In this document: positions 1 to 64,000 of the stretch, piece by piece
Position numbering within the stretch: position 1 is the stretch's first letter
Layout of the letters: every line of letters starts with the position of its first letter
From: Streptomyces sp. B21-083
Lineage (GTDB): Bacteria; Actinomycetota; Actinomycetes; Streptomycetales; Streptomycetaceae
Assembly: GCF_036898825.1 (NCBI RefSeq)
Contig: NZ_JARUND010000002.1
Location: forward strand, 3,906,001 to 3,970,000
Length of the DNA: 64,000 bases
Direction: 5' to 3'
The notes under the pieces: generated by a model
Seen by the model: the letters and a program-made list of their open reading frames with translations, nothing else
Told to the model about the DNA's origin: nothing
Database searches by the model: none
Position numbers and translations under genes: made by a program

Positions 1-65
1 TCACCAAGTTCGGACCGGACAAGGGAACGGCCACCAAGCCCACCCCCACCCTCCGCTCCCGACCC

Positions 66-137
66 GGCCGTGTGCCCGAGTGGTTCAGGGATTCGCCTGC
101 AAAGCGAATTACGCGGGTTCGATTCCCGCCACGGCCT
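66..137 (+). tRNA. tRNA-Cys (anticodon GCA)
   Basis: A full cloverleaf can be folded. The 7-bp acceptor stem is GGCCGTG (66-72) with CACGGCC (130-136). The anticodon stem is TTCGC/GCGAA around the loop CTGCAAA, with anticodon GCA at 99-101. The T arm is GCGGG-TTCGATT-CCCGC (113-129). The discriminator base is U (137), as expected for tRNA-Cys. CCA is not encoded. No second tRNA is visible nearby. The 65 bases before it hold nothing I can assign. Confidence 0.93.
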
Positions 138-319
138 CAAACAGCCCGACCGTCGCGTACAGCTGGGGCGGCCCTCCTGGAGAGGGTTGCCCCAGCTGCC
201 GTTCACCCTGGTCTTCGCCTCATCTGGCGAATCTGGCGTACCTGGCGCATCTGGGACAGAACCAGACCTACATCCCACCTAGCGTCGTGCCGCCGATCGG
301 CACCGACGAGAGGACCACG

Positions 320-853
320 ATGCCCGAGCAGACCAGCGCCGCACCGGAGGGCTACACCACCGTCGCGCCCTGGGTCGTCACCGACGACACGGGGGCGTTC
401 CTCGACTTCGTCACCCAGGCGTTCGACGGAGAGGAGTTGGGGCGGGTGCTGACGGAGCACGGCTCCGTCGGACACGGCGAGATCCGCGTCGGTGACACCG
501 TCGTCCTTGCCTTCGACCGGAGTGCTGACTGGCCTGTCATGCCGAGTCTGCTGCGCGTGTTCGTCGCCGACGCGGACAAGGCGTTCGCGCAAGCCCTCGC
601 CGCCGGCGGCCGCGTCGTCACCGCTGCGGCGACCCACGCCTTCGGCCAGCGCGGAGGCCGCGTCAAGGACCCCTTCGGGAACATCTGGTGGGTGGTCAGC
701 CGCGTCGAGGACGTCTCCGAGGAGGAGATGTGGAAGCGACTGCAGGACCCCGTGTACGCCGATGCCATGCGCGTGGCCCAGGAGACGTTCGACGCCGAGC
801 TCAGTGGTCGTCACCACGGGCGCAGCAGTACACCCGTGAGGCCAACCGGCTGA
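320..853 (+). CDS. VOC superfamily (glyoxalase/PhnB-like) protein
   Basis: This encodes 177 residues. ATG 320 is preceded by GAGAGGA at a good distance, and the open frame continues upstream only through the tRNA. The pattern fits one vicinal-oxygen-chelate beta-alpha-beta-beta-beta domain of the PhnB/glyoxalase type: an N-terminal APWVVTDDTGAFLDFV strand-helix, a central GHGEIRVGDTVVLAFD, and a C-terminal RGGRVKDPFGNIWWVV. The DPFGN(I)W signature is typical of this family. Members bind a metal or act as resistance or isomerase proteins, so the substrate cannot be named. It stands alone, convergent with the next gene. Confidence 0.8.
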   Translation: MPEQTSAAPEGYTTVAPWVVTDDTGAFLDFVTQAFDGEELGRVLTEHGSVGHGEIRVGDTVVLAFDRSADWPVMPSLLRVFVADADKAFAQALAAGGRVVTAAATHAFGQRGGRVKDPFGNIWWVVSRVEDVSEEEMWKRLQDPVYADAMRVAQETFDAELSGRHHGRSSTPVRPTG

Positions 854-874
854 CCCACGCCGGACAGCCGGCTC

Positions 875-1741
875 TCAGAGCACCCTGCCCGCCTCGCCGT
901 CGAAGTCGATCGTCTGCGCGCGGCGCAGCAGCCACAGCGTGAAGGCGAGGGTCGAGACGTCCGTGTTGAGGCGGTGCAGGGTTGCCTCTGCCTCGTTCCA
1001 GGTGAGGACCGTGCCCGTGCTGCCGTCCAGGACCAGGCTGTTGCTCCCCGACAGGTGGCCCAGGCGGATCAAGTCGCCTGCGGCCTCCGGGAGTTCGGTC
1101 GCCGGGTATGCGTCATCCTCGTCCGCGCGGTACTCCGCGAGCGTCGGCAGCGGTATGTCGGTGTCCAGGTGGAAGTGGGTGCCGTCCTCCGGGAGTCCCG
1201 TGCAGCTCAGGAAGCGGCGGGTCGGCTCGTGGGTGAGCGGGGCCGGGAAGTCGACGTCCTCGAAGCGGGCCACCTTGGCGTGGCCGAACTCCTGCTCAAG
1301 GAGCCGGGCGGGCAGGTCGAGGGCGAGGCCCGACTCCGCGCCGGCGGCGGCGATCCGGGCCAGGGGGCGGATCAGGGCGGCCATCTTCCAGTACGGCAGC
1401 ACATCGCCGCTGGTGCCCCGGGCGAACACCATCAGCAGGTGCCGGGAGGTCTCCGCCAGCGTCCGCGGGCCGAACCCGTCTACGGAGAAGGCCAGTTGGC
1501 CTCGCGCTGCTGCCATCTCCTCCGTCGCCGCCGCGAACCGCCGCAGCACTTCCAGCGAGGAGGCGGGCGGGCGCCGGTCCAGCGGGGCGGGGCTGTTGTG
1601 TGTCGAGTCCGCCACCGTCCGCAGGGCCCCGGTACGCACTGCTCCGGTGCGCGGTGCGCCGAACCTCACCTGGCCCTTGCCGGCAGGCAGTCCTACGCGC
1701 GTCAGCGGCTTGCCCCTGGTCAGAGTGATCGTCGTGCTCAT
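875..1741 (-). CDS. SUKH-4-like (immunity-type) protein
   Basis: This encodes 288 residues from ATG 1741, with a GGGGGAAA ribosome site just upstream. The C-terminal two thirds fit the SUKH-4 pattern: an FLSCTGLPEDGTHFHLD segment, then GDLIRLGHLSGSNSLVLDG, then GTVLTWNEA and an RLNTDVSTLAFTLWLL helix. SUKH proteins are commonly immunity proteins of polymorphic toxins, but some are housekeeping. The first ~110 residues are a less conserved, partly Ala/Arg-rich extension. No toxin gene is adjacent; the neighbours are a VOC protein (convergent) and the molybdenum hydroxylase operon. The family call rests on motif resemblance only. Confidence 0.6.
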   Translation of the reverse strand: MSTTITLTRGKPLTRVGLPAGKGQVRFGAPRTGAVRTGALRTVADSTHNSPAPLDRRPPASSLEVLRRFAAATEEMAAARGQLAFSVDGFGPRTLAETSRHLLMVFARGTSGDVLPYWKMAALIRPLARIAAAGAESGLALDLPARLLEQEFGHAKVARFEDVDFPAPLTHEPTRRFLSCTGLPEDGTHFHLDTDIPLPTLAEYRADEDDAYPATELPEAAGDLIRLGHLSGSNSLVLDGSTGTVLTWNEAEATLHRLNTDVSTLAFTLWLLRRAQTIDFDGEAGRVL

Positions 1742-1900
1742 CGTTTCCCCCGCGCATGGTTGCTCACGGTCCCCCGGACGCGACGTCGAAAACGTCCGCT
1801 GCCCGGCAGGCCCTCCCACTGCCCAGAACACTACGCGGCACCACTGACAACGGCCTCTGGCCTGGGACGAAGGCCCAAATCGGCGGTCGACCGTCCGCCC

Positions 1901-2044
1901 TCAGCCGAAGTACACGCCACCCACGACGACCACGACCGCCGCCACCAGGAACAGCAGCACCCACGCCAGCACCTTGCCGGGCGTCGGCCCGGGTTCGTAG
2001 CGCTGCGGCTCCTCCGGATTCGGAGCCGGACTCGGATTCGTCAT
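1901..2044 (-). CDS. 47-residue single-pass membrane peptide
   Basis: A small frame overlaps the stop of the molybdopterin subunit in an ATGA arrangement (2041-2044), so it is probably translationally coupled to it. The N-terminal half is proline-rich (MTNPSPAPNPEEPQRYEPGP). The C-terminal half is one hydrophobic helix, VLAWVLLFLVAAVVVVVGG. I do not recognise a family. It could anchor or simply accompany the dehydrogenase, and it is the last gene of the leftward operon. Confidence 0.6.
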   Translation of the reverse strand: MTNPSPAPNPEEPQRYEPGPTPGKVLAWVLLFLVAAVVVVVGGVYFG

Positions 2045-4350
2045 GGTGTCGTCACCACCGCGGCCTGGGGGCGGATCGGCAGGCGGTTCACCGGGCGGCC
2101 CGTCGCCGCGCGTACCGCCGACGCGATGGCCGCCGGGCACGTCACCACCGGTACCGCGCTCGCCGCCTTCGCGCCGAAGGGGGCGACCACGTCCCGCTCC
2201 TCGACCAGCTTGACGATGCGGATGTCGGGGGCGTCCAGCGCGGTCGGCAGGGCGTAGCCCGTGAGGTCGGGGTGGCGGATCAGCCCGCGCGCGGAGCGCA
2301 GGTTCTCCGTGAGGGCGATGCCGACGCCCTGGGTGACGCCCGCCTCGATACGGGCCGCCAGCTGCGCCGGGTTGAGGACGCGGCCGACGTCCTGGGCCAG
2401 CGCCAGTTCCACCACGCGTACCGAGCCGAGCTCGATGTCGACGTCCACCACCGCGCGGATCGCGCAGAAGGCGAGGCCCACGAAGGCGTCGCCCTGGCCC
2501 GCCTCGTCGAGGGGTTCCGTGGGATGCGGGCGGCACTGGGCCGTGGCCCACAGTTCCTTGCCGTCCAGGGCCTCCGTCACCGTGGTCGACAGGACACCGT
2601 CGTACGAGGTGATCTTGCCGTCGGTGATCTGGAGCAGCTCCGTGGACATGCCGAACTTGTGCGCCAGGGGCTGGAGGAGCTGGGTGCGGACCATTTTCGC
2701 GGCCCGTTCCACCGCGCCGCCGGACACCCAGGTGTGGCGGCCCCTGGCGCCGGGGCCCGCCGGGGGCTGGTCGGTGTCGACGGGGGCCACCTGGACCTCG
2801 TCGATGCCCAGCGTCTCCTGGACGATCTGGCGGGCCAGGGTGGTGAAGCCCTGGCCTGTCTCCACGGCCGCGCACAGGACCGTGGCGATGCCGTCGTGGA
2901 CCTTTACGGTGGCCGTCGAGACCTCGTCCGCGCCCTCGGCGCCGAGCATGTGGACCATGCCCAGGCCGTAGCCGACGCCCCTGCGGACGGCGCTCGGCTC
3001 GCCCGCGCCCTCGGGGCCGCCCGGGAGCAGCCACTCGTCCTCGGGAGTGTCCTTGGGCAGCTGGGGCAGCGGGAAGTCCCGTACCGCCTGGAGGAGTTCG
3101 GCGACCGGCGCGGGGCAGGTGACGGACTGGCCGGTCGGGAGGACGTCTCCGGTGGCCATCGCGTTGCGCAGGCGCAGCTCGGCCGGGTCGGCGCCCAGTT
3201 TCTTCGCCAGCTTGTCCATCTGGGCCTCGTAGGCCGCGCAGACCTGCATGGCGCCCTCGCCGCGCACATGGCCCGAGGGGGGGTTGTTGGTGCGCACCGC
3301 CCAGCCCTCGATGAAGGCGTTGGGGACGACGTAGGGGCCGCAGGCGAAGGAGACAGCCGCCGCGAGGGCCTCCCCGGAGGTGTCCGCGTACGCGCCCGCG
3401 TCGAGCAGGATCTGTGCCTCGACCTTGACGAGCTTGCCGTCGGCGTCCGCGTGGTGGCGGTAGCGGAGGAGGGTGGGGTGTCTGTGGACGTGGCCCAGGA
3501 AGGACTCTTCGCGGGTCGCCGTCAGTTTCACCGGGCAGCCCGTTTTGAGCGCCAGCAGGCCGAGGGGGAGCTGGAAGCCCTGGTCCTCGCGGTCGGCGGT
3601 GGCGCCGGGGACTCCCGTGACGACCACTTTCACCCGTTCCGGTTCCAGGCCGTAGCAGGCGGCCGCGGCGTCGCGGTCGGCGTGCGGGTCCGTGGAGGCG
3701 AGGTACAGCTCCACACCGCCGTCCGGGCGCGGTACGGCAAGGCCCGCCTCGGCGCCGATGGGGGCCGGGTCCTGGCGGCCGATCCGGTAGAGGCCCTCCA
3801 CGACGATCTCGCCGATCGCGTCCGGGTCGCCGTGCCGCAGGGGGATGTGCCGGATCAGGTTGCCGTCGGGGTGCAGCGCTTCGGCCTCGAAGGCCTGCTC
3901 GGGGTCGGTCACCGGGTCGAGTACTTCGTACTCGACGATGACGGCCGCCGCCGCCATGCGCGCGGTGTCCGGGTGGTCGGCGGCGACCGCGGCGATGGGC
4001 TCCCCGTGGTGGCGGACGACCTCTGAGGCGAACATCGGGCGGTCGGCTCTGCCGCGGCCGTGCAGCTCGACCCCCGGCACGTCCTCGTGCGTCACGACGG
4101 CCCGTACGCCGGGCATCTCCCGCGCGTGGGTCGTGTCGATGGAGAGGATGCGCGCGTGCGGGTGCGGTGAGCGCAGTACGGCGGCCCACAGCAGGCCCTC
4201 GGCCCACAGGTCGGCCGCGTACGGGAACGTGCCCTCCGTCTTGGCGCGCGCGTCGGCGGCCGGCAGCGACACGCCGAGGCCGTGCGGGAGTGCCTCCGCG
4301 TCGGGGGCGGTGTCCGCGGCGGTGGTCGCGGTGGCGGCTTCGTTGCTCAC
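2041..4350 (-). CDS. Xanthine dehydrogenase-family molybdopterin-binding subunit
   Basis: This encodes 769 residues and resembles the large molybdenum-cofactor subunit of the xanthine dehydrogenase/CoxL family. The N-terminal half holds the small a/b hammerhead domain (TEGTFPYAADLWAEGLLWAAVLRS). The rest covers the cofactor-binding regions, including GHVRGEGAMQVCAAYEAQMD and VETGQGFTTLARQIV. The C-terminal signature normally reads PFGAKGVGEPP and carries the catalytic Glu; here it is PFGAKAASAVP, so the Glu is missing. The gene starts 4 bases past the end of the FeS gene and overlaps the small membrane gene. The substrate is unknown, and the missing Glu makes ordinary hydroxylase activity doubtful. 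Confidence 0.87.
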   Translation of the reverse strand: MSNEAATATTAADTAPDAEALPHGLGVSLPAADARAKTEGTFPYAADLWAEGLLWAAVLRSPHPHARILSIDTTHAREMPGVRAVVTHEDVPGVELHGRGRADRPMFASEVVRHHGEPIAAVAADHPDTARMAAAAVIVEYEVLDPVTDPEQAFEAEALHPDGNLIRHIPLRHGDPDAIGEIVVEGLYRIGRQDPAPIGAEAGLAVPRPDGGVELYLASTDPHADRDAAAACYGLEPERVKVVVTGVPGATADREDQGFQLPLGLLALKTGCPVKLTATREESFLGHVHRHPTLLRYRHHADADGKLVKVEAQILLDAGAYADTSGEALAAAVSFACGPYVVPNAFIEGWAVRTNNPPSGHVRGEGAMQVCAAYEAQMDKLAKKLGADPAELRLRNAMATGDVLPTGQSVTCPAPVAELLQAVRDFPLPQLPKDTPEDEWLLPGGPEGAGEPSAVRRGVGYGLGMVHMLGAEGADEVSTATVKVHDGIATVLCAAVETGQGFTTLARQIVQETLGIDEVQVAPVDTDQPPAGPGARGRHTWVSGGAVERAAKMVRTQLLQPLAHKFGMSTELLQITDGKITSYDGVLSTTVTEALDGKELWATAQCRPHPTEPLDEAGQGDAFVGLAFCAIRAVVDVDIELGSVRVVELALAQDVGRVLNPAQLAARIEAGVTQGVGIALTENLRSARGLIRHPDLTGYALPTALDAPDIRIVKLVEERDVVAPFGAKAASAVPVVTCPAAIASAVRAATGRPVNRLPIRPQAAVVTTP

Positions 4351-6062
4351 GTCTCGCCTCCGTCCTGGCCGTGAGCCTGGTCATACGCGTGGGAGTCGTG
4401 GTTGCGGGCGGGTTCGAAGCCCGGGGCGTCGAACGCGGAGGGGTTGACGCCGCCTCCGCCCGGTCCGGCCTGGTGCGGGATGCGGGCCTCGCCGTCCTCC
4501 CCGTCGGCGTCGGCGGCGTGCGCCTCGCGTTCGGCGACGACCTCGCGGACCGCCTCCAGGACGCCCCGGTAGCCGGAGCAGCGGCACAGGTTGCCGCACA
4601 GGGCCTGGCGCGTCTCCAGTTCGGTCGGGGCGGGGTTGCCCTCCAGGAGGTCGTGCACGGTCATCGCCATCCCGGGGACGCAGAAACCGCACTGCACGGC
4701 ACCGCACTTGGCGAGCGCCCGCTGTACGTCCGAGGGCCGGCCCTCGGTGGCGAGGCCCTCGACGGTGCGCACCTCGCTGCCGGCGGCGGTGACCGAGGGC
4801 ACCAGGCAGGACGCGACGAGCCGTCCGTCCACCTGGACGTTGCAGGCCCCGCACTCGCCCTGGGAGCAGCCGTCCTTGGCGCCGGCGAGGCCGAGGCGCT
4901 CGCGCAGTACGTAGAGCAGCGACTCGCCGATCCAGGCGTCGGTGACGGGCCGGTCGGAGCCGTTGACGCGCAGCACGTAGGAGGCGAGGGGGTGTTCCTC
5001 GCCGGGGAGTCCGGGGGTCGCGTCGGCGACGTCGGGCTCTGTGGCGGGCTCCTCGTCGGTCGCCGTGGCACCGGATGCCTCGGTGTCCGCGTCCGGCTCA
5101 CCCGCCACGGCCTCCTCAGCGGCCTCCGGCGGGCTTTCCGGCCCGGGAGCAGCCTCGAGCTCCGCGGCGGCTTCTGCGGGGCCGTCAGGCCCTTCGGCGG
5201 GGTCGTGCGGGACCTCGGCGGAGCCATGATCGTCATCGTCGGCCGCGTGACCCGCTTCCGTACCGGCGTGACCGGATACGTCGGCCGGGTGACCGATCCC
5301 GTCGGCCGTACGACCGGAGCCGCCCGTTTGGCGCTCCGTATCGTGCCCGGTTTCGGGCGCGTACGTCGTCCCCGCGCCCATCGTGCCGTCCGATGCCGGC
5401 TCGGGGTCGATTCCGGCCGCCCAGGGCTGGCCCGCTCCCTCCGTCGCCCAGGGCGCGGGCGCGCCACCAGGGAGCGTGGCGGGCGGCGTGCCACCCCACT
5501 GCTCGACCAGCGCCGACGTACTGAACTCGCCCGATTCGTCCGGGAGGTCGCCCCCGGCGACGGGGATCCGCCACTCCCCGGTGACCTCGCGGCCCGGGAC
5601 TCCGGGAGCCGCGGCGTCCGGCGCGCCGGTTCCCTGGTCGAAGGCCCACTGGCCGGTGGAACTCTGGTCGTAGCTGAACCCGTCCTGCGGCGCGGCCTCC
5701 TGGGGCACGGCGTTCGGGTCCGGCCACTGGGCGCCCCCGGGGGGCGCGGGCGGCATCCCCCACGCGCCCGGAGCACCCTGGGAGCCGTCCTCGGGCCCCG
5801 GCGCCGCAGCTATCTGCGGGGGTACGTAGCCGTGGCCGGGCGCGGCGAGCGGGCTGTCCACGGAGGCCAGGAACGCGTCGATGCCCCCTTCGGGGAGCTT
5901 CACGAAAGCGGTGGCACCGTCGTCGTAGTCACCCTGGGGCAGCGGGTCCCAACGGCCCCCGCCACGGGGAGCGCCTTCCGCGCGCTGGTCCCCGGGCTGC
6001 TCCCGTTGTTGACTCCCGCGCCGGTCTCCGTACTGGTCGTCGCCGTACTGGTCGTCGGTCAC
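4347..6062 (-). CDS. 2Fe-2S subunit of molybdenum hydroxylase with long disordered N-terminus
   Basis: This encodes 571 residues. GTG 6062 overlaps the TGA of the FAD gene (GTGA) with GGGGAGGG upstream. Residues from about 363 on form a normal small iron-sulfur subunit. It has a plant-type ferredoxin cluster (GCSQGECGACN, about 397-407) and a helical second cluster (QCGFC near 460 and CGNLCRCSGY near 490). The first ~360 residues are Gly/Pro/Ala/Asp/Glu-rich low complexity with a GHDTERQTGG-type acidic and histidine-containing stretch, and a ~45-residue tail follows the domain. Usual family length is 150-180 residues, so most of this protein is extra. Its role is to pass electrons from the Mo centre to FAD. 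Confidence 0.85.
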   Translation of the reverse strand: MTDDQYGDDQYGDRRGSQQREQPGDQRAEGAPRGGGRWDPLPQGDYDDGATAFVKLPEGGIDAFLASVDSPLAAPGHGYVPPQIAAAPGPEDGSQGAPGAWGMPPAPPGGAQWPDPNAVPQEAAPQDGFSYDQSSTGQWAFDQGTGAPDAAAPGVPGREVTGEWRIPVAGGDLPDESGEFSTSALVEQWGGTPPATLPGGAPAPWATEGAGQPWAAGIDPEPASDGTMGAGTTYAPETGHDTERQTGGSGRTADGIGHPADVSGHAGTEAGHAADDDDHGSAEVPHDPAEGPDGPAEAAAELEAAPGPESPPEAAEEAVAGEPDADTEASGATATDEEPATEPDVADATPGLPGEEHPLASYVLRVNGSDRPVTDAWIGESLLYVLRERLGLAGAKDGCSQGECGACNVQVDGRLVASCLVPSVTAAGSEVRTVEGLATEGRPSDVQRALAKCGAVQCGFCVPGMAMTVHDLLEGNPAPTELETRQALCGNLCRCSGYRGVLEAVREVVAEREAHAADADGEDGEARIPHQAGPGGGGVNPSAFDAPGFEPARNHDSHAYDQAHGQDGGET

Positions 6063-6952
6063 GACAGTGCCCTCCCCAGTGCTCGTCGGGCCAGCGCGGC
6101 GACGGTGCGCCGCAGATGCAGGACCGCGGGCGGAAGCGGTGGTACGGAGCCGTCCTCGGCCGGAACCGCGTCGGGAATGCAGGCCGCGGCGACGTACTCG
6201 CCGAAGGCACCCAGTGCCTCCGGGACGATCGTGCGGTTGTTGTCCCAGTCGATGAGCCGGGCGACCCACTGCTCGGCGTCCAGGGGGCGCAGCGGCATCG
6301 GCGCTATGGCGCCGACGGCGCACCTGACTCCGCGCCGGGCGGGGTCGAGGACGAGCGCGACGGACGCGAGGGCGCGCCCGGGGCCGGTGCGTCCGGTGGC
6401 CTTCAGGAAGACCTGGGGCGCGTGCAGCAGGGGCACGCGCACGAAGCCGATGAGTTCACCGGCGCGCAGCAGCTCCACGCCGGCCAGCAGGTGCGACACC
6501 GGGATCTCCCGGCGGGCGCCACCGGGGCCCGCGATGATCAGCGTCGCCTCCAGGGCGGCCAGTACGGGAAGCGCGTCCCCCGTAGGGGCGGCCGTCGCGA
6601 TGTTGCCGCCCAGGGTGCCCGCGTTACGGATCTGCGGCGGGCCCGCGGCACGCGCGGAGGCGGCCAGGGCCGGGATCAGTGCGGCGAAGTCGGGGCGGCC
6701 CATCCGCGCGTGGGTGAGTCCGGCGCCGAGCAGGGCGTGGCCGTCCTGGTACTGCCAGCCGCGGATCTCGCTGATCCGGCCGAGGCCGACGAGTGCGGCG
6801 GGCCTGAGCTGCCCGGAATTGACGGTGGCCATGAGGTCGGTGCCGCCCGCCACGGGGACGGCCGTCGGCATGGCGGCGAGCGCCGCGACGGCCTCGTCCA
6901 GCGAGGCGGGCAGCGTCACGGCCTGCGCCGCCTGCGGTGCGTGCGTGGTCAA
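6059..6952 (-). CDS. FAD-binding subunit of xanthine dehydrogenase-family enzyme
   Basis: This encodes 297 residues, the normal length for the CoxM/XdhB-type flavoprotein. FAD-binding motifs are PVAGGTDLMATVNSG (N-terminal) and NAGTLGGNIATAAPTGDALPVL (middle); a C-terminal CO dehydrogenase flavoprotein-like domain follows. I chose TTG 6952 because GGGAAGGGG lies just upstream and because a longer frame would add a non-family arginine-rich leader. It is the first gene of the leftward FAD-FeS-Mo-small membrane peptide operon, with 4-base overlaps between genes. It would transfer electrons from the FeS clusters to NAD or another acceptor. Confidence 0.85.
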   Translation of the reverse strand: MTTHAPQAAQAVTLPASLDEAVAALAAMPTAVPVAGGTDLMATVNSGQLRPAALVGLGRISEIRGWQYQDGHALLGAGLTHARMGRPDFAALIPALAASARAAGPPQIRNAGTLGGNIATAAPTGDALPVLAALEATLIIAGPGGARREIPVSHLLAGVELLRAGELIGFVRVPLLHAPQVFLKATGRTGPGRALASVALVLDPARRGVRCAVGAIAPMPLRPLDAEQWVARLIDWDNNRTIVPEALGAFGEYVAAACIPDAVPAEDGSVPPLPPAVLHLRRTVAALARRALGRALS

Positions 6953-7242
6953 ACCGGCTGCCCCTTCCCGCTGCCCCACCTGGTCCCACCTGTGTTGCCG
7001 TACGGTACGTGCTGACAGGGCGGACGTGGCAACTCTGGCACATTCTCGCGAGACCCGAACGCGGGGGTCCGCTAGGAGGCATTCACCCCTCTCGCCAGGC
7101 GGATGGTCCGTTTTCGCACGGCATCGCCGATCAGTTCCAATTGCGCTCTTCGGTGCCCCTTGTGTGCGTTTCTCCTCGCAGGGGACGGGTTTTCGAAGTC
7201 CCGGTGCCCCGCTTACGGCGACACACCGATTCCCCGGCCGCC
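6953..7242. other. Intergenic region upstream of the molybdenum hydroxylase operon
   Basis: These 290 bases separate the GH20 stop from the FAD-subunit start. The operon promoter should lie here. I see no convincing -35/-10 pair, no strong hairpin and no likely gene. Confidence 0.4.
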
Positions 7243-8904
7243 TCACACGTTCGGGGGCGTTCCCTCGATCGGGCGTCCGAGAACGCCGGGCCGCTGTTGC
7301 CACGGACGTGGCCCGGCGGGCGGCCGGTAACCGACGCCGAGGGCGTCAAGTCGCCCGTAGTGGGCGGTCATCCGGCGTTCGAAGTCGGCGAAGTCCCGTG
7401 TCGCGGGGGCGGGCAGGGCGCTCCAGGCGACCTCCGCGAAGGCGGCCAGCCGAGGAAAGGCCTGGTAGTCCACGCGCCCCGCGTCCTCCATCACCTCGGT
7501 CCACAGGTTGGCCTGGGTGCCGAGGACGTGCCGCGTCTCCTTCGGGCCCAACTCCGGGGGAACCGGCTCGAAACGGAAGACATCCTCCAGTGTGCGGACG
7601 TACCCGATGGGGACGGGTTCGTCGGTGCCCTCGTGCTGACGGTGGTCCAAGTACACCTGCTGTTCGGGGCACATGACGACGTCGTGACCCGCGCGCGCGG
7701 CAGTGATGCCGCCCGCGTATCCGCGCCAGGAGGAGACGGCGGCGCCCGGTGCGAGACCGCCCTCCAGGATCTCGTCCCAGCCGATGAGCCGACGCCCGCG
7801 CGCGGTGAGCCACTTGTCGAAGTGTCCGATGAACCACGACTGCAGCCCGTCCTCGTCCACGAGCCCGAGTTCGTGGACCCGGGCCTGCGCGGTGGGCGAC
7901 TGCCGCCACTGGTCCTTGGGGCACTCGTCACCGCCGATGTGCACGAACTCCCCCGGGAACAGGCCGAGGACTTCCTCGAAGACGCCCTCGAAGAAGCGCA
8001 GGGTGTTGTCAGTGGGGGCGAGTACGTTTTGGTTGATGCCCCAGGTGTCCCAGACGGAGAGGGAGGTCGTGTCGATGACGTCTGTGTTGCCGAGTTCCGG
8101 ATACGCGGCGATCGCGGCCTGCGAGTGCCCCGGTACGTCGATTTCGGGGACCACGCTGATATGCCGCTCGGCGGCGTAGGCGACGATCTCGCGGATGTCG
8201 TCCTGGGTGTAGAAGCCCCCGTGCGGCTTCTCCTCCCAGAGCGGTGAGGCACGGTGGCCGAATTTGGTCCGGGCCCGCCACGAACCGACCTCCGTCAGCC
8301 TCGGGTACCGCTTGATCTCGACGCGCCAGCCCTGGTCGTCCGTCAGATGGAAGTGGAAGACGTTGAGTTTGTGCGCCGCCATCAGGTCCAGGTAGCGCAG
8401 GACGCCTTCCTTGGGCATGAAGTGCCGGGCGACGTCGAGCATGAGTCCGCGCCAGCGGAAGCGGGGGCTGTCCTCGACGGTGATGTGCGGCACGCCCCAG
8501 ACACGGTCGCGGCCGAGCGGGGCCTTTCGGTACGCGTCGGGGCCGAGCAGCTGCCGCAGTGTCTGGGCGCCCCAGAAGACCCCGGCCGCGCTGCCGCCCT
8601 CGATGAGGACGCCGGACGGGTCGCTGACTAGGCGGTACTCCTCGGGGGCGAGTTCTGGATCGAGCTGGAGCCCGATGCCGTCCCCGTCGGTGTCGTCGAG
8701 TTCGCGGCCCTCGCGCAGCGGCAGGCCGGTGGCCTGCCAGAGGACGGTGCGCAGCCAGTGACCGACACCCTCAGCCCCGGTGCCGACGTAGAGCCGGGAA
8801 TGCGCCGACAGCCGCACCTCGCCGGAACCCGCGACGACGCGGCGGGGCGCGGGAACCAGACCCGTCATCGATGTCACGCCAGTCACATCAGTCATGTGAG
8901 TCAC
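7243..8904 (-). CDS. GH20 beta-N-acetylhexosaminidase
   Basis: This encodes 553 residues in glycoside hydrolase family 20, removing terminal GlcNAc/GalNAc from chito-oligosaccharides by substrate-assisted catalysis. The N-terminal GH20b domain (about 15-145) is followed by the barrel (FRWRGLMLDVARHFMP, HFHLTDDQGWR). The catalytic Asp-Glu pair is D326-E327 in HIGGDECPKDQW. No signal peptide is visible, so it is probably intracellular and acts on imported dimers. GTG 8904 has AAGGA five bases upstream; ATG 8895 is the alternative. It directly follows the two sugar permeases, as dasD follows dasABC or as in the related GlcNAc cluster of S. coelicolor. Confidence 0.93.
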   Translation of the reverse strand: MTHMTDVTGVTSMTGLVPAPRRVVAGSGEVRLSAHSRLYVGTGAEGVGHWLRTVLWQATGLPLREGRELDDTDGDGIGLQLDPELAPEEYRLVSDPSGVLIEGGSAAGVFWGAQTLRQLLGPDAYRKAPLGRDRVWGVPHITVEDSPRFRWRGLMLDVARHFMPKEGVLRYLDLMAAHKLNVFHFHLTDDQGWRVEIKRYPRLTEVGSWRARTKFGHRASPLWEEKPHGGFYTQDDIREIVAYAAERHISVVPEIDVPGHSQAAIAAYPELGNTDVIDTTSLSVWDTWGINQNVLAPTDNTLRFFEGVFEEVLGLFPGEFVHIGGDECPKDQWRQSPTAQARVHELGLVDEDGLQSWFIGHFDKWLTARGRRLIGWDEILEGGLAPGAAVSSWRGYAGGITAARAGHDVVMCPEQQVYLDHRQHEGTDEPVPIGYVRTLEDVFRFEPVPPELGPKETRHVLGTQANLWTEVMEDAGRVDYQAFPRLAAFAEVAWSALPAPATRDFADFERRMTAHYGRLDALGVGYRPPAGPRPWQQRPGVLGRPIEGTPPNV

Positions 8905-8905
8905 G

Positions 8906-9892
8906 TCAGTCCTTAACCGCTCCACCGAGCCCCGACACCAGTCGGCGCTGCACGAGTACGAAGAACACCAGCACCGGAATCGTCATCACCGTCGAGGCGG
9001 CCATCACGCCACCCCAGTCCGGGTCGTCGGGCTTGTAGAAGACCAGCAGGGCCATCGGCAGCGTCGACTGGGAGGTGTCGCTGATGATGAACGACTTGGC
9101 GAACAGGAAGTCGTTCCAGGCCGAGATGAAGGAGAACACGCTGGTGGCCACCAGCCCCGGGAAGACCAGCGGGAAAAGGATCTGCCAGAGGAATCGCGAC
9201 CGGCTCGCCCCGTCGATGTACGCGGCCTCCTCCAGCGCCTCCGGAACCGCCTTCACAAAACCCCGCAGCATCCAGATCGCGAACGGCAGCGAGAAGGCGA
9301 TGTGCGGCAGGATCAGGGCGCCCAGCGTGTTCAGCTGCCCGAAGTCCCGCATGAGGAAGAACAGCGGGATCGTGAGCGCCTCCACGGGCACCATCTGGGC
9401 CACCAGGAACATGATCAGCAGGGTGGTCCGGAAACGGAACCGGAATCGGGTCACGGCGGTCGCCGCGAGAAAGGCGATCAGCGCCGAGACGACGACCACC
9501 GTGCAGGCGACGACCAGGCTGTTGAGAAAGTACCGGCCGAATTCCTGCTGCCCGAAGACACGCCGGAAGGAGTCCAGGGAAGGGTCGAGTGTCCAGGGAC
9601 GCGGCTCGGTCGACTCGATCTCGCCGGCCGGTTTGAAGGCGCTGAGCACCATCCAGTAAAGGGGGAAGGCGACGACGGCCGCGATCAGCAGCGCCGACAC
9701 CTCGGCGGCCAGCCGCCAGGGCCGCCGTACGAAACGGTGAACACCCCGGATCCCCCGGATCCCCCGGATCCCCCGGATCCCCCGGATCCCCCGGATCCCC
9801 CGGATCCCCCGGATCCCCCGGATCCCCCGGATCCCCCGGGCCCCCCGGGCCCCCCGGGCCCCTCGGCCCTCTTGGACAACGTTGCCGGACAT
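8906..9892 (-). CDS. Carbohydrate ABC transporter permease (DasC-like) with Gly-Ile-Arg repeat tail
   Basis: This encodes 328 residues in the binding-protein-dependent permease family (MalG type). It has six hydrophobic segments and the EAA loop [24 protein letters not shown] that contacts the shared ATPase (MsiK in Streptomyces). ATG 9892 overlaps the upstream permease stop (TGATG). The oddity is the cytoplasmic N-terminus: residues 11-49 are three Gly-Ala-Arg and ten Gly-Ile-Arg tripeptides, encoded by 9-bp tandem repeats, before a normal start of membrane segment 1. No ATPase gene is present locally, which is usual for such Streptomyces operons. Confidence 0.92.
9744..9862. repeat. 9-bp tandem repeat inside permease gene (13 units)
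   Basis: There are ten copies of GGATCCCCC followed by three GGGCCCCCC units, read on the minus strand as Gly-Ile-Arg x10 and Gly-Ala-Arg x3. Units are multiples of three, so copy-number change keeps the frame. Each main unit contains a GGATCC palindrome. Confidence 0.95.
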
Positions 9893-10848
9893 CACAGCTC
9901 CTCCCCCTGCCTGCGCAGCAGCCGCAGGTACACGAGGGTCACGGCGAGCAGGATCAGCAGCATCACGATCCCGATCGCCGAGCCGAGGCTGTACCGGGAG
10001 GAGGCGAAGGCCTGTTGGTAGGCGTACACGTTGAGGGTGAGGTTCTGGCCCGCGATGCCGCCTCCGTTCGTCATCACGTAGATCTGGGTGAAGACCTTGA
10101 AGTCCCAGATGACCGACTGGATGGTGACGACCACCAGGATCGGGCGGAGCATCGGCGCCAGCACCGAGCGCCAGATGCGCAGTTGGGAAGCGCCGTCGAG
10201 AGCCGCCGCCTCCAGCACCTCGGCCGGTACGGCGCGGATGCCGGCGTACACCGTGACCATGACGAACGGGAAGGAGCACCACACCACTTCGAGCAACACC
10301 AGGAAGAAGGCGCTGAGCCGGCCGTACGTCCATGAGTGGTCGCCGAGGCCCAACACCCGGTTGACCGGCCCGAAGTCGGGGTCGAAGAGCAGCAGCCAGA
10401 CCGTGGACCCGGTGACCGCGGGCGTCGCCCACGCGCCGAGCGCCGCCAGCATCAACGCGAGCCGGGGCAGGGCGCGAACGCGGGTGAGCAGCACGGCGAG
10501 GGCGCAGCCGACGCCGAGTGTGGAGACGACACAGGCCGCCGCGAAGAGAACGGTCGCCAGCAACACCTGCCAGAACTGCCGGTCGGAGAAGATCTCCCGG
10601 TAGTTGGCGAACCCCTCGAAGGTGGTAGGCGCACCACCACTGACCTGCGCCTGGGTGTACTGGAAGAACGAGATCAACCCAAGCTGATAGATGGGGTAGA
10701 GAAGCAACCCACCGAGGATCACAAGAGCAGGGGCAAGATAAAGCCAGGGGGTCACGAGATAGGGGCGCGAGGAACTGCGCGACAAGCCACTCACGACCCG
10801 CACCCGCCGCCGATCCGCGCCCCCCGGCCCATTAGGCGTAGGCGTCAC
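9892..10848 (-). CDS. Carbohydrate ABC transporter permease (DasB-like)
   Basis: This encodes 318 residues in the MalF-type permease family. It has six membrane segments starting with [23 protein letters not shown] and the EAA loop [26 protein letters not shown] 10848 overlaps the binding-protein stop (GTGA) and is chosen for coupling; GTG codons 16 and 19 are alternatives. Residues 20-30 ([11 protein letters not shown]) are encoded by a copy of a dispersed repeat seen elsewhere in intergenic DNA, so the N-terminal leader looks recently acquired. It partners the next permease and the binding protein for uptake of a GlcNAc-containing oligosaccharide. Confidence 0.92.
10761..10790 (+). repeat. 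Dispersed repeat, copy 1 (inside permease 5' end)
   Basis: The core is GGGGCGCGAGGAACTGCGCG followed by ACAAGCCAC. It is near-identical to the copies at 15221, 51020 and 56653 and to the inverted copy at 23206. This is the only copy of the five that lies in a coding region. Confidence 0.9.
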
Positions 10849-12161
10849 CCGGCGGAGCCAAACGCCTCGTCCATCTTCTGCGCCGCCGCAACCGAAGCCG
10901 CCGCGACATCCTTCTTGCCGCTGACGATCTCCTGGAACATCGTCGGCAGGACCAGCGAGGAGTCGATCTGGGACCAGGCGGGAGACGCCGGCACGAACTT
11001 GGTCCCCGCGGCGAGGGTCTTCACGAAGGGCGCGACGTACGGCTGCTTCCTGGCGACCGCGTCGCGCGTGTCGGCGAACGTCGGCAGGAAGCCCATGGCG
11101 TCGAAGAGTTCGGTCTGCGTCCGCTTCGAGGCGAGCTGTTCCATCAGGGCGACGGCGAGCGTGCGGTGCGAAGTGCTGTTCAGCACACCGAGGTTGTTCC
11201 CGCCCGCGAACGCCGGTGCCACCGAGCCGGCCGTGACGCCCGGCAGCGGTACGACCGCGTAGTCGCCCTTGACCTTGCCCGCCTCGACGGCCGTGTGGTT
11301 GAAGTCGCCGCCGATCGCCATGCCGGCCTTGCCCGCGGCGAACGCGGTGATGGTGTCGTTGCCGCCCATGCCGGCGCACTTGGCGGCCGGGCAGTTGTCG
11401 TCACCGAAGAGGGAGGTGTAGGCCTTGATGCCCTTCTGGGCGGCGGCGCTGTCGATGGCAGAGGCGTACGAGCCGCCCCGGCCGGTGGCGAGTTCGCCAC
11501 CGTTGGCCCAGATGAAGGGCATCGCGCCATAGGTGAAGGCGCCGCCGACCGCGAGGCCGTACAGGTCGGGCTTCGCCGTCCGGATCGCGTGCGCGGTGGT
11601 CGTCAACTCAGCCATGGTCTTCGGGACTTCGAGGCCGAGTTCCTTGAAGATGTCGGTGCGGTAGTACAGGGCGCGAACGCCCACGAAGAAGGGGGCGCCG
11701 TAGACCTTTCCGTCGACGGTGACCGACTGACGGGCGGTCGGGTCGGCGTCCTTCGCCTCGCCCCAGGCCGCGAACTCCTTGCTGACGTCGAGGAGTCCGC
11801 CGTCGGCGACGTAACCGGCGGTGTCCGTGTTGCCGTACTCGATGACGTCGGGGGCGCTCTTCGGGTCGTTGAAGGCGGCCTTGATGCGCTGGGCGCGGGT
11901 CTCGACAGGGATGTACTCGACCTTGACGTCGGCGCCCTTGTGGGCCTTCTCGAAGGCGTCGACGGCCGAGGTGACGACCTTCTCCTTCGGGGTGTTGCCG
12001 ACCTCCTGGAAGAGCCACACACGCAGGGTGCCGGTCTGCTCGTCCTTGCCGGAGGAGGAGTTGTCCGACGCCTCGGGGGCACAAGCGGTGGCGGTGAGCC
12101 CGGCGAGGGTCAGGGCCGCCACGGAGGCTGCCAGTCGGGCAGATCGGACAGAGAGGTTCAT
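10845..12161 (-). CDS. Extracellular sugar-binding lipoprotein of ABC transporter (DasA-like)
   Basis: This encodes 438 residues in the solute-binding protein family 1 (MalE/UgpB type). ATG 12161 has GGAGGAAA upstream. The signal sequence VRSARLAASVAALTLAGLTA ends at TAC|APE, a slightly atypical lipobox (A-T-A-C). The mature protein has family patterns such as GTLRVWLFQEVGNTP, DVIEYGNTDTAGYVADGGLLDVS and WANGGELATG. It should sit outside the membrane and hand a GlcNAc oligomer to the two permeases. The GH20 enzyme in the same operon and the DasR-like site upstream support chitobiose/GlcNAc as substrate; that specificity is an inference. Confidence 0.92.
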   Translation of the reverse strand: MNLSVRSARLAASVAALTLAGLTATACAPEASDNSSSGKDEQTGTLRVWLFQEVGNTPKEKVVTSAVDAFEKAHKGADVKVEYIPVETRAQRIKAAFNDPKSAPDVIEYGNTDTAGYVADGGLLDVSKEFAAWGEAKDADPTARQSVTVDGKVYGAPFFVGVRALYYRTDIFKELGLEVPKTMAELTTTAHAIRTAKPDLYGLAVGGAFTYGAMPFIWANGGELATGRGGSYASAIDSAAAQKGIKAYTSLFGDDNCPAAKCAGMGGNDTITAFAAGKAGMAIGGDFNHTAVEAGKVKGDYAVVPLPGVTAGSVAPAFAGGNNLGVLNSTSHRTLAVALMEQLASKRTQTELFDAMGFLPTFADTRDAVARKQPYVAPFVKTLAAGTKFVPASPAWSQIDSSLVLPTMFQEIVSGKKDVAAASVAAAQKMDEAFGSAG

Positions 12162-12176
12162 CTGACGTTTCCTCCG

Positions 12177-12197
12177 GTGAAAGCGTTGCAACATGCG
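12177..12197. promoter_or_regulatory. Possible LacI-type operator upstream of the binding-protein gene
   Basis: TGAAAGCG followed by TTGCAACA has the central CG and A/T-rich arms of LacI-family operators, and contains the palindrome GTTGCAAC. It lies between the likely promoter and the ribosome site. No regulator gene is adjacent, so this is weak. Confidence 0.3.
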
Positions 12198-12259
12198 CAA
12201 TGGATGTTTCGCTCTGCACAACACCAAGGGAGGCTATGGACTACAGGGACATGGCCACA

Positions 12260-12275
12260 AGAGGTCTTGACCACG
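12260..12275. promoter_or_regulatory. DasR-responsive element (dre)-like operator
   Basis: AGAGGTCTTGACCACG matches 12 of 16 positions of the dre consensus ACTGGTCTAGACCACT as I recall it, with an intact core GGTCTTGACCAC. It lies about 100 bp upstream of the binding-protein start. DasR is the GntR-family GlcNAc regulator. The position fits repression of the whole transporter-GH20 operon, relieved by GlcN-6-P. Confidence 0.65.
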
Positions 12276-12329
12276 TCTCCACCACTCTGTGACCGGCCGA
12301 CGCATTCCGTGCAACGACAGACAGCACAA

Positions 12330-12367
12330 AGGTCCCCAGGGCGCGGCAAATCGCACCCTGAGGACCT
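12330..12367. terminator. Hairpin downstream of the DUF3039 gene
   Basis: AGGTCC..AGGG.GCG pairs with CGC.CCCT..GGACCT in an imperfect hairpin about 80 bases beyond the DUF3039 stop in its direction of transcription. It separates that gene from the sugar-transport promoter. Confidence 0.5.
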
Positions 12368-12444
12368 CTGACCACCGCGCGACCGGATAGCGGGGCTGCC
12401 GGACCGCCGAACAGCCCAACTACCGAACAGCCGCCGGTACGGCC

Positions 12445-12741
12445 CTACTTCTTGCCGTCGCCCTTGCCCTCGTCGCCGCCGGATCCCATGGACTCGTAGA
12501 TCTCCTTGCACATGGGACACACCGGGTACTTCTTCGGGTCGCGGCCCGGCACCCACACCTTGCCGCACAGCGCCACGACGGGAGTCCCGTCGACCGCGCT
12601 GGCCATGATCTTGTCCTTCTGGACATAGTGGGCGAAGCGCTCGTGGTCGCCGTCGCCGTGCGAGGTCTGCGGCGCGGGCTCGACGAGGGTCCCCGTACCA
12701 GTCCCGCGCTGGGGCTGGGTCTCAGGCTCAAGAGTGCTCAT
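12445..12741 (-). CDS. DUF3039 domain protein
   Basis: This encodes 98 residues. The conserved segment HYVQKDKIMASAVDGTPVVALCGKVWVPGRDPKKYPVCPMCKEIYE carries three cysteines (C-x~20-C-x2-C) that look like a small metal site, as in actinobacterial DUF3039 proteins of unknown function. The ends are low complexity. No ribosome site precedes ATG 12741. Instead a TACCCT hexamer (complement of 12749-12754) sits seven bases upstream, which suggests a leaderless transcript. Its place beside yqgE and murA matches the core Streptomyces order. Confidence 0.88.
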   Translation of the reverse strand: MSTLEPETQPQRGTGTGTLVEPAPQTSHGDGDHERFAHYVQKDKIMASAVDGTPVVALCGKVWVPGRDPKKYPVCPMCKEIYESMGSGGDEGKGDGKK

Positions 12742-12770
12742 AAACGCAAGGGTACTGAAGGTCACACCCG

Positions 12771-13355
12771 TCAGTTGAGCGAAGGGTCGTCCGCGTAGGT
12801 CGCGACCATCGCCAGTTCGCTGCGCTGGCGTCTGAGAACCTCGCGCCACAGGCGTTCCGGCGCCGGGGAGGAGACGTCTCCGGGCTCCGACTCGACGACG
12901 TACCAGGCGCCGTCCGCCAGCTCGTCCTCCAGCTGCCCCGGACCCCAGCCCGAGTACCCGGCGAAGATACGCAGCGACCCGAGGGCCTTCGCGAGCAGCT
13001 CCGGCGGCGTTTCCAGGTCGACGACGCCGATCGCGCCGTGCACGCGCCGCCAGCCGAGAGGGACGCGCTCGCCGGATCCGCCGCCGCCGGGGATGACCGC
13101 GACACCGAGCGCCGAGTCGAGGGAGACCGGGCCGCCCTGGAAGACGACCCCGGGTTCACCCGCGAGTTCGGCCCAGCCCTCCAGGATGTCGCCGACCTCG
13201 ACCGGCGTAGGACGGTTGAGGACTACGCCGACGGAACCCTTCTCGTCGTGGTCGAGAAGGAGCACCACCGCGCGGTCGAAGTTCGGGTCCGCCAGGGCGG
13301 GCGTTGCCACGAGCAGTCGCCCTGTGAGCGAGGACACCTCGGTCATGCCAGACAT
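12771..13355 (-). CDS. YqgE/AlgH family protein (UPF0301)
   Basis: This encodes 194 residues. The family pattern is clear: SLTGRLLVATPALADPNFDRAVVLLLDHDEKGSVGVVLNRP, then FQGGPVSLDSALGV and RIFAGYSGWGPGQLEDELADGAWYVVE. Biochemical function is unknown; it is a conserved cytosolic protein. ATG 13355 has GAGGGAA upstream, and ATG 13346 (MTEVSS) is an equally plausible start. It is divergent from murA across about 290 bases with no other gene. Confidence 0.92.
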   Translation of the reverse strand: MSGMTEVSSLTGRLLVATPALADPNFDRAVVLLLDHDEKGSVGVVLNRPTPVEVGDILEGWAELAGEPGVVFQGGPVSLDSALGVAVIPGGGGSGERVPLGWRRVHGAIGVVDLETPPELLAKALGSLRIFAGYSGWGPGQLEDELADGAWYVVESEPGDVSSPAPERLWREVLRRQRSELAMVATYADDPSLN

Positions 13356-13649
13356 GATCTCGCATCTTCCCTCTGTGCGGGGAGCCAATCGGGGTACCGG
13401 GGGCAAGGCAGGTCAGGGGGTACGGAAGCGGGACGGGGCGCGTGCCCGCACCGGTGACCGCATGTGCCCGGCGGCGAACGGTTCGTGTTGTGGCAAACCT
13501 ATGACACGGCTGAGCGGTGCTTGGGCTTACGGAAGGGGGGTGTGCGGCGATTACCCTTGCTCTTCGGCTCCGGCGCGTGCCTGTACGACCGCGTCCTGCA
13601 CGACGGGCCCGCCAACACCCCCCGCCCAACTCACCGGAACGCGAGATAC

Positions 13650-14996
13650 ATGACGGTCAACGGCACAGACGACGTACTGATTGTCCACGGCGGCACCCCG
13701 CTGGAGGGCGAGATCCGTGTCCGCGGTGCGAAGAACCTCGTACCGAAGGCCATGGTCGCCGCCCTGCTGGGCAGCGGGCCGAGTCGACTGCGCAACGTCC
13801 CCGACATCCGTGACGTCCGGGTCGTCCGCGGGCTGCTGCAGCTGCACGGGGTGACGGTCCGTCCGGGTGAGGAGCCCGGCGAGCTGATCATGGACCCGTC
13901 GCACGTGGAGAGCGCGAACGTCGCCGACATCGACGCGCACGCGGGTTCGAGCCGGATCCCGATCCTGCTCTGCGGCCCCCTTCTGCACCGCCTCGGACAC
14001 GCGTTCATCCCGGGTCTCGGCGGCTGCGACATCGGCGGCCGGCCGATCGACTTCCACTTCGAGGTGCTGCGGAAGTTCGGCGCGACGATCGAGAAGCGCG
14101 CGGACGGGCAGTACCTGGAGGCTCCGCAGCGGCTGCGCGGTACGAAGATCCAGCTGCCCTACCCGTCCGTGGGCGCGACCGAGCAGGTGCTGCTGACGGC
14201 GGTGCTGGCGGAGGGCACCACCGAGCTGTCCAACGCGGCCGTGGAGCCCGAGATCGAGGACCTCATCTGCGTACTGCAGAAGATGGGCGCGATCATCGCC
14301 ATGGACACCGACCGCACGATCCGCGTCACCGGCGTGGACTCGCTCGGCGGTTACACCCACGCGGCCCTTCCGGACCGCCTGGAGGCCGCGTCGTGGGCGT
14401 CCGCGGCGCTGGCGACCGAGGGCAACATCTATGTCCGCGGCGCCCAGCAGCGGTCGATGATGACGTTCCTGAACACCTACCGGAAGGTGGGCGGTGCCTT
14501 CGAGATCGACGACGAGGGCATCCGCTTCTGGCACCCGGGCGGCCAGTTGAAGTCGATCGCCCTGGAGACGGACGTACACCCCGGTTTCCAGACCGACTGG
14601 CAGCAGCCGCTGGTCGTCGCCTTGACGCAGGCCACCGGTCTGTCCATCGTCCACGAGACGGTGTACGAGTCGCGCCTCGGCTTCACCTCCGCGCTCAACC
14701 AGATGGGTGCGCACATCCAGCTCTACCGCGAGTGCCTCGGCGGCTCCCACTGCCGCTTCGGCCAGCGCAACTTCCTGCACTCGGCGGTCGTGTCGGGCCC
14801 CACGCGCCTCCAGGGCGCCGATCTCGTCATCCCGGACCTCCGGGGCGGCTTCTCGTACCTCATCGCCGCCCTGGCCGCCCAGGGGACGTCCAGGGTGCAC
14901 GGCATCGACCTGATCAACCGGGGCTACGAGAACTTCATGGAGAAGCTGGTGGAACTGGGCGCGAAGGTGGAGCTGCCGGGCAAGGCGCTCGGCTAA
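13650..14996 (+). CDS. murA: UDP-N-acetylglucosamine 1-carboxyvinyltransferase
   Basis: This encodes 448 residues, for the first committed step of peptidoglycan synthesis (enolpyruvyl transfer from PEP to UDP-GlcNAc, cytosol). The substrate-binding Lys-Asn pair is in VRGAKNLVPKAM (K28-N29). The catalytic, fosfomycin-reactive Cys is C126 in GLGGCDIGGRPIDFH. The EPSP-synthase-type inside-out barrel repeats run the length of the protein. I chose ATG 13650 because the upstream extension of the frame has no family similarity. The last 60 bases recur 84 bases downstream with only synonymous changes. A strong inverted repeat beyond that closes the unit. Confidence 0.97.
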   Translation: MTVNGTDDVLIVHGGTPLEGEIRVRGAKNLVPKAMVAALLGSGPSRLRNVPDIRDVRVVRGLLQLHGVTVRPGEEPGELIMDPSHVESANVADIDAHAGSSRIPILLCGPLLHRLGHAFIPGLGGCDIGGRPIDFHFEVLRKFGATIEKRADGQYLEAPQRLRGTKIQLPYPSVGATEQVLLTAVLAEGTTELSNAAVEPEIEDLICVLQKMGAIIAMDTDRTIRVTGVDSLGGYTHAALPDRLEAASWASAALATEGNIYVRGAQQRSMMTFLNTYRKVGGAFEIDDEGIRFWHPGGQLKSIALETDVHPGFQTDWQQPLVVALTQATGLSIVHETVYESRLGFTSALNQMGAHIQLYRECLGGSHCRFGQRNFLHSAVVSGPTRLQGADLVIPDLRGGFSYLIAALAAQGTSRVHGIDLINRGYENFMEKLVELGAKVELPGKALG

Positions 14997-15049
14997 CCAC
15001 ACCTCACCTCGCCACTGCCACCCAGGCCGATTCCGGGCCTCGGCTGGGG

Positions 15050-15071
15050 GTCCGGGGGTTATCCCCCGGAC
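15050..15071 (+). terminator. Hairpin downstream of murA
   Basis: GTCCGGGGG-TTAT-CCCCCGGAC is a perfect 9-bp stem with a 4-base loop, located between the real murA stop and its duplicated tail. There is no T-run. Confidence 0.55.
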
Positions 15072-15080
15072 AGGCACAGC

Positions 15081-15140
15081 ATGGAGAAGCTCGTCGAGCT
15101 GGGCGCGAAGGTCGAGCTGCCGGGCAAGGCGCTCGGCTAG
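15081..15140 (+). pseudogene. Duplicated 3' end of murA (19 codons)
   Basis: This 60-base copy of murA 14937-14996 encodes the identical peptide MEKLVELGAKVELPGKALG and a stop. It differs at five bases: four silent third positions plus TAG for TAA. Sequence before the ATG is unrelated to murA. It has no use as a gene and is best read as a recombination scar. Confidence 0.85.
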
Positions 15141-15154
15141 TCGCGGTCGTACGA

Positions 15155-15202
15155 ACGCCGATGGGGCGGTCACCCGAATTCGGGTGACCGCCCCATCGGC
15201 GT
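15155..15202. terminator. 48-bp perfect inverted repeat, bidirectional terminator between murA and hup
   Basis: Two 24-base arms (left arm ACGCCGATGGGGCGGTCACC plus CGAA) are exactly complementary with no loop in the repeat itself. It lies between convergent murA and hup and can serve both strands. It could also extrude as a cruciform. Confidence 0.8.
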
Positions 15203-15209
15203 CAGCTAC

Positions 15210-15250
15210 GGCGCCCCTCAAGGGGCGCGGGGAACTGCGCGACCAGCCAC
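15210..15250 (+). repeat. Dispersed repeat, copy 2, with GGCGCCCC hairpin
   Basis: The hairpin GGCGCCCCT-CA-AGGGGCGC runs directly into GGGGAACTGCGCGACCAGCC. It sits just past the hup stop and may be part of that gene's 3' end. Confidence 0.85.
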
Positions 15251-15303
15251 AGGCGGCCCCGCAGTCGCCCACGGCGCCAAGCCGCGACGGCGAACAGGCG
15301 CCG

Positions 15304-15585
15304 TTACTTGCCCTTGGCCGCTTCCTTGAGCTTGGAGCCCGCGGAAACCTTGACGCTGTAGCCGGCGGGGATGTCGATCGGGTCGCCGGTCTGCGGGTTG
15401 CGAGCGGTGCGAGCGGCACGGTGGGTGCGCTCGAAGGTCAGGAAGCCGGGGATGGTGACCTTCTCGTCGCCCTTGGCGACGATCTCACCGACGGTCTCGG
15501 CGAACGCGGCCAGAACGGCGTCGGCGTCCTTGCGGGTGACCTCGGCGCGGTCGGCCAGGGCGGCCACCAGCTCACTGCGGTTCAT
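15304..15585 (-). CDS. hupA: HU-family DNA-binding protein (short form)
   Basis: This encodes 93 residues, the standard HU length without the Lys-rich C-terminal extension of the second Streptomyces HU (HupS). It contains [25 protein letters not shown], the DNA-arm region [28 protein letters not shown] and the [13 protein letters not shown] end. It is a dimeric nucleoid protein that bends DNA. GGGAG lies upstream of ATG 15585. It is convergent with murA and sits downstream of the malic enzyme gene on the same strand, with 359 bases between. Confidence 0.96.
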
Positions 15586-15944
15586 GTTGTTACTCCCGTG
15601 TTCTTCTTGCTGTTGAGGCGTGCCCCGCGGTGGAACCGCATGGGGGGCACAGCGAAGCCGATGCTGCCAGGGTCCTCGGTGGGTCCCCGGACCCGGGTCC
15701 GCCGTCGGACCCTCACGCCCGAAGACGCATCCTGCCCCCACCTGCGGCGGGAAAGCCAATCCGGCACCCCTGGGAGTCAGACGAACACCCTTGGGAGTCG
15801 GACGGAAAGCGTCAGCGGCCGGGGCCGACAGGCTGAACCTGGCCGCCACCCTAGAGGCGCCCGGGGGCCTGGCGCCCCCGACGCGCCGGTACGGGGGCCC
15901 GTGGCAACCGTCACACATGGGGCGCGTCGGCCCCCTGCGGACGC
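15586..15944. other. Intergenic region upstream of hup
   Basis: There is no gene here. It contains an imperfect direct repeat (ACCCCTGGGAGTCAGACGA then ACCCTTGGGAGTCGGACGG, about 15767-15806) and GC-rich hairpin sequence (GGCGCCCGGGGGCCTGGCGC, 15867-15886) near the malic enzyme stop. The hup promoter should be within it. Confidence 0.4.
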
Positions 15945-17360
15945 CTACTCGGTGGCGGCCGCCGCCTTCGCGGCGTCCCGCACCGCGCCGGCCACCGCGC
16001 CCGCGACCTTGTCGTTGAAGACGCTGGGCACGATGTAGTTCGGGTTCAGCTCGTCCTCGGAGACGACGTTCGCGAGTGCGGTCGCCGCCGCGAGCATCAT
16101 CTCGGTGTTGACCGTGCGGGACTGCGCGTCCAGGAGACCGCGGAAGACACCCGGGAAGACCAGCACGTTGTTGATCTGGTTCGGGAAGTCCGAGCGGCCG
16201 GTGGCCACGACCGCGGCCGTCTGGCGGGCGATCGCCGGGTCGACCTCGGGGTCGGGATTCGCGAGCGCGAACACGATCGAGCCCTCGGCCATCGCGGCCA
16301 CGTCGTCACCGTCGATGACGTTCGGGGCCGAGACGCCGATGAAGACGTCGGCGCCGCGCACGGCCTCCTTGAGGGTGCCGGTGAGGCCGTCGAGGTTGGT
16401 GTTGTCGGCGATCCAGCGCAGCGGGGAGTCCGGCGCTGCGTTCACCAGGTCGGCGCGGCCCGCGTGGACGACGCCCTGGATGTCGGCGACGACCGCCTGC
16501 TTGACGCCGGCCGCGATCAGCAGCTTGAGGATGGCCGTACCGGCCGCGCCGGCGCCGGACATGACGACCCGGATGTCACCGATCGACTTGTTGGTGACGC
16601 GCAGGGCGTTGGTGAGGGCGGCGAGGACGACGATCGCGGTGCCGTGCTGGTCGTCGTGGAAGACGGGAATGTCGAGGGCCTCGCGCAGCCGGGCCTCGAT
16701 CTCGAAGCAGCGCGGCGCCGAGATGTCCTCCAGGTTGATGCCGGCGAAGCCCGGGGCGATCGCCTTGACGATCGCGACGATCTCGTCCGTGTCCTGGGTG
16801 TCCAGGCACAGCGGCCAGGCGTCGATGTCGGCGAAGCGCTTGAAGAGGGCCGCCTTGCCCTCCATGACCGGCATGGCGGCCATCGGGCCGATGTTGCCGA
16901 GGCCCAGGACCGCCGAGCCGTCGGTCACGACGGCGACGGTGTTGCGCTTGATGGTGAGACGGCGGGCGTCCTCGGGGTTCTCGGCGATCGCCATGCACAC
17001 GCGGGCCACGCCCGGGGTGTAGATCATCGAGAGGTCGTCACGGTTGCGGATGGGGTGCTTGGACGCCATCTCGATCTTGCCGCCGAGGTGCATGAGGAAC
17101 GTACGGTCCGAGACCTTGCCGAGGCTGACGCCCTCGATGCCGCGGAGCTTCTGCACGATCTCGTCGGCGTGCGCGGTCGAGGTCGCCGCGATCGTGACGT
17201 CGATACGGAGCAGTTCGTGGCCGGAAGCGGTGACGTCGAGGCCGGTCACCGAGCCTCCGGAGGACTCCACGGCGGTGGTGATCTGGGAGACCGCGGTTCC
17301 GCTCGCGGGCACCTCCAACCGGACCGTGATCGAGTAGGAGACGCTGGGCGCCGTTGCCAT
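15945..17360 (-). CDS. NAD(P)-dependent malic enzyme with N-terminal ACT domain
   Basis: This encodes 471 residues and catalyses oxidative decarboxylation of malate to pyruvate. Residues 1-80 form an ACT-like regulatory domain ([29 protein letters not shown]). The malic domain follows ([64 protein letters not shown]), then a Rossmann NAD(P) domain ([14 protein letters not shown]). The ATG at 17360 fits the family N-terminus. It occupies the same position next to hup and the helicase as in other streptomycetes. Cofactor preference cannot be read from sequence with confidence. Confidence 0.95.
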
Positions 17361-17509
17361 GGCCGACTTCCTTCTGCTTTCACCCTGATGCTTGGTTTGC
17401 CGTCCGATCGTCGCACCTACCGTGGAGTAGCTGGTAGCGGGGCCTCGATTGCGAACGTTTTGTTCTCAATAAGTTCTCCGGCAAGGTCTTCAGCTAGGTC
17501 TGCAGCACA

Positions 17510-17544
17510 AAGAGGTCCACGCCACTTCGTGGCGTGGACCTCTT
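17510..17544. terminator. 16-bp perfect stem hairpin downstream of the helicase gene
   Basis: AAGAGGTCCACGCCAC pairs fully with GTGGCGTGGACCTCTT around a TTC loop, about 165 bases beyond the helicase stop in its transcription direction. It lies in a 349-base gap that otherwise shows only the malic enzyme leader. Confidence 0.75.
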
Positions 17545-17709
17545 GATGTTCAGTGGCACCGACCCGCCATGCTCGCCTCGCGGCAAGTGGTCGCTCGTAG
17601 CGACGAAGGTTGGGCCCGGGGGCTTGGATCGAGCCGGTGCCACGTCAACGGTAACAAACGATCCCCGTAAGGCAATTCCCATCGGGCTCTGTCTTTGCCG
17701 GACTCGGCC

Positions 17710-20031
17710 TCAGTCTCGGAGAAGGTCCGGCACCCCTTGCGCGTCGGGCTCGTCGCGGTCCGCCGAGACGACCGTGAGCTGCTGGGTGGCCCGGGTCAGG
17801 GCGACGTAGAGAACCCGCAGGCCGGCGGGGCTCTCGTCGGCGATCTCCGCCGGGGAGACGACCACTGTGGCGTCGTACTCCAGGCCCTTTGCCTCCAGGC
17901 TGCCCAGGGCCACCACGCGGTCGCCGAGGCCTGCCAGCCAGCGCGCCGCCTCCTCGCGGCGGTTCATGGCCACGACGACGCCGACCGTGCCGTCCACGAG
18001 GTCCAGGAGGCGGGCGGCCTCCTCGCGGGTCGACTGGGCCAGCGAGTCCCGTACAGCCACGAAGCGCGGCTCCACGCCCGTGGAGCGGACCGCCCTCGGG
18101 GACTCCGAGCCCGGCATCGCGAGGGCGAGGACCTTGGCCGCCAGTTCGGCGATCTCGGCCGGGTTGCGGTAGTTGACGGTGAGGGTGAAGCGGCGGCGCG
18201 GGCGGGTGCCCAGGGCCTCGTCGCGGGCCTGGGCCGCCTCGTCGGGGTCGGACCAGGAGGACTGGGCCGGGTCGCCGACGACCGTCCAGGTGGCGTGCCG
18301 GCCCCGGCGGCCGACCATGCGCCACTGCATCGGGGTGAGGTCCTGGGCCTCGTCGACGATGACGTGGGCGTACTCGGTGCGCTCCTCGGCGAGCCGCTCG
18401 GCGCGTTCGCGCTGCGTCTCCTCCCGTACCGGCATCAGCTCCTCAAGGCCGCTGAGCTGGTCCAGGGGGTCCCGGTCGCGCTTCTTTCGGGGCCTGGCCG
18501 GGGTGCCGAGGATCGCGTTGAGTTCGTCGAGCATGGCCACGTCGTGGACCGAGAGGCCCTCACGCTTGAGGGCGCGGGCGACCCGGCGGACCTCGCCCGG
18601 GTTCAGGATGCGGCGGGCCCAGCGGCCGAGCCGGCGTTCGTCGGACATGGCGGCGAGGACCGACGCGGGGGTCAGTTCCGGCCACCAGGCGTCCAGGAAC
18701 GCGATGAAGTCGTCCTCGGTCGTGACGTCCTCGTCGAAGGAGGAGCGCAGTTCCGCCGCCAGTTCCGGGTCCGTGTGGCGGCTCTGCGAACCCGAGCGGG
18801 CCCACAGGGCGTCCAGGAGCAGTTTGCGGGCGCGGGGGCGCAGCAGGTTGACGGGGGCCGTGCCGCTGAGCGCCGACTCGCGGATGCGGGCCAGTTCGGG
18901 GGCTTCGAGTTCGATACGGCGGCCGAAGGCGACGACCCTCAGACGGCTCGTCACCGTCGGCGACTCGTACTGCTCCAGGGCGCCTCGCGCGGCCTTCCGC
19001 AGCACCGCGAGCATGCGGTACGAGCCTTTGGCGCGGGCCACGGCCGGGGCGTCGTACAGGGTGGCCTCGGCGCCGTCGACGAGGGAGCCGATGGCGCGGA
19101 TGGCGACCTGGCCCTCCTCGCCGAGGGAGGGCAGCACGCCCTCCGTGTACGCCACGAGCAGCGGCGTGGGCGAGACGATGAGGATGCCGCCCGCGTACCG
19201 GCGCCGGTCCTGGTAGAGGAGGTAGGCGGCGCGGTGCAGCGCGACGGCTGTCTTTCCGGTTCCCGGCCCGCCCTCGACGTACGTCACGGAGGCGGCGGGG
19301 GCGCGGATCACCATGTCCTGTTCGGCCTGGATGGACGACACGATGTCCCGCATGGTGTGGCTGCGGGCCTGACCGAGGGCGGCCATCAGGGCGCCGTCGC
19401 CGATCACCGCGAGCTCCTGGCCGTCCAGGGACGCCGTCAGCTCGGGGCGCATCAGGTCGTCCTCGACGCCGAGGACACGTCGGCCCTTGGAGCGGATGAC
19501 ACGGCGCCGGACCACCCGGCCCGGGTCCACCGGGGTCGAGCGGTAGAAGGGCGCGGCGGCCGGGGCACGCCAGTCGATGACGAGGGGCGAGTAGCTCTCG
19601 TCGAGGACGCCGATACGGCCGATGTGGAGGGTCTCGGCGATGTCGGCGGTGCTGTCGGGGCGTACGGCCCCCTCAGCGGGCTCCACGGCCGTGTAGGCGC
19701 CGTCGGGGCCCTTCTTGCCGTCCATGCCCGCCAGCAGGTCGATACGGCCGAAGAGGAAGTCCTCGAACTCGTTGTTCAGCCTGTTGAGGTGGATGCCGGC
19801 CCTGAACACCTGCGCGTCCCGTTCGGCGAGCGCGCCGGGGGTGCCGACCTGGCCGCGTTTGGCGGCGTCGTGCATGAGGAACTCTGCCTCGTCGATCTTC
19901 TCCTCGAGACGCCGGTACACCCGGTCCAGGTGTTCCTGTTCGACGCTGATCTCGCGGTCGCGGACGGAGTCCTGTACTGAGGAGTCCTCGACCGGTACGA
20001 GCGCCGTTTCCTGCTGAGCCTGAGCGGCCAC
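17710..20031 (-). CDS. HelD/HelR-like RNA polymerase-associated UvrD-family helicase
   Basis: This encodes 773 residues. The N-terminus (about 25-110) is a predicted antiparallel coiled coil (EQEHLDRVYRRLEEKIDEAEF...NRLNNEFEDFLFG), as in HelD proteins that reach into the RNA polymerase secondary channel. Walker A is EGGPGTGKTAVALHR (about 253-267). Walker B/motif II is VIVDEAQDLTPMQW (about 557-570). The 2A domain includes TVNYRNPAEI and LYVALTRATQQLTVV. HelD-type proteins recycle stalled polymerase, and some Streptomyces homologues (HelR) confer rifamycin tolerance. I could not identify a rifamycin-associated element upstream. It is monocistronic with hairpins on both sides. Confidence 0.88.
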   Translation of the reverse strand: MAAQAQQETALVPVEDSSVQDSVRDREISVEQEHLDRVYRRLEEKIDEAEFLMHDAAKRGQVGTPGALAERDAQVFRAGIHLNRLNNEFEDFLFGRIDLLAGMDGKKGPDGAYTAVEPAEGAVRPDSTADIAETLHIGRIGVLDESYSPLVIDWRAPAAAPFYRSTPVDPGRVVRRRVIRSKGRRVLGVEDDLMRPELTASLDGQELAVIGDGALMAALGQARSHTMRDIVSSIQAEQDMVIRAPAASVTYVEGGPGTGKTAVALHRAAYLLYQDRRRYAGGILIVSPTPLLVAYTEGVLPSLGEEGQVAIRAIGSLVDGAEATLYDAPAVARAKGSYRMLAVLRKAARGALEQYESPTVTSRLRVVAFGRRIELEAPELARIRESALSGTAPVNLLRPRARKLLLDALWARSGSQSRHTDPELAAELRSSFDEDVTTEDDFIAFLDAWWPELTPASVLAAMSDERRLGRWARRILNPGEVRRVARALKREGLSVHDVAMLDELNAILGTPARPRKKRDRDPLDQLSGLEELMPVREETQRERAERLAEERTEYAHVIVDEAQDLTPMQWRMVGRRGRHATWTVVGDPAQSSWSDPDEAAQARDEALGTRPRRRFTLTVNYRNPAEIAELAAKVLALAMPGSESPRAVRSTGVEPRFVAVRDSLAQSTREEAARLLDLVDGTVGVVVAMNRREEAARWLAGLGDRVVALGSLEAKGLEYDATVVVSPAEIADESPAGLRVLYVALTRATQQLTVVSADRDEPDAQGVPDLLRD

Positions 20032-20095
20032 CGGGCCCCCTTCTTACATGCTGGGCAGCCGTCAACCGTACGCGAAAAAGAGGTCGCCGTGCTAC

Positions 20096-20151
20096 GCGAC
20101 CGCCCCAGGACACCGTACGAGTCTTCGTACGAGGCGTCCTGGGGCGGTCGC
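20096..20151. terminator. Long hairpin between the sigma/anti-sigma operon and the helicase gene
   Basis: GCGACCGCCCCAGGAC pairs with GTCCTGGGGCGGTCGC, and a second small stem (CGTACGA/TCGTACG) lies in the loop. On the minus strand it is followed by CTCTTTTT within about 30 bases. It should terminate the rsuA-like transcript. Confidence 0.75.
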
Positions 20152-20203
20152 TGAGCGGCTGCGGAACTGCTGAGGGACTACTGCGGCGGTGGTGCGGGCG
20201 GGA

Positions 20204-21037
20204 TCAGGCGTCGACCTCGACGAGCTGCTTGCCGGTGGAGGTGACGACCTCGTAGTGGTCGATCTCGTCGGCGCTGAAAGCGGTTCCGCCGTGGATGTAG
20301 AGCGGGTTGCGGGCCGTCTCCGTCGTGGCGTCCTTGATGCCGTAGCCGGGCGTCGGGACGGACCAGTTGGACATGGTCTCGCGCGAGCCGTCCTTGCCGA
20401 CGACGATCAGGGAGCACTTCAGCGGGCCCTTGACGCCGCCCAGCTCCAGGACCGCGCTGACGCCCCAGGCCTTCGGCTCCATCGCCACGGTCGCGGTGAC
20501 CTTGGTGGTGGGGTCGGTGGCGGAGACCTTGTCGCTCATGAGACCGAAGGCGTCCTTGGCGGAGCCGGTGATCTTCGTCGTGACCGTCGGCGCGGGGCTT
20601 GCCACGCTGGAGGTGCCGTTGCCCGTCGTCGCGAACACCGTGGCGGGGCCGCCGACGATGAGGGCTGCCGCGGCGGCCACCATGTAGAAGCTGCGCCGGC
20701 GCTTGCTGGCTCGCCGTTCCGCGACCTCGTCGACCAGCCGCGTGGCGAGCTGTGGGCTCGGGCGGGCGGAGAGCGACTCGCCGATGGCGGGCGTTCCCTG
20801 GGCACCGGGCAGGTCCGCGAGGGCGGCCAGCATCGGTTCCATGCCGGCCAGCTCGTCGAGCTGCTGGGCGCACCATTCGCAGCCCGCGAGGTGTGCCTCG
20901 AAGGCCGTGGCCTCCGCGTCGTCGAGGATGCCGAGGGCGTAGGCGCCTACGGTTTCGTGTTCGTTCGGGCCCTGGGAACCCTGCATTCCTCGCATGGAAC
21001 CAGGACTACCCGCTCCGAAACCCCCGTAAATGCTCAT
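20204..21037 (-). CDS. rsuA: Zinc-finger anti-sigma factor (RsuA-like)
   Basis: This encodes 277 residues. It has the N-terminal ZAS domain with H49-x3-C53-x2-C56 (HLAGCEWC), a basic patch (ERRASKRRRS), one membrane helix at about 117-137 and a ~140-residue extracytoplasmic domain. It should hold its sigma factor at the membrane until a surface or redox signal releases it. The start overlaps the sigma stop (ATGA), giving 1:1 coupled synthesis. Gene order and position beside the helicase match the sigU-rsuA pair of S. coelicolor as I remember it; the symbol rests on that. Confidence 0.85.
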   Translation of the reverse strand: MSIYGGFGAGSPGSMRGMQGSQGPNEHETVGAYALGILDDAEATAFEAHLAGCEWCAQQLDELAGMEPMLAALADLPGAQGTPAIGESLSARPSPQLATRLVDEVAERRASKRRRSFYMVAAAAALIVGGPATVFATTGNGTSSVASPAPTVTTKITGSAKDAFGLMSDKVSATDPTTKVTATVAMEPKAWGVSAVLELGGVKGPLKCSLIVVGKDGSRETMSNWSVPTPGYGIKDATTETARNPLYIHGGTAFSADEIDHYEVVTSTGKQLVEVDA

Positions 21038-21609
21038 GCCGTCACCCCCCGCTCCTCAAGTGCGAGTTTCATCGAACGCAAGGCGTAGAAGACCCGTGAG
21101 CGCACCGTTCCGCTGGGTATGCCCAGCGTTTCGGCGGCTTCGTTCACCGTACGCCCCTTGAAATAGGTCTCGACCAGGACCTCCCGGTGGGCCGGGGTCA
21201 GGTCGTCCAGCGCGTCCGACAACGTCATCAGCCACAACGCCTTGTCGATCTCGTCCTCCGCGGGGATGACCTCCAGCGGCGACGGGTCCACCTCCTGCGG
21301 CCGGGCCTGCCGGCTGCGGTGCCCGTCGATGACGATGCGCCGGGCGACCGTCACCAGCCAGGGGCGTACCGAACCGGTTGCCCGATTGAGCTGACCGGCG
21401 TTCTTCCAGGCACGGATAAGCGTCTCCTGCACGACGTCCTCGGCTCGCTGCCGGTCACCGGCCACCAGCCTGAGGACGTACGCCAGAAGGGGCCCTGCGT
21501 GCTCTCGGTACAGCGCACGCATCAGGTCCTCGTCGGGTTCCGAGGGCTGGGACATGCGATGTCGGGCCCTCGGTCCTTGTTCATTGGCCACGACGGAATC
21601 CTTGCGCAC
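21034..21609 (-). CDS. sigU: ECF sigma factor (SigU-like)
   Basis: This encodes 191 residues. Region 2 is present (DLMRALYREHAGPLLAYVLRLVAGDRQRAEDVVQETLIRAWKNA, with VRPWLVTVARRIVIDGHRSR). Region 4 is ALDDLTPAHREVLVETYFKGRTVNEAAETLGIPSGTVRSRVFYALRSM. GTG 21609 is chosen because GGAGG lies exactly five bases upstream; GTG 21615 would overlap that site. It is co-transcribed with its anti-sigma factor. The homologue in S. coelicolor affects development and protein secretion. The 352 bases upstream show no gene. Confidence 0.9.
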   Translation of the reverse strand: MRKDSVVANEQGPRARHRMSQPSEPDEDLMRALYREHAGPLLAYVLRLVAGDRQRAEDVVQETLIRAWKNAGQLNRATGSVRPWLVTVARRIVIDGHRSRQARPQEVDPSPLEVIPAEDEIDKALWLMTLSDALDDLTPAHREVLVETYFKGRTVNEAAETLGIPSGTVRSRVFYALRSMKLALEERGVTA

Positions 21610-21961
21610 GCCCACCTCCGCTGTCCCGGGTTCCCCCGGTCGGTCGCTCCCCCCGAGGTACGGAAGGGGGCTGTGGGATGTTCAACGTGCGGCCACAACT
21701 TTCTTTATCCGCCCCCGACGTGAGGGACAAGGGAGCACATTCCTGCCGCAAGTGCTTTACATTTCCGCCACATTGGCAAGATCGGGGCGATGCCCCCAAC
21801 CAATAGACGGGAAACACACGTGTAACCAACGTCACTGGAACCCGCGAGAGTTGACAGGCCCGGTTCCGCCGCACAAGCCCGCTATGGGCGATCTGTGGAG
21901 GTGTCCGGGAACGGTCTACGCGCGTGCGGGAGCGCCTGCGGCAGCGTGCGCGGGAGACGGT

Positions 21962-22561
21962 CTACGCGCGCGCCAGGGCGGCCCGCCGCCGATGTCTCGC
22001 GACCCGCTCGCGGTTGCCGCAGATCTCACTGGAGCACCATCGGCGCCGCCGGCCCCGGGACGTGTCGAGGTAGACGATCGGGCAGTTGTCCCCCTCGCAC
22101 TGGCGCAAGCACGCGCGCGCCACGGGGTCGGTGAGCAGCTCCACGGCGTCCCTGGCGACCGCCCCGAGCAGGGCCCCGCAGTCGGGCGGTCCGTGCAACT
22201 CCCGTACGAGCGTGCCGTCCTCACCCCGGACCGCACGGGGAGCCGGGGGCGCCGGGCGGGCGAGCTCGTTGAGGCGGGCCAGGGCGTGGTCGAGGCGGCG
22301 GGGGTCGGCGGCCTGGGGGCTGTGCACCAACCGGCCTGTCAGGTCCCGCAGTTCACGGAAGCGCGCCGCCCAGGAGGCGTCGACGTGACGCAGCGGCGTA
22401 CCCGCCGGGACCAGTCCGGACACGGCGATCCAGGCGCGGAGCGGTTCTGCGGCGCCGAGCCGTTCGCAGGGGTGGGTGGTGGCCAGCAGGTCCAGGCAGA
22501 TCCGCCCGGCGTCGAAACGCAGCTCGTACGAGGCTGTGGCGAGGGTCGCTTCCGATGCCAT
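21962..22561 (-). CDS. CGNR zinc-finger domain protein (ABATE + CGNR)
   Basis: This encodes 199 residues. The N-terminal ABATE-type stress domain (LRFDAGRICLDLLATTH..) is followed by a C-terminal CGNR zinc finger: CEGDNCPIVYLDTSRGRRRRWCSSEICGNRERVARHRRR. The four cysteines and the CGNR signature are all present. These proteins are presumed DNA-binding regulators of stress responses. ATG 22561 matches the family N-terminus; its ribosome site is weak. It is convergent with nothing nearby and stands between sigU and a large tandem repeat. Confidence 0.88.
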   Translation of the reverse strand: MASEATLATASYELRFDAGRICLDLLATTHPCERLGAAEPLRAWIAVSGLVPAGTPLRHVDASWAARFRELRDLTGRLVHSPQAADPRRLDHALARLNELARPAPPAPRAVRGEDGTLVRELHGPPDCGALLGAVARDAVELLTDPVARACLRQCEGDNCPIVYLDTSRGRRRRWCSSEICGNRERVARHRRRAALARA

Positions 22562-22717
22562 GTGCCTGTCACCGCCTAGGAGTCGCCACCGTACGAGGCA
22601 GAGGGGATGCCGATGAGCGCCGGTGGGATGCCAGTGAGGGGGGTCCGGGGAACCGTCCCCCCTACAGTGCCTGCCCACCCTCCCGGCCGGAACCCCCCGT
22701 ACAGGCCGCTCCGCGAG

Positions 22718-23213
22718 ATAGGCGGTTCGTTTGGGGCGGGCCGGGGGGCTGGGCATTGGGGTGTTGGGGCGTTGGGCGGGATACGCAGTTCGTTTGGCGC
22801 AGCCCGCTGACGGGCTCACTCCGCGGGGCACGCGGTTCGCTCGGCGCTGGCCAGTGGGGCGCTGGGCCGGATACGCGGTTCGTTCACCCCCGAGCCGCTG
22901 ACCGGCTCACTCCGCAGGGCACGCGGTTCGCTCCGCGCGGGCCTGTGGGGCGCTGGCCGGATACGCGGTTCGTTGGCCCACGGGCCGGGGACGGGGCTCG
23001 CTCCGCGCGGGCGGTGGGGCGCTCGGCCGGATACGCGGTTCGTTGGCCCACGGGCCGGAGACGGGGCTCGCTCCGCGGGGCACGCGGTTCGCTCCGCGCG
23101 GGCCTGTGGGGGCTGGGCCCGCTACGGGTTCGTTCGCCCACGGGCCGGAGAGGGGGCTCGCTCCGCGGGGCACGCGGTTCGTTCCGTGCGGGCCTGTGGG
23201 GCTGGGCGCGCAG
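22718..23213. repeat. About 90-bp intergenic tandem array (5 units plus a partial)
   Basis: Units begin near 22780, 22870, 22960, 23030 and 23121, with spacings of 90, 90, 70 and 91 bases. The third unit lacks 20 bases. Each unit starts GATACGCGGTTCGTT, passes GGGCTCGCTCCGCGGGG and CACGCGGTTCGCTCCGC and ends CCTGTGGGGCGCTGGCCG, with about 10-20 percent divergence. It has no start/ribosome-site pattern and reads open in several frames, as repeats do, so I do not call a protein. It fills most of the 850-base gap between the CGNR and HemD-like genes. Confidence 0.85.
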
Positions 23214-23236
23214 TTCCGCGCGCCCCTGTGGGGGCG
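23206..23236 (-). repeat. Dispersed repeat, copy 5 (inverted)
   Basis: GCGCGCAGTTCCGCGCGCCC then CTGTGGGGGCGCG is the reverse complement of the GGGGCGCGGGGAACTGCGCG element with its hairpin. It abuts the last unit of the 90-bp array. Confidence 0.75.
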
Positions 23237-23414
23237 CGGCTCCTCCCTGCGACGACCGCGCTGGTCTGTCCCACCCGGGAGGGCTACGCGTCGGTCGGCG
23301 GGTCGGCCGAGTAACCGGGAGCCGGGTTCGGGCGCGTCCGGAGCGGTACGTAGGGCGCCCGGGCTGTTGACAACGACCCCGGGCCACTCGCCCCCTGCCC
23401 ACGAGCGGACGCGA

Positions 23415-24590
23415 CTACGCGTCGGCGTACTTGGCGTCGGCGGCCGGGTCCAGGGCGAGGCGGTAGCCGCGCTTGACGACGGTCTGGATCAGTTTCGGGG
23501 CGCCGAGGGCGGTGCGCAGACGGGCCATCGCCGTCTCCACGGCGTGCTCGTCGCGGCCGGCGCCCGGCAGTGCGCGCAGCAGGTCGGCGCGGGCGACGAC
23601 CCAGCCCGGCCGCCGGGACAGCGCGCGCAGCAGGGACATGCCGGCCGGCGGTACGGGCCGCAGGGCGCCGTCGACGAGGACGGCGTGCCCGCGGATCTCG
23701 ACCCGGTGCCCGGCGATGGGCAACGCCCGCGCGCGGGACGGGAGTTCCTGGCAGAGAAGCTGTACGACGGGGCCGAGCCGGAAGCGTTCGGGGGACACCG
23801 TGTCGACGCCGTGGGCCTGCAACGGCAGCGCGGTGACCGGTCCGACGCAGGCGGGCAGGACGTCGTGCTGGAGGGCGGCGAGAAGCTCGGGGAGCTGGCC
23901 CCGTTCCTCGGCGCGGGAGAGCAGGGACGCGGCGGCCGGGGCGCTGGTGAAGGTGAGCGCGTCCAGGCCGCGCGAGATGGTGGCGTCGAGGAGCCGGTCG
24001 ACGGGGCCGATGTCCTCCGGCGGCATCCACCGGTAGACGGGCACCCCGACAACCTCGGCGCCCGCGGCACGCAGCGACTCGACGAAGCCGGGCAGGGGCT
24101 CGCCGTGCAGCTGGATGGCGATACGGCGCCCCTCGACGCCCTCCTCCAGGAGCCGGTCGAGCACCTCGGCCATGGACTCGGAGGACGGTGACCAGTCCTC
24201 CGTGAGCCCGGCGGCCCGGACGGAGCCCTTGACCTTGGGCCCGCGGGCCAGCAGTTCCACCCCGCCGAGGCAGGCGAGCAGGTCGGCGCCGAGCCCCCAG
24301 CCGTCGGCGGCCTCGATCCAGCCCCGGAAGCCGATGGCGGTGGTGGCGATGACGATGTCCGGCGCCTGGGCGATCAGCTGCTTGGTGGCCCCGAGCAGTT
24401 CGCTGTCGTCGGCGAGCTGCACGATCCGCAGAGCGGGGGCGTGGACGACGGCGGCACCCCGCCGCTGGAGGAGGGTCCCGAGTTCGTCGGCCCGGCGCGC
24501 GGCCGTGACGCCCACGGTGAACCCCGCGAGGGGGCCGTGGTTCGGGGGGCCGTGCTCCGGTCGTTCCGGTCGCTGCTGTTCGTCGTACAT
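23415..24590 (-). CDS. Uroporphyrinogen-III synthase-like / winged-helix regulator fusion
   Basis: This encodes 391 residues. Residues about 20-270 resemble HemD (VGVTAARRADELGTLLQRRGAAVVHAPALRI, IVIATTAIGFRGWIEAAD, DALTFTSAPAAASLLSRAEERG). Residues about 290-380 are an OmpR/PhoB-type winged helix (VDGALRPVPPAGMSLLRALSRRPGWVVARADLLRALPG...AMARLRTALGAPKLIQTVVKRGYRL). Such fusions in actinobacteria sit next to nitrate/nitrite genes and act as regulators; whether the HemD half is still an enzyme is unclear. It is upstream-adjacent (same strand, 120 bases) to narK. ATG at 24590. Confidence 0.88.
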   Translation of the reverse strand: MYDEQQRPERPEHGPPNHGPLAGFTVGVTAARRADELGTLLQRRGAAVVHAPALRIVQLADDSELLGATKQLIAQAPDIVIATTAIGFRGWIEAADGWGLGADLLACLGGVELLARGPKVKGSVRAAGLTEDWSPSSESMAEVLDRLLEEGVEGRRIAIQLHGEPLPGFVESLRAAGAEVVGVPVYRWMPPEDIGPVDRLLDATISRGLDALTFTSAPAAASLLSRAEERGQLPELLAALQHDVLPACVGPVTALPLQAHGVDTVSPERFRLGPVVQLLCQELPSRARALPIAGHRVEIRGHAVLVDGALRPVPPAGMSLLRALSRRPGWVVARADLLRALPGAGRDEHAVETAMARLRTALGAPKLIQTVVKRGYRLALDPAADAKYADA

Positions 24591-24712
24591 GGCTCTCGTC
24601 CCGCAGTCGGGTCACATCTGCACAAGCGTGCCGAACGAGCCTGTCAACGGTGCGTGACAGGCTCGGTTCGGCTTCATGTCGCTGGTGTTACTTAAGCCGC
24701 TTCGGGCGAAGG

Positions 24713-26098
24713 TCACACCTCGGCGTAGCTGAGCTGCGGCTTTGCTTCGGAGCCTGAGGATTCGGCCGCCTGTGCGGTCGCCGGGCGGCGAAGGTATACG
24801 GCCCAGGTCACCAGGAAGCAGGCGGCGTAGAAGGCGAGGAAGGCGACGAACGCGCCGGTTCCGGAGCCGTAGGAGAGGAAGGACTGCCGGAAGGCGAGGT
24901 TGATGCCGACGCCACCGAGCGCGCCGACCGCGCCGATCAGGCCCATGGAGGCACCGGAGAGACGGCGCCCGTAGGCAGCGGCGGCTTCTCCGTCCAGGCC
25001 CTTGGCCAGCGCCTTCGCCTGGAAGATGCCGGGGATCATCTTGAACGTCGAGCCGTTGCCGAGGCCCGTGAGGACGAACAGCACCACGAACGCGACGGTG
25101 AACAGGACCAGCGACTTCTCCATGCTGGCCGCGATGAGGACCGCGGTCGCCGCGCCCATGCCGACGTAGTTGTACAGCGTGATCTTCGCGCCGCCGTACT
25201 TGTCGGCCAGCCACCCGCCCACAGGCCGGATAAGAGAGCCGAGCAGCGGGCCGATGAAGGTGACGTACGCCGCCTCCAGCGGGGTCCGGCCGAACTGGTT
25301 GGTCAGCACCTGCCCGAAGGCGAAGCTGTATCCGATGAACGAACCGAACGTGCCGATGTAGAGGAAGGACATGATCCAGGTGTGCGCGTCCTTCGCGGCG
25401 TCCTTCGCGGCGCCGGTGTCGTTCTTCACGGACGCGATGTTGTCCATGAAGAGCGCGGCGAGGACGGCCGCGATGACGATCAGCGGGATGTAGATCCCCA
25501 GCAGCACCCGGGGGCCGCCGCTGGCACCGATGATCGCGAGCGCCACCAGCTGGATGACCGGCACCCCGATGTTGCCACCGCCCGCGTTCAGGCCGAGGGC
25601 CCACCCCTTCTTACGGAGGGGGAAGAAGGCGTTGATGTTGGTCATGGACGAGGCGAAGTTGCCACCGCCGATACCCGCCAGCAGGCCGATCAGCAGGAGC
25701 GTGTTGAAGGAGGTTCCCGGCTTCATCACCGTGAACGCGGCGACGGTGGGGATGAGCAGGAGGCCGGCGGAGACGATGGTCCAGTTCCGGCCGCCGAAGA
25801 TCGCGATGGCGAAGGTGTAGGGGACGCGGACCACGGCTCCGACCAGCGTCACCATCGAGGTCAGCAGGAACTTGTCCGCCGGCGTGAGCCCGTACTCCGG
25901 GCCCATGAAGAGCACCAGCACGGACCACATGGTCCAGATCGAGAACCCGATGTGCTCGGACAGGACGGAGAAGAGAAGGTTCCGCTTGGCGACCTTCTCT
26001 CCGGTCTCGTTCCAGAAGGTCTCGTCCTCCGGATCCCACTGCTGGATCCAGCGGCCGCCCCTGCTTGGGGGTGCGGGGGCTGTGCTAGGGGCTGTCAT
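24713..26098 (-). CDS. narK: Nitrate/nitrite antiporter, NarK family
   Basis: This encodes 461 residues in the major facilitator superfamily with 12 predicted membrane segments. Nitrate-signature-like glycine-rich stretches are visible: GLLAGIGGGNFASSMTNINAFFP and GWALGLNAGGGNIGVPVIQLV in the first half, and LTGLGNGSTFKMIPGIFQ in the second. ATG 26098 has GGAGG five bases upstream. It exchanges nitrate and nitrite across the membrane during nitrate respiration or assimilation. No nar or nas genes are next to it; its only functional neighbour is the HemD-like regulator downstream. Confidence 0.93.
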   Translation of the reverse strand: MTAPSTAPAPPSRGGRWIQQWDPEDETFWNETGEKVAKRNLLFSVLSEHIGFSIWTMWSVLVLFMGPEYGLTPADKFLLTSMVTLVGAVVRVPYTFAIAIFGGRNWTIVSAGLLLIPTVAAFTVMKPGTSFNTLLLIGLLAGIGGGNFASSMTNINAFFPLRKKGWALGLNAGGGNIGVPVIQLVALAIIGASGGPRVLLGIYIPLIVIAAVLAALFMDNIASVKNDTGAAKDAAKDAHTWIMSFLYIGTFGSFIGYSFAFGQVLTNQFGRTPLEAAYVTFIGPLLGSLIRPVGGWLADKYGGAKITLYNYVGMGAATAVLIAASMEKSLVLFTVAFVVLFVLTGLGNGSTFKMIPGIFQAKALAKGLDGEAAAAYGRRLSGASMGLIGAVGALGGVGINLAFRQSFLSYGSGTGAFVAFLAFYAACFLVTWAVYLRRPATAQAAESSGSEAKPQLSYAEV

Positions 26099-26434
26099 GA
26101 CGCCTCCACGGTGCTCCGGGCTCGGGTGGTTCTTTGCGAGGTGCTGAGCGGTGATGTCCCGAAGGTAGAGAGAGCGCGTTTCCACACTGTGGCTGTGGGT
26201 GACCGGAAGGGAACTTTGCTCTCACCCCGCGAGAAGGCGGGATGAGAGGTTACGCAGAGGGAGGTCACGGGGGGAGCACGGCGGGGTCGGCTTGGGGGCA
26301 GCGGGGCCCACTATCAGGGTCGACCACAGCAACCGGCACTCCAGCGCCGCGTCACACGGGTCGACGGGCGCGCTCCCGGACAGGTGCTCTGCCGCGACCT
26401 CGTGGGCCCAGGTCTCCGGTTGCCCGGTGAGCAG
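26099..26434. other. Intergenic region between narK and DUF5753 remnant
   Basis: It holds the narK leader. From about 26230 on it has open frames on both strands without ribosome sites or family similarity. A minus-strand frame (26222-26743) runs antisense through the DUF5753 remnant and is not convincing. No helix-turn-helix domain can be found here, although an intact DUF5753 gene would need one. Confidence 0.4.
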
Positions 26435-26945
26435 GTCCGTTACGAACCAGTTCTGCCGGGCGGGCATACAACCCGGTACTCCCGCCGGCCGCTCGTGGCC
26501 ATGAACGTCGCCTCCGCGTCCGCACGAGATCGAATACCGCATCTCCCACCGCATCAAGCGCCAGGCCATCCTGCACCGGAACCAACCACCGCGGTACACG
26601 GCGATCATCCACGAGGCCGCCCTGCGCATGCGGTTCGGCGGCCCGGAAGTAGCCCGCGCCCAACTGGAACACCTCGCCGAGATGAGCGAACACCCGTACA
26701 TCACCGTCCGCGTGATCCCCTTCGACGGCACCGCGTTCCCCACTGTCGGCCATGGTCTGGACTATGCGTACGGGCCGGTCCGCGCCCTCGATACGGCACA
26801 GCTCGACGCCGCACACGGCAGTGAACTCATCGACTCCGTCGCACAGTTGGCCAAGTACCGACTCGTCCTCGACCACATGCAGGAGGTCACCTTGGAACCC
26901 GAGACCTCACTCGACCTCATCCACCGCATCGCTCAAGACATCTGA
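26435..26945 (+). pseudogene. Remnant of XRE-family regulator (DUF5753 domain), frameshifted and truncated
   Basis: The last ~140 codons match the DUF5753 C-terminus: HEIEYRISHRIKRQAILHRN, then QLEHLAEMSEHPYITVRVIPFDG and SLDLIHRIAQDI, ending at TGA 26945. Just upstream the match continues in another frame (RYSRRPLVAMNVAS), with a stop in the original frame near 26503, so at least one frameshift lies at about 26505-26520. The N-terminal helix-turn-helix domain is absent. Intact members partner with a DUF397 gene downstream, exactly as here. Confidence 0.75.
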
Positions 26946-26955
26946 GGGCCGGACC

Positions 26956-27152
26956 ATGACCGAACTCAACTGGCAGAAGTCCACGTACAGCGAGGAAGCC
27001 TCCTCCTGCGTCGAGATAGCAGTTACCCCGGCAGCGATCCGCATACGCGACTCGAAGCACACCGACGGCCCCATTTCACCGTCGCTCTCTCCGCTTGGGC
27101 GGGCTTCATCTCGCACACAACCGCACTCCGCCCCGGCCTCCCCCGCCACTGA
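26956..27152 (+). pseudogene. DUF397 gene with one-base frameshift
   Basis: ATG 26956 opens MTELNWQKSTYSEEASSCVE followed by IRIRDSKHTDGP, a normal DUF397 start. At the C-run 27069-27072 the family continuation (PHFTVALSAWAGFISHT..) is found one frame over, ending at TGA 27152. One missing C would restore it; as written the frame runs to 27183 with an unrelated tail. DUF397 proteins are small partners of XRE/DUF5753 regulators (BldB-like context). It starts 10 bases after the regulator remnant. A sequencing error at the C-run is possible. Confidence 0.75.
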
Positions 27153-27557
27153 CACACCCGCCAGCGCCACCTCCTCCGTCTGAACGGAATCCGGGGCGCC
27201 CGTAGTCCGGCGCGGCGGTCATGGGGCGCCGAGAAAGCTGAGCCCGTCGGCACGTCGGCGATCTTTCGATGACGCCGCTGTCGCCGATCGCGCTGTCCGG
27301 CGGAGCCGGGTACACCGCCAACAAGTCTCTTTCGTAAGCCAGTTCGATGTGTAACTATCTCCGTGCCCACGGGGGAAGCGGGGCAAGGAGTGCCGTGCGT
27401 GACCAGTGCGGCTCGTGCTCCCTGCCTGCATCCGGGCGCCGTTGTCCGTGTCTTCGCGTTCTCTGACGTACCGCCGTTTTGTGTTGCCTCGCGATGCGTC
27501 GCCGCTTCCCCTTCCGGGCCGATCCTTCGGCCTTCGACCGAGAAGACGGGAAGCAAC
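27153..27557. other. Leader region of the putative toxin gene
   Basis: These 405 bases have no supported gene. A possible -10 hexamer TAACTA lies at 27352-27357 with only a poor -35. A small hairpin GGCCGA-TCC-TTCGGCC (about 27519-27534) lies about 25 bases before GTG 27558. The long reading frame continues upstream here but without a ribosome site. Confidence 0.35.
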
Positions 27558-30500
27558 GTGCGCAGAGCGTTACTCATACGGGGCGGTCCCCGGAGCAGAT
27601 CCTTATCCCATGGCCCGCGCAAGGGGCCGGTCGGCGTCGCACTGGCGACAGCGGTAGCTGTGCTGACCGGCCTTGTGTACGCCGTACCGGCCAGTGCCAC
27701 CCCCGAGCCGCTGTCGGACACCGGCGGCAACCGGATCTCCTTCGGCCAGGACGTCCGCGCCGATCGCTGCGAGGCCGGCTTCGGACTGCACATCGGCGGG
27801 CCGGTGCTGAAGGCCGCCGCGTCGAAGGCCCTCAACGGCACCGACGCCGAGCTGGCCGCGGCCCTGTACCGCCGGGCCAACATCTACCCCAGCGTCCTGG
27901 ACGACGCGGTGACCGACGACATTGCCGGGATCTCCGACTACGTCACCGCCTCCAACGCGAGCACCACCCGCTGGGAGGCAGCCAACCGCGCGTACGCCAT
28001 GTCGTACTACGGCGGTGACGGCGGCGTCACGCTCCAGGCACCCGAGTTCGACGCGACCATCCGAGCCTTCACGATCGGCCCGCAGAAACGGCTGTACGAC
28101 CGCTTCGGGGAAGACGGCCGCAGCGTTCCCGGCGCCGCCGCCATCGACAGCGCCAAGAAACTCAACGCCGTGATCACCGGCAAGGATCCGCAGGGCGACG
28201 ACCGGATCGCGGATCTGATGCTGTCCAACAGCTACCTCACCGCTCCGTACAACAGCACCACCGCCACCGACATCGCCCGCTATCTGCGACAGGGCGGCTT
28301 CCCCCGGCAGGCACCGGCGGAGGACAGCGCCGAGTACCGCATGGAGGTGGAACAGCTCAAGATCGCCTGGGGCAACTGCGACAGTTGGAACCCCATCGAT
28401 CCGCGCCGGGTGCTCGCCTCGGTGACGGCCACCGCCTACGCCGAGTGGGAGACGGAGTACGCGTCCCAGGCCAAGCCCCGCGCCGACATCATGGCCGCCG
28501 AGGTGACCGCCGCCGCGCAGGTGCACAAGGCGACCGACGCGATGATCGAGGGGATCGCCCAGGCCTGGCTCGCCGAGCAGATCCTGGTCTGGCAGAAGTA
28601 CTGGGCCGGACAGCCCAAGGACGACATCCTCCGCCCCAAGGCCGCCGTCTTCACGCAGGCCACCACAGACCTGGCCAACGCCCGCACCCGGGTCTCGGCC
28701 CAGCTCACCCTGGCCAACCAGGCGGTGACCGCCGCCAAGGCCGCCGCCGACAAGGCGGGCACCGCCCAGACCAGTGCCTACGCCATCGCGGACACGGCCA
28801 AGACGCCGCGCGGGCGTGGACTGCTGTACGCCCAGCAGTCCGCGCAGGTCGTGAAGGCCTCGTACGCGGCGGCTCAGGCAGCCGCGAAGGCAACCCAGAC
28901 GGCGGTGAACGCGGCCAAGGCCACCGTCGCCGACGCGAAGGCGCAGTTCGCGCTGGCGCAGACCCAGGCGCACGCGCTGAACACCGAGTTCCGCCGGGCC
29001 GCCGCCGAGGAGGCCGCCGCCCAGGCGAAGGCCGCCGCGACGGCGGCGGACGTACAGGCCAAGGAGGCCGCGGCCAACGCCACCAAGGCGAAGGCCGCGC
29101 AGACCACCGCCGAGGCCGCCGAGAAGACCGCGAAGACGGGTGCCGCCACGGCCGCCGCCCGACGCGCCGAGGCGGAGGCGGCTCGCGACACCGCGACGGC
29201 CGAACACGCCACCGCCACCCGCGAACGCGCCAAGGCCCAGGACGCGGAGACGCGTGCCAAGGCGGACGCGGCGACAGCGGCCACCGCGCGCGGGGCCGCC
29301 GAGACGGCCGGGGGAACCGCTTCCGCACGCAACGACGCCGCCATCGATGCGCAGCAGGAGGCGTTCGAGGCACGGGACAGGGCCCGGGCCGCCGAGGAGA
29401 CCAAGCAGGCCGCGCTGTCCCGAGCCGCCGCGCTCGAAGCCGCGGCAGCGGCAGCCACCGGTACGGACGCGGCGGCCGAGGCCCGGACCGCGGCAACCGA
29501 GGCAAGGTCCGCCGCGAACACGGCGACGGCAGCGGCCACCAGCGCCCAGCAGAACGCCGCCGTGGCAACCACCGCGGCGATCAATGCGCGCGCCGCCGCC
29601 ACCCGGGCCGACGCGGCCGCCTCCCGGTCCCAGGCCGCGGCCGACGGCGCCAGCGCCGCCGCGCTCACCACCCATGCCGCCGCCGTCACCGCGCACGCTG
29701 CCGCCGCTACGGCGATCAGCGCGGCGGCAGCGGCACAGAAGAACGCCGAGAACGCCGAGGTCGAGGCCAAGAAGGCGGCAGCAGCCGCGATCACGGCCCG
29801 GCAGCAGGCCGCAGCCGCCCGCGAGGAGTCGCTGAAGACGGCCAAGTGGGCGGCAGTCACCGCCGGCCAGGCCTACGCGGCGAGCGAGGCCGCGAGCGCG
29901 GCCCGTGACTCGGCGGTCGAGGTGATCAAGCCCGCCAACGACGCCATCAACATCGGCACCCCTTATAAGGAGACCGACTCCGCCGCCGCCTACGCCGTCC
30001 TCACCGGCCAGACCTCGCTGACCCTCGCCGAGCAGCAGGCCGCGGCGGCCAAGGCCAAGGCGGAGGACGCGGCGAAGGCCGCGGCGACCGCGAAGGCCCT
30101 GGCCGACAAGGCCGCCGCCGACTCCAAGGCAGCCGCCACAGCAGCGGCCAACGCCGCCGCCGACGCCGCGAAGGCCGCAACCTCGGTGGCAGCCGCCCGC
30201 GCCTCGGCCGCCGAAGCCGCCAAGGCTGCGGAGGCGGCCAAGAAGGCCGACAGCAACGCTCAGGTGTACGACGCGCAGGCGAGTTCCGACGCCGCCTACG
30301 CACAGACCGCGGCCTACACCGCCAAGAGCGAGGCCGCCGCCGCGAACAACGAGGCCACCGAGGCGGAGCGCGACGCGGCCGGTGCCCGCACGGCGGCCGA
30401 CGCCGCCAACGCGGACGCCGCTTCCGCCCGGAGCACCGCGACCCAGGCGGAGAAGGACGCCACCGAGGCCGAGACCGCCGCGAAGAACGCCGACGGCGCG

Positions 30501-31403
30501 GCCAAGGACGCCGACGCGGCGGCGGACAGTGCCGCCGAGGAAGAACGCAAGGCGGTTCAGGAACAGCGCGCCGCCAACGCCGTCGGCGACCCCGACAGCG
30601 GTCCCGGGCTGTCCGCGAGCGACGAGGCACTGCTGCTCAAGGAGTGCGGCCAGAGCTGCGTGGACGACTACAGGGCGGCCAAGGCGCTCGCGTCCCTGGA
30701 TGTCATCGACTGGGTCAGGGAGAACGGCGCCGAGATCCTGCTCGAAGTCGTCGGCGTCAACAACCTCAAGCGCTGCTTCGGTACGGGTGACGTCGAGAGC
30801 TGCCTGTGGTCGCTGGTCGACGTGGGCAGCCTGGCCCTGGCGGTCGGCAAGCTCCCCGCAGTCACCAAGGCGATCGTCAAGGTGACCAAGGGCATCGGCA
30901 AGTTCCTCGACGACGTGGCCCAGGCCAAGCACACCCTGGACCGGCTCCGGAAGCTCCTGGAGACGCTGCGCAAGGGCAGCGCACCGGCGAAGTGTCTGCT
31001 GAGCCTCGCGGAGGACGTGCTGGGCGCCGCCGCTCAGGCCCCGGCCGCGCGCACCTCGCTGGCCGCTGCACCTGCCGTCTCGTCAGCCGCCGCCGCGAAG
31101 ATGTGCATGACCTCGTCCATCGGCAAGGACTCGGTCCTGACCAGGCTGGCCCGGAAGGCGACCAACAACGCGGACGTCCAGGCTGACCTGGACAACATGT
31201 TCAAGGAACTGGCCAAGGGCAACCTGGAACCCGGCATGTTCAACAAGTACGACAAGGCGACGGGCATCACTTACGCCCGTGCCAAGAACGGCGGACGGTT
31301 GTTCTTCCGCGTGTTGGGCGACACGGTCGAGGTGGTCGCCAAGTCGGACAAGAGGTGGGAGGACCAGGTGTTCAACAGGTTGAAGAAGCTTTATGGAAAG
31401 TAA
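27558..31403 (+). CDS. Secreted Ala-rich coiled-coil protein, putative polymorphic toxin with RelE/BECR-like C-terminus
   Basis: This encodes 1281 residues from GTG 27558 with GGGAAG upstream. Residues 1-48 form a twin-arginine-containing basic leader and signal helix (GVALATAVAVLTGLVYAVPASA). Residues about 60-300 have an ALF-type repeat (ASKALNGTDAELAAALYRR) and conserved-looking helices. Residues about 308-1010 are a very Ala/Lys/Glu-rich coiled-coil rod with one break near 765-830. Residues about 1040-1110 form a Cys-containing pre-toxin segment (RCFGTGDVESCLWSLVDVG). Residues about 1190-1281 form a compact basic domain (MFKELAKGNLEPGMFNKYDK, then RVLGDTVEVVAKSDKRWEDQ) that resembles RelE/ParE-fold (BECR) ribonucleases. 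Its stop overlaps a small acidic-tailed gene by 11 bases, the usual toxin-immunity layout. Toxin function is inferred. Confidence 0.72.
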   Translation: MRRALLIRGGPRSRSLSHGPRKGPVGVALATAVAVLTGLVYAVPASATPEPLSDTGGNRISFGQDVRADRCEAGFGLHIGGPVLKAAASKALNGTDAELAAALYRRANIYPSVLDDAVTDDIAGISDYVTASNASTTRWEAANRAYAMSYYGGDGGVTLQAPEFDATIRAFTIGPQKRLYDRFGEDGRSVPGAAAIDSAKKLNAVITGKDPQGDDRIADLMLSNSYLTAPYNSTTATDIARYLRQGGFPRQAPAEDSAEYRMEVEQLKIAWGNCDSWNPIDPRRVLASVTATAYAEWETEYASQAKPRADIMAAEVTAAAQVHKATDAMIEGIAQAWLAEQILVWQKYWAGQPKDDILRPKAAVFTQATTDLANARTRVSAQLTLANQAVTAAKAAADKAGTAQTSAYAIADTAKTPRGRGLLYAQQSAQVVKASYAAAQAAAKATQTAVNAAKATVADAKAQFALAQTQAHALNTEFRRAAAEEAAAQAKAAATAADVQAKEAAANATKAKAAQTTAEAAEKTAKTGAATAAARRAEAEAARDTATAEHATATRERAKAQDAETRAKADAATAATARGAAETAGGTASARNDAAIDAQQEAFEARDRARAAEETKQAALSRAAALEAAAAAATGTDAAAEARTAATEARSAANTATAAATSAQQNAAVATTAAINARAAATRADAAASRSQAAADGASAAALTTHAAAVTAHAAAATAISAAAAAQKNAENAEVEAKKAAAAAITARQQAAAAREESLKTAKWAAVTAGQAYAASEAASAARDSAVEVIKPANDAINIGTPYKETDSAAAYAVLTGQTSLTLAEQQAAAAKAKAEDAAKAAATAKALADKAAADSKAAATAAANAAADAAKAATSVAAARASAAEAAKAAEAAKKADSNAQVYDAQASSDAAYAQTAAYTAKSEAAAANNEATEAERDAAGARTAADAANADAASARSTATQAEKDATEAETAAKNADGAAKDADAAADSAAEEERKAVQEQRAANAVGDPDSGPGLSASDEALLLKECGQSCVDDYRAAKALASLDVIDWVRENGAEILLEVVGVNNLKRCFGTGDVESCLWSLVDVGSLALAVGKLPAVTKAIVKVTKGIGKFLDDVAQAKHTLDRLRKLLETLRKGSAPAKCLLSLAEDVLGAAAQAPAARTSLAAAPAVSSAAAAKMCMTSSIGKDSVLTRLARKATNNADVQADLDNMFKELAKGNLEPGMFNKYDKATGITYARAKNGGRLFFRVLGDTVEVVAKSDKRWEDQVFNRLKKLYGK

Positions 31404-31779
31404 CCTTCCCTTCCCGGAGCACCGGACCGTCCGGAACGTCGGGACCTCGGACCTGGAGATCCGCTTCTTCCTCGGCGACGGGGACACCCCGTCCTCCGTC
31501 GACAACGTGGACGCCGTGATCACCGCCCCCGACGGAATGCGGTGGAGCGCGACCTTGCTGACCCGGTCCGCGATCGACGCGGTCATGGACCGCTGGGCGA
31601 TCACGGGCGAGAGCCTGGGAGGGCGCTACCTCCGAGTGCCCGACCTGGTCATCGTCCGGGAGCCAGGGCTGGACTCCATGGCACAGGCGCTGGGGGACAT
31701 CTTCGACGAGTACGGCCTGGACACGGACGTACTCCCGAAGCTCGGCCCGGTCGAGGACGACGAGGACGAGGACGGCTGA
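31393..31779 (+). CDS. Putative immunity protein of the preceding toxin
   Basis: This encodes 128 residues. ATG 31393 lies inside the last codons of the large gene, so the two are translationally coupled. The protein is acidic, ending VEDDEDEDG, with no signal peptide, so it is probably cytosolic; that suits neutralising a basic toxin domain. Visible segments are RNVGTSDLEIRFFLGDGDT, AVITAPDGMRWSATLLT and YLRVPDLVIVREPGLDSMAQ. I recognise no known immunity family. A strong hairpin follows 12 bases after the stop, so the toxin and this gene form one transcript. Confidence 0.65.
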   Translation: MESNLPFPEHRTVRNVGTSDLEIRFFLGDGDTPSSVDNVDAVITAPDGMRWSATLLTRSAIDAVMDRWAITGESLGGRYLRVPDLVIVREPGLDSMAQALGDIFDEYGLDTDVLPKLGPVEDDEDEDG

Positions 31780-31790
31780 CGCGACAGAAG

Positions 31791-31821
31791 GCGGCCCGGC
31801 ACCCACCAGGTGCCGGGCCGC
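31791..31821. terminator. Bidirectional terminator after the toxin-immunity pair
   Basis: GCGGCCCGGCACC pairs with GGTGCCGGGCCGC around a CACCA loop. It lies between the convergent immunity and acyltransferase genes. Confidence 0.8.
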
Positions 31822-31836
31822 GCCGCTCACCGTCTC

Positions 31837-33090
31837 TCACCCCCGGCGTCGTCCGCCCCCGCGCTTCGCCCCGTCCGGCCACAGCTGTGGGCTTCGTTTC
31901 GCGGCGACGTCCTCGATCCAGCCCAGTGCCAGGATCGTGAGGCCGATCAGGGGCCAGACCAGGACGAACATCCAGAGGTTGTACGTCGTGTCCAGCGCGG
32001 ACGCCATGCCGTCGGACATGAAGGGGAGGTCGTAGAGGCGGTCGATCAGGGGAACCGTGGCCATGATCAGGAAGTTGTGCCAGAGATAGATCGTGACCGC
32101 TCGGTTGTTGGAGAGGGTGATCAGCCTGTCCCACCTGGCCAGGCGGCCCGGCAGTTCCTGCCACGACGGGGAGTACTGGAGCAGGATCACCACGAACCCG
32201 AACGACCAGGTCGCCTGGGCCAGCGGAATGTCGTTCAGGTCCCAGCCGTCGGGGCCCTGGTGACCCGAGGCCCACCAGATGCCGAAGGCCATGAGAAGGG
32301 CCGAGCAGGACACGGCGACATAGCGCGGGATCTTCTTCAGCAGGCCCTCGTGGTGGGCGAAGCCCAGTACCCAGCAGCCGCCGTACACCGCGAAGTCGGT
32401 CACCGCGTTGCCCGTCTCACCGGGGATCGCCACCAGGCCGGTGCCGACGACCGCTGTCAGGACCAGTGGGGCGAGCAGCGTCACCCACGGGACCCGGCGG
32501 AACGCCCACAGCAGCAGCGGCGAGGCGAACACGAACCACAGGTAGGCCCGCAGATACCAGAGCGGGCCCGCGGCCTGGACCGCCCAGGTGTTCTCCAGGA
32601 GCCCGGACTTGGAGCCGATGCTCCAGGGGTAGGGCGGGGCGCCGATCGGGATGACGTAGTTGAGGAGTTCGACCAGGCCCCAGGTGCCGCTGTGGTCGGG
32701 ATCCTTGCCCAGGTCCCAGCCGCCCAGGAACATCAGCGTCAGCGCCAGCGCGCTGAACGCCCACAGCGGGGGCAGCAGGCGCCGGATCCGGCCCCGGATC
32801 ACCCCGAGCGCCGGGCGCTTCAGGGAACGGGCCATCAGGGAGCCGGCGAGCGCGAACATCACGCCCATGGACGGGAACAGCACGGTCAGCCATGCCCAGC
32901 CGAACAGGTGGTACACCACGACCCGGACCAGCGCGATGCTGCGGAGCAGGTCGAGGTAGCGGTCCCGGCCCGGTTTCGCCGCCTTGGGCGGGGCGGGCGG
33001 CTCGTCGGCGGCCGGCTGCCGCGGAACGCCGTACGGGGGTGTGGTCGTCGGGTCGGCCGGTGTCGTGCCGGCCGTAGGTCGCTGGGTCAT
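31837..33090 (-). CDS. Acyltransferase family 3 membrane protein (exopolysaccharide locus)
   Basis: This encodes 417 residues. A Pro-rich cytosolic leader of ~40 residues precedes RDRYLDLLRSIALVRVVVYHLFGWAW, the usual start of acyltransferase-3 (OafA/NolL-type) proteins with the conserved Arg and His. About ten membrane segments follow. The ATG overlaps the stop of the deacetylase-glycosyltransferase gene (ATGA), so both are made from one message. It probably O-acylates the polymer made by its partner, or helps export it. Position suggests the mat (mycelial aggregation) locus, which I recall as SCO2962-SCO2963; the exact correspondence should be checked. Confidence 0.85.
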   Translation of the reverse strand: MTQRPTAGTTPADPTTTPPYGVPRQPAADEPPAPPKAAKPGRDRYLDLLRSIALVRVVVYHLFGWAWLTVLFPSMGVMFALAGSLMARSLKRPALGVIRGRIRRLLPPLWAFSALALTLMFLGGWDLGKDPDHSGTWGLVELLNYVIPIGAPPYPWSIGSKSGLLENTWAVQAAGPLWYLRAYLWFVFASPLLLWAFRRVPWVTLLAPLVLTAVVGTGLVAIPGETGNAVTDFAVYGGCWVLGFAHHEGLLKKIPRYVAVSCSALLMAFGIWWASGHQGPDGWDLNDIPLAQATWSFGFVVILLQYSPSWQELPGRLARWDRLITLSNNRAVTIYLWHNFLIMATVPLIDRLYDLPFMSDGMASALDTTYNLWMFVLVWPLIGLTILALGWIEDVAAKRSPQLWPDGAKRGGGRRRG

Positions 33091-35285
33091 GCCACGGGCC
33101 TCCTGTCGCCGCCGGCGCTCGTCCGGGCGGCCGGTACGGCGTCCGGCGCAGAGCCGACGACTCCGGTGCGCCGGAGTTTCTGCCAGCGCAGCCGGCCGCC
33201 GGTGAGCGCGGTGATCCAGGACTGCAGCAGCACGACGTACATGAGCTGGCGGTAGAGGACCTGTTGCAGGGGCAGCGAGATCAGGTGGGTCATCTTCTCG
33301 CGGTCGAGACGGAACGCGTAGGCCGCGCAGACCAGTTGGATGGCCAGGACGCCGAGCCAGGCGAGGACGGTCCTCTCGGTCGGGCCGAACACCAGCCCGT
33401 AGAGCAGGAACACGTCGATCAGGGGAGCGAGGAGCGGCGCCACCACCATGAACAGCGACACGAAGGGCAGGCCGACGCGGCCGAAGCGGCCCGACGGACC
33501 CCGTTCGATCACCGAGCGGCGGTGCTTCCAGATCGCCTGCATGGTGCCGTACGACCAGCGGTAGCGCTGGGACCACAGCTGCTGGACGGATTCCGGGGCC
33601 TCGGTCCAGGCGCGGGCGTTCTCCGCGTACACGACCTTCCAGCCGTCGCGGTGCAGGGCCATCGTGATGTCGGTGTCCTCGGCGAGCGTGTCGTCGCTCA
33701 TCCCGCCGACCCGCTTCAGGGCGGAGCGACGGAACGCGCCGACCGCGCCGGGGATCGTCGGCATACAGCCCAGGACGTCGTACATACGGCGGTCCAGGTT
33801 GAAGCCCATCACGTACTCGATGTGCTGCCAGGCGCCGATCATGGAGTCCTTGTTGCCGACCTTGGCGTTGCCGGCGACGGCGCCCACGCGCGCGTCACCG
33901 AAGGGCTGGACGAGTTCGCGGACCGTGCCGGGCTCGAAGACGGTGTCGCCGTCCATCATCACGATCAGGTCGTAACGGGCGTTCGCCACACCCCTGTTGA
34001 GGGCGGCGGGCTTGCCCGCGTTGAGCTGGCGCACGACGCGTACGTTCGGCAGGCCCATGTCCTCGACGATGCGGGCCGTGCCGTCGCTCGACCCGTCGTC
34101 GATGACGATCACCTCGATCGGATGCTCGCTCCGCATCAGTGAACGCACGGTGGCTTCGATGCACTTGGCCTCGTTGTACGCCGGGACGAGCACCGACACC
34201 GGTTCGGTGATCGGCGAACCCCAGCTGAAGTCGGGGCGCCGGGTGCGGCGGGCGTGCAGGACGGAGAGCAGCAGCATCAGGCCGAAGCGGCTGAACACCA
34301 GGACGCCGATGACCGCGAGGCAGACGACCAGCACGTCGGTGATGTCGTCGGAGGCCTGGACCAGGAACGTCCACGCCCTGCCCTTCGCCAGTTCGACGCC
34401 GGCGACCGGGGTGTGCGCGCTGGGCGCGTCGAGGGCCTCGGTGAGGTTCTGGAACGTGTACCCCCGCTCCTTCATCTCGGGCAGGAAGCGGTCGAGGGCC
34501 TCGACGGTCTGGTGGCGGTCGCCGCCGGAGTCGTGCATGAGGACGATCGCGCCCTTGCCGCCCTTGGGGGTGGCCTCGCGGATGATCGCGTCGACGCCCG
34601 GCTTGCGCCAGTCCTCGCTGTCCGTGTCGTTGACGACGGTGATGTAGCCGCGCTTGCCGATGTACTGCGTGACCGGCCACGACTTGTTGTCCATGGCGTC
34701 GGCGGAGGAGGAGTACGGCGGCCGGAACAGAGACGTACGGATGCCCGCCGCACCGGCGAGCGCCAGCTGGTTCTGGGACAGCTCCCAGTCGATCCTGGCC
34801 TTCGACTGGAAGGAGAGGTCGGGGTGGTTGAAGGTGTGCAGCCCGACCTCATGGCCCTCGTCCACCATGCGTCGTACGAGCTCCGGGTAGCGCGAGGCCA
34901 TGGTGCCGGTGACGAAGAAGACGGCGTGGGCGTGGTGCTTCTTGAGGACGTCCAGGACCTTGGGGGTCCACTTGGGGTCCGGGCCGTCGTCGAACGTGAG
35001 GACGAGCCGGTGGTCGGGCAGCCGGAGGCTGGTGGTCTGGCCGCTTCTGGTGTCGATGACCGGGCCGCCCTCCAGGATCTTCTCCGGCACCCGGTCCGCG
35101 GAGGCCTCGGGCTGGATGCGGTGGTCGGCGAGTATTTCGCTGTGCACGTACCCGCGCAGCATCAGCATCGCCATCATGGCGAGCAGGATGAGCGAGGGAA
35201 GCAGCAGGCGCATGGGCAGCCGTCGGCGCCGGGCGGCGCCCCCGGCGCCGTTCGGGGCGCCGTGGCGGCGGGTGCGGGATGCCAT
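33087..35285 (-). CDS. Bifunctional polysaccharide deacetylase (NodB) / GT2 glycosyltransferase, MatB-like
   Basis: This encodes 732 residues. A short cytosolic N-terminus and membrane helix (about 25-43) are followed by an extracellular NodB domain (LVLTFDDGPDPKWTPKVLDVL with the Asp motif, HTFNHPDLS with the metal His, LFRPPYSSS, AIVLMHDSGG). A second membrane helix leads to a GT2 processive domain (VSVLVPAYNEAKCIEATVRSL, VIDDGSSDGT, MMDGDTVFEP, LAEDTDITM, QRYRWSYGTMQAIWKH) and two to three C-terminal helices. Synthase plus deacetylase in one chain fits a PNAG-like beta-1,6-GlcNAc polymer that glues mycelium into pellets, as described for MatAB of S. lividans. Product identity is inferred. 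Confidence 0.9.
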   Translation of the reverse strand: MASRTRRHGAPNGAGGAARRRRLPMRLLLPSLILLAMMAMLMLRGYVHSEILADHRIQPEASADRVPEKILEGGPVIDTRSGQTTSLRLPDHRLVLTFDDGPDPKWTPKVLDVLKKHHAHAVFFVTGTMASRYPELVRRMVDEGHEVGLHTFNHPDLSFQSKARIDWELSQNQLALAGAAGIRTSLFRPPYSSSADAMDNKSWPVTQYIGKRGYITVVNDTDSEDWRKPGVDAIIREATPKGGKGAIVLMHDSGGDRHQTVEALDRFLPEMKERGYTFQNLTEALDAPSAHTPVAGVELAKGRAWTFLVQASDDITDVLVVCLAVIGVLVFSRFGLMLLLSVLHARRTRRPDFSWGSPITEPVSVLVPAYNEAKCIEATVRSLMRSEHPIEVIVIDDGSSDGTARIVEDMGLPNVRVVRQLNAGKPAALNRGVANARYDLIVMMDGDTVFEPGTVRELVQPFGDARVGAVAGNAKVGNKDSMIGAWQHIEYVMGFNLDRRMYDVLGCMPTIPGAVGAFRRSALKRVGGMSDDTLAEDTDITMALHRDGWKVVYAENARAWTEAPESVQQLWSQRYRWSYGTMQAIWKHRRSVIERGPSGRFGRVGLPFVSLFMVVAPLLAPLIDVFLLYGLVFGPTERTVLAWLGVLAIQLVCAAYAFRLDREKMTHLISLPLQQVLYRQLMYVVLLQSWITALTGGRLRWQKLRRTGVVGSAPDAVPAARTSAGGDRRPVA

Positions 35286-35519
35286 CAGAGGTTGTTCTCC
35301 GGGGACGAGGAGATCAGAACAGGGTCGACGGAGTGGAGTCGCCGGATGTTCTGCTGAGCGGGACTAGCGGTTCGGGAGCGGGCCGAGCGGGTCAGGAGCA
35401 CGTCGAGCGCGATCAGCAGGACGAGCGCGACGAGCGGGACGAGCGGGACCGGGATGAGCGGGCCGGCAGAAAGCCGGCGCCGCGAGGTGTCTCGGGTGGC
35501 TCTACGCCGTTACGACGTC

Positions 35520-35640
35520 AGGCCGTCACGCCGGTAGGCCGTCACGCCGGTAGGCCGGTAGGCCGTCACGCCGGTAGGCCGTCACGCCGGTAGGCCGTCA
35601 CGCCGGTAGGCCGTCACGCCGGTAGGCCGTCACGCCGTCA
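35520..35640. repeat. 16-bp tandem repeat at the 3' end of the low-complexity membrane protein gene
   Basis: About seven copies of TAGGCCGTCACGCCGG occur, one shortened to 8 bases. The stop codon of the leftward gene at 35630 falls in the last copy, and the rest is downstream noncoding DNA. The remainder of this 344-base gap (35286-35520) includes a degenerate GACGAGCGGG repeat near 35400-35462 and nothing else I can assign. Confidence 0.9.
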
Positions 35641-36721
35641 GGCCGGGCGACGTCGGCGGGGAGACCGGGGCGCCGGTGGCACTCGGTTCGGCCGAGCCCT
35701 CGGCGATCGGGGTCGGGTCGCTCGGACCGCCGGCGACCGTGCCACCGTCACCGGTCGGGGTCGGAGACGGGTCGGGCGAGGGAGCGACGCTCTCCGACGG
35801 GCTCGGCGCCGGTGTGCTGGACACCGACACGGACGGCTCGGGGTCCGGACCGGGCGTGCTGGTTCCCGGGGCGGGCTTGCCGACGCTGGCCGATGGTCTG
35901 GCCGAGACGGACGGACCCGGGTTCTTCGAGGCGCTGGCCGAGGCGTCCGCCGGGACGGCGACGGCAGCCCCCTTCGACGGAGTGACCCCCGCGCTCACCG
36001 ACGCCCCCGGGGCCGATGTGACCCCGGCCGAGTCCGAAGGCAGCACCGACTCGGCGGGCAGCGGCGAGGTGTCGACCTTGCCCGCCGGCTGCTCGTCCTG
36101 CTGGCCCGGTACCGGCAGCCAGGGCGCGTCCGAGTTGCCGGAGAGGAGGGTGGCGACGATGACTACGGCGTACACGGCGCACGCGGTGCCGACGACGATG
36201 CCGATCCGGCGGTATCGGCGGCTGCGGCGTCCGGTCTCGTCGACGAAGACGGGGCCGTCACCGCCGCCGGCGTCCGCGCCCTCCTTGACCTGGCCTACGA
36301 GGAGTTCATCCACCTGGCGGCCCACCCCGTCGAGCTGGACCGTCACCTCGTACGGGTCATGGCTGTGACCGAACTCCGCCGCGTTCTCCCACGGACTACT
36401 GGGGAACGTTCCGGGTGATCCGGTCGATCCGGCTGATCCGGTCCACCCGCTCGGCCCGGTCGATCCAGTCGATCCGGTCGGCGCGGTCGGCGCGGTTGAT
36501 CCAGGCGCTCCCGTTCCGCTTGAGCGCGACTGGGCGTGCGCGCCTCTGCCTCCGGATCGCCCGCCGTGCACCGGTGCTCCGGCGTTTCTCTGCCGGGGCA
36601 CAGGACCGGTGCCGCCTGGGGTAACTCCGGGTAGCTGCTGGGTTCCTGACACGGTCACGCCTTCGGCGTCGGACCGATTCGGTTGGGCGTCTTCACGCCA
36701 CTTCTTCACACGCACGTACAT
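35630..36721 (-). CDS. Low-complexity single-pass membrane protein of unknown function
   Basis: This encodes 363 residues from ATG 36721 with a GGGGGG ribosome site. The first half is Gly/Ser/Thr-rich with a collagen-like run of Gly-X-Y (GSTGSTGPSGWTGSAGSTGS) encoded by degenerate 9-bp DNA repeats. Next come a short folded-looking segment (DPYEVTVQLDGVGRQVDELLVGQVKEGA), a basic stop-transfer patch (GRRSRRYRR) and a membrane helix (IGIVVGTACAVYAVVIVATLL). The extracellular C-terminal half is Ser/Pro/Thr-rich, like a wall-spanning stalk. It lies on the same strand upstream of the mat-like genes. I recognise no family. Confidence 0.65.
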   Translation of the reverse strand: MYVRVKKWREDAQPNRSDAEGVTVSGTQQLPGVTPGGTGPVPRQRNAGAPVHGGRSGGRGAHAQSRSSGTGAPGSTAPTAPTGSTGSTGPSGWTGSAGSTGSPGTFPSSPWENAAEFGHSHDPYEVTVQLDGVGRQVDELLVGQVKEGADAGGGDGPVFVDETGRRSRRYRRIGIVVGTACAVYAVVIVATLLSGNSDAPWLPVPGQQDEQPAGKVDTSPLPAESVLPSDSAGVTSAPGASVSAGVTPSKGAAVAVPADASASASKNPGPSVSARPSASVGKPAPGTSTPGPDPEPSVSVSSTPAPSPSESVAPSPDPSPTPTGDGGTVAGGPSDPTPIAEGSAEPSATGAPVSPPTSPGLTA

Positions 36722-36876
36722 CCCCCCACGGGAGCCTTTCGGGCGCGTGTACGATTTCCGGATTTTCGTACTACCGATGTTCGAATCGGACCCCCATCCG
36801 ACCCGAGCGCCCCATTTATCACACTGCATCCGGGCCTCGAATGTAGCGCACATGGAGGACCCGTGTTTGCCATGTG

Positions 36877-37848
36877 TCACTTGTGAACCGAAATGATGTC
36901 GATGTCCCTGGCCGGAATCCACCCACCGACAGGCCTCCGCAACCACCCCTCCTCCCCCGTGAGCTGGGCCGCGGCCAGTCGCAGAGCGTTAACTCCCGGG
37001 TGCGTCAGGCCCCTTCGCCACACCAGCGACACGGGGGACAGCGGCACGGGATCGACCAGCGGTCGCACCACCGTCCCGGGCAGCGCCGGGAAATCCACCA
37101 CGGCGAGGACCGGGGCCCGCGTCTTGGCCATGACCCGCTGGAACTCCTCGTCGCCTACAGCGAGTGGCGCGGGCGGCGCGATCCCGATGCCGCGCCCCTC
37201 GAACAGCTGACATGCGAGATCGGTCCACTCCGGGGTCCGGGGATTGCCCGCACCGGCGTACACGCTCTCCCCCGCCAGCGCTGCCAACGGCACCTCGGGC
37301 AGCGCGGCCAGCCGGTGGTCGCAGGGCAGGACGACCGCCATCGGCTCGTAGCGCACGAGCTGTTGGTCCAGTCCCGCCCGCACCCCCGGGTCCAGGCCCG
37401 CGAACCGTCCGAACGACGCGTCGAGCCGACCAGCGAGCAACTCGCCCGCCGCGAAGGCGAGTCCGCTCTCGAACCGGGCCATCAGCTCGCACTCCGGGGC
37501 GAGTTCACGCGCCCGGTGCAGCACCCGCCGGCCGGTCGAGAGCCCCGGCGAGTTCAAGTCCACCAGCAGCGGCCGTATCTCCCCGAAAGCGGCGAGCAGT
37601 TCGTCGTGGGCCGCCAACACCCGCCGGGCGTACGGCAGCAGCCGCTCACCCTCGGCCGACAGGGTCACTCGCCGGGTCGACCGTACGAAGATTTCGCCGC
37701 CCAACTCCCGTTCCAGGCGCCGGATGTCGCGGCTGAGCGCCTGCTGCGCCACGTAGAGGCGGGCGGCGGCCCGGGTGAAGTGCAGCTCTTCGGCCACGGC
37801 GACGAAGCCGCGCAGGAGGCGGGGGTCGAGGTGCTTCGGTGCAGACAT
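36877..37848 (-). CDS. LysR-family transcriptional regulator
   Basis: This encodes 323 residues. The N-terminal winged helix-turn-helix is standard: LDPRLLRGFVAVAEELHFTRAAARLYVAQQALSRDIRRLERELGGEIFVRSTRRVTLS. A periplasmic-binding-like effector domain follows. It is divergent from the MFS gene, and LysR proteins usually control such a neighbour. The effector is unknown. ATG 37848 gives the usual family start. Confidence 0.93.
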   Translation of the reverse strand: MSAPKHLDPRLLRGFVAVAEELHFTRAAARLYVAQQALSRDIRRLERELGGEIFVRSTRRVTLSAEGERLLPYARRVLAAHDELLAAFGEIRPLLVDLNSPGLSTGRRVLHRARELAPECELMARFESGLAFAAGELLAGRLDASFGRFAGLDPGVRAGLDQQLVRYEPMAVVLPCDHRLAALPEVPLAALAGESVYAGAGNPRTPEWTDLACQLFEGRGIGIAPPAPLAVGDEEFQRVMAKTRAPVLAVVDFPALPGTVVRPLVDPVPLSPVSLVWRRGLTHPGVNALRLAAAQLTGEEGWLRRPVGGWIPARDIDIISVHK

Positions 37849-37946
37849 CCGGCGAACCTACAACGAGAGTGCGTCAATCGCCGGGGATCAGGTGTTGGAC
37901 CCCGAGATCGCCACAGGGCGACGGTGGACGCATGCCGCAGCCACCT

Positions 37947-37990
37947 CCATCGCCGTCGCCGTCGCCATCGCCATCGCCATCGCCATCGCT
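37947..37990. repeat. Hexanucleotide repeat between LysR and MFS genes
   Basis: About seven units of CGCCAT/CGCCGT lie in the divergent control region. If MFS translation began at ATG 37932 this would encode a Pro-Ser run, which I think unlikely. Confidence 0.85.
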
Positions 37991-38066
37991 ATGGTGCCGC
38001 CCGCACTCCCGGCCCCGCTCCCGACCACTCCCCCGGCCCCTCCCCGCCGTCACCCAGGACACCCTG

Positions 38067-39359
38067 GTGATCGCCGACTTCGGCCCGCGCGGCCGTACCC
38101 GTACGACGGACGGCCACCGTCCGCCCGGCCCCTACCGCCGCCTCTTCGCCGTCCCCGGCGCCCGTGCCTTCACCGCCGGGAACCTGATCGCCCGGCTCCC
38201 CATGGGCATGTTCAGCGTGAGCGCGGTCATCATGATCGCCGGGTCGCGCGGCTCGTACGCCCTGGCCGGAGCCGTCACCGCGACCGGGCTCGCCGCGACG
38301 GGCGTGGTCGCACCCTGGACCGCACGGCTCGTCGACCGGTACGGCCAGGCCCGAATCGCCGTACCAGCCACGGCACTTGCCGCCCTCGGCTCCCTCGCGC
38401 TGCTGCTCTGCGCGCACTACGGCGCCCCCGACTGGACCCTCTTCGCCGCCTACGCCGCCACCGCCACGACCCCCAACACCGGCGGCATGTCACGCGCCCG
38501 CTGGGCCCATCTCCTGGACGGCGACGAGGAAGCCCTGCACACCGCCAACTCCTTCGAACAGGCCGCCGACGAACTCTGCTTCATGCTCGGCCCGGTCCTC
38601 GCGGCCTTTCTGTGCGGGGCGTTGTTCCCGGAGGCAGGCACGCTGGTCGGGGCGGTCCTGATGATGACCGGGGTGCTCCTCTTCGCCGCCCAGCGATCGA
38701 CCGAGCCGCCCGTCCGGCCCCGCGCCGAAGGGCTTCACAAGCGGGCCACGTCCCCGCTGCGCGCCCCCGGGATGCGCCCGCTGCTCGCCGTATGCCTGGC
38801 CACGGGCGCCGTGTTCGGGTCGATGGAGGTCGTCACGATCGCCTTCGCCGACGAGCGGGGACACCGGGCCGCTGCCGGTGCGGTCCTCGCCCTCCAGGCG
38901 GCCGGATCGTGCGCGGCCGGTCTGCTGTACGGGGCGCTGCGGCCGACCGGGCCCGCCGAGCGACGCCACCCCTGGTGCCTGGCCGCGATGACGGCACTGA
39001 TGACACTGCCCCTGCTCGCCGCAGCCCTGACCGGCTCGCTCCTCGTCCTCGCGGGCGCGCTGCTCGTGGCCGGGACAGCTACCGCGCCCACCATGATCAC
39101 GAACATGACCCTGGTCCAGAGCCGCACCCCCGAGGGCCGCCTGAACGAGGGCATGACCCTCGCGGTGACAGGCCTCCTCGGCGGCATAGCCTGCGGTTCG
39201 GCAGCCGGCGGCTGGGCGGCGGAACACGTCTCGCCCACAGCGGCATACGGCGTCCCGCTCACGGCGGCCACGAGCGCCCTCTTGCTGTCCCTGCTCACCC
39301 GCACGAACCGGAGCCCCGGTACTCACACGAGTCGGGGCCTCAGCACTCGCCCGAGCTGA
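38067..39359 (+). CDS. MFS transporter
   Basis: This encodes 430 residues with 10-12 predicted membrane segments (FTAGNLIARLPMGMFSVSAVIMIA, SYALAGAVTATGLAATGVVAPWTARLVDRYGQARI, the last with an MFS loop-2-3-like pattern). The family is drug/sugar efflux-like MFS. GTG 38067 is chosen because AGGA lies seven bases upstream and family-like sequence starts soon after (YRRLFAVPGARAFTAG). ATG 37932 would add a Pro-Ser-repeat leader. Substrate is unknown; it is divergent from the LysR gene, which probably regulates it. Confidence 0.87.
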   Translation: MIADFGPRGRTRTTDGHRPPGPYRRLFAVPGARAFTAGNLIARLPMGMFSVSAVIMIAGSRGSYALAGAVTATGLAATGVVAPWTARLVDRYGQARIAVPATALAALGSLALLLCAHYGAPDWTLFAAYAATATTPNTGGMSRARWAHLLDGDEEALHTANSFEQAADELCFMLGPVLAAFLCGALFPEAGTLVGAVLMMTGVLLFAAQRSTEPPVRPRAEGLHKRATSPLRAPGMRPLLAVCLATGAVFGSMEVVTIAFADERGHRAAAGAVLALQAAGSCAAGLLYGALRPTGPAERRHPWCLAAMTALMTLPLLAAALTGSLLVLAGALLVAGTATAPTMITNMTLVQSRTPEGRLNEGMTLAVTGLLGGIACGSAAGGWAAEHVSPTAAYGVPLTAATSALLLSLLTRTNRSPGTHTSRGLSTRPS

Positions 39360-39434
39360 GCCCCCAACGCCCTCACAGCCCGCCCAGCCCCCACCCCACC
39401 CCGCCCCACCACACACCAATTCACGCGCGCCCCA

Positions 39435-39463
39435 TTGACTCGTTCACACGCCACACATACCTT
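39435..39463 (+). promoter_or_regulatory. Promoter of the alpha-xyloside transport operon
   Basis: TTGACT (39435-39440) and TACCTT (39458-39463) are separated by exactly 17 bases, a good match to the Streptomyces housekeeping sigma (HrdB) consensus. Transcription would start inside the first operator. Confidence 0.7.
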
Positions 39464-39467
39464 CGCC

Positions 39468-39485
39468 CGTCGAAGCGCTTCGACG
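39468..39485. promoter_or_regulatory. LacI-type operator 1
   Basis: CGTCGAAGCGCTTCGACG is a perfect 18-bp palindrome with the central GCGC/CG typical of LacI-family sites. It overlaps the expected transcription start of the operon that ends in a LacI gene. Confidence 0.8.
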
Positions 39486-39490
39486 ACCCG

Positions 39491-39508
39491 CGTCGAATCA
39501 GTTCGACG
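39491..39508. promoter_or_regulatory. LacI-type operator 2
   Basis: CGTCGAATCAGTTCGACG has the same 7-base arms as operator 1 around a different centre (TCAG). The two sites start 23 bp apart, about two helical turns. Confidence 0.65.
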
Positions 39509-39560
39509 ACCCCTGCGTTACGGGTGACCGAGATCCATCCGACTCCCCTGGAGGCAGAGG

Positions 39561-40862
39561 ATGTTCACGGCAAGATGGCATGGCAGGTGCATGGCGATAG
39601 CGGCAGCGACCCTGGTAGGGGCGCTGCTGACGGCCTCCTGCGGCAACTCCGACAGCGGATCGGGCGACGGGAAGACCCTACGCCTCTGGCACTACGAGGG
39701 CCCTGACAGCGCGATGGGCGTGGCATGGAAGGCGGCCGTCGAGGAGTTCAAGGCGACGCATCCGGGCGTCACGGTGAAGGTCGAGGAGAAGGGCTTCGAA
39801 CAGATCCAGAAGACCGCCCCGATGGTCCTCAACTCCTCCGACGCGCCCGACCTGATGGAGTACAACAAGGGCAACGCGACGGCCGGCCTGCTCTCCACGC
39901 AGGGTCTGCTCACCGACCTGAGCGCCGAGGTGACCAAGCGCGGCTGGGACAAGAAGCTCAGCGCCGGTGTCCGCACCACCAGCCAGTACGACACCAACGG
40001 CGTGATGGGTTCCGGCAGTTGGTACGGCGTGCCCAACTACGCCGAGTACACGATGGTGTTCTACAACAAGGAACTCTTCAAGCAGCACGACATCGCCGTG
40101 CCGACCTCGTTCGACGAACTCACCGCCGCCATGGACAAGTTCGTGGCCGAGGGCATCACCCCGCTGGCGAGCGCGGGCGCCGAATACCCTGCCCAGCAGT
40201 ACCTGTACCAACTCGCCCTGTCGAAGGCGGACCGCGCCTGGGTCGACAAGTACGAGCTGTACAAGGGGAAGACGGACTTCCATGACCCCGCCTGGACCTA
40301 CGGCGCCGAGACCTTCGCCGACTGGGTGAAGAAGGGGTACTTCGGCAAGAACTCCAGCGGGCTGAAGGCGGAGGACGCCGGCGTCTCCTTCATCCAGGGC
40401 AAGAGCCCGATCCTGTTCTCCGGCAGCTGGTGGTACGGCCGCTTCAAGAGCGAGGCGAAGTTCGACTGGGGCACGTTCCTGTGGCCCGGCAGCGGCCTCA
40501 CCCTCGGGTCCGGCGGCAACCTGTGGGTCGTCCCCAAGGGCGCGAAGAACAAGGAACTCGCCTACGACTTCATCGACATCACCATGTCGAAGAAGATCCA
40601 GAACCTGCTCGGCAACAAGGGCGGAGTCCCGGTGGCCGCCGACCCGGCCGCCATCACCGACCCGCAGGCCAAGTCGCTCATCGCCGACTTCAACACCCTC
40701 TCCGACCGGGACGGACTCGCCTTCTACCCCGACTGGCCGGTGCCCGGCTTCTACGACGTCCTCGTCTCCGAGGCCCAGAAGCTGATCACGGGCAGCGCCC
40801 AACCGGACGCGGTCCTCGACTCGTTGCAGGAGGCGTACGACAAGGGCGTACCGAAGACATGA
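39561..40862 (+). CDS. Extracellular sugar-binding lipoprotein of ABC transporter
   Basis: This encodes 433 residues in the family 1 solute-binding proteins. ATG 39561 has GGAGG seven bases upstream. The signal peptide ends in the lipobox LTAS|C (C27). Mature motifs are LRLWHYEGPDSAMGVAWKAAVEEFKATHPGV, APDLMEYNKGNATAGLLSTQGLLTDL and GKSPILFSGSWWYGRF. It overlaps the first permease gene by 4 bases. With an alpha-xylosidase in the same operon, the ligand is probably a xyloglucan- or isoprimeverose-type alpha-xyloside, or another alpha-glycoside. Confidence 0.92.
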   Translation: MFTARWHGRCMAIAAATLVGALLTASCGNSDSGSGDGKTLRLWHYEGPDSAMGVAWKAAVEEFKATHPGVTVKVEEKGFEQIQKTAPMVLNSSDAPDLMEYNKGNATAGLLSTQGLLTDLSAEVTKRGWDKKLSAGVRTTSQYDTNGVMGSGSWYGVPNYAEYTMVFYNKELFKQHDIAVPTSFDELTAAMDKFVAEGITPLASAGAEYPAQQYLYQLALSKADRAWVDKYELYKGKTDFHDPAWTYGAETFADWVKKGYFGKNSSGLKAEDAGVSFIQGKSPILFSGSWWYGRFKSEAKFDWGTFLWPGSGLTLGSGGNLWVVPKGAKNKELAYDFIDITMSKKIQNLLGNKGGVPVAADPAAITDPQAKSLIADFNTLSDRDGLAFYPDWPVPGFYDVLVSEAQKLITGSAQPDAVLDSLQEAYDKGVPKT

Positions 40863-41848
40863 CGGTCACCGTCGAACCGGCCGGCGGGCGGAGGCGCGGC
40901 CGGTCCGCCAACTCCCCTCACCGGAAAGGGGCTTCACGCCACCACCGGGACTCGTACGCCCTCTTCCTCCTCCCCGGCGCGCTCGCCTTCCTCGCCGTGA
41001 TCGTCGTGCCGTTCCTGATGAACACCGGGGTGAGCTTCACCGACTGGCGGGGCGTGGGCTCCCCGGAGTGGTCGGGGCTCGCCAACTACCGCGAGCTGAT
41101 GGACGATTCGGAGTTCTGGGCTTCGTTCCGGCACAGCCTGTTCATGGTGGTGGCGATGGCGGCCGTACCCACCGCGGTCGGACTCGTCCTGGCTGCCGCC
41201 CTGTTCGACTACGTCGGCAAGCACTTCGGGAGTCGCTGGGCGGCCGTGCTCCGCGCCTGCTTCTACCTCCCCCAGGTGCTGCCGATCGCGGTCGCCGGCA
41301 TCGTCTGGAGCTGGATCCTCGCGCCCGACAACGGCTCGCTGAACGAGCTACTGAAGGCCGTCGGGCTGGGTTCCTGGCAGCAGGACTGGCTCGGCGACCC
41401 GGACATCGCGCTCTACAGCGTGATGGGCGTGATGGTCTGGGTGCAGCTCGGCTTCCCGCTGGTCGTCTTCATGGCGGGCCTGCAACGCGTCGACCCGCAG
41501 CTCTACGAGGCCGCCGAACTGGACGGCGCCGGCTGGTGGCGCCGCTTCCGGCACATCACGCTGGCCCAGATCCGCCCCGAGATCTACGTCGTCCTCACCT
41601 GGTGCACGATCGCCGCGCTGAAGGTGTTCGGCGCGGTGTACGTCCTGACGAAGGGCGGCCCGGGTGGCGCGACCAACGTGCCGTCCTACTTCTCCTTCAC
41701 CACGTTCTTCGAGAAGACCCAGGTCGGCTACGGCGCCGCCGTCTCCACCGTCCTGACGGTGATCATCCTCGCCGTCTCGCTCATCGGCCTGAAGCTCCAG
41801 ACCCGGGCCGAGGACGCCGAGGACTCACCGACAGGGGTACGGACATGA
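40859..41848 (+). CDS. Sugar ABC transporter permease (MalF type)
   Basis: This encodes 329 residues. ATG 40859 overlaps the binding-protein stop (ATGA). A short basic leader (GGRRRGRSANSPHRKGASRHHR) precedes six membrane segments, and the EAA loop is LYEAAELDGAGWWRRFRHITLAQIRPE. It forms the channel with the next gene and depends on a shared ATPase not encoded here. Confidence 0.93.
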   Translation: MTVTVEPAGGRRRGRSANSPHRKGASRHHRDSYALFLLPGALAFLAVIVVPFLMNTGVSFTDWRGVGSPEWSGLANYRELMDDSEFWASFRHSLFMVVAMAAVPTAVGLVLAAALFDYVGKHFGSRWAAVLRACFYLPQVLPIAVAGIVWSWILAPDNGSLNELLKAVGLGSWQQDWLGDPDIALYSVMGVMVWVQLGFPLVVFMAGLQRVDPQLYEAAELDGAGWWRRFRHITLAQIRPEIYVVLTWCTIAALKVFGAVYVLTKGGPGGATNVPSYFSFTTFFEKTQVGYGAAVSTVLTVIILAVSLIGLKLQTRAEDAEDSPTGVRT

Positions 41849-42669
41849 GGACCGCCCTGCGCCGCTATCCGGTGCTCATCGCCCTCGTCCTCGCCGCCCT
41901 GTTCATGGTCGTGCCGTTCGTGTTCGTCGCCGTCAACGCGGTGAAGTCGCCCGCCGAGTACTCCGCGAACGGCCCTCTCAGCCTCCCCGAAGGCCTCTAC
42001 CTGGACGGCGTCAAGGACTTCTGGGAGCGGGTCGACTTCGGGCAGAAGCTTCTCAACTCGGCGCTGATCAGCGGCTCGGTGGCCGTCCTCGCGGTCGCCC
42101 TGTCCGTGCTGAACGCGTACGCGATCGGTATCGGCCGGGTCAGGGGCCGCACCTGGGTGCTGGCCTTCTTCGTCCTCGCGAACATGCTGCCGCAGGAGGC
42201 GCTGGTCTACCCGGTGTACTACCTGAGCAAGGAAGTCGGCCTGTACGACACCCGGTTGAGCGTCATCATCGTCTTCACGGTGATCCAGGCGGCCTTCGGT
42301 ACGTATCTCCTCTCCTCGGTACTGGGCCAGTTCCCCCGGGAGATCATCGAGGCCGCGCGGATCGACGGCGCGAACAAGTGGCAGGTGCTGTGGCGGATCG
42401 TCGTCCCGGTCAGCCGCCCCACCCTCGGGGTGCTCCTCGTCTTCTTCTTCATCTGGACCTGGAACGAGTTCCTGCTCCCCCTGGTGATGCTGATCTCCAA
42501 CGACAACCAGACGGTGTCGGTGGCCCTCGGTGTCCTCCAGGGCCAGCGCCTGATGGACGCCACGATGACCAACGCGGCTGCCCTGCTGGGCGTGTTGCCG
42601 GCCCTCGTCTTCTTCCTTGTCTTCCAGCGAACGCTCACTCGCGGTATAGCCGTGGGTGCCGTCAAGTAA
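41845..42669 (+). CDS. Sugar ABC transporter permease (MalG type)
   Basis: This encodes 274 residues, the typical length. ATG 41845 overlaps the previous stop (ATGA). It has six membrane segments and the EAA loop IIEAARIDGANKWQVLWRIVVPVSRPTLG. The periplasmic segment SPAEYSANGPLSLPEGL is typical of the family. It is second in the permease pair and followed 35 bases later by the alpha-xylosidase gene. Confidence 0.93.
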   Translation: MRTALRRYPVLIALVLAALFMVVPFVFVAVNAVKSPAEYSANGPLSLPEGLYLDGVKDFWERVDFGQKLLNSALISGSVAVLAVALSVLNAYAIGIGRVRGRTWVLAFFVLANMLPQEALVYPVYYLSKEVGLYDTRLSVIIVFTVIQAAFGTYLLSSVLGQFPREIIEAARIDGANKWQVLWRIVVPVSRPTLGVLLVFFFIWTWNEFLLPLVMLISNDNQTVSVALGVLQGQRLMDATMTNAAALLGVLPALVFFLVFQRTLTRGIAVGAVK

Positions 42670-42704
42670 CAGGCCAGGTCATAAGCCAAGTAAGGGGTAT
42701 GCGC

Positions 42705-45038
42705 GTGAAGTTCACCGACGGCTACTGGCTGCTGCGCGAGGGCGTCACCGCCGCCCATCCCGTCGTGGCTCTCGATGTGACGGACACCGACGGCACGTTG
42801 GACATCCACGCGCCGACCCATCCCATCCGCCGCCGCGGCGACCTGCTGAAGGGACCGGTCGTGACGATCAGCGCCCACGCCCCTATGCCCGACGTCATCG
42901 GCGTCACGTTCACGCACTTCGAGGGCGAGCAGCCGCAGAGCCCCCAGTTCGAGCTGCGGAGAGAGGACTTGACGGCTCACACGGAGTACGACGAGGAGCA
43001 CGCCACCCTGACATCCGGCACCCTCTCCCTCCGGGTCAGCCGCACCGGCCCCTGGACCGTCGACTTCCTCGCCCACGGCCGAGTCCTCACCAGCAGCGGC
43101 CCCAAGGGCATGGGCATCATGCGGGACGCGAAGACCGGCGCCCACTATCTGCGCGAGCAACTGGGACTGGGAGTGGGGACGAGCGTGTACGGCCTCGGCG
43201 AGCGCTTCGGCCCGCTGGTCAAGAACGGCCAGGTCGTCGACATATGGAACGCCGACGGCGGCACGGCGACCGAACAGGCCTACAAGAACGTCCCGTTCTA
43301 CCTCACGGACGCGGGCTACGGAGTCTTCGTCGACCACCCCGGCCGGGTGTCCTTCGAGGTCGGCTCGGAGGCGGTGTCCCGGGTGCAGTTCAGCGCCGAG
43401 ACACAGGAGTTGACGTACTACGTCATCCACGGCCCGACCCCCAAGGACATCCTCCGCAAGTACACGGCTCTGACCGGCCGCCCGGCGCTCCCGCCGCCGT
43501 GGTCGTTCGGCCTGTGGCTGTCCACCTCCTTCACCACCTCCTACGACGAGGAGACAGTGACGTCGTTCATCGAGGGCATGCGGGAACGCGAACTGCCGCT
43601 CTCCGTCTTCCACTTCGACTGCTTCTGGATGCGCGAGTTCAACTGGTGCGACTTCCAGTGGGACCCGCGGGTGTTCCCCGACCCCGAAGCCATGCTCCAG
43701 CGGCTGAAGGCCAAGGGCCTGCACATCAGCGTCTGGATCAACCCGTACATCGCCCAGCGGTCGCCGCTCTTCGCGGAGGGCAAGGCACTCGGCCACCTCC
43801 TGCGCCGACCGGACGGCAGCGTGTGGCAGTGGGACCTGTGGCAGCCGGGCATGGCGCTGGTCGACTTCACCAGCCCGGCCGCCCGCGACTGGTACGCGTC
43901 GAAACTCGAGGCGCTGCTCGCGCAGGGCGTCGACTGCTTCAAGACCGACTTCGGCGAACGCGTCCCGCTGGACGTGGAGTACGCCGACGGTTCGGACCCG
44001 GAGCGGATGCACAACTACTACACGTACCTCTACAACAGGACCGTCTTCGACGTGCTGCGCAAGCACCGCGGCGAGGGCGAGGCCGTCGTGTTCGCGCGGT
44101 CGGCGACGGCCGGCAGCCAGCAGTTCCCGGTCCACTGGGGCGGCGACTGCGAGGCGACCTACGAGTCGATGGCGGAGTCACTGCGCGGCGGACTCTCCCT
44201 CGGGCTCTCCGGCTTCGGCTACTGGAGCCACGACATCGGCGGCTTCGAGGGCACCCCGAGCCCGGCCCTGTTCAAACGCTGGACAGCGTTCGGGCTCCTC
44301 TCCTCCCACAGTCGCCTGCACGGCAGTTCGTCCTACCGGGTGCCGTGGCTGTTCGACGAGGAGGCCGTGGACGTACTGCGGCTGTTCACCCGGCTGAAGC
44401 TCCGCCTCATGCCGTATCTGTACGAGGCTGCCCGCACCGCCCACACCGAGGGCGTCCCGATGATGCGGGCTATGGTCCTGGAGTTCCCGGACGACCCCGG
44501 ATGCGCGCACCTGGAACGGCAGTTCATGCTCGGCCCCGACCTGCTGGTCGCTCCGGTGTTCAGCGACGAGGGCGATGTCTCGTACTACGTCCCCGAGGGC
44601 GAGTGGACCCACTTCCTGACCGGCCGCACGGTGACCGGCCCCCGCTGGGTACGGGAACGCCACGGCTTCGACAGCGTGCCGCTGCTGGTGCGTCCCGGGT
44701 CGGTGATCCCGGTCGGCGCGGTGGACGACCGTCCGGACTACGCGTACGCCGACGGGGTCACGCTGCACGCGTACGGCCTGGAGCGCGGCGCCCAAGTGAC
44801 CGTCCCGGTAGGGGACATGACGTTCACGGTGGTCCGCGAGGGCGACACCCTAAGGGCCTCGTGCGGCGATCCGTCGGTGCCGTGGGGACTGTCGGCGGGC
44901 AGACGTGAGGTACGGGCTCAGGCGGGCACCGGCTTCCTGACGGTGGAACTGGGACCGCGCGAACCGGGCTCGTCCGCACCGGGGTCGACGGCACCGGGGC
45001 CGGGCAGGTCGGGGCCGGACGAATCGGGAGGCGAATGA
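42705..45038 (+). CDS. yicI: GH31 alpha-xylosidase (YicI-like)
   Basis: This encodes 777 residues, against 772 for E. coli YicI. It releases alpha-linked xylose from isoprimeverose-type sugars in the cytosol. The nucleophile is D415 in DCFKTDFGERVPLD and the acid/base is D481 in HWGGDCEATYESM; both sequence contexts are those of YicI. The N-terminal beta-sandwich (KFTDGYWLLREGV) and the C-terminal sandwich domains are present. GTG 42705 is preferred because AAGGGG lies eight bases upstream; ATG 42699 is the alternative. The last ~25 residues are a Gly/Pro/Ser tail. It overlaps the LacI gene. Confidence 0.93.
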   Translation: MKFTDGYWLLREGVTAAHPVVALDVTDTDGTLDIHAPTHPIRRRGDLLKGPVVTISAHAPMPDVIGVTFTHFEGEQPQSPQFELRREDLTAHTEYDEEHATLTSGTLSLRVSRTGPWTVDFLAHGRVLTSSGPKGMGIMRDAKTGAHYLREQLGLGVGTSVYGLGERFGPLVKNGQVVDIWNADGGTATEQAYKNVPFYLTDAGYGVFVDHPGRVSFEVGSEAVSRVQFSAETQELTYYVIHGPTPKDILRKYTALTGRPALPPPWSFGLWLSTSFTTSYDEETVTSFIEGMRERELPLSVFHFDCFWMREFNWCDFQWDPRVFPDPEAMLQRLKAKGLHISVWINPYIAQRSPLFAEGKALGHLLRRPDGSVWQWDLWQPGMALVDFTSPAARDWYASKLEALLAQGVDCFKTDFGERVPLDVEYADGSDPERMHNYYTYLYNRTVFDVLRKHRGEGEAVVFARSATAGSQQFPVHWGGDCEATYESMAESLRGGLSLGLSGFGYWSHDIGGFEGTPSPALFKRWTAFGLLSSHSRLHGSSSYRVPWLFDEEAVDVLRLFTRLKLRLMPYLYEAARTAHTEGVPMMRAMVLEFPDDPGCAHLERQFMLGPDLLVAPVFSDEGDVSYYVPEGEWTHFLTGRTVTGPRWVRERHGFDSVPLLVRPGSVIPVGAVDDRPDYAYADGVTLHAYGLERGAQVTVPVGDMTFTVVREGDTLRASCGDPSVPWGLSAGRREVRAQAGTGFLTVELGPREPGSSAPGSTAPGPGRSGPDESGGE

Positions 45039-46051
45039 TGGTGAAGATCACCGATGTGGCACGGCACGCCGGGGTCTCCCCGAGCACGGTGTCGTACGCC
45101 CTCAGCGGCAAGCGCCCGATCTCCGAGGAGACCCGGCAGCGCATCGAACGCTCCATCCACGAACTCGGCTACCGCCCCCACGCGGGCGCGAGGGCGCTGG
45201 CGAGCAGCCGCTCGAACGTACTGGCACTGGTGATCCCGTTGCGGACCGGCATCCATGTCCCGGTCGCGATGCGGTTCGCGGTGTCGGTGGTCACGGCGGC
45301 GCGCAGCCACGACCACGACGTCCTGCTCCTCACCCAGGAGGAGGGCGAGGACGGTCTGCGCCGGGTGGCGGACACGGCCCTCGTGGACGCGCTGATCGTG
45401 ATGGACGTCCAACTGCACGACCCCCGGCTGCCGTTGCTGCGCACACTGGACCTGCCGTCGGTCCTGATCGGCTTCCCCTCCGAGCCGGCCGGCCTGACCT
45501 GTATCGACCTGGACTTCAAGGCGGCGGGCGAGCTGTGCGTGGAGCGCCTGGCGGCGCTCGGCCACCGGGTCATCGCCCTGGTCGGCTCACCGCCCGAGGT
45601 GTACGTACGCCGGACCGCGTTCGCCCAGCGCGTGGTCCAGGGGTTCACGGCGGCGGCGGACCGGGGCGGACTGTCGTCCTCGGTCCACCCCTGCGAGGCG
45701 ACCCCGGCGGCGGCGAGGGTGGTCGCGGAACAACTCCTGCGCGAGCAACCGGCGTTGACGGGGGTAGTCGTCCACAACGAGGCGATCCTGGAACCCCTGA
45801 TCGACGCCTTCGAACACCTCGGCCTACGGGTCCCCGGCGACCTCTCCGTCACCGCGATCTGCCCGGACGACCTGGCCGAGAGCCTGCCCGTGCCGGTCAC
45901 CTCGGTCGCCATCCCGTCGGCAGAGGTCGGGGCGCGGGCCGTGGAGCTGCTGATGAAGAAGCTGAACGGCACGGGCCACGCCCCGGAGGCGACCCTCCTG
46001 CCACCCCGCCTGACGGAACGCGCGAGCACGGTGGCACGGACGGCACCCTGA
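45038..46051 (+). CDS. LacI-family transcriptional regulator
   Basis: This encodes 337 residues. The helix-turn-helix and hinge are VKITDVARHAGVSPSTVSYALSGKRPISEETRQRIERSIHELGYRPHAGARALASSRS; the effector domain resembles periplasmic sugar-binding proteins. Two ATGs are adjacent (45035, 45038). The second has GGAGG at the better distance and shares bases with the GH31 stop. As the last gene of the operon it very likely represses it through the two palindromes at 39468 and 39491, with the imported sugar or a product as inducer. Confidence 0.93.
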   Translation: MVKITDVARHAGVSPSTVSYALSGKRPISEETRQRIERSIHELGYRPHAGARALASSRSNVLALVIPLRTGIHVPVAMRFAVSVVTAARSHDHDVLLLTQEEGEDGLRRVADTALVDALIVMDVQLHDPRLPLLRTLDLPSVLIGFPSEPAGLTCIDLDFKAAGELCVERLAALGHRVIALVGSPPEVYVRRTAFAQRVVQGFTAAADRGGLSSSVHPCEATPAAARVVAEQLLREQPALTGVVVHNEAILEPLIDAFEHLGLRVPGDLSVTAICPDDLAESLPVPVTSVAIPSAEVGARAVELLMKKLNGTGHAPEATLLPPRLTERASTVARTAP

Positions 46052-46061
46052 ACCCTCCTCC

Positions 46062-46100
46062 TGCCTCTGCGTCTACCTCTGCCTCTGCCTCTGCCTCTAC
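46062..46100. repeat. Hexanucleotide (GCCTCT) repeat at the LacI/glmS convergent junction
   Basis: About six imperfect units of CTGCCT/CTACCT run from after the LacI stop into the last codons of glmS. No hairpin terminator is visible at this convergent junction. Confidence 0.75.
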
Positions 46101-47944
46101 TCCACCGTCACCGACTTCGCCAGGTTCCGGGGCTGGTCCACCTCGTTGCCCCGGGCCGTGGCCAGCTCACAGGCGAAGACCTGCAACGGCACCGTGGCGA
46201 CGAGCGGCTGGAGCAGGGTCGGTGTGGCCGGAACGCGGATCAGATGGTCCGCGTACGGCACCACGGTCTCGTCCCCCTCCTCCGCGATGACGATGGTCCG
46301 CGCACCCCGGGCCCGGATCTCCTGGATGTTGGAGACGATCTTGTCGTGGAGGACGGACCGGCCACGCGCCGAGGGAACGACCACGACGACCGGCACGTCC
46401 TCCTCGATCAACGCGATGGGCCCGTGCTTCAACTCGCCCGCGGCGAAGCCCTCGGCGTGCATGTAGGCGAGTTCCTTCAGCTTGAGCGCACCCTCCAGCG
46501 CCACCGGATACCCGACGTGCCGCCCGAGGAACAGCACCGTGTTCTTGTCGGCGAGCGAACGCGCCAGCTCACGCACGGGCTCCATGGTCTCCAGCACCCG
46601 CTCGACCGCACCGGAGATGTCCGCCAGGTCCCGCACGACGGCCCGGATCTCGTCGCCCCACTTCGTGCCGCGTACCTGCCCCAGATACAGGGCGACCAGA
46701 TAACAGGCCACCAGCTGCGTGAGGAACGCCTTGGTGGACGCGACGGCGACCTCGGGCCCCGCGTGCGTGTACAGCACCGCGTCCGACTCGCGCGGGATCG
46801 TCGAGCCGTTGGTGTTGCAGATGGCCAGCACCCTGGCACCCTGCTCACGTGCGTGCCGCAGCGCCATCAGGGTGTCCATGGTCTCGCCGGACTGGGAGAT
46901 GGCGATGACGAGGGTCCGCGCGTCGAGAATCGGATCCCGGTACCGGAACTCGCTCGCCAGCTCCACCTCGCACGGGACACGCGTCCAGTGCTCGATGGCG
47001 TACTTGGCGATCAGCCCGGCGTGGAAGGCCGTACCGCAGGCGACGACGACGACCTTCTCGACCTCCCGCAGCGCACCGGCGGGAATCCGCACCTCGTCGA
47101 GCGTCAGTGAACCGGCCGCGTCGATACGGCCCAGCAGGGTGTCGGCGACAGCCTTGGGCTGCTCGGCGATCTCCTTGAGCATGAAGTAGTCATAGCCCCC
47201 CTTTTCCGCCGCCGACACATCCCAGTCGACGTGATAGGACCGCGCGTCCCCCGGACCGCCGTCGAAGCCCGTCACCGTGACCCCGTCCCGGCGCAGCTCC
47301 ACGACCTGGTCCTGACCCAGCTCGATCGCCGACCGCGTGTGGGCGATGAACGCGGCGACGTCCGAGGCGAGAAAGGCCTCGCCCTCTCCGACGCCCACCA
47401 CCAGCGGCGAGTTCCGCCGCGCCCCGACCACCACGTCCGGCTCGTCGGCGTGCACCGCGACCAGCGTGAACGCGCCCTCCAGCCGCCGGCAGACGAGCCG
47501 CATGGCCTCGGCCAGATCGCCGCAGGACGAGTACTCCTCGGCGAGCAGATGGGCGACGACCTCGGTGTCGGTCTCGGAGGCGAGTTCGTGCCCCCGCTCG
47601 GCCAGCTCCGCGCGCAGACAGGCGAAGTTCTCGATGATCCCGTTGTGGACGACGGCGACGCGCCCGGCGTTGTCGAGATGCGGATGCGCGTTGACGTCGG
47701 TCGGCCCGCCGTGGGTGGCCCACCGGGTGTGCCCGACCGCCGTACCCCCGGCCGGCAACGGCCGCTCGGCGAGTTCCTTCTCCAGGTTGACGAGCTTCCC
47801 GGCCTTCTTGGCCCCGGCCAGCCCGCCATCGGCCAGCACAGCCACCCCGGCCGAGTCGTATCCCCGGTACTCCAGCCGCTTCAGCCCGGCCATCACGACA
47901 TCGAGAGCCGACTGAGACCCCACATAACCCACGATTCCGCACAT
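46097..47944 (-). CDS. glmS: Glutamine-fructose-6-phosphate aminotransferase (isomerizing)
   Basis: This encodes 615 residues. It makes glucosamine-6-phosphate, the entry to UDP-GlcNAc, in the cytosol. The N-terminal nucleophile Cys follows Met directly (MCGIVGYVG). The glutaminase domain has HTRWATHGGPTDVNAHPH and NGIIENF. Two SIS isomerase domains follow (AISQSGETMDTLMALRHAREQGA, ASTKAFLTQL, ELKHGPIALIE), with the C-tail QPRNLAKSVTVE. Its position near coaA and glmM matches the second glmS of S. coelicolor (SCO4740, from memory). Confidence 0.97.
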   Translation of the reverse strand: MCGIVGYVGSQSALDVVMAGLKRLEYRGYDSAGVAVLADGGLAGAKKAGKLVNLEKELAERPLPAGGTAVGHTRWATHGGPTDVNAHPHLDNAGRVAVVHNGIIENFACLRAELAERGHELASETDTEVVAHLLAEEYSSCGDLAEAMRLVCRRLEGAFTLVAVHADEPDVVVGARRNSPLVVGVGEGEAFLASDVAAFIAHTRSAIELGQDQVVELRRDGVTVTGFDGGPGDARSYHVDWDVSAAEKGGYDYFMLKEIAEQPKAVADTLLGRIDAAGSLTLDEVRIPAGALREVEKVVVVACGTAFHAGLIAKYAIEHWTRVPCEVELASEFRYRDPILDARTLVIAISQSGETMDTLMALRHAREQGARVLAICNTNGSTIPRESDAVLYTHAGPEVAVASTKAFLTQLVACYLVALYLGQVRGTKWGDEIRAVVRDLADISGAVERVLETMEPVRELARSLADKNTVLFLGRHVGYPVALEGALKLKELAYMHAEGFAAGELKHGPIALIEEDVPVVVVVPSARGRSVLHDKIVSNIQEIRARGARTIVIAEEGDETVVPYADHLIRVPATPTLLQPLVATVPLQVFACELATARGNEVDQPRNLAKSVTVE

Positions 47945-48004
47945 GCGCGGCAGCCTAGGCGCCGAGGCGGCCCGAACCCGGCACTTCGTGCCCGAAATGG
48001 GCAA

Positions 48005-48037
48005 TTCCCGCCGGGGGCACGAAGCCCCGGGCGGGAA
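48005..48037. terminator. Hairpin downstream of the lipoprotein gene
   Basis: TTCCCGC.GGGG pairs with CCCC..GCGGGAA around GCACGAAG. It lies 21 bases beyond the lipoprotein stop. Confidence 0.7.
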
Positions 48038-48057
48038 CGGGTCCGACAGCGAGATCC

Positions 48058-48828
48058 TCAGTCGAGCTTGGCCAGCTGCGCGTCGATGATCTCCGTGGGG
48101 AAGGCGTAGTCCTTGCCGGTGGAGGCCGAGGCGAAGTTGACGGCGGGGACGTAGGCGACGGTGGTGCCCTTGCGGACGACGACGGCCTTCATCGGCGCCT
48201 TCAGACCGGCGTCCACGGTCACGGTCAGGGCGAGCGCCTCGTCCGCTCCCTCGGGCGCCGGGGTCTTGGTCACCTTGAGGGCATCGCTCTTGGTGCCGGT
48301 CACGGTGTAGGAGAACCCGGCGGCGCACTTCTCGGCAGAGGTGTTCAGGTCCTTCATGGCCTGCTCGGCGCCGCCGTCCTCGTAGGAGGCCAGCGTGATG
48401 ACGGCCTGCGCGACATCCAGCTTGGCGAGGAACTGGTTCTCGTCGCTCGCCCCGGCGGCGGGCTTCGCGGCGTCACCCTTCCAGGTCCGCTTCACCACGG
48501 CCGCCGGCTTGCCGACGTACGTGGCCGACTGGAGGTACGCCAGCGGGGCGCACGCCGCGTCCTTCGTCGTCACCTTCTCCTGCGCGATGTCGTCCTTCAC
48601 CGGCACCTTCTCGGTGAGCGTCCCGCTCTTGACGTCCGCCTGCACCAGGGCGACCTTCGCCAACTCGGCGGCGGTGAGCGCCTTGGCGGCGGACTTGTCG
48701 GCCTGGGCGGTCGCGCTGTCGCCGTTCTTGACGTCGTCGCCGGACGAGTCGCCGCAGGCGGTGACGAGAAGAGCGAGAGCCGCGGCGGAGGCAGCGAGGG
48801 CGGTACGGCGAACTACGGTGGTCCTCAA
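48058..48828 (-). CDS. Secreted lipoprotein of unknown function
   Basis: This encodes 256 residues. The signal peptide RTTVVRRTALAASAAALALL ends in the lipobox VTA|C (C25), followed by a Ser/Asp-rich linker. The mature domain (KALTAAELAKVALVQADVKSGTLTEKV.., AFPTEIIDAQLAKLD) resembles uncharacterised streptomycete lipoproteins near coaA. The only in-frame start before the signal peptide is TTG 48828, with no clear ribosome site; an inverted repeat lies directly upstream. It is divergent from coaA. Confidence 0.82.
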   Translation of the reverse strand: MRTTVVRRTALAASAAALALLVTACGDSSGDDVKNGDSATAQADKSAAKALTAAELAKVALVQADVKSGTLTEKVPVKDDIAQEKVTTKDAACAPLAYLQSATYVGKPAAVVKRTWKGDAAKPAAGASDENQFLAKLDVAQAVITLASYEDGGAEQAMKDLNTSAEKCAAGFSYTVTGTKSDALKVTKTPAPEGADEALALTVTVDAGLKAPMKAVVVRKGTTVAYVPAVNFASASTGKDYAFPTEIIDAQLAKLD

Positions 48829-48830
48829 GG

Positions 48831-48846
48831 GAGAAAGCTCTTTCTC
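48831..48846. promoter_or_regulatory. Inverted repeat at the lipoprotein gene start
   Basis: GAGAAAG-CT-CTTTCTC is symmetric and sits two bases before the TTG start codon. It could be an operator or a start-occluding hairpin. Confidence 0.4.
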
Positions 48847-49014
48847 TTTGGGCGTTTCGGGAGATGTGCTTTACGCGCACTTTACTGACGGGATCCACAG
48901 AAAGATCATCGAACCTGCATTCGAAACCCACTCGTGACATGACGCGCCCTGCCCCACCCCGCCCCGCCCGCCCCGGCGTGACGCACCCCACCCCCCACCC
49001 CGTCCACACTCCCG

Positions 49015-49020
49015 TAACAA
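49015..49020 (+). promoter_or_regulatory. -10 hexamer of coaA (leaderless start)
   Basis: TAACAA ends six bases before GTG 49027 and no ribosome site is present, as expected if transcription starts at the first base of the start codon. Confidence 0.5.
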
Positions 49021-49026
49021 TGGACT

Positions 49027-50016
49027 GTGATCTCTCCGGTCTCCCCGATGCCCCGGAGCGCCCACCGGCAGCGGCCGGAGGCGACTCCCTACGTCGATCT
49101 CACCCGTACCGAGTGGAGTGCGCTGCGCGACAAGACGCCGCTCCCCCTCACCGCCGAGGAGGTCGAGAAGCTGCGCGGTCTGGGCGATGTCATCGACCTC
49201 GACGAGGTGCGGGACATCTACCTCCCGCTGTCCCGCCTCCTCAACCTCTATATCGGCGCCACGGACGGCCTGAGAGGCGCCCTGAACACCTTCCTCGGCG
49301 AACAGGGCACCCAGACCGGCACCCCGTTCGTCATAGGGGTGGCCGGCTCGGTAGCCGTAGGCAAGTCGACCGTCGCCCGTCTCCTCCAGGCGCTGCTCTC
49401 CCGCTGGCCCGAACACCCGCGCGTGGAACTGGTGACCACCGACGGCTTCCTGCTCCCGACCGAAGAGCTGACCTCCCGTGGCCTGATGTCCCGCAAGGGC
49501 TTCCCCGAGTCGTACGACCGCCGGGCCCTCACCCGCTTCGTCGCGGACATCAAGGCGGGCAAGGACGAGGTCACGGCCCCCGTCTACTCCCACCTCATCT
49601 ACGACATCGTCCCCGGCGAGAAGCTCACGGTCCGCCGCCCCGACATCCTGATCGTCGAAGGCCTGAACGTCCTCCAGCCCGCCCTCCCCGGCAGCGACGG
49701 CCGCACCCGCGTCGGCCTCGCCGACTACTTCGACTTCAGCGTGTACGTCGACGCCCGCCCCGAGGACATCGAGCGCTGGTACCTCAACCGCTTCCGCCGC
49801 CTGCGCGAGACGGCGTTCCAGAAGCCGTCCTCGTACTTCCGCAAGTACACCCAGGTGTCCGAGGAGGAGGCCCTCGACTACGCGCGTACCACCTGGCGCA
49901 CCATCAACAAGGTGAACCTCCTGGAGAACGTGGCCCCCACCCGGGGTCGCGCCACCCTCATCATCCGCAAGGGCCCGGACCACAAGGTGCAACGCCTCAG
50001 CCTGCGCAAGCTCTAG
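49027..50016 (+). CDS. coaA: Type I pantothenate kinase
   Basis: This encodes 329 residues. It phosphorylates pantothenate, the first step of coenzyme A synthesis, in the cytosol. The P-loop is [12 protein letters not shown] (about 104-115). Other family motifs are [56 protein letters not shown] and [14 protein letters not shown] 49027 is followed by a non-conserved ~20-residue leader, and ATG codon 8 is a possible alternative. A -10-like hexamer directly upstream suggests leaderless expression. Confidence 0.96.
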
Positions 50017-50065
50017 CGAGCCCCGCGACAACCCTCGCGACACACGCCCCGGTTACCCTGCCCCC

Positions 50066-51004
50066 ATGCTCCACCTACGCCTCATCACCCCGGCCGGCAG
50101 CACCGACGACGTGGTCCGCCTGATCGAGAAGACGGTCGGCACCACCCACCTCGTCGTCCTCCCCGGCGCCGCCCGCAACCCCGCCGGGGACGTCGTGATG
50201 TGTGACGTGGCCCGGGAGGCGGGCGACGAACTCATCGCCGGACTACGGAAACTGGGCCTCGACTCGACCGGCTCGATCGCCGTGGAGAACATCGACCTGT
50301 CGCTCTCCCAGCGCGCCGACAAGGCGGAGAAGGACGCGCCCGGCGAGGGCGCGGACGCGGTCCTGTGGGAGCACCTCGCGGAGGCGACACACGAGGAGTC
50401 GACCCTCTCGATCACGTACGTCTCGTTCATCACGCTCGCCACGATGATCGCGGCCTGCGGTGTGGTCCTCGACAACGCGATCCTGATCGTGGGCGCGATG
50501 GCGGTGGGCCCGGAGTTCGGCCCCCTGGCCGGCCTGAGCACAGCCCTCGTACAACGCCGCCCGAGACTGGCGGCCCGCTCACTGATCGCCCTGCTGGTGG
50601 GCTTCGCGGCGGCGATGGCGGTGACGGTCGGTTTCAGCGTCTTCATGGACGCCGTCGGCCTGTTCACCGAGGCGAAACTGGAAGCGAAGCGCCCCAACAC
50701 CGGCTTCGTCTATGCCCCCGACTGGTTCTCGTTCGTCGTGGCGGCCCTCGCGGGCATCGCCGGCACGCTCTCTCTGACCTCGGCGAAGTCCGGCGCCTTG
50801 GTGGGGGTGGCCATCTCCGTGACCACCATCCCGGCCGCGGCCAACGCCGCCGTGGCACTGAGTTACGGCGACATGGGCCAGACCTGGGGCTCCACGAAAC
50901 AGCTCCTCCTGAACCTCCTGGGCATCATCCTGGCGGCCACCCTCACCCTCCTGGCCCAGAAATGGCTGTGGAGCACCCAGAGAAAACCAGCCCGAACTTC
51001 TTGA
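50066..51004 (+). CDS. DUF389 (TIGR00341-like) membrane protein
   Basis: This encodes 312 residues. A cytosolic N-terminal region (about 1-110) is followed by six or so membrane helices with the family signature ITYVSFITLATMIAACGVVLDNAILIVGAMAVGPEFGPLAGLSTALVQR. Function is unknown. A TACCCT hexamer (50054-50059) ends six bases before the ATG and there is no ribosome site, so it too may be leaderless. It follows coaA by 50 bases. Confidence 0.88.
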   Translation: MLHLRLITPAGSTDDVVRLIEKTVGTTHLVVLPGAARNPAGDVVMCDVAREAGDELIAGLRKLGLDSTGSIAVENIDLSLSQRADKAEKDAPGEGADAVLWEHLAEATHEESTLSITYVSFITLATMIAACGVVLDNAILIVGAMAVGPEFGPLAGLSTALVQRRPRLAARSLIALLVGFAAAMAVTVGFSVFMDAVGLFTEAKLEAKRPNTGFVYAPDWFSFVVAALAGIAGTLSLTSAKSGALVGVAISVTTIPAAANAAVALSYGDMGQTWGSTKQLLLNLLGIILAATLTLLAQKWLWSTQRKPARTS

Positions 51005-51019
51005 ACCTGGGCGCCTATA

Positions 51020-51048
51020 GGGGCGCGGGGAACTGCGCGACAAGCCAC
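51020..51048 (+). repeat. Dispersed repeat, copy 3
   Basis: GGGGCGCGGGGAACTGCGCG followed by ACAAGCCAC lies just after the DUF389 stop, preceded by an imperfect GGGCGCC..GGGGCGC hairpin. Confidence 0.9.
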
Positions 51049-51105
51049 AACGAACCGGCAGCCCGCAACGAACCAGATCCCCCACCCCGAACCCGGCCCC
51101 GCCAA

Positions 51106-52464
51106 CTACCCGAGCGCCGACTTCACGACATCCGCCAACCGCCCGGCCACAGACCGAGCCTGATCGATATCCGCCGCCTCGACCATCACCCGAACCAACG
51201 GCTCGGTCCCGGAAGGCCGCAACAACACCCGCCCCGTAGCACCGAGTTCACGCTCGGCCTCCGCCACCGCGGAAGCCAACTCCGCGGAAGACCCCACCCG
51301 AGTCCGATCGACATCAGGCACATTCACCAGCACCTGCGGCAACCGCACCATCACCGACGCCAGATCCCGCAGCGTACGACCGGTCTGCGCGACCCGAGCC
51401 GCCAGCAGCAGCCCCGTCAGCGTCCCGTCGCCCGTCGTCGCGTGGTCCGAGATGATCACGTGCCCGGACTGCTCACCGCCCAGCGCGTACCCGTGCTCCT
51501 TCATCTCCTCCAGCACATACCGGTCGCCGACCGCCGCCTGGATCAGCGACAGCCCCTCCCGCTCCATCGCCAGCTTGAAGCCCAGGTTCGACATCACCGT
51601 GGCGACAACGGTGTCCTCACGCAGCACACCCCGCTCCCGCATCGCCAGCGCGAGTACGGCCATGATCTGGTCGCCGTCCACCTCCGCACCGGTGTGGTCG
51701 ACGGCCAGGCAGCGGTCCGCGTCACCGTCGTGGGCGATGCCGAGGTCGGCCCCGTGTTCGAGAACGGCGGCCTGGAGCTTGCCGAGGTGGGTGGAACCGC
51801 AGCCGTCGTTGATGTTGAGGCCGTCCGGCTCCGCGCCGATGGTGACGATCTCGGCGCCGGCCCGCGTGAACGCCTCGGGCGAGACCAGGCTGGCGGCGCC
51901 GTGCGCCTCGTCCAGCACCACCTTCAGACCGTCCAGTCGGTTCGGAAGGACCCCGACGAGATGGGTGACGTACCGCTCGAAGCCCTCGTCGTACGACCGG
52001 ACGCGGCCCACGCCCCCGCCCGTCGGACGGTCCCAGGGAGCGCCGGTGCGGTGCTCCTCGTACACGGCCTCGATCCGCTCCTCCAGCTCGTCGTCGAGCT
52101 TGTGGCCACCGCGGGCCAGGAACTTGACGCCGTTGTCCGGCATGGCGTTGTGGCTGGCGGAGAGCATCACACCGAGGTCGGCTCCCAGTTCGGCGGTGAG
52201 GAACGCCACCGCCGGGGTGGGCAGCACGCCGACCAGCAGAACGTCGACGCCCGCGCTGGCGAGGCCCGCGATCACGGCGGCCTCCAGGAACTCTCCTGAC
52301 GCACGTGGGTCCCGCCCGACCACGGCGACCGGCCGGTGGCCCTCGAAGGAACCCGCCTCGGCGAGTACGTGGGCCGCCGCTACGGACAGGCCGAGAGCCA
52401 GCTCGGCTGTCAGGTCCGCGTTGGCGACACCGCGCACGCCGTCCGTGCCGAAGAGTCGTCCCAC
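51106..52464 (-). CDS. glmM: Phosphoglucosamine mutase
   Basis: This encodes 452 residues. It converts glucosamine-6-phosphate to glucosamine-1-phosphate, the step after GlmS. The N-terminus is [14 protein letters not shown]. The phosphoserine loop is [12 protein letters not shown] with S104 as the acceptor. The metal site is DGDADRC and the phosphate-binding end is [18 protein letters not shown] 52464 has GGAGGA six bases upstream. It is downstream of rplM-rpsI on the same strand but separated by a terminator. Confidence 0.97.
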
Positions 52465-52621
52465 TGGTGTCCTCCGAAGGTGCTGGGAATGTGCGGCTCG
52501 TGCCGAGTGTCCATGCCGGACCTGGCTACGTATATCCCCTGTGCCTGTTTCCAGGCTGTAGGGGTCGTTCCTCAAACCTGTGCCGTGAGCCTGTGCTAGG
52601 CAAGGCCCCCGGTAAACGAAC

Positions 52622-52654
52622 CGCCCCGACGGCACGGAAAGTGCCGCCGGGGCG
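52622..52654. terminator. Terminator of the rplM-rpsI operon
   Basis: CGCCCCGACGGCAC pairs with GTGCCGCCGGGGCG (one mismatch) around GGAAA, starting 43 bases beyond the rpsI stop. Confidence 0.85.
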
Positions 52655-52696
52655 ATACGTACGAGACGTGTGAAACGTCCGAGAACAGCGGAGCGA

Positions 52697-53233
52697 TTAA
52701 CGCTTGCTGTACTGCGGGGCCTTGCGGGCCTTCTTGAGACCGGCCTTCTTGCGCTCGACCGCACGGTCGTCACGACGGAGGAAGCCGGCCTTCTTGAGGG
52801 CGCCGCGGTTGTTGTCCACGTCGGCCTCGTTCAGCGCGCGGGCCACGCCGAGGCGCAGGGCGCCGGCCTGACCGGAGACACCGCCACCCGTGATGCGGGC
52901 GACGACGTCGTAGCGGTTGTCGAGCTCGAGCACCTTGAAGGGCTCGTTGACTTCCTGCTGGTGCACCTTGTTGGGGAAGTAGTCCTCAAGGGTGCGACCG
53001 TTGATCTTCCACTTGCCGGTGCCCGGGACGATCCGGACGCGGGCGATGGCGTTCTTGCGACGGCCCAGGCCGGCGGCCGGCTGCGGGTCGCCGAAGCGGC
53101 CGTCAAGGGCCTCCGAGTACTCGCCCTCGGCAAGGGGCGCCTCGGACTCGGTGGTGTAGCTCTCGACGTCCGCGTTCTCGAACTCGGCGTCAGCGTTCTC
53201 GTCGAGCGGCTGCTCGACAGTGGTCTCGGCCAC
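52697..53233 (-). CDS. rpsI: 30S ribosomal protein S9
   Basis: This encodes 178 residues. The S9 core starts near residue 55 ([32 protein letters not shown]) and ends with the tRNA-contacting [19 protein letters not shown]. The first ~50 residues are an acidic actinobacterial extension. GTG 53233 has GAGGAGAA upstream. It is 42 bases after rplM in one operon. Confidence 0.98.
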
Positions 53234-53275
53234 GATTCTCCTCAGAATTCTCTACGTCTTAGGGGGTGGCCGGAA

Positions 53276-53719
53276 CTACTGCGCGACCTGGGTGATCTCG
53301 AACGGCACCGGCTGCTGGGCAGCGTGGGGGTGCTGGTCGCCCGAGTAGACCTTCAGCTTCGACAGGCACTGACGGCCCAGGGTGTTCTTGGGGATCATGC
53401 CCTTGATGGCCTTCTCGACGGCCTTCTCGGGGTTCTTGGCCAGCAGCTCGTCGTAGCGGACGGAGCGCAGACCACCCGGGTAACCGGAGTGGCGGTAAGC
53501 CATCTTCTGGGTCTTCTTGTTGCCGGAGAGGTGCACCTTGTCCGCGTTGATGATGATGACGAAGTCACCAGCGTCGACGTGCGGCGCATAGATCGGCTTG
53601 TGCTTGCCGCGCAGAATGTTCGCGGCGGTGGTCGCCAGACGACCCAGGACGACATCCTGGGCGTCGATGACGTACCACTGGCGAGTGATGTCGCCGGGCT
53701 TAGGGCTGAACGTACGCAC
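53276..53719 (-). CDS. rplM: 50S ribosomal protein L13
   Basis: This encodes 147 residues, full length. Family motifs are [48 protein letters not shown] and [21 protein letters not shown] 53719 is the start. It is the first gene of the rplM-rpsI operon. The 381 bases upstream to the divergent membrane gene must hold its promoter; I see no other gene there. Confidence 0.98.
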
Positions 53720-54088
53720 TTCGTAGCCTTCGCTTCTTCAGTGGATGGGTCCTGACACATGGCATCACTGAAGCGATCGTGCAGCTGGGGACGACAGTGC
53801 CGGGACCAGCGCCCGTATGCCGCCCACTGGAAACTGCTCCAGGGAACCTACGTAAGGGCCTCTCGTGTGAGAACGACCAAGCCGATACGCATAACGAACG
53901 CCAAGGCTACCCGCGCTGCCCCGGGCGGGTCAAAACGAGGTCGGGATCGGCGGGCGCGGGGACGCGGGGGACAGTCCGGGCCGGGGTGTGAGAAACCACC
54001 CGGAACCCCACCCGGGACCCCGACTCCGCTGCTCCCGTGGCCCATGAGAAGGGTCTGAGACGCATCGGCACACGGGTTGCACGGCGTC

Positions 54089-54094
54089 TAAGAT
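54089..54094 (+). promoter_or_regulatory. -10 hexamer of the 54101 gene (leaderless start)
   Basis: TAAGAT ends six bases before ATG 54101 with no ribosome site between. A matching -35 is not obvious. Confidence 0.5.
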
Positions 54095-54100
54095 GCGCGC

Positions 54101-55015
54101 ATGAGCTTTGGGCAGGGGGGACCTCAGTGGGATCCCTGGAAACCGAATACCCCGCAACAACCGTGGGACGACCAGAGCGGCCGGGCCCCGCAGCAGCCGT
54201 GGGGCGGTCAGAGCGGCGGCCAGGCCCCCGACTGGGCGGCACTCGCCGACGCGTCCGAGACCCGTAACAGACGCCGCAGACTCCTGCTGATCGTCACGGC
54301 CGCGGTGGCCACCGTCGGCGTGGGCGCGGCCGTCGCCATGGCCGTGGTCAACGCCGACGGCAACAACCAGGCCTCCAACAAGCCGACCTCAGGGCTGCCC
54401 GCCACCGCGGACATCCCCAGCGACACCGCCTCGACGGTGCCGTCGTTCGCGCCGACGAGCGCGCCGCCGCCACTGGATCCGAAGGACTTCATATCCAGTG
54501 TGCAGAAGGACACGGCGGAGCTGACGCCGGACACCCTCTTCCCCGGCACACAGCTGACGATGGGCGAGCGCCTCTACAAGAAGGGCCCTACCGCGGACAC
54601 GGCGAACTGCGCGTCGGCGGCGAAGAACACCCTTCCGAAGATCCTCAAGGACAACAGGTGCACGCGCTTCCTGCGCGTCACCTACAGCAAGGACGGCGTC
54701 GCGGTGACGGTCGGCGTGGCCGTCTTCGACACCGAGGCGCAGGCCACGAAGGTCAAGGCCACGGCGGACAAGAAGAGCATCGTCGAGTCCCTCTCCGGCG
54801 GCGGTGTCCCGACGTTCTGCCGCTCGGCGATCTGCCGCTCGACCACCAACTCGTACGGCCGCTACGCCTACTTCACGATTGCCGGCTTCACCGACGGCAA
54901 GGACGTGACGACTAAGAGCACGGCCGTCTTCACCACGGGCGACGACCTGGGCGAGTTCGCCTTCCGCCAGATCAGGCGCCGCGGCGAGGCCCAGGCTTCG
55001 GCGGCGAGCCAGTAG
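54101..55015 (+). CDS. Membrane-anchored protein of unknown function
   Basis: This encodes 304 residues. A Gln/Pro/Gly-rich cytosolic N-terminus (WDPWKPNTPQQPWDDQ repeats) is followed by a basic patch (RNRRRRLLL), one membrane helix (about 62-83), a Ser/Thr/Pro linker and an extracellular domain of ~170 residues with four cysteines (NCASAAKN, NRCTRF, FCRSAICRS) that could form two disulfides. I recognise no family with certainty. It lies between rplM-rpsI and truA, as in other streptomycetes. Confidence 0.82.
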   Translation: MSFGQGGPQWDPWKPNTPQQPWDDQSGRAPQQPWGGQSGGQAPDWAALADASETRNRRRRLLLIVTAAVATVGVGAAVAMAVVNADGNNQASNKPTSGLPATADIPSDTASTVPSFAPTSAPPPLDPKDFISSVQKDTAELTPDTLFPGTQLTMGERLYKKGPTADTANCASAAKNTLPKILKDNRCTRFLRVTYSKDGVAVTVGVAVFDTEAQATKVKATADKKSIVESLSGGGVPTFCRSAICRSTTNSYGRYAYFTIAGFTDGKDVTTKSTAVFTTGDDLGEFAFRQIRRRGEAQASAASQ

Positions 55016-55044
55016 TACGCCCCAGAGGTCTCCTCCCGCCCCTC

Positions 55045-55075
55045 GATGGCCGACGATCACTGATCGTCGGCCATC
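55045..55075. terminator. Bidirectional terminator between the membrane protein gene and truA
   Basis: GATGGCCGACGAT pairs perfectly with ATCGTCGGCCATC around CACTG between two convergent genes. Confidence 0.85.
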
Positions 55076-55120
55076 GCGCGAAGGCCGTCGCACATGGGCT
55101 ACGTAACCCAGGAGGTCACG

Positions 55121-55966
55121 TCAGTGCACCTGGCCCCGCACCCGCCGAGCCTGCAGCTGCCGGTCGGCGAGCTGGTCGTCCGCCGGGTAGGCGACCTCCT
55201 CAAGGGTCAGCCCGTACGGCCGTACGACATGCACGGCACTGTCACGCACCCGCGCGTCCAGCACCCGCCGCGGCCACTCCACCGTCCGGTGCCCGTCACC
55301 CACGAACAGCAGCGCGCCGACCATGGACCGCACCTGGTTGTGGCAGAAGGCGTCGGCGCGGACCTCGATCTCGACGATGCCGTCCAGCCGTCGGCGTACC
55401 CCGAAGTCGAGGATCTCGCGGACCGTCGAGGCCCCCTCGCGCTTCTTCGCGTAGGCGGCGAAGTCATGCTCCCCGACCAGGGACTTGGCAGCGGCGTCCA
55501 TGACGTCGACATCCAACTCCCAGTCGTGCCACAGGACATGGTTCCGCAGCAGCGGGTCCACCCCGCCCGGCCGGTCGCCGACCCGGTAGACGTAACGCCG
55601 CCACAGAGCGGCGAACCGCGCGTTGAACCCACTCGGCGCCTCAGCGGCCCGCCACACCCGCACATCCTTGGGAAGCCGCCCGGCAAGCCGCTTGAGCAGC
55701 TTCTCCCGGTGCTCGTCCCACAACCCCACCGGCAGATCGACATGGGCGACCTGCCCCCGCGCATGCACCCCGGTGTCGGTACGCCCGGCCACCGTCAGGT
55801 CGTACGTGACCTCCCCGGACCGGGTCACCGTCCGCAGGGCTTCCTCGATCTCCCCCTGTACGGTCCTGCGTCCGCCGGGCTGCCTGGCCCACCCGGAGAA
55901 CGCGGTGCCGTCGTAGGAAAGGTCCAGCCGCACCCGTACGAACCCGGGCTCTACGTCGTCGCTCAC
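55121..55966 (-). CDS. truA: tRNA pseudouridine(38-40) synthase
   Basis: This encodes 281 residues. It modifies positions 38-40 of the tRNA anticodon arm. The catalytic Asp is D64 in [16 protein letters not shown]; other family motifs are [58 protein letters not shown] and [20 protein letters not shown] 55966 has AGAGGA upstream. It follows the rplQ terminator on the same strand. Confidence 0.97.
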
Positions 55967-55989
55967 ACAGAGATCCTCTCAGCAACACA

Positions 55990-56026
55990 AAAGCGGGCCC
56001 GCTCCGGAAAGGAACGGACCCGCTTT
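55990..56026. terminator. Terminator downstream of rplQ
   Basis: AAAGCGGG..CCG.TCC pairs with GGA.CGG.CCCGCTTT in an imperfect hairpin ten bases beyond rplQ. The minus-strand product ends in GCTTTTGTG. Confidence 0.8.
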
Positions 56027-56035
56027 CAGGAACGC

Positions 56036-56542
56036 TTACGCGTCCTTCGACTCCTCGGCCGGAGCCGCGTCCTCGACGACCTCGTCGGACTTGGCCTCGA
56101 CGGCCTCGTCCTTCTTGAGGGTGTCTTCCTTGACGGCACGCTTGGTCGCCGCCTCGGCCTCACCGGTGGCCTGCTGGGCCACGGTCAGGGCCTCCACCAG
56201 CTCGATGACAGCCATGGGCGCGTTGTCGCCACGACGGTTACCGATCTTGGTGATACGGGTGTAACCACCCGGGCGGTTCTCGTAGCGCGGGCCGATCTCG
56301 GTGAAGAGCGTGTGCACGATGCTCTTGTCCGTGATGACCTGGAGCACCTGACGGCGGTTGTGAAGGTCACCCTTCTTCGCCTTGGTGACCAGACGCTCGG
56401 CGTACGGACGCAGCCGGCGCGCCTTCGCCTCGGTGGTCGTGATCTTGCCGTGCTCGAAGAGCGACTTCGCGAGGTTCGCAAGAAGCAGCTTCTCGTGCGC
56501 GGCACTGCCGCCCAGACGGGCACCCTTGGCGGGCTTCGGCAT
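56036..56542 (-). CDS. rplQ: 50S ribosomal protein L17
   Basis: This encodes 168 residues. The L17 core is residues 1-125 ([73 protein letters not shown]). The acidic C-terminal extension ([24 protein letters not shown]) is usual in Streptomyces. It is separated from rpoA by 181 bases holding a dispersed repeat, so rpoA-rplQ coupling is looser than in most bacteria. Confidence 0.98.
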
Positions 56543-56652
56543 GATCTTTCTCCTTGTTGTCTGCCCCGGCCGTATCAGGTACCAGAGTCAGTGTCCGAGC
56601 GGGCGGTCACCCGTCGGAGATCCGGGAGCAGCCCCGAAGGCGCGATCCCGGA

Positions 56653-56682
56653 AGGGGCGCGGGGAACTGCGCGACAAGCCAC
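56653..56682 (+). repeat. Dispersed repeat, copy 4, between rpoA and rplQ
   Basis: AGGGGCGCGGGGAACTGCGC followed by GACAAGCCAC is identical in its core to copy 3. It lies within the alpha operon spacer. Confidence 0.9.
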
Positions 56683-56723
56683 AGCGCACCCGCACCCAAA
56701 AACTGTATGCGAAGCCCGAACCG

Positions 56724-57752
56724 TCAGTACTGCTCGGTCTCCACGAACCCTGCGTCCACATCGTCATCATCATCGGCGCCAAAGGCGTCCACCGCGGCGG
56801 TCGGGTCGAACCCGGGAGGCGAGTCCTTGAGCGCGAGACCCATCCCCGCCAGCTTCGCCTTGACCTCGTCGATGGACTTCGCACCGAAGTTGCGGATGTC
56901 CAGCAGATCGGCCTCGGAGCGGGCCACGAGCTCACCCACGGAGTGGATGCCCTCACGCTTCAGGCAGTTGTACGACCGAACCGTGAGCTCCAGCTCCTCG
57001 ATCGGCAGCGCGAGATCGGCGGCGAGGGCGGCGTCCGTCGGGGACGGACCCATGTCGATGCCCTCGGCGTCGATGTTGAGCTCACGGGCGAGCCCGAACA
57101 GCTCGACCAGCGTCTTACCGGCCGACGCCATGGCGTCACGGGGACGCATGGCCTGCTTGGTCTCGACGTCGACGATCAGCTTGTCGAAGTCGGTGCGCTG
57201 CTCGACACGCGTGGCCTCGACCTTGTACGTGACCTTGAGGACCGGCGAGTAGATCGAGTCGATCGGGATGCGCCCGATCTCCTGACCCACCTGCTTGTTC
57301 TGCACAGCGGAGACGTAGCCGCGACCGCGCTCGACGGTCAGCTCCACCTCCAGCTTGCCCTTGCCGTTGAGCGTGGCGAGGACCAGGTCGGGGTTGTGCA
57401 CCTCGACACCGGCCGGCGGCGCGATGTCGGCGGCGGTGACGAGACCCGGACCCTGCTTGCGCAGGTACATCACGACCGGCTCGTCCTGCTCCGAGGAGAC
57501 GACGAGCTGCTTGATGTTGAGGATCAGGTCGGTGACGTCCTCCTTGACACCCGGCACGGTGGTGAACTCGTGCAGAACGCCGTCGACACGGATGCTGGTG
57601 ACAGCCGCACCCGGAATCGAGGACAGCAGAGTCCGACGGAGAGAGTTACCGAGGGTGTAGCCGAAGCCCGGCTCCAGCGGCTCGATGACGAACCGGGAGC
57701 GGAACTCGTCGACGACCTCTTCGGTCAGGGACGGGCGCTGAGCGATCAGCAT
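56724..57752 (-). CDS. rpoA: DNA-directed RNA polymerase subunit alpha
   Basis: This encodes 342 residues. The N-terminal dimerisation domain ([63 protein letters not shown]) and the C-terminal domain that binds activators and UP elements ([55 protein letters not shown]) are complete. A short acidic tail follows ([19 protein letters not shown]). It is 151 bases downstream of rpsK. Confidence 0.99.
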
Positions 57753-57903
57753 GTGGAAATCCTTCAGTCATGGACACCCGCTATTTGATGCCCGACTAGT
57801 ACTACAAGGGTACGGGCGATACGGCTCCAAGGAGCCATACCGCCCGAGACCTCAAACCGCCAAGCAACCGTGCGTCAGACCAGGAGGTCTGAAGATCCGA
57901 AGA

Positions 57904-58308
57904 TCAGACGCGACGGCGCTTGGGCGGACGGCAGCCGTTGTGCGGGGTGGGGGTGACGTCCTGGATGGAGCCGACCTCAAGACCGGTCGCCTGAAGCGAA
58001 CGGATGGCCGTCTCGCGACCCGAACCCGGGCCCTTGACGAAGACGTCAACCTTGCGCATGCCGTGCTCCTGCGCGCGGCGGGCGGCCGACTCGGCGGCCA
58101 TCTGCGCGGCGAAGGGGGTGGACTTGCGCGAGCCCTTGAAGCCGACGTGGCCGGCGGAGGCCCAGGAGATCACGTTGCCCGCGGGGTCCGTGATCGAGAC
58201 GATGGTGTTGTTGAACGTGCTCTTGATGTGGGCGTGCCCATGAGCGACGTTCTTCTTTTCCTTGCGGCGCACCTTCTTGGCAGCGCCCTGACGACCCTTG
58301 GGGGGCAT
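57904..58308 (-). CDS. rpsK: 30S ribosomal protein S11
   Basis: This encodes 134 residues, full length. Motifs are [56 protein letters not shown] and the C-terminal [18 protein letters not shown]. It lies 69 bases after rpsM in the same operon. Confidence 0.99.
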
Positions 58309-58377
58309 CTAAATCTCCTACAGGGAGGTGGTCGGTCCTACAGCGAAGACCGCTGATGAAGCGTTGTCCGCTGAGGA

Positions 58378-58758
58378 CTACTTCTTGCCCGGCTTCTTCT
58401 TGCCGGCGATGGCGCGACGCGGGCCCTTGCGGGTACGAGCGTTCGTGCTGGTGCGCTGACCGTGGACGGGCAGGCCACGGCGGTGGCGAATACCCTGGTA
58501 GCAGCCGATCTCGATCTTCCGGCGAATGTCGCCCTGGATCTCGCGACGGAGGTCACCCTCGGTCTTGATGTTGGCGTCCACGTACTCGCGGATCGCGACG
58601 AGCTGCTCCTCGGAGAGGTCCCGAACACGGGTGTTCGGGTCGATGCCCGTCTCCGCCAGCGTCAGCTGGGAAAGGGTCCGGCCAATGCCGAACACGTAGG
58701 TGAGGGCGACCTCCACACGCTTTTCGCGCGGGATGTCAACACCGGAAACGCGTGCCAT
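58378..58758 (-). CDS. rpsM: 30S ribosomal protein S13
   Basis: This encodes 126 residues. Motifs are [74 protein letters not shown] and a Lys-rich end. It binds the head of the 30S subunit. A spacer of 197 bases with two hairpins separates it from rpmJ. Confidence 0.99.
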
Positions 58759-58833
58759 TCAATGGCTCCAGTTGTCGTTCGGAGGTCTTCCACAAAGCCG
58801 TTTCCCAGCCGCCGTATGAGGTACGAACTGGGT

Positions 58834-58886
58834 CCCCGGCCTCCGACCGGGGGTATCAGATCCGCTTGACTGAACCTTCGGATCTG
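58834..58886. other. Two adjacent hairpins in the rpmJ-rpsM spacer
   Basis: CCCCGG-CCTCCGA-CCGGGG (58834-58852) and CAGATCCG...CGGATCTG (58857-58886) follow one another. They could stop part of the infA-rpmJ transcript or process it; there is no T-run. Confidence 0.5.
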
Positions 58887-58955
58887 GGCTCTGCGTATGA
58901 ACATGTACTGCTCGCGTCGCGCGAATCTCTGCGGGTGCAGAGGGTGGGTCGTGCG

Positions 58956-59069
58956 TCAGCCCTGGCGCTGCTTGTGCCGCGGGTTCTCGCAGATGACCAT
59001 GACCCGACCATGACGGCGGATCACCCTGCACTTGTCGCAGATCTTCTTGACGCTCGGCTTGACCTTCAT
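58956..59069 (-). CDS. rpmJ: 50S ribosomal protein L36
   Basis: This encodes 37 residues, with start [20 protein letters not shown] and end NPRHKQRQG. The zinc-binding cysteines are present (CDKC, then C27 and H32: VICENPRH), so it is the zinc-dependent form. It lies 60 bases after infA. Confidence 0.98.
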
Positions 59070-59129
59070 GGGGTGAGGTTCTCCGGGTCAGTTGCCGGCG
59101 GCCCCGCTTGCACGGGACGTGGGCAAGAT

Positions 59130-59351
59130 CTACTTGTATCGGTAGACGATGCGGCCACGCGTCAGGTCGTACGGAGACAGCTCCACCACGACCCTGTCGT
59201 CAGGGAGGATGCGGATGTAGTGCATACGCATCTTGCCGCTGATGTGTGCCAGGACCTGGTGGCCGTTCTGGAGCTCAACCTTGAACATGGCGTTCGGAAG
59301 AGACTCGACGACAGTGCCCTCGATCTCGATGGCACCTTGCTTCTTGGCCAC
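59130..59351 (-). CDS. infA: Translation initiation factor IF-1
   Basis: This encodes 73 residues, one OB-fold domain: [75 protein letters not shown] 59351 has AAGGGCGAAG upstream. It is the first gene after map in the block and probably starts the infA-rpmJ-rpsM-rpsK-rpoA transcript. Confidence 0.98.
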
Positions 59352-59984
59352 GCTTCGCCCTTCGAATCGACTACCTTGATCGACTCCCATGCGTTCCCTT
59401 GATGGGGCGCATGCGGACATGCGGATGCACGAGAGCCGACGAGTCAGTCTACGTCAGCACACCCGGAAAGACGAATCGAGGAAGAATGCCCCGCGGGCGT
59501 GATCCTTAACCGGCACGACACTCCAACACCCGCACCCCGGGGGCCTCCCAGACCGGCCCGCAGGGCGGGCAGCCCCGAAAACGGGCCCCAGGGAATCCGG
59601 GGCCGCGACGGCACGCGGCCCCCGGTCAGCACCCGCACGGGTAGAGGCGGACCCCCGAAGCACGGCACGCCGAACCATGGACCGGCACCCACCGAGACAG
59701 GCATACCCAAGCAGCCCAGCTCCCGCCAAAGGGAACCAAGGCACTACCCCCACCCAAGCCAGCAGCCCCGAAGCGGGGTGCAGGGGACGCAGTCCCCGCC
59801 AGAGGGAACCCGGGCACCGCCCGCACCGGAGCCGGCAGGCCCGAGGGCCGCAGCTCCCCGAGGCGGGGTACAGGGGGACGCAGTCCCCGTCAGGGGGTTC
59901 AGGGGGCTGCGCCCCCTGGCCGGGTCGAAGGGGCGGAGGCCCCTGGGGATGGGACGGGTAGGGGCGGCGGGGGCGAGAAACCCC
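59352..59984. other. 633-base gap between map and infA, rich in stem-loops
   Basis: No supported gene is present; open frames on both strands lack ribosome sites. From about 59770 on it is a stack of short hairpins common in Streptomyces spacers: GGGGACGCAGTCCCC twice, CAGGGGGCTGCGCCCCCTGG and AGGGGCGGAGGCCCCT. They lie just beyond the map stop and probably end its transcript. The infA promoter should be near 59360-59500. Confidence 0.55.
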
Positions 59985-60821
59985 CTACGCCAGCGGATCC
60001 GGCGCCGCAGTCACCCCGAGCTCAGCCAACTTCGCCGCCCCCCCGTCGGGAGACGTAAGCACCAACGGCCCCGCCTCCGTCAACGCCACCGAATGCTCCC
60101 AGTGCGACGACCACGTCCCGTCCGTCGTGATGACCGTCCAGTCGTCCGCGAGCACCTCGGTCCTCGGCGTACCCAGCGACACCATCGGCTCGATCGCGAG
60201 ACAGAACCCGGGAACCAGCTTCGGCCCCTTCCCCCGCTTGCGCTCGACGTAGTTCAGCAGATGCGGGTCCATGTGCATCTCCGTACCGATGCCGTGGCCG
60301 CCGTAGTCCTCGACGATCCCGTACCGGCCGCCACCCGCCTTCGGCTGACGCCGGATGTACGTCTCGATCGCACGCGAGATGTCGACCAGCCGGTTCCCCA
60401 GCTTCATAGCGGCGATCCCCGCCCACATCGACTCCTCCGTCACCCGCGACAGCTCGATCAGCTCCGGAGCGTGCCCCGACCCCACGAACGCCGTGTACGC
60501 CGCGTCCCCGTGCCAGCCGTCGATGATCGCGCCGCAGTCGATGGAGATGATGTCCCCGTCCTTCAGCACGACCTCGTCGGACGGGATGCCGTGGACGACG
60601 ACCTCGTTGACGGAGGTGCAGATCGTGGCCGGGAACCCGCCGTACCCGAGGAAGTTCGGCTTCGCGCCGTGATCCGCGAGCACCTTCCGCGCGACCAGGT
60701 CCAGATCCTTCGTACTGGCGCCCGGCACGGCCGCCTCACGAGTGGCCGCGTGGATGGCGGCGACGACAAGCCCCGCCTCGCGCATCTTGGCGATCTGCTC
60801 GGGGGTCTTGATCTGCACCAT
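59985..60821 (-). CDS. map: Methionine aminopeptidase type I
   Basis: This encodes 278 residues. It removes initiator Met from nascent proteins. The metal ligands of the pita-bread fold are visible: SIDCGAIIDGWHGDAA (two Asp), EDYGGHGIGTEMH (His), CLAIEPMV (Glu) and the C-terminal SSHWEHSVALTE (Glu). ATG 60821 gives MVQIKTPEQIAKMREAG, a family start. It is 170 bases after adk with a hairpin between them. Confidence 0.97.
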   Translation of the reverse strand: MVQIKTPEQIAKMREAGLVVAAIHAATREAAVPGASTKDLDLVARKVLADHGAKPNFLGYGGFPATICTSVNEVVVHGIPSDEVVLKDGDIISIDCGAIIDGWHGDAAYTAFVGSGHAPELIELSRVTEESMWAGIAAMKLGNRLVDISRAIETYIRRQPKAGGGRYGIVEDYGGHGIGTEMHMDPHLLNYVERKRGKGPKLVPGFCLAIEPMVSLGTPRTEVLADDWTVITTDGTWSSHWEHSVALTEAGPLVLTSPDGGAAKLAELGVTAAPDPLA

Positions 60822-60937
60822 GGGAACTACGGCCTTTCCTGAACCGACCAGTCGGGGAAGCGAACGGACACACAAAGCCAAGGAATCAGCAAGCCAACAA
60901 GCCAACGCCAACGATACGGGGCCCCACCCCAATGCAG

Positions 60938-60970
60938 CAGCCGCGGTCCCCTGACAGGAAACCGCGGCTG
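60938..60970. terminator. Hairpin between adk and map
   Basis: CAGCCGCGGT pairs with ACCGCGGCTG around CCCCTGACAGGAA, 21 bases beyond adk. Map is therefore probably expressed at least partly from its own promoter. Confidence 0.7.
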
Positions 60971-60991
60971 TCCGACGTAAAACCAGCAGGA

Positions 60992-61654
60992 CTACTCGCC
61001 CTCGCCGTCACCCTTGAGCGCGGCCATCGCCTTGCCCGTGACGTCCTCCACCTTGCCCAGCGCCGAGATCGTCACCACGAGGCCCTGGACCTTGTAGTAG
61101 TCGATGATCGGCTCGGTCTGGGTGTGGTAGACCTCCAGCCGCTTGCGGACCGTCTCCTCGGAGTCGTCGTCCCGCTGGTACAGCTCGCCGCCGCAGACGT
61201 CACAGACGCCCTCGGCCTTCGGCGGCTGGTACGTCACGTGGAAGACGTGCGCCGAGTCGTTACGGCAGATGCGGCGGCCGGCGATGCGCTTGACCACCTC
61301 GTCCTCGGGGACCTCCAGGTCGAGGACCGCGTCCAGCTTCATGGACTCGGCCTTCAGCATCTCGTCCAGCGCCTCGGCCTGCGAGACGTTCCGCGGGAAG
61401 CCGTCAAGCAGGAAGCCGTTCACCGCGTCGGACTGCTCCATGCGGTCCTTGGCCATGGCGATCGTGACCTCGTCCGGCACCAGGTTGCCCGCGTCCATGT
61501 AGGACTTCGCGAGTTTCCCGAGATCCGTCTGCTTGCTGATGTTGGCCCGGAAGAGGTCGCCCGTGGAGATGTGCGGGATCGACAGGTTCTTGGCGAGGAA
61601 CGCGGCCTGCGTTCCCTTCCCGGCACCAGGCGGCCCGACGAGGACGATTCGCAT
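60992..61654 (-). CDS. adk: Adenylate kinase
   Basis: This encodes 220 residues. It interconverts ATP+AMP and 2 ADP. The P-loop is VGPPGAGKGTQA (G7-A17). The NMP-binding STGDLFRANI and LID region are complete. The LID keeps three cysteines (RICRND, GVCDVCGGEL) with an Asp in place of the second Cys of the first pair. The start codon overlaps the secY stop (TGATG), so it is coupled to secY. Confidence 0.98.
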   Translation of the reverse strand: MRIVLVGPPGAGKGTQAAFLAKNLSIPHISTGDLFRANISKQTDLGKLAKSYMDAGNLVPDEVTIAMAKDRMEQSDAVNGFLLDGFPRNVSQAEALDEMLKAESMKLDAVLDLEVPEDEVVKRIAGRRICRNDSAHVFHVTYQPPKAEGVCDVCGGELYQRDDDSEETVRKRLEVYHTQTEPIIDYYKVQGLVVTISALGKVEDVTGKAMAALKGDGEGE

Positions 61655-62973
61655 CAGCGGAGGAACCCTTCGTAATTGCGCTGCTGGAGCTGGCTCTCAA
61701 TCTGCTTCACGGTCTCAAGACCGACACCCACGATGATGAGGATGCTGGTCCCGCCGAACGGGAAGTTCTGGTTTGCCCCGAAACCAACCAACGCCATCGT
61801 CGGTACGAGAGCGATCAGACCCAGGTACAGCGAACCTGGCCAGGTGATCCGGTTGAGTACGTAGCTCAAATACTCAGCAGTCGGCCGACCAGCCCGGATG
61901 CCCGGGATGAAGCCACCATACTTCTTCATGTTGTCGGCTACTTCTTCGGGGTTGAAGGAGATGGCGACGTAGAAGAACGCGAAGAAAACGATCAGCGTGA
62001 AGTACGTGGCGATGTAAATCGGGTGGTCACCCTTGGTCAGGTTCTGCTTGATCCACGTCTCCCAGCCGGAGTTGCCGCCGGAGAACTGCGCGACCAGCGC
62101 GGGGATGTAGAGCAGTGACGAGGCAAAGATCACAGGGATGATGCCGGCCTGGTTGACCTTGAGCGGGATGTACGTCGACGTACCGCCGTAGGACCGGCGC
62201 CCGATCATGCGCTTCGCGTACTGGACCGGGATACGGCGCTGAGCCTGCTCGACGAAGACCACCAGCGCGACCATGACGAGGCCGACGGCGATGACCGTGC
62301 CGAACTCGATCCAGCCGCCCGCCAGGGTGCCCTGGGTCTTGATGGTCCACAGCGCGGCCGGGAAGGTGGCGGCGATCGAGATGAACATCAGGATGGACAT
62401 GCCGTTGCCGATACCGCGGTCGGTGATGAGCTCACCGAGCCACATGACCATGGCGGTGCCGGCGGTCATGGTGATGACCATGGTGACGGTCACGAAGATC
62501 GACTGGTCCGGGACGATCTCGCTGGCGACCTGGCAGCCGCTGAAGAGCGCACCGCTGCGCGCGGTGGCGACCAGGCCGGTGCCCTGGAGGATGGCGAGAG
62601 CCACTGTCAGGTAACGGGTGTACTGCGTGATCTTCGACGTGCCCGCCTGGCCCTCCTTCTTGAGGGCTTCCAGACGCGGGATCACCACCGTCAGCAGCTG
62701 CAGGATGATGCTCGCCGTGATGTACGGCATGATGCCCAGCGCGAAGATCGTGATCTGCAGCAGTGCCCCGCCGCTGAACATGTTGACCAGGCCGAACAGG
62801 CCCTGGTTTCCACCCTTCGCGGCGACGTCGATACACGTCTGGACGTTCTGATAGTCGACACCTGGGATCGGGATGTGCGTACCCACCCGATAGACCACGA
62901 TGATGCCGAGCGTGAAGAGCAGCTTCTTGCGCAGGTCGGGCGTCTTGAACGCCCGGGCGAACGCGGTGAGCAC
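61654..62973 (-). CDS. secY: Preprotein translocase subunit SecY
   Basis: This encodes 439 residues, ten membrane helices, the central channel of the Sec translocon. Motifs are RKKLLFTLGIIVVYRVGTHIPIPGVD, the plug region and GGALLQITIFALGIMPYITASIILQLL in the first half. Cytosolic loop residues (AKRMIGRRSYGGTSTYIPLKVNQAGIIPVIFASSLLYIP) and the C-terminal ETVKQIESQLQQRNYEGFLR are also present. GTG 62973 has GGAGG upstream. It overlaps adk and is preceded by a 243-base spacer with a strong hairpin. Confidence 0.99.
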   Translation of the reverse strand: MLTAFARAFKTPDLRKKLLFTLGIIVVYRVGTHIPIPGVDYQNVQTCIDVAAKGGNQGLFGLVNMFSGGALLQITIFALGIMPYITASIILQLLTVVIPRLEALKKEGQAGTSKITQYTRYLTVALAILQGTGLVATARSGALFSGCQVASEIVPDQSIFVTVTMVITMTAGTAMVMWLGELITDRGIGNGMSILMFISIAATFPAALWTIKTQGTLAGGWIEFGTVIAVGLVMVALVVFVEQAQRRIPVQYAKRMIGRRSYGGTSTYIPLKVNQAGIIPVIFASSLLYIPALVAQFSGGNSGWETWIKQNLTKGDHPIYIATYFTLIVFFAFFYVAISFNPEEVADNMKKYGGFIPGIRAGRPTAEYLSYVLNRITWPGSLYLGLIALVPTMALVGFGANQNFPFGGTSILIIVGVGLETVKQIESQLQQRNYEGFLR

Positions 62974-63147
62974 GGTGCCTCCTGCGACCCCCGCGCTACT
63001 GCGTAGAGGTGACGGTTTTGAGGTTCGACGAATACGTTGACAGATAACTAACAGCCAAGAGGCGTCCGGAGTTCCTTGTGAACACAACGGACTCAACTTG
63101 ACAGTGCTGGCCACCTTACCGGCGACCAAGCTTCCTAGGAACGACCA

Positions 63148-63181
63148 ACCGGGGATACCCCATTTGTGGGGTATCCCCGGT
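63148..63181. terminator. Terminator between rplO and secY
   Basis: ACCGGGGATACCCCA pairs perfectly with TGGGGTATCCCCGGT around a TTTG loop, 36 bases beyond the rplO stop. It should end or attenuate the ribosomal protein operon before secY. A possible weak secY promoter (TTGGCT-18-TATTCG) lies on the minus strand between the hairpin and the gene. Confidence 0.85.
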
Positions 63182-63216
63182 AGGGATCGCTCAAGTCATC
63201 GAGACGCCTGTGGTAT

Positions 63217-63672
63217 TCAGAGCAGCTCGGTGACGGTACCGCCGGCGGCGGTGATCTTCTCCTTGGCGGAGCCGGAGACGGCGTCGACCGTCACCTGCAG
63301 CGCCACGGAGATCTCGCCCTGGCCGAGGACCTTGACGAGGCTGTTCTTGCGAACCGCACCGTTGGCGACGAGCCCCTCGACGGTGACTTCGCCACCCTCC
63401 GGGTACAGCGACGCCAGCTTGTCGAGGTTCACGACCTGGTACTCGGTCTTGAACGGGTTCCTGAAGCCCTTGAGCTTCGGGAGACGCATGTGGAGGGGCA
63501 TCTGGCCACCCTCGAAACGCGCCGGAACCTGGTAACGAGCCTTCGTGCCCTTGGTACCACGTCCAGCCGTCTTACCCTTCGACGCCTCACCACGACCCAC
63601 ACGGGTCTTGGCGGTCTTGGCGCCCGGGGCAGGACGGAGGTTGTGGATCTTGAGCGGGTTGTTCTCCGCCAT
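63217..63672 (-). CDS. rplO: 50S ribosomal protein L15
   Basis: This encodes 151 residues. Motifs are [63 protein letters not shown] and the end [20 protein letters not shown]. It starts two bases after rpmD. Confidence 0.99.
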
Positions 63673-63674
63673 GA

Positions 63675-63857
63675 TCAGTCGACCTCCTCAACCGTCACGA
63701 GGTGGCGGACGGTGTGAACCATTCCGCGGAACTCGGGGCGGTCCTCCTTGACGACCTGCGTGTTGATGCCCTTGAGACCAAGGGAGCGCAGGGTGTCACG
63801 GTGGTTCTGCTTGCTGCCGATGTACGACTTCGTCTGCGTGACCTTGAGGCGAGCCAT
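63675..63857 (-). CDS. rpmD: 50S ribosomal protein L30
   Basis: This encodes 60 residues: [59 protein letters not shown]. Its ATG overlaps the rpsE stop (TAATG). Confidence 0.98.
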
Positions 63858-64000
63858 TACGCACCCGCTCCCGCACGCGCACGGAGCAGAGCCGCGGGGG
63901 CGACGTCCTCGAGGGGCAGACCACGGCGAGCCGCGATCTCCTCGGGACGCTGCAGGCCCTTGAGGGCCGCCACGGTCGCGTGCACGATGTTGATCGCGTT
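63857..64000 (-). CDS. rpsE: 30S ribosomal protein S5, C-terminal part (cut by window edge)
   Basis: The last 47 residues are present: [20 protein letters not shown], then [18 protein letters not shown] and an Ala/Arg-rich end. This is the S5 C-terminal domain. The remainder lies beyond the window. Confidence 0.95.

Follow-up and report, generated by a model that had tools for sequence, protein, structure and literature searches.

A predicted RelE-type toxin tip and its putative immunity gene on a ring-less relative of the UmbC stalk in Streptomyces

What kind of protein is encoded by a long, alanine-rich reading frame of Streptomyces sp. B21-083, and how might its C-terminal end reach another cell? 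The window, i.e., the whole stretch of 64,000 nucleotides that was analysed (G000:C2:3906001-3970000), belongs to a genome of 10.5 Mb, and the frame occupies positions 27558-31403 of it on the forward strand, where the parts of the toxin gene and of its downstream neighbour given below also lie. We consider it probable that this gene and its downstream neighbour form a secreted polymorphic toxin-immunity pair, built on a ring-less relative of the umbrella toxin protein UmbC and ending in a RelE-like tip, the neighbour protecting the producer.

The toxin gene (27558-31403) encodes 1281 residues from a GTG start, which is backed by a relative (L108) that likewise begins M-R-R-A-L. The N-terminus (residues 1-46, 27558-27695) resembles a signal peptide, with a hydrophobic peak at residues 25-43 and no clear twin-arginine motif when read by eye. 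A helical head follows (residues 46-413, 27693-28796), delineated by the AF2 model and by homologues. It contains a single ALF-like repeat (residues 80-101, 27795-27860), seen as a weak profile match (21.7 bits, cut-off 25.4) in a scan of residues 1-381 and by profile-profile comparison to ALF1-4 of UmbC; a home-made ALF profile likewise gives one match, at 17 bits. The head is succeeded by a rod of 44% alanine, a pre-toxin segment with CGQxCV and CLW motifs (residues 1020-1133, 30615-30956; model confidence mostly 50-75), and the toxin tip (residues 1186-1281, 31113-31403), with a pI of 9.8. Residues 1001-1190 include six cysteines. Scanning the whole protein (P0001) against Pfam and NCBIfam returned zero families, ALF included, and its last 267 residues gave matches below cut-off only. 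Homologues exist for the C-terminal 277 residues (66 proteins) and for the head (41 proteins), mostly from Streptomyces in both cases, and the architecture is therefore beyond chance. A sequence-only reading of this DNA had proposed the same layout of signal peptide, ALF-type repeat, alanine-rich coiled-coil rod, cysteine-containing pre-toxin and basic tip, together with an overlap with a small downstream gene, and every one of these elements was recovered. Just upstream of the toxin gene, positions 26628-27183 hold what we take to be the remains of two genes, one for a DUF5753-type regulator and one DUF397-like; a longer DUF5753-type regulator lies near a paralogue elsewhere in the genome (L072).

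The chassis is shared by proteins with many different ends. Among 86 chassis proteins (91 minus five partial ones), the last 100 residues fall into 16 clusters, with 28 of the 86 in the cluster of the window, a share inflated by the window tip having formed part of one query. The motifs of the chassis are widely kept, i.e., PRGRGL in 72/86, a CGQxCV-type motif in 78/86 and CLW in 81/86. Domains found in 37 relatives include DUF4160 (four), Laminin_G_3 (three), HINT (one) and a toxin deaminase (one), and precomputed annotations of relatives add RNase_A_bac (PF18431), ricin-B and a domain named type 27. Even within the same genome, two paralogues of rod and head (L072 and L073) have differing ends, the former carrying a HINT domain and the latter a ricin-B lectin at residues 382-503. 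In 20 stretches read by eye, differing tips were followed by differing downstream genes. Exchangeable tips on one chassis point to the polymorphic, antibacterial-type toxin that had been suspected from the sequence.

The tip itself is supported by prediction as a RelE/ParE-type (BECR) fold, which is how far the earlier proposal of a RelE/BECR-like tip has been borne out. The AF2 model and PDB comparisons show helices at the N-terminus and then a meander of four strands, with no Foldseek match at E ≤ 0.001. Searching the PDB sequences with the tip gave nothing up to E 10, and the RelE/ParE family was absent among matches at E ≤ 0.1 when 11 tips were compared to Pfam and NCBIfam. Four residues on or beside strands (Y54, R56, R62 and K80) are invariant in 11 tips. 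In predicted fold and size, the tip is like the toxins of the RelE/ParE superfamily (YafQ, YoeB, RelE, HigB, ParE), but it is fused to a secreted rod, and its partner falls in no Pfam or NCBIfam antitoxin family. Classical polymorphic toxins also use a RelE-like domain as C-terminal toxin (Tox-RelE), for which the accessible text of Zhang et al. 2012 (PMC3482391) describes a [KR],R pattern and a single case, in Paenibacillus elgii; the chassis of the window toxin differs from that of these toxins, and its partner family is not in Pfam. A survey of RelE/ParE multidomain toxins is also available (PMC11980606), and the words 'Streptomyces' and 'secreted' are absent from its main text. Membership in Ntox27 was considered and rejected, as Pfam finds no such family in the tip; for the relatives P0007 and P0008, the name 'Bacterial toxin 27' is a UniRef label only, the Pfam model being unmatched in the whole proteins.

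A RelE-type fold may serve more than one activity. The tip could be a ParE-like gyrase poison, or act on some other target, rather than being a ribosome-dependent RNase, with the rest of the model unchanged. The structural matches of the tip include ParE chains, and ParE shares the RelE fold while lacking the RNase residues, according to the accessible part of PMC11980606. However, in the model-based comparison the RNases YafQ, YoeB and RelE outrank most ParE chains, and the invariant Y54, R56, R62 and K80 fit the [KR],R pattern of Tox-RelE; both points weigh lightly, and we regard the ParE-like alternative as unlikely, though it deserves to be kept in mind.

Whichever the activity, the tip comes with a companion. 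The next frame (31393-31779) starts before the stop codon of the toxin gene, overlapping it by 11 nt, and encodes a 128-residue protein of pI 4.1 that belongs to no Pfam or NCBIfam family and is predicted to confer immunity. The basic tip and its acidic partner would fit direct binding. Named genomes contributed 19 tip loci and 392 same-genus genomes another 15, the window gene (L097) being one of the latter, which makes 34 records, or 33 after removal of one member of the duplicate pair L077/L094; a class-wide search found the tip in 1 of 296 genomes, being that of the window itself. A homologue of the 128-residue gene lies directly behind the tip and on the same strand in all 34 loci. The immunity profile was seeded from the window protein and eight database proteins and had 43 matches in a first pass, before hits from the tip loci joined. 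The spacing between the tip and immunity profile matches ranges from -17 to +33 nt, the exceptions being 99 nt (L091) and 110 nt (L089), where the tips are interrupted. The distance matrices of tip and immunity protein are correlated (r 0.80, 0/5000 permutations, 27 of the 33 loci after six short tips were dropped), a value to which shared ancestry contributes. The comparison of homologues suggested by the sequence-only reading thus shows the same rod bearing other tips and the companion travelling with the tip, instead of one C-terminus kept everywhere without a partner.

The reverse does not hold, as the immunity family occurs in far more genomes than the tip. Immunity homologues were found in 89/384 genomes, compared to 15/392 for the tip. 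Among the best-scoring 30 copies (L129-L158), 18 have no tip nearby, and these mostly belong to a subgroup marked by a GRYFWCSDGLIV-like motif. Because of both counts, many immunity homologues would be orphans or serve something else.

One tip is also common to unrelated chassis. When the 33 loci were sorted by automatic marks plus reading by eye, the tip was found on the alanine-rich rod with CGQxCV pre-toxin in nine (with at most 500 residues before the tip read in L091, L100, L102 and L105, where ring absence was not seen), on UmbC-type proteins with seven or eight ALF repeats in two (L074 and L078), on other HINT-bearing proteins, some of them RHS, in 11, and on RHS proteins without HINT in three (L099 by eye), while eight were short cassettes or unclassified.

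How would such a tip be delivered? The rod of the toxin matches the stalk of UmbC, the central protein chain deposited as PDB 8w20 chain A for the umbrella toxin particles (Zhao et al. 2024, PMC11062931; accessible text). The sequence-only reading had expected a new delivery route, and this expectation falls, given that the stalk was already published and that three umbrella loci occur in the same genome. In the AF2 model, the rod forms three helices of ~190 residues each, all matching 8w20_A: helix 1 (residues 424-614, 28827-29399), helix 2 (residues 618-803, 29409-29966), which would run backward, and helix 3 (residues 808-997, 29979-30548). Helices 2 and 3 are joined by a turn of four residues (29967-29978), as judged from the model and the ALF profile scan, at the place where UmbC has ALF5-8. 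Compared to UmbC, the window toxin thus shares the long coiled-coil stalk but shows a single weak ALF repeat, where UmbC has eight as two sets of four, lacks ALF5-8 between the stalk helices, and has no umbA or umbB found nearby, the span expected of an UmbC locus being about ten genes. The chassis is unusual in that the ring of ALF repeats, to which UmbB and UmbA attach in the umbrella, is missing. Searching the PDB sequences with the chassis by phmmer and by profiles did not retrieve UmbC; the UmbC of umbrella locus L069 of the same genome retrieves 8w20_A at E 3.7e-179. With the ALF profile, two of the genome's own UmbC proteins have eight matches each (40-65 bits), and the third has seven, six of them at 38-53 bits and one at 9. 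Two more ALF matches lie in a 186-residue frame at G000:C1:5254326-5254601. The heads of the relatives P0066 and P0067 contain three ALF-like repeats each, a second ALF set being absent, and these two proteins are possibly intermediates between ring-less and ringed toxins.

The presence of umbrella loci (L069, L070 and L071, each with umbA, umbB and umbC) raises the question of whether the toxin depends on them, its ALF-like repeat docking on their UmbB and UmbA so that it would be a cargo variant of the umbrella. The genome does hold three UmbC-type proteins with umbA/umbB neighbours, one locus (L069, G000:C2:3828000-3842000) being about 70-75 kb from the window, and the head keeps one ALF-like repeat. 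Yet tblastn with UmbA and UmbB of the same genome, which found adjoining matches at all three UmbC loci and at L078, gave none in the 64-kb window or around L072 and L073, and in L108-L127 only weak matches of L120 and L121 to the lectin part of UmbA. A weak match in L085 is again confined to that part, and L074, with its seven ALF matches and window-type tip, has no umbA or umbB match within its 12.3-kb stretch. Across 101 same-genus genomes (the head and ALF draws being assumed to be the same genomes since their handles agree), the head, as a query that does not match the genome's own UmbC proteins, was found in 30, and ALF, scored on 64 candidates per genome, in 55. Eleven genomes were head-positive yet outside the ALF-positive set, and 9 of these 11 had no match in a search by UmbB alone, the exceptions being G078 with UmbB and G022 with a partial match, whereas UmbB was matched in 7/7 hand-chosen ALF-positive controls. 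Four of the nine have clear head matches (E 4.5e-35 or better) and five have weak ones, from a longer subgroup. Therefore, the toxin probably cannot use the umbrella crown in several genomes, and the ring-less architecture, found there without UmbB, is a real variant. In addition, the ALF repeats that close the ring, ALF1 and ALF5, do not bind UmbB according to the accessible text of PMC11062931. Taken together, dependence on the umbrella is improbable.

If the independent ring-less toxin is preferred, target recognition would have to come from elsewhere. LamG or ricin-type domains occur within the same chain in 7/86 chassis proteins (Pfam annotations), suggesting that the toxin chain can carry its own recognition part; in umbrella particles, by contrast, lectins are not in the same chain as the stalk. 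For example, P0014, P0099 and P0100 (labelled 'RICIN domain-containing' or 'polymorphic toxin type 27') are of the same chassis family but, unlike the window toxin, in which no lectin was recognised, bear a lectin-type domain (residues 96-260 in P0014), and the tips of P0099 and P0100 differ from that of the window. A small secreted-looking protein is encoded directly upstream of some ring-less toxins (L085 1452-2372, L120 18-887 and L082 1473-2393), with a weak match to the UmbA lectin part in L085 and L120 and a similarity by eye in L082, and it could be a partner of the ring-less toxin.

Such domains also bear on whether the toxin is released at all. N-terminal laminin-G-type domains may tether toxins to the wall of the producer, as Zhang et al. 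2012 suggest (PMC3482391), and LamG or ricin occurs in some relatives, so that a surface-anchored, contact-dependent adhesin-toxin might be envisaged instead of a released particle. However, reading by eye revealed neither an anchor motif nor a sorting signal at the C-terminal end, and the C-terminus is occupied by the tip, making a surface anchor quite improbable. An effector of a T6SS or ESX system was likewise considered and set aside, as a reading of the gene lists by eye showed no such genes and the N-terminus of the protein is signal-like. That the protein is no toxin but an alanine-rich structural or envelope protein with a RelE-resembling C-terminus is hardly credible, for although toxicity of the tip is deduced from sequence and predicted fold, the tips vary, the companion gene is constant, and the same tip is common to RHS, UmbC-type and HINT-bearing proteins.

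For the secreted toxin-immunity pair, the following course may be proposed. The protein would be exported via its N-terminal signal and would present the head on a three-helix stalk of ~29 nm, running out, back and out and bearing pre-toxin and tip at its distal end, an arrangement combining the predicted model with inference, as the tip was modelled separately. The head, with a built-in lectin in some relatives, would replace the UmbB/UmbA lectin crown in target binding, and the tip would then get into a rival actinobacterium, where it may act as a RelE-like RNase blocking translation. The acidic 128-residue neighbour, genetically paired with the basic tip, would bind it and shield the producer.

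With somewhat less assurance, we lean towards a broader view, in which Streptomyces uses one stalk in two architectures, i.e., umbrellas assembled from several proteins and a widespread class of ring-less single-chain toxins that lost the ALF ring (or never gained it), moved recognition into the head and works without UmbA and UmbB. If true, the stalk rather than the ring would be the common delivery element. The ring-less class is not named in any title or abstract opening found in the PMC literature, a scope that mostly leaves aside subscription papers and preprints. According to its accessible text, a 2025 survey filtered out UmbC proteins without the full eight ALF repeats (PMC13274773), and the ring-less class would therefore be missing from that census. 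The transfer of the warhead into the target cell and the role of the stalk are named as open in the accessible text of PMC11062931, and a natural relative with the stalk and without the ring offers a minimal system for asking which part entry needs. The locus also adds two families absent from Pfam and NCBIfam, one of toxins with a predicted RelE fold and one of putative immunity proteins.

Finally, some features of the gene neighbourhoods recur. Ring-less toxin genes are repeatedly adjoined by a gene that we take to encode pyruvate kinase (L072, L082, L085, L120, L121 and L012), and several of these toxin genes presumably have a DUF6114-like gene on the opposite side. At the pyruvate kinase site of L130 and L156, an immunity homologue is present and the tip is absent, and in L108 the expected place of the immunity gene, 34 nt behind the toxin gene, is taken by what looks by eye like a transposase gene. 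Two toxin frames carry two ring-less heads in tandem, one in L110 (1521-9146, 2541 residues) and one in L113 (3085-10446, 2453 residues).
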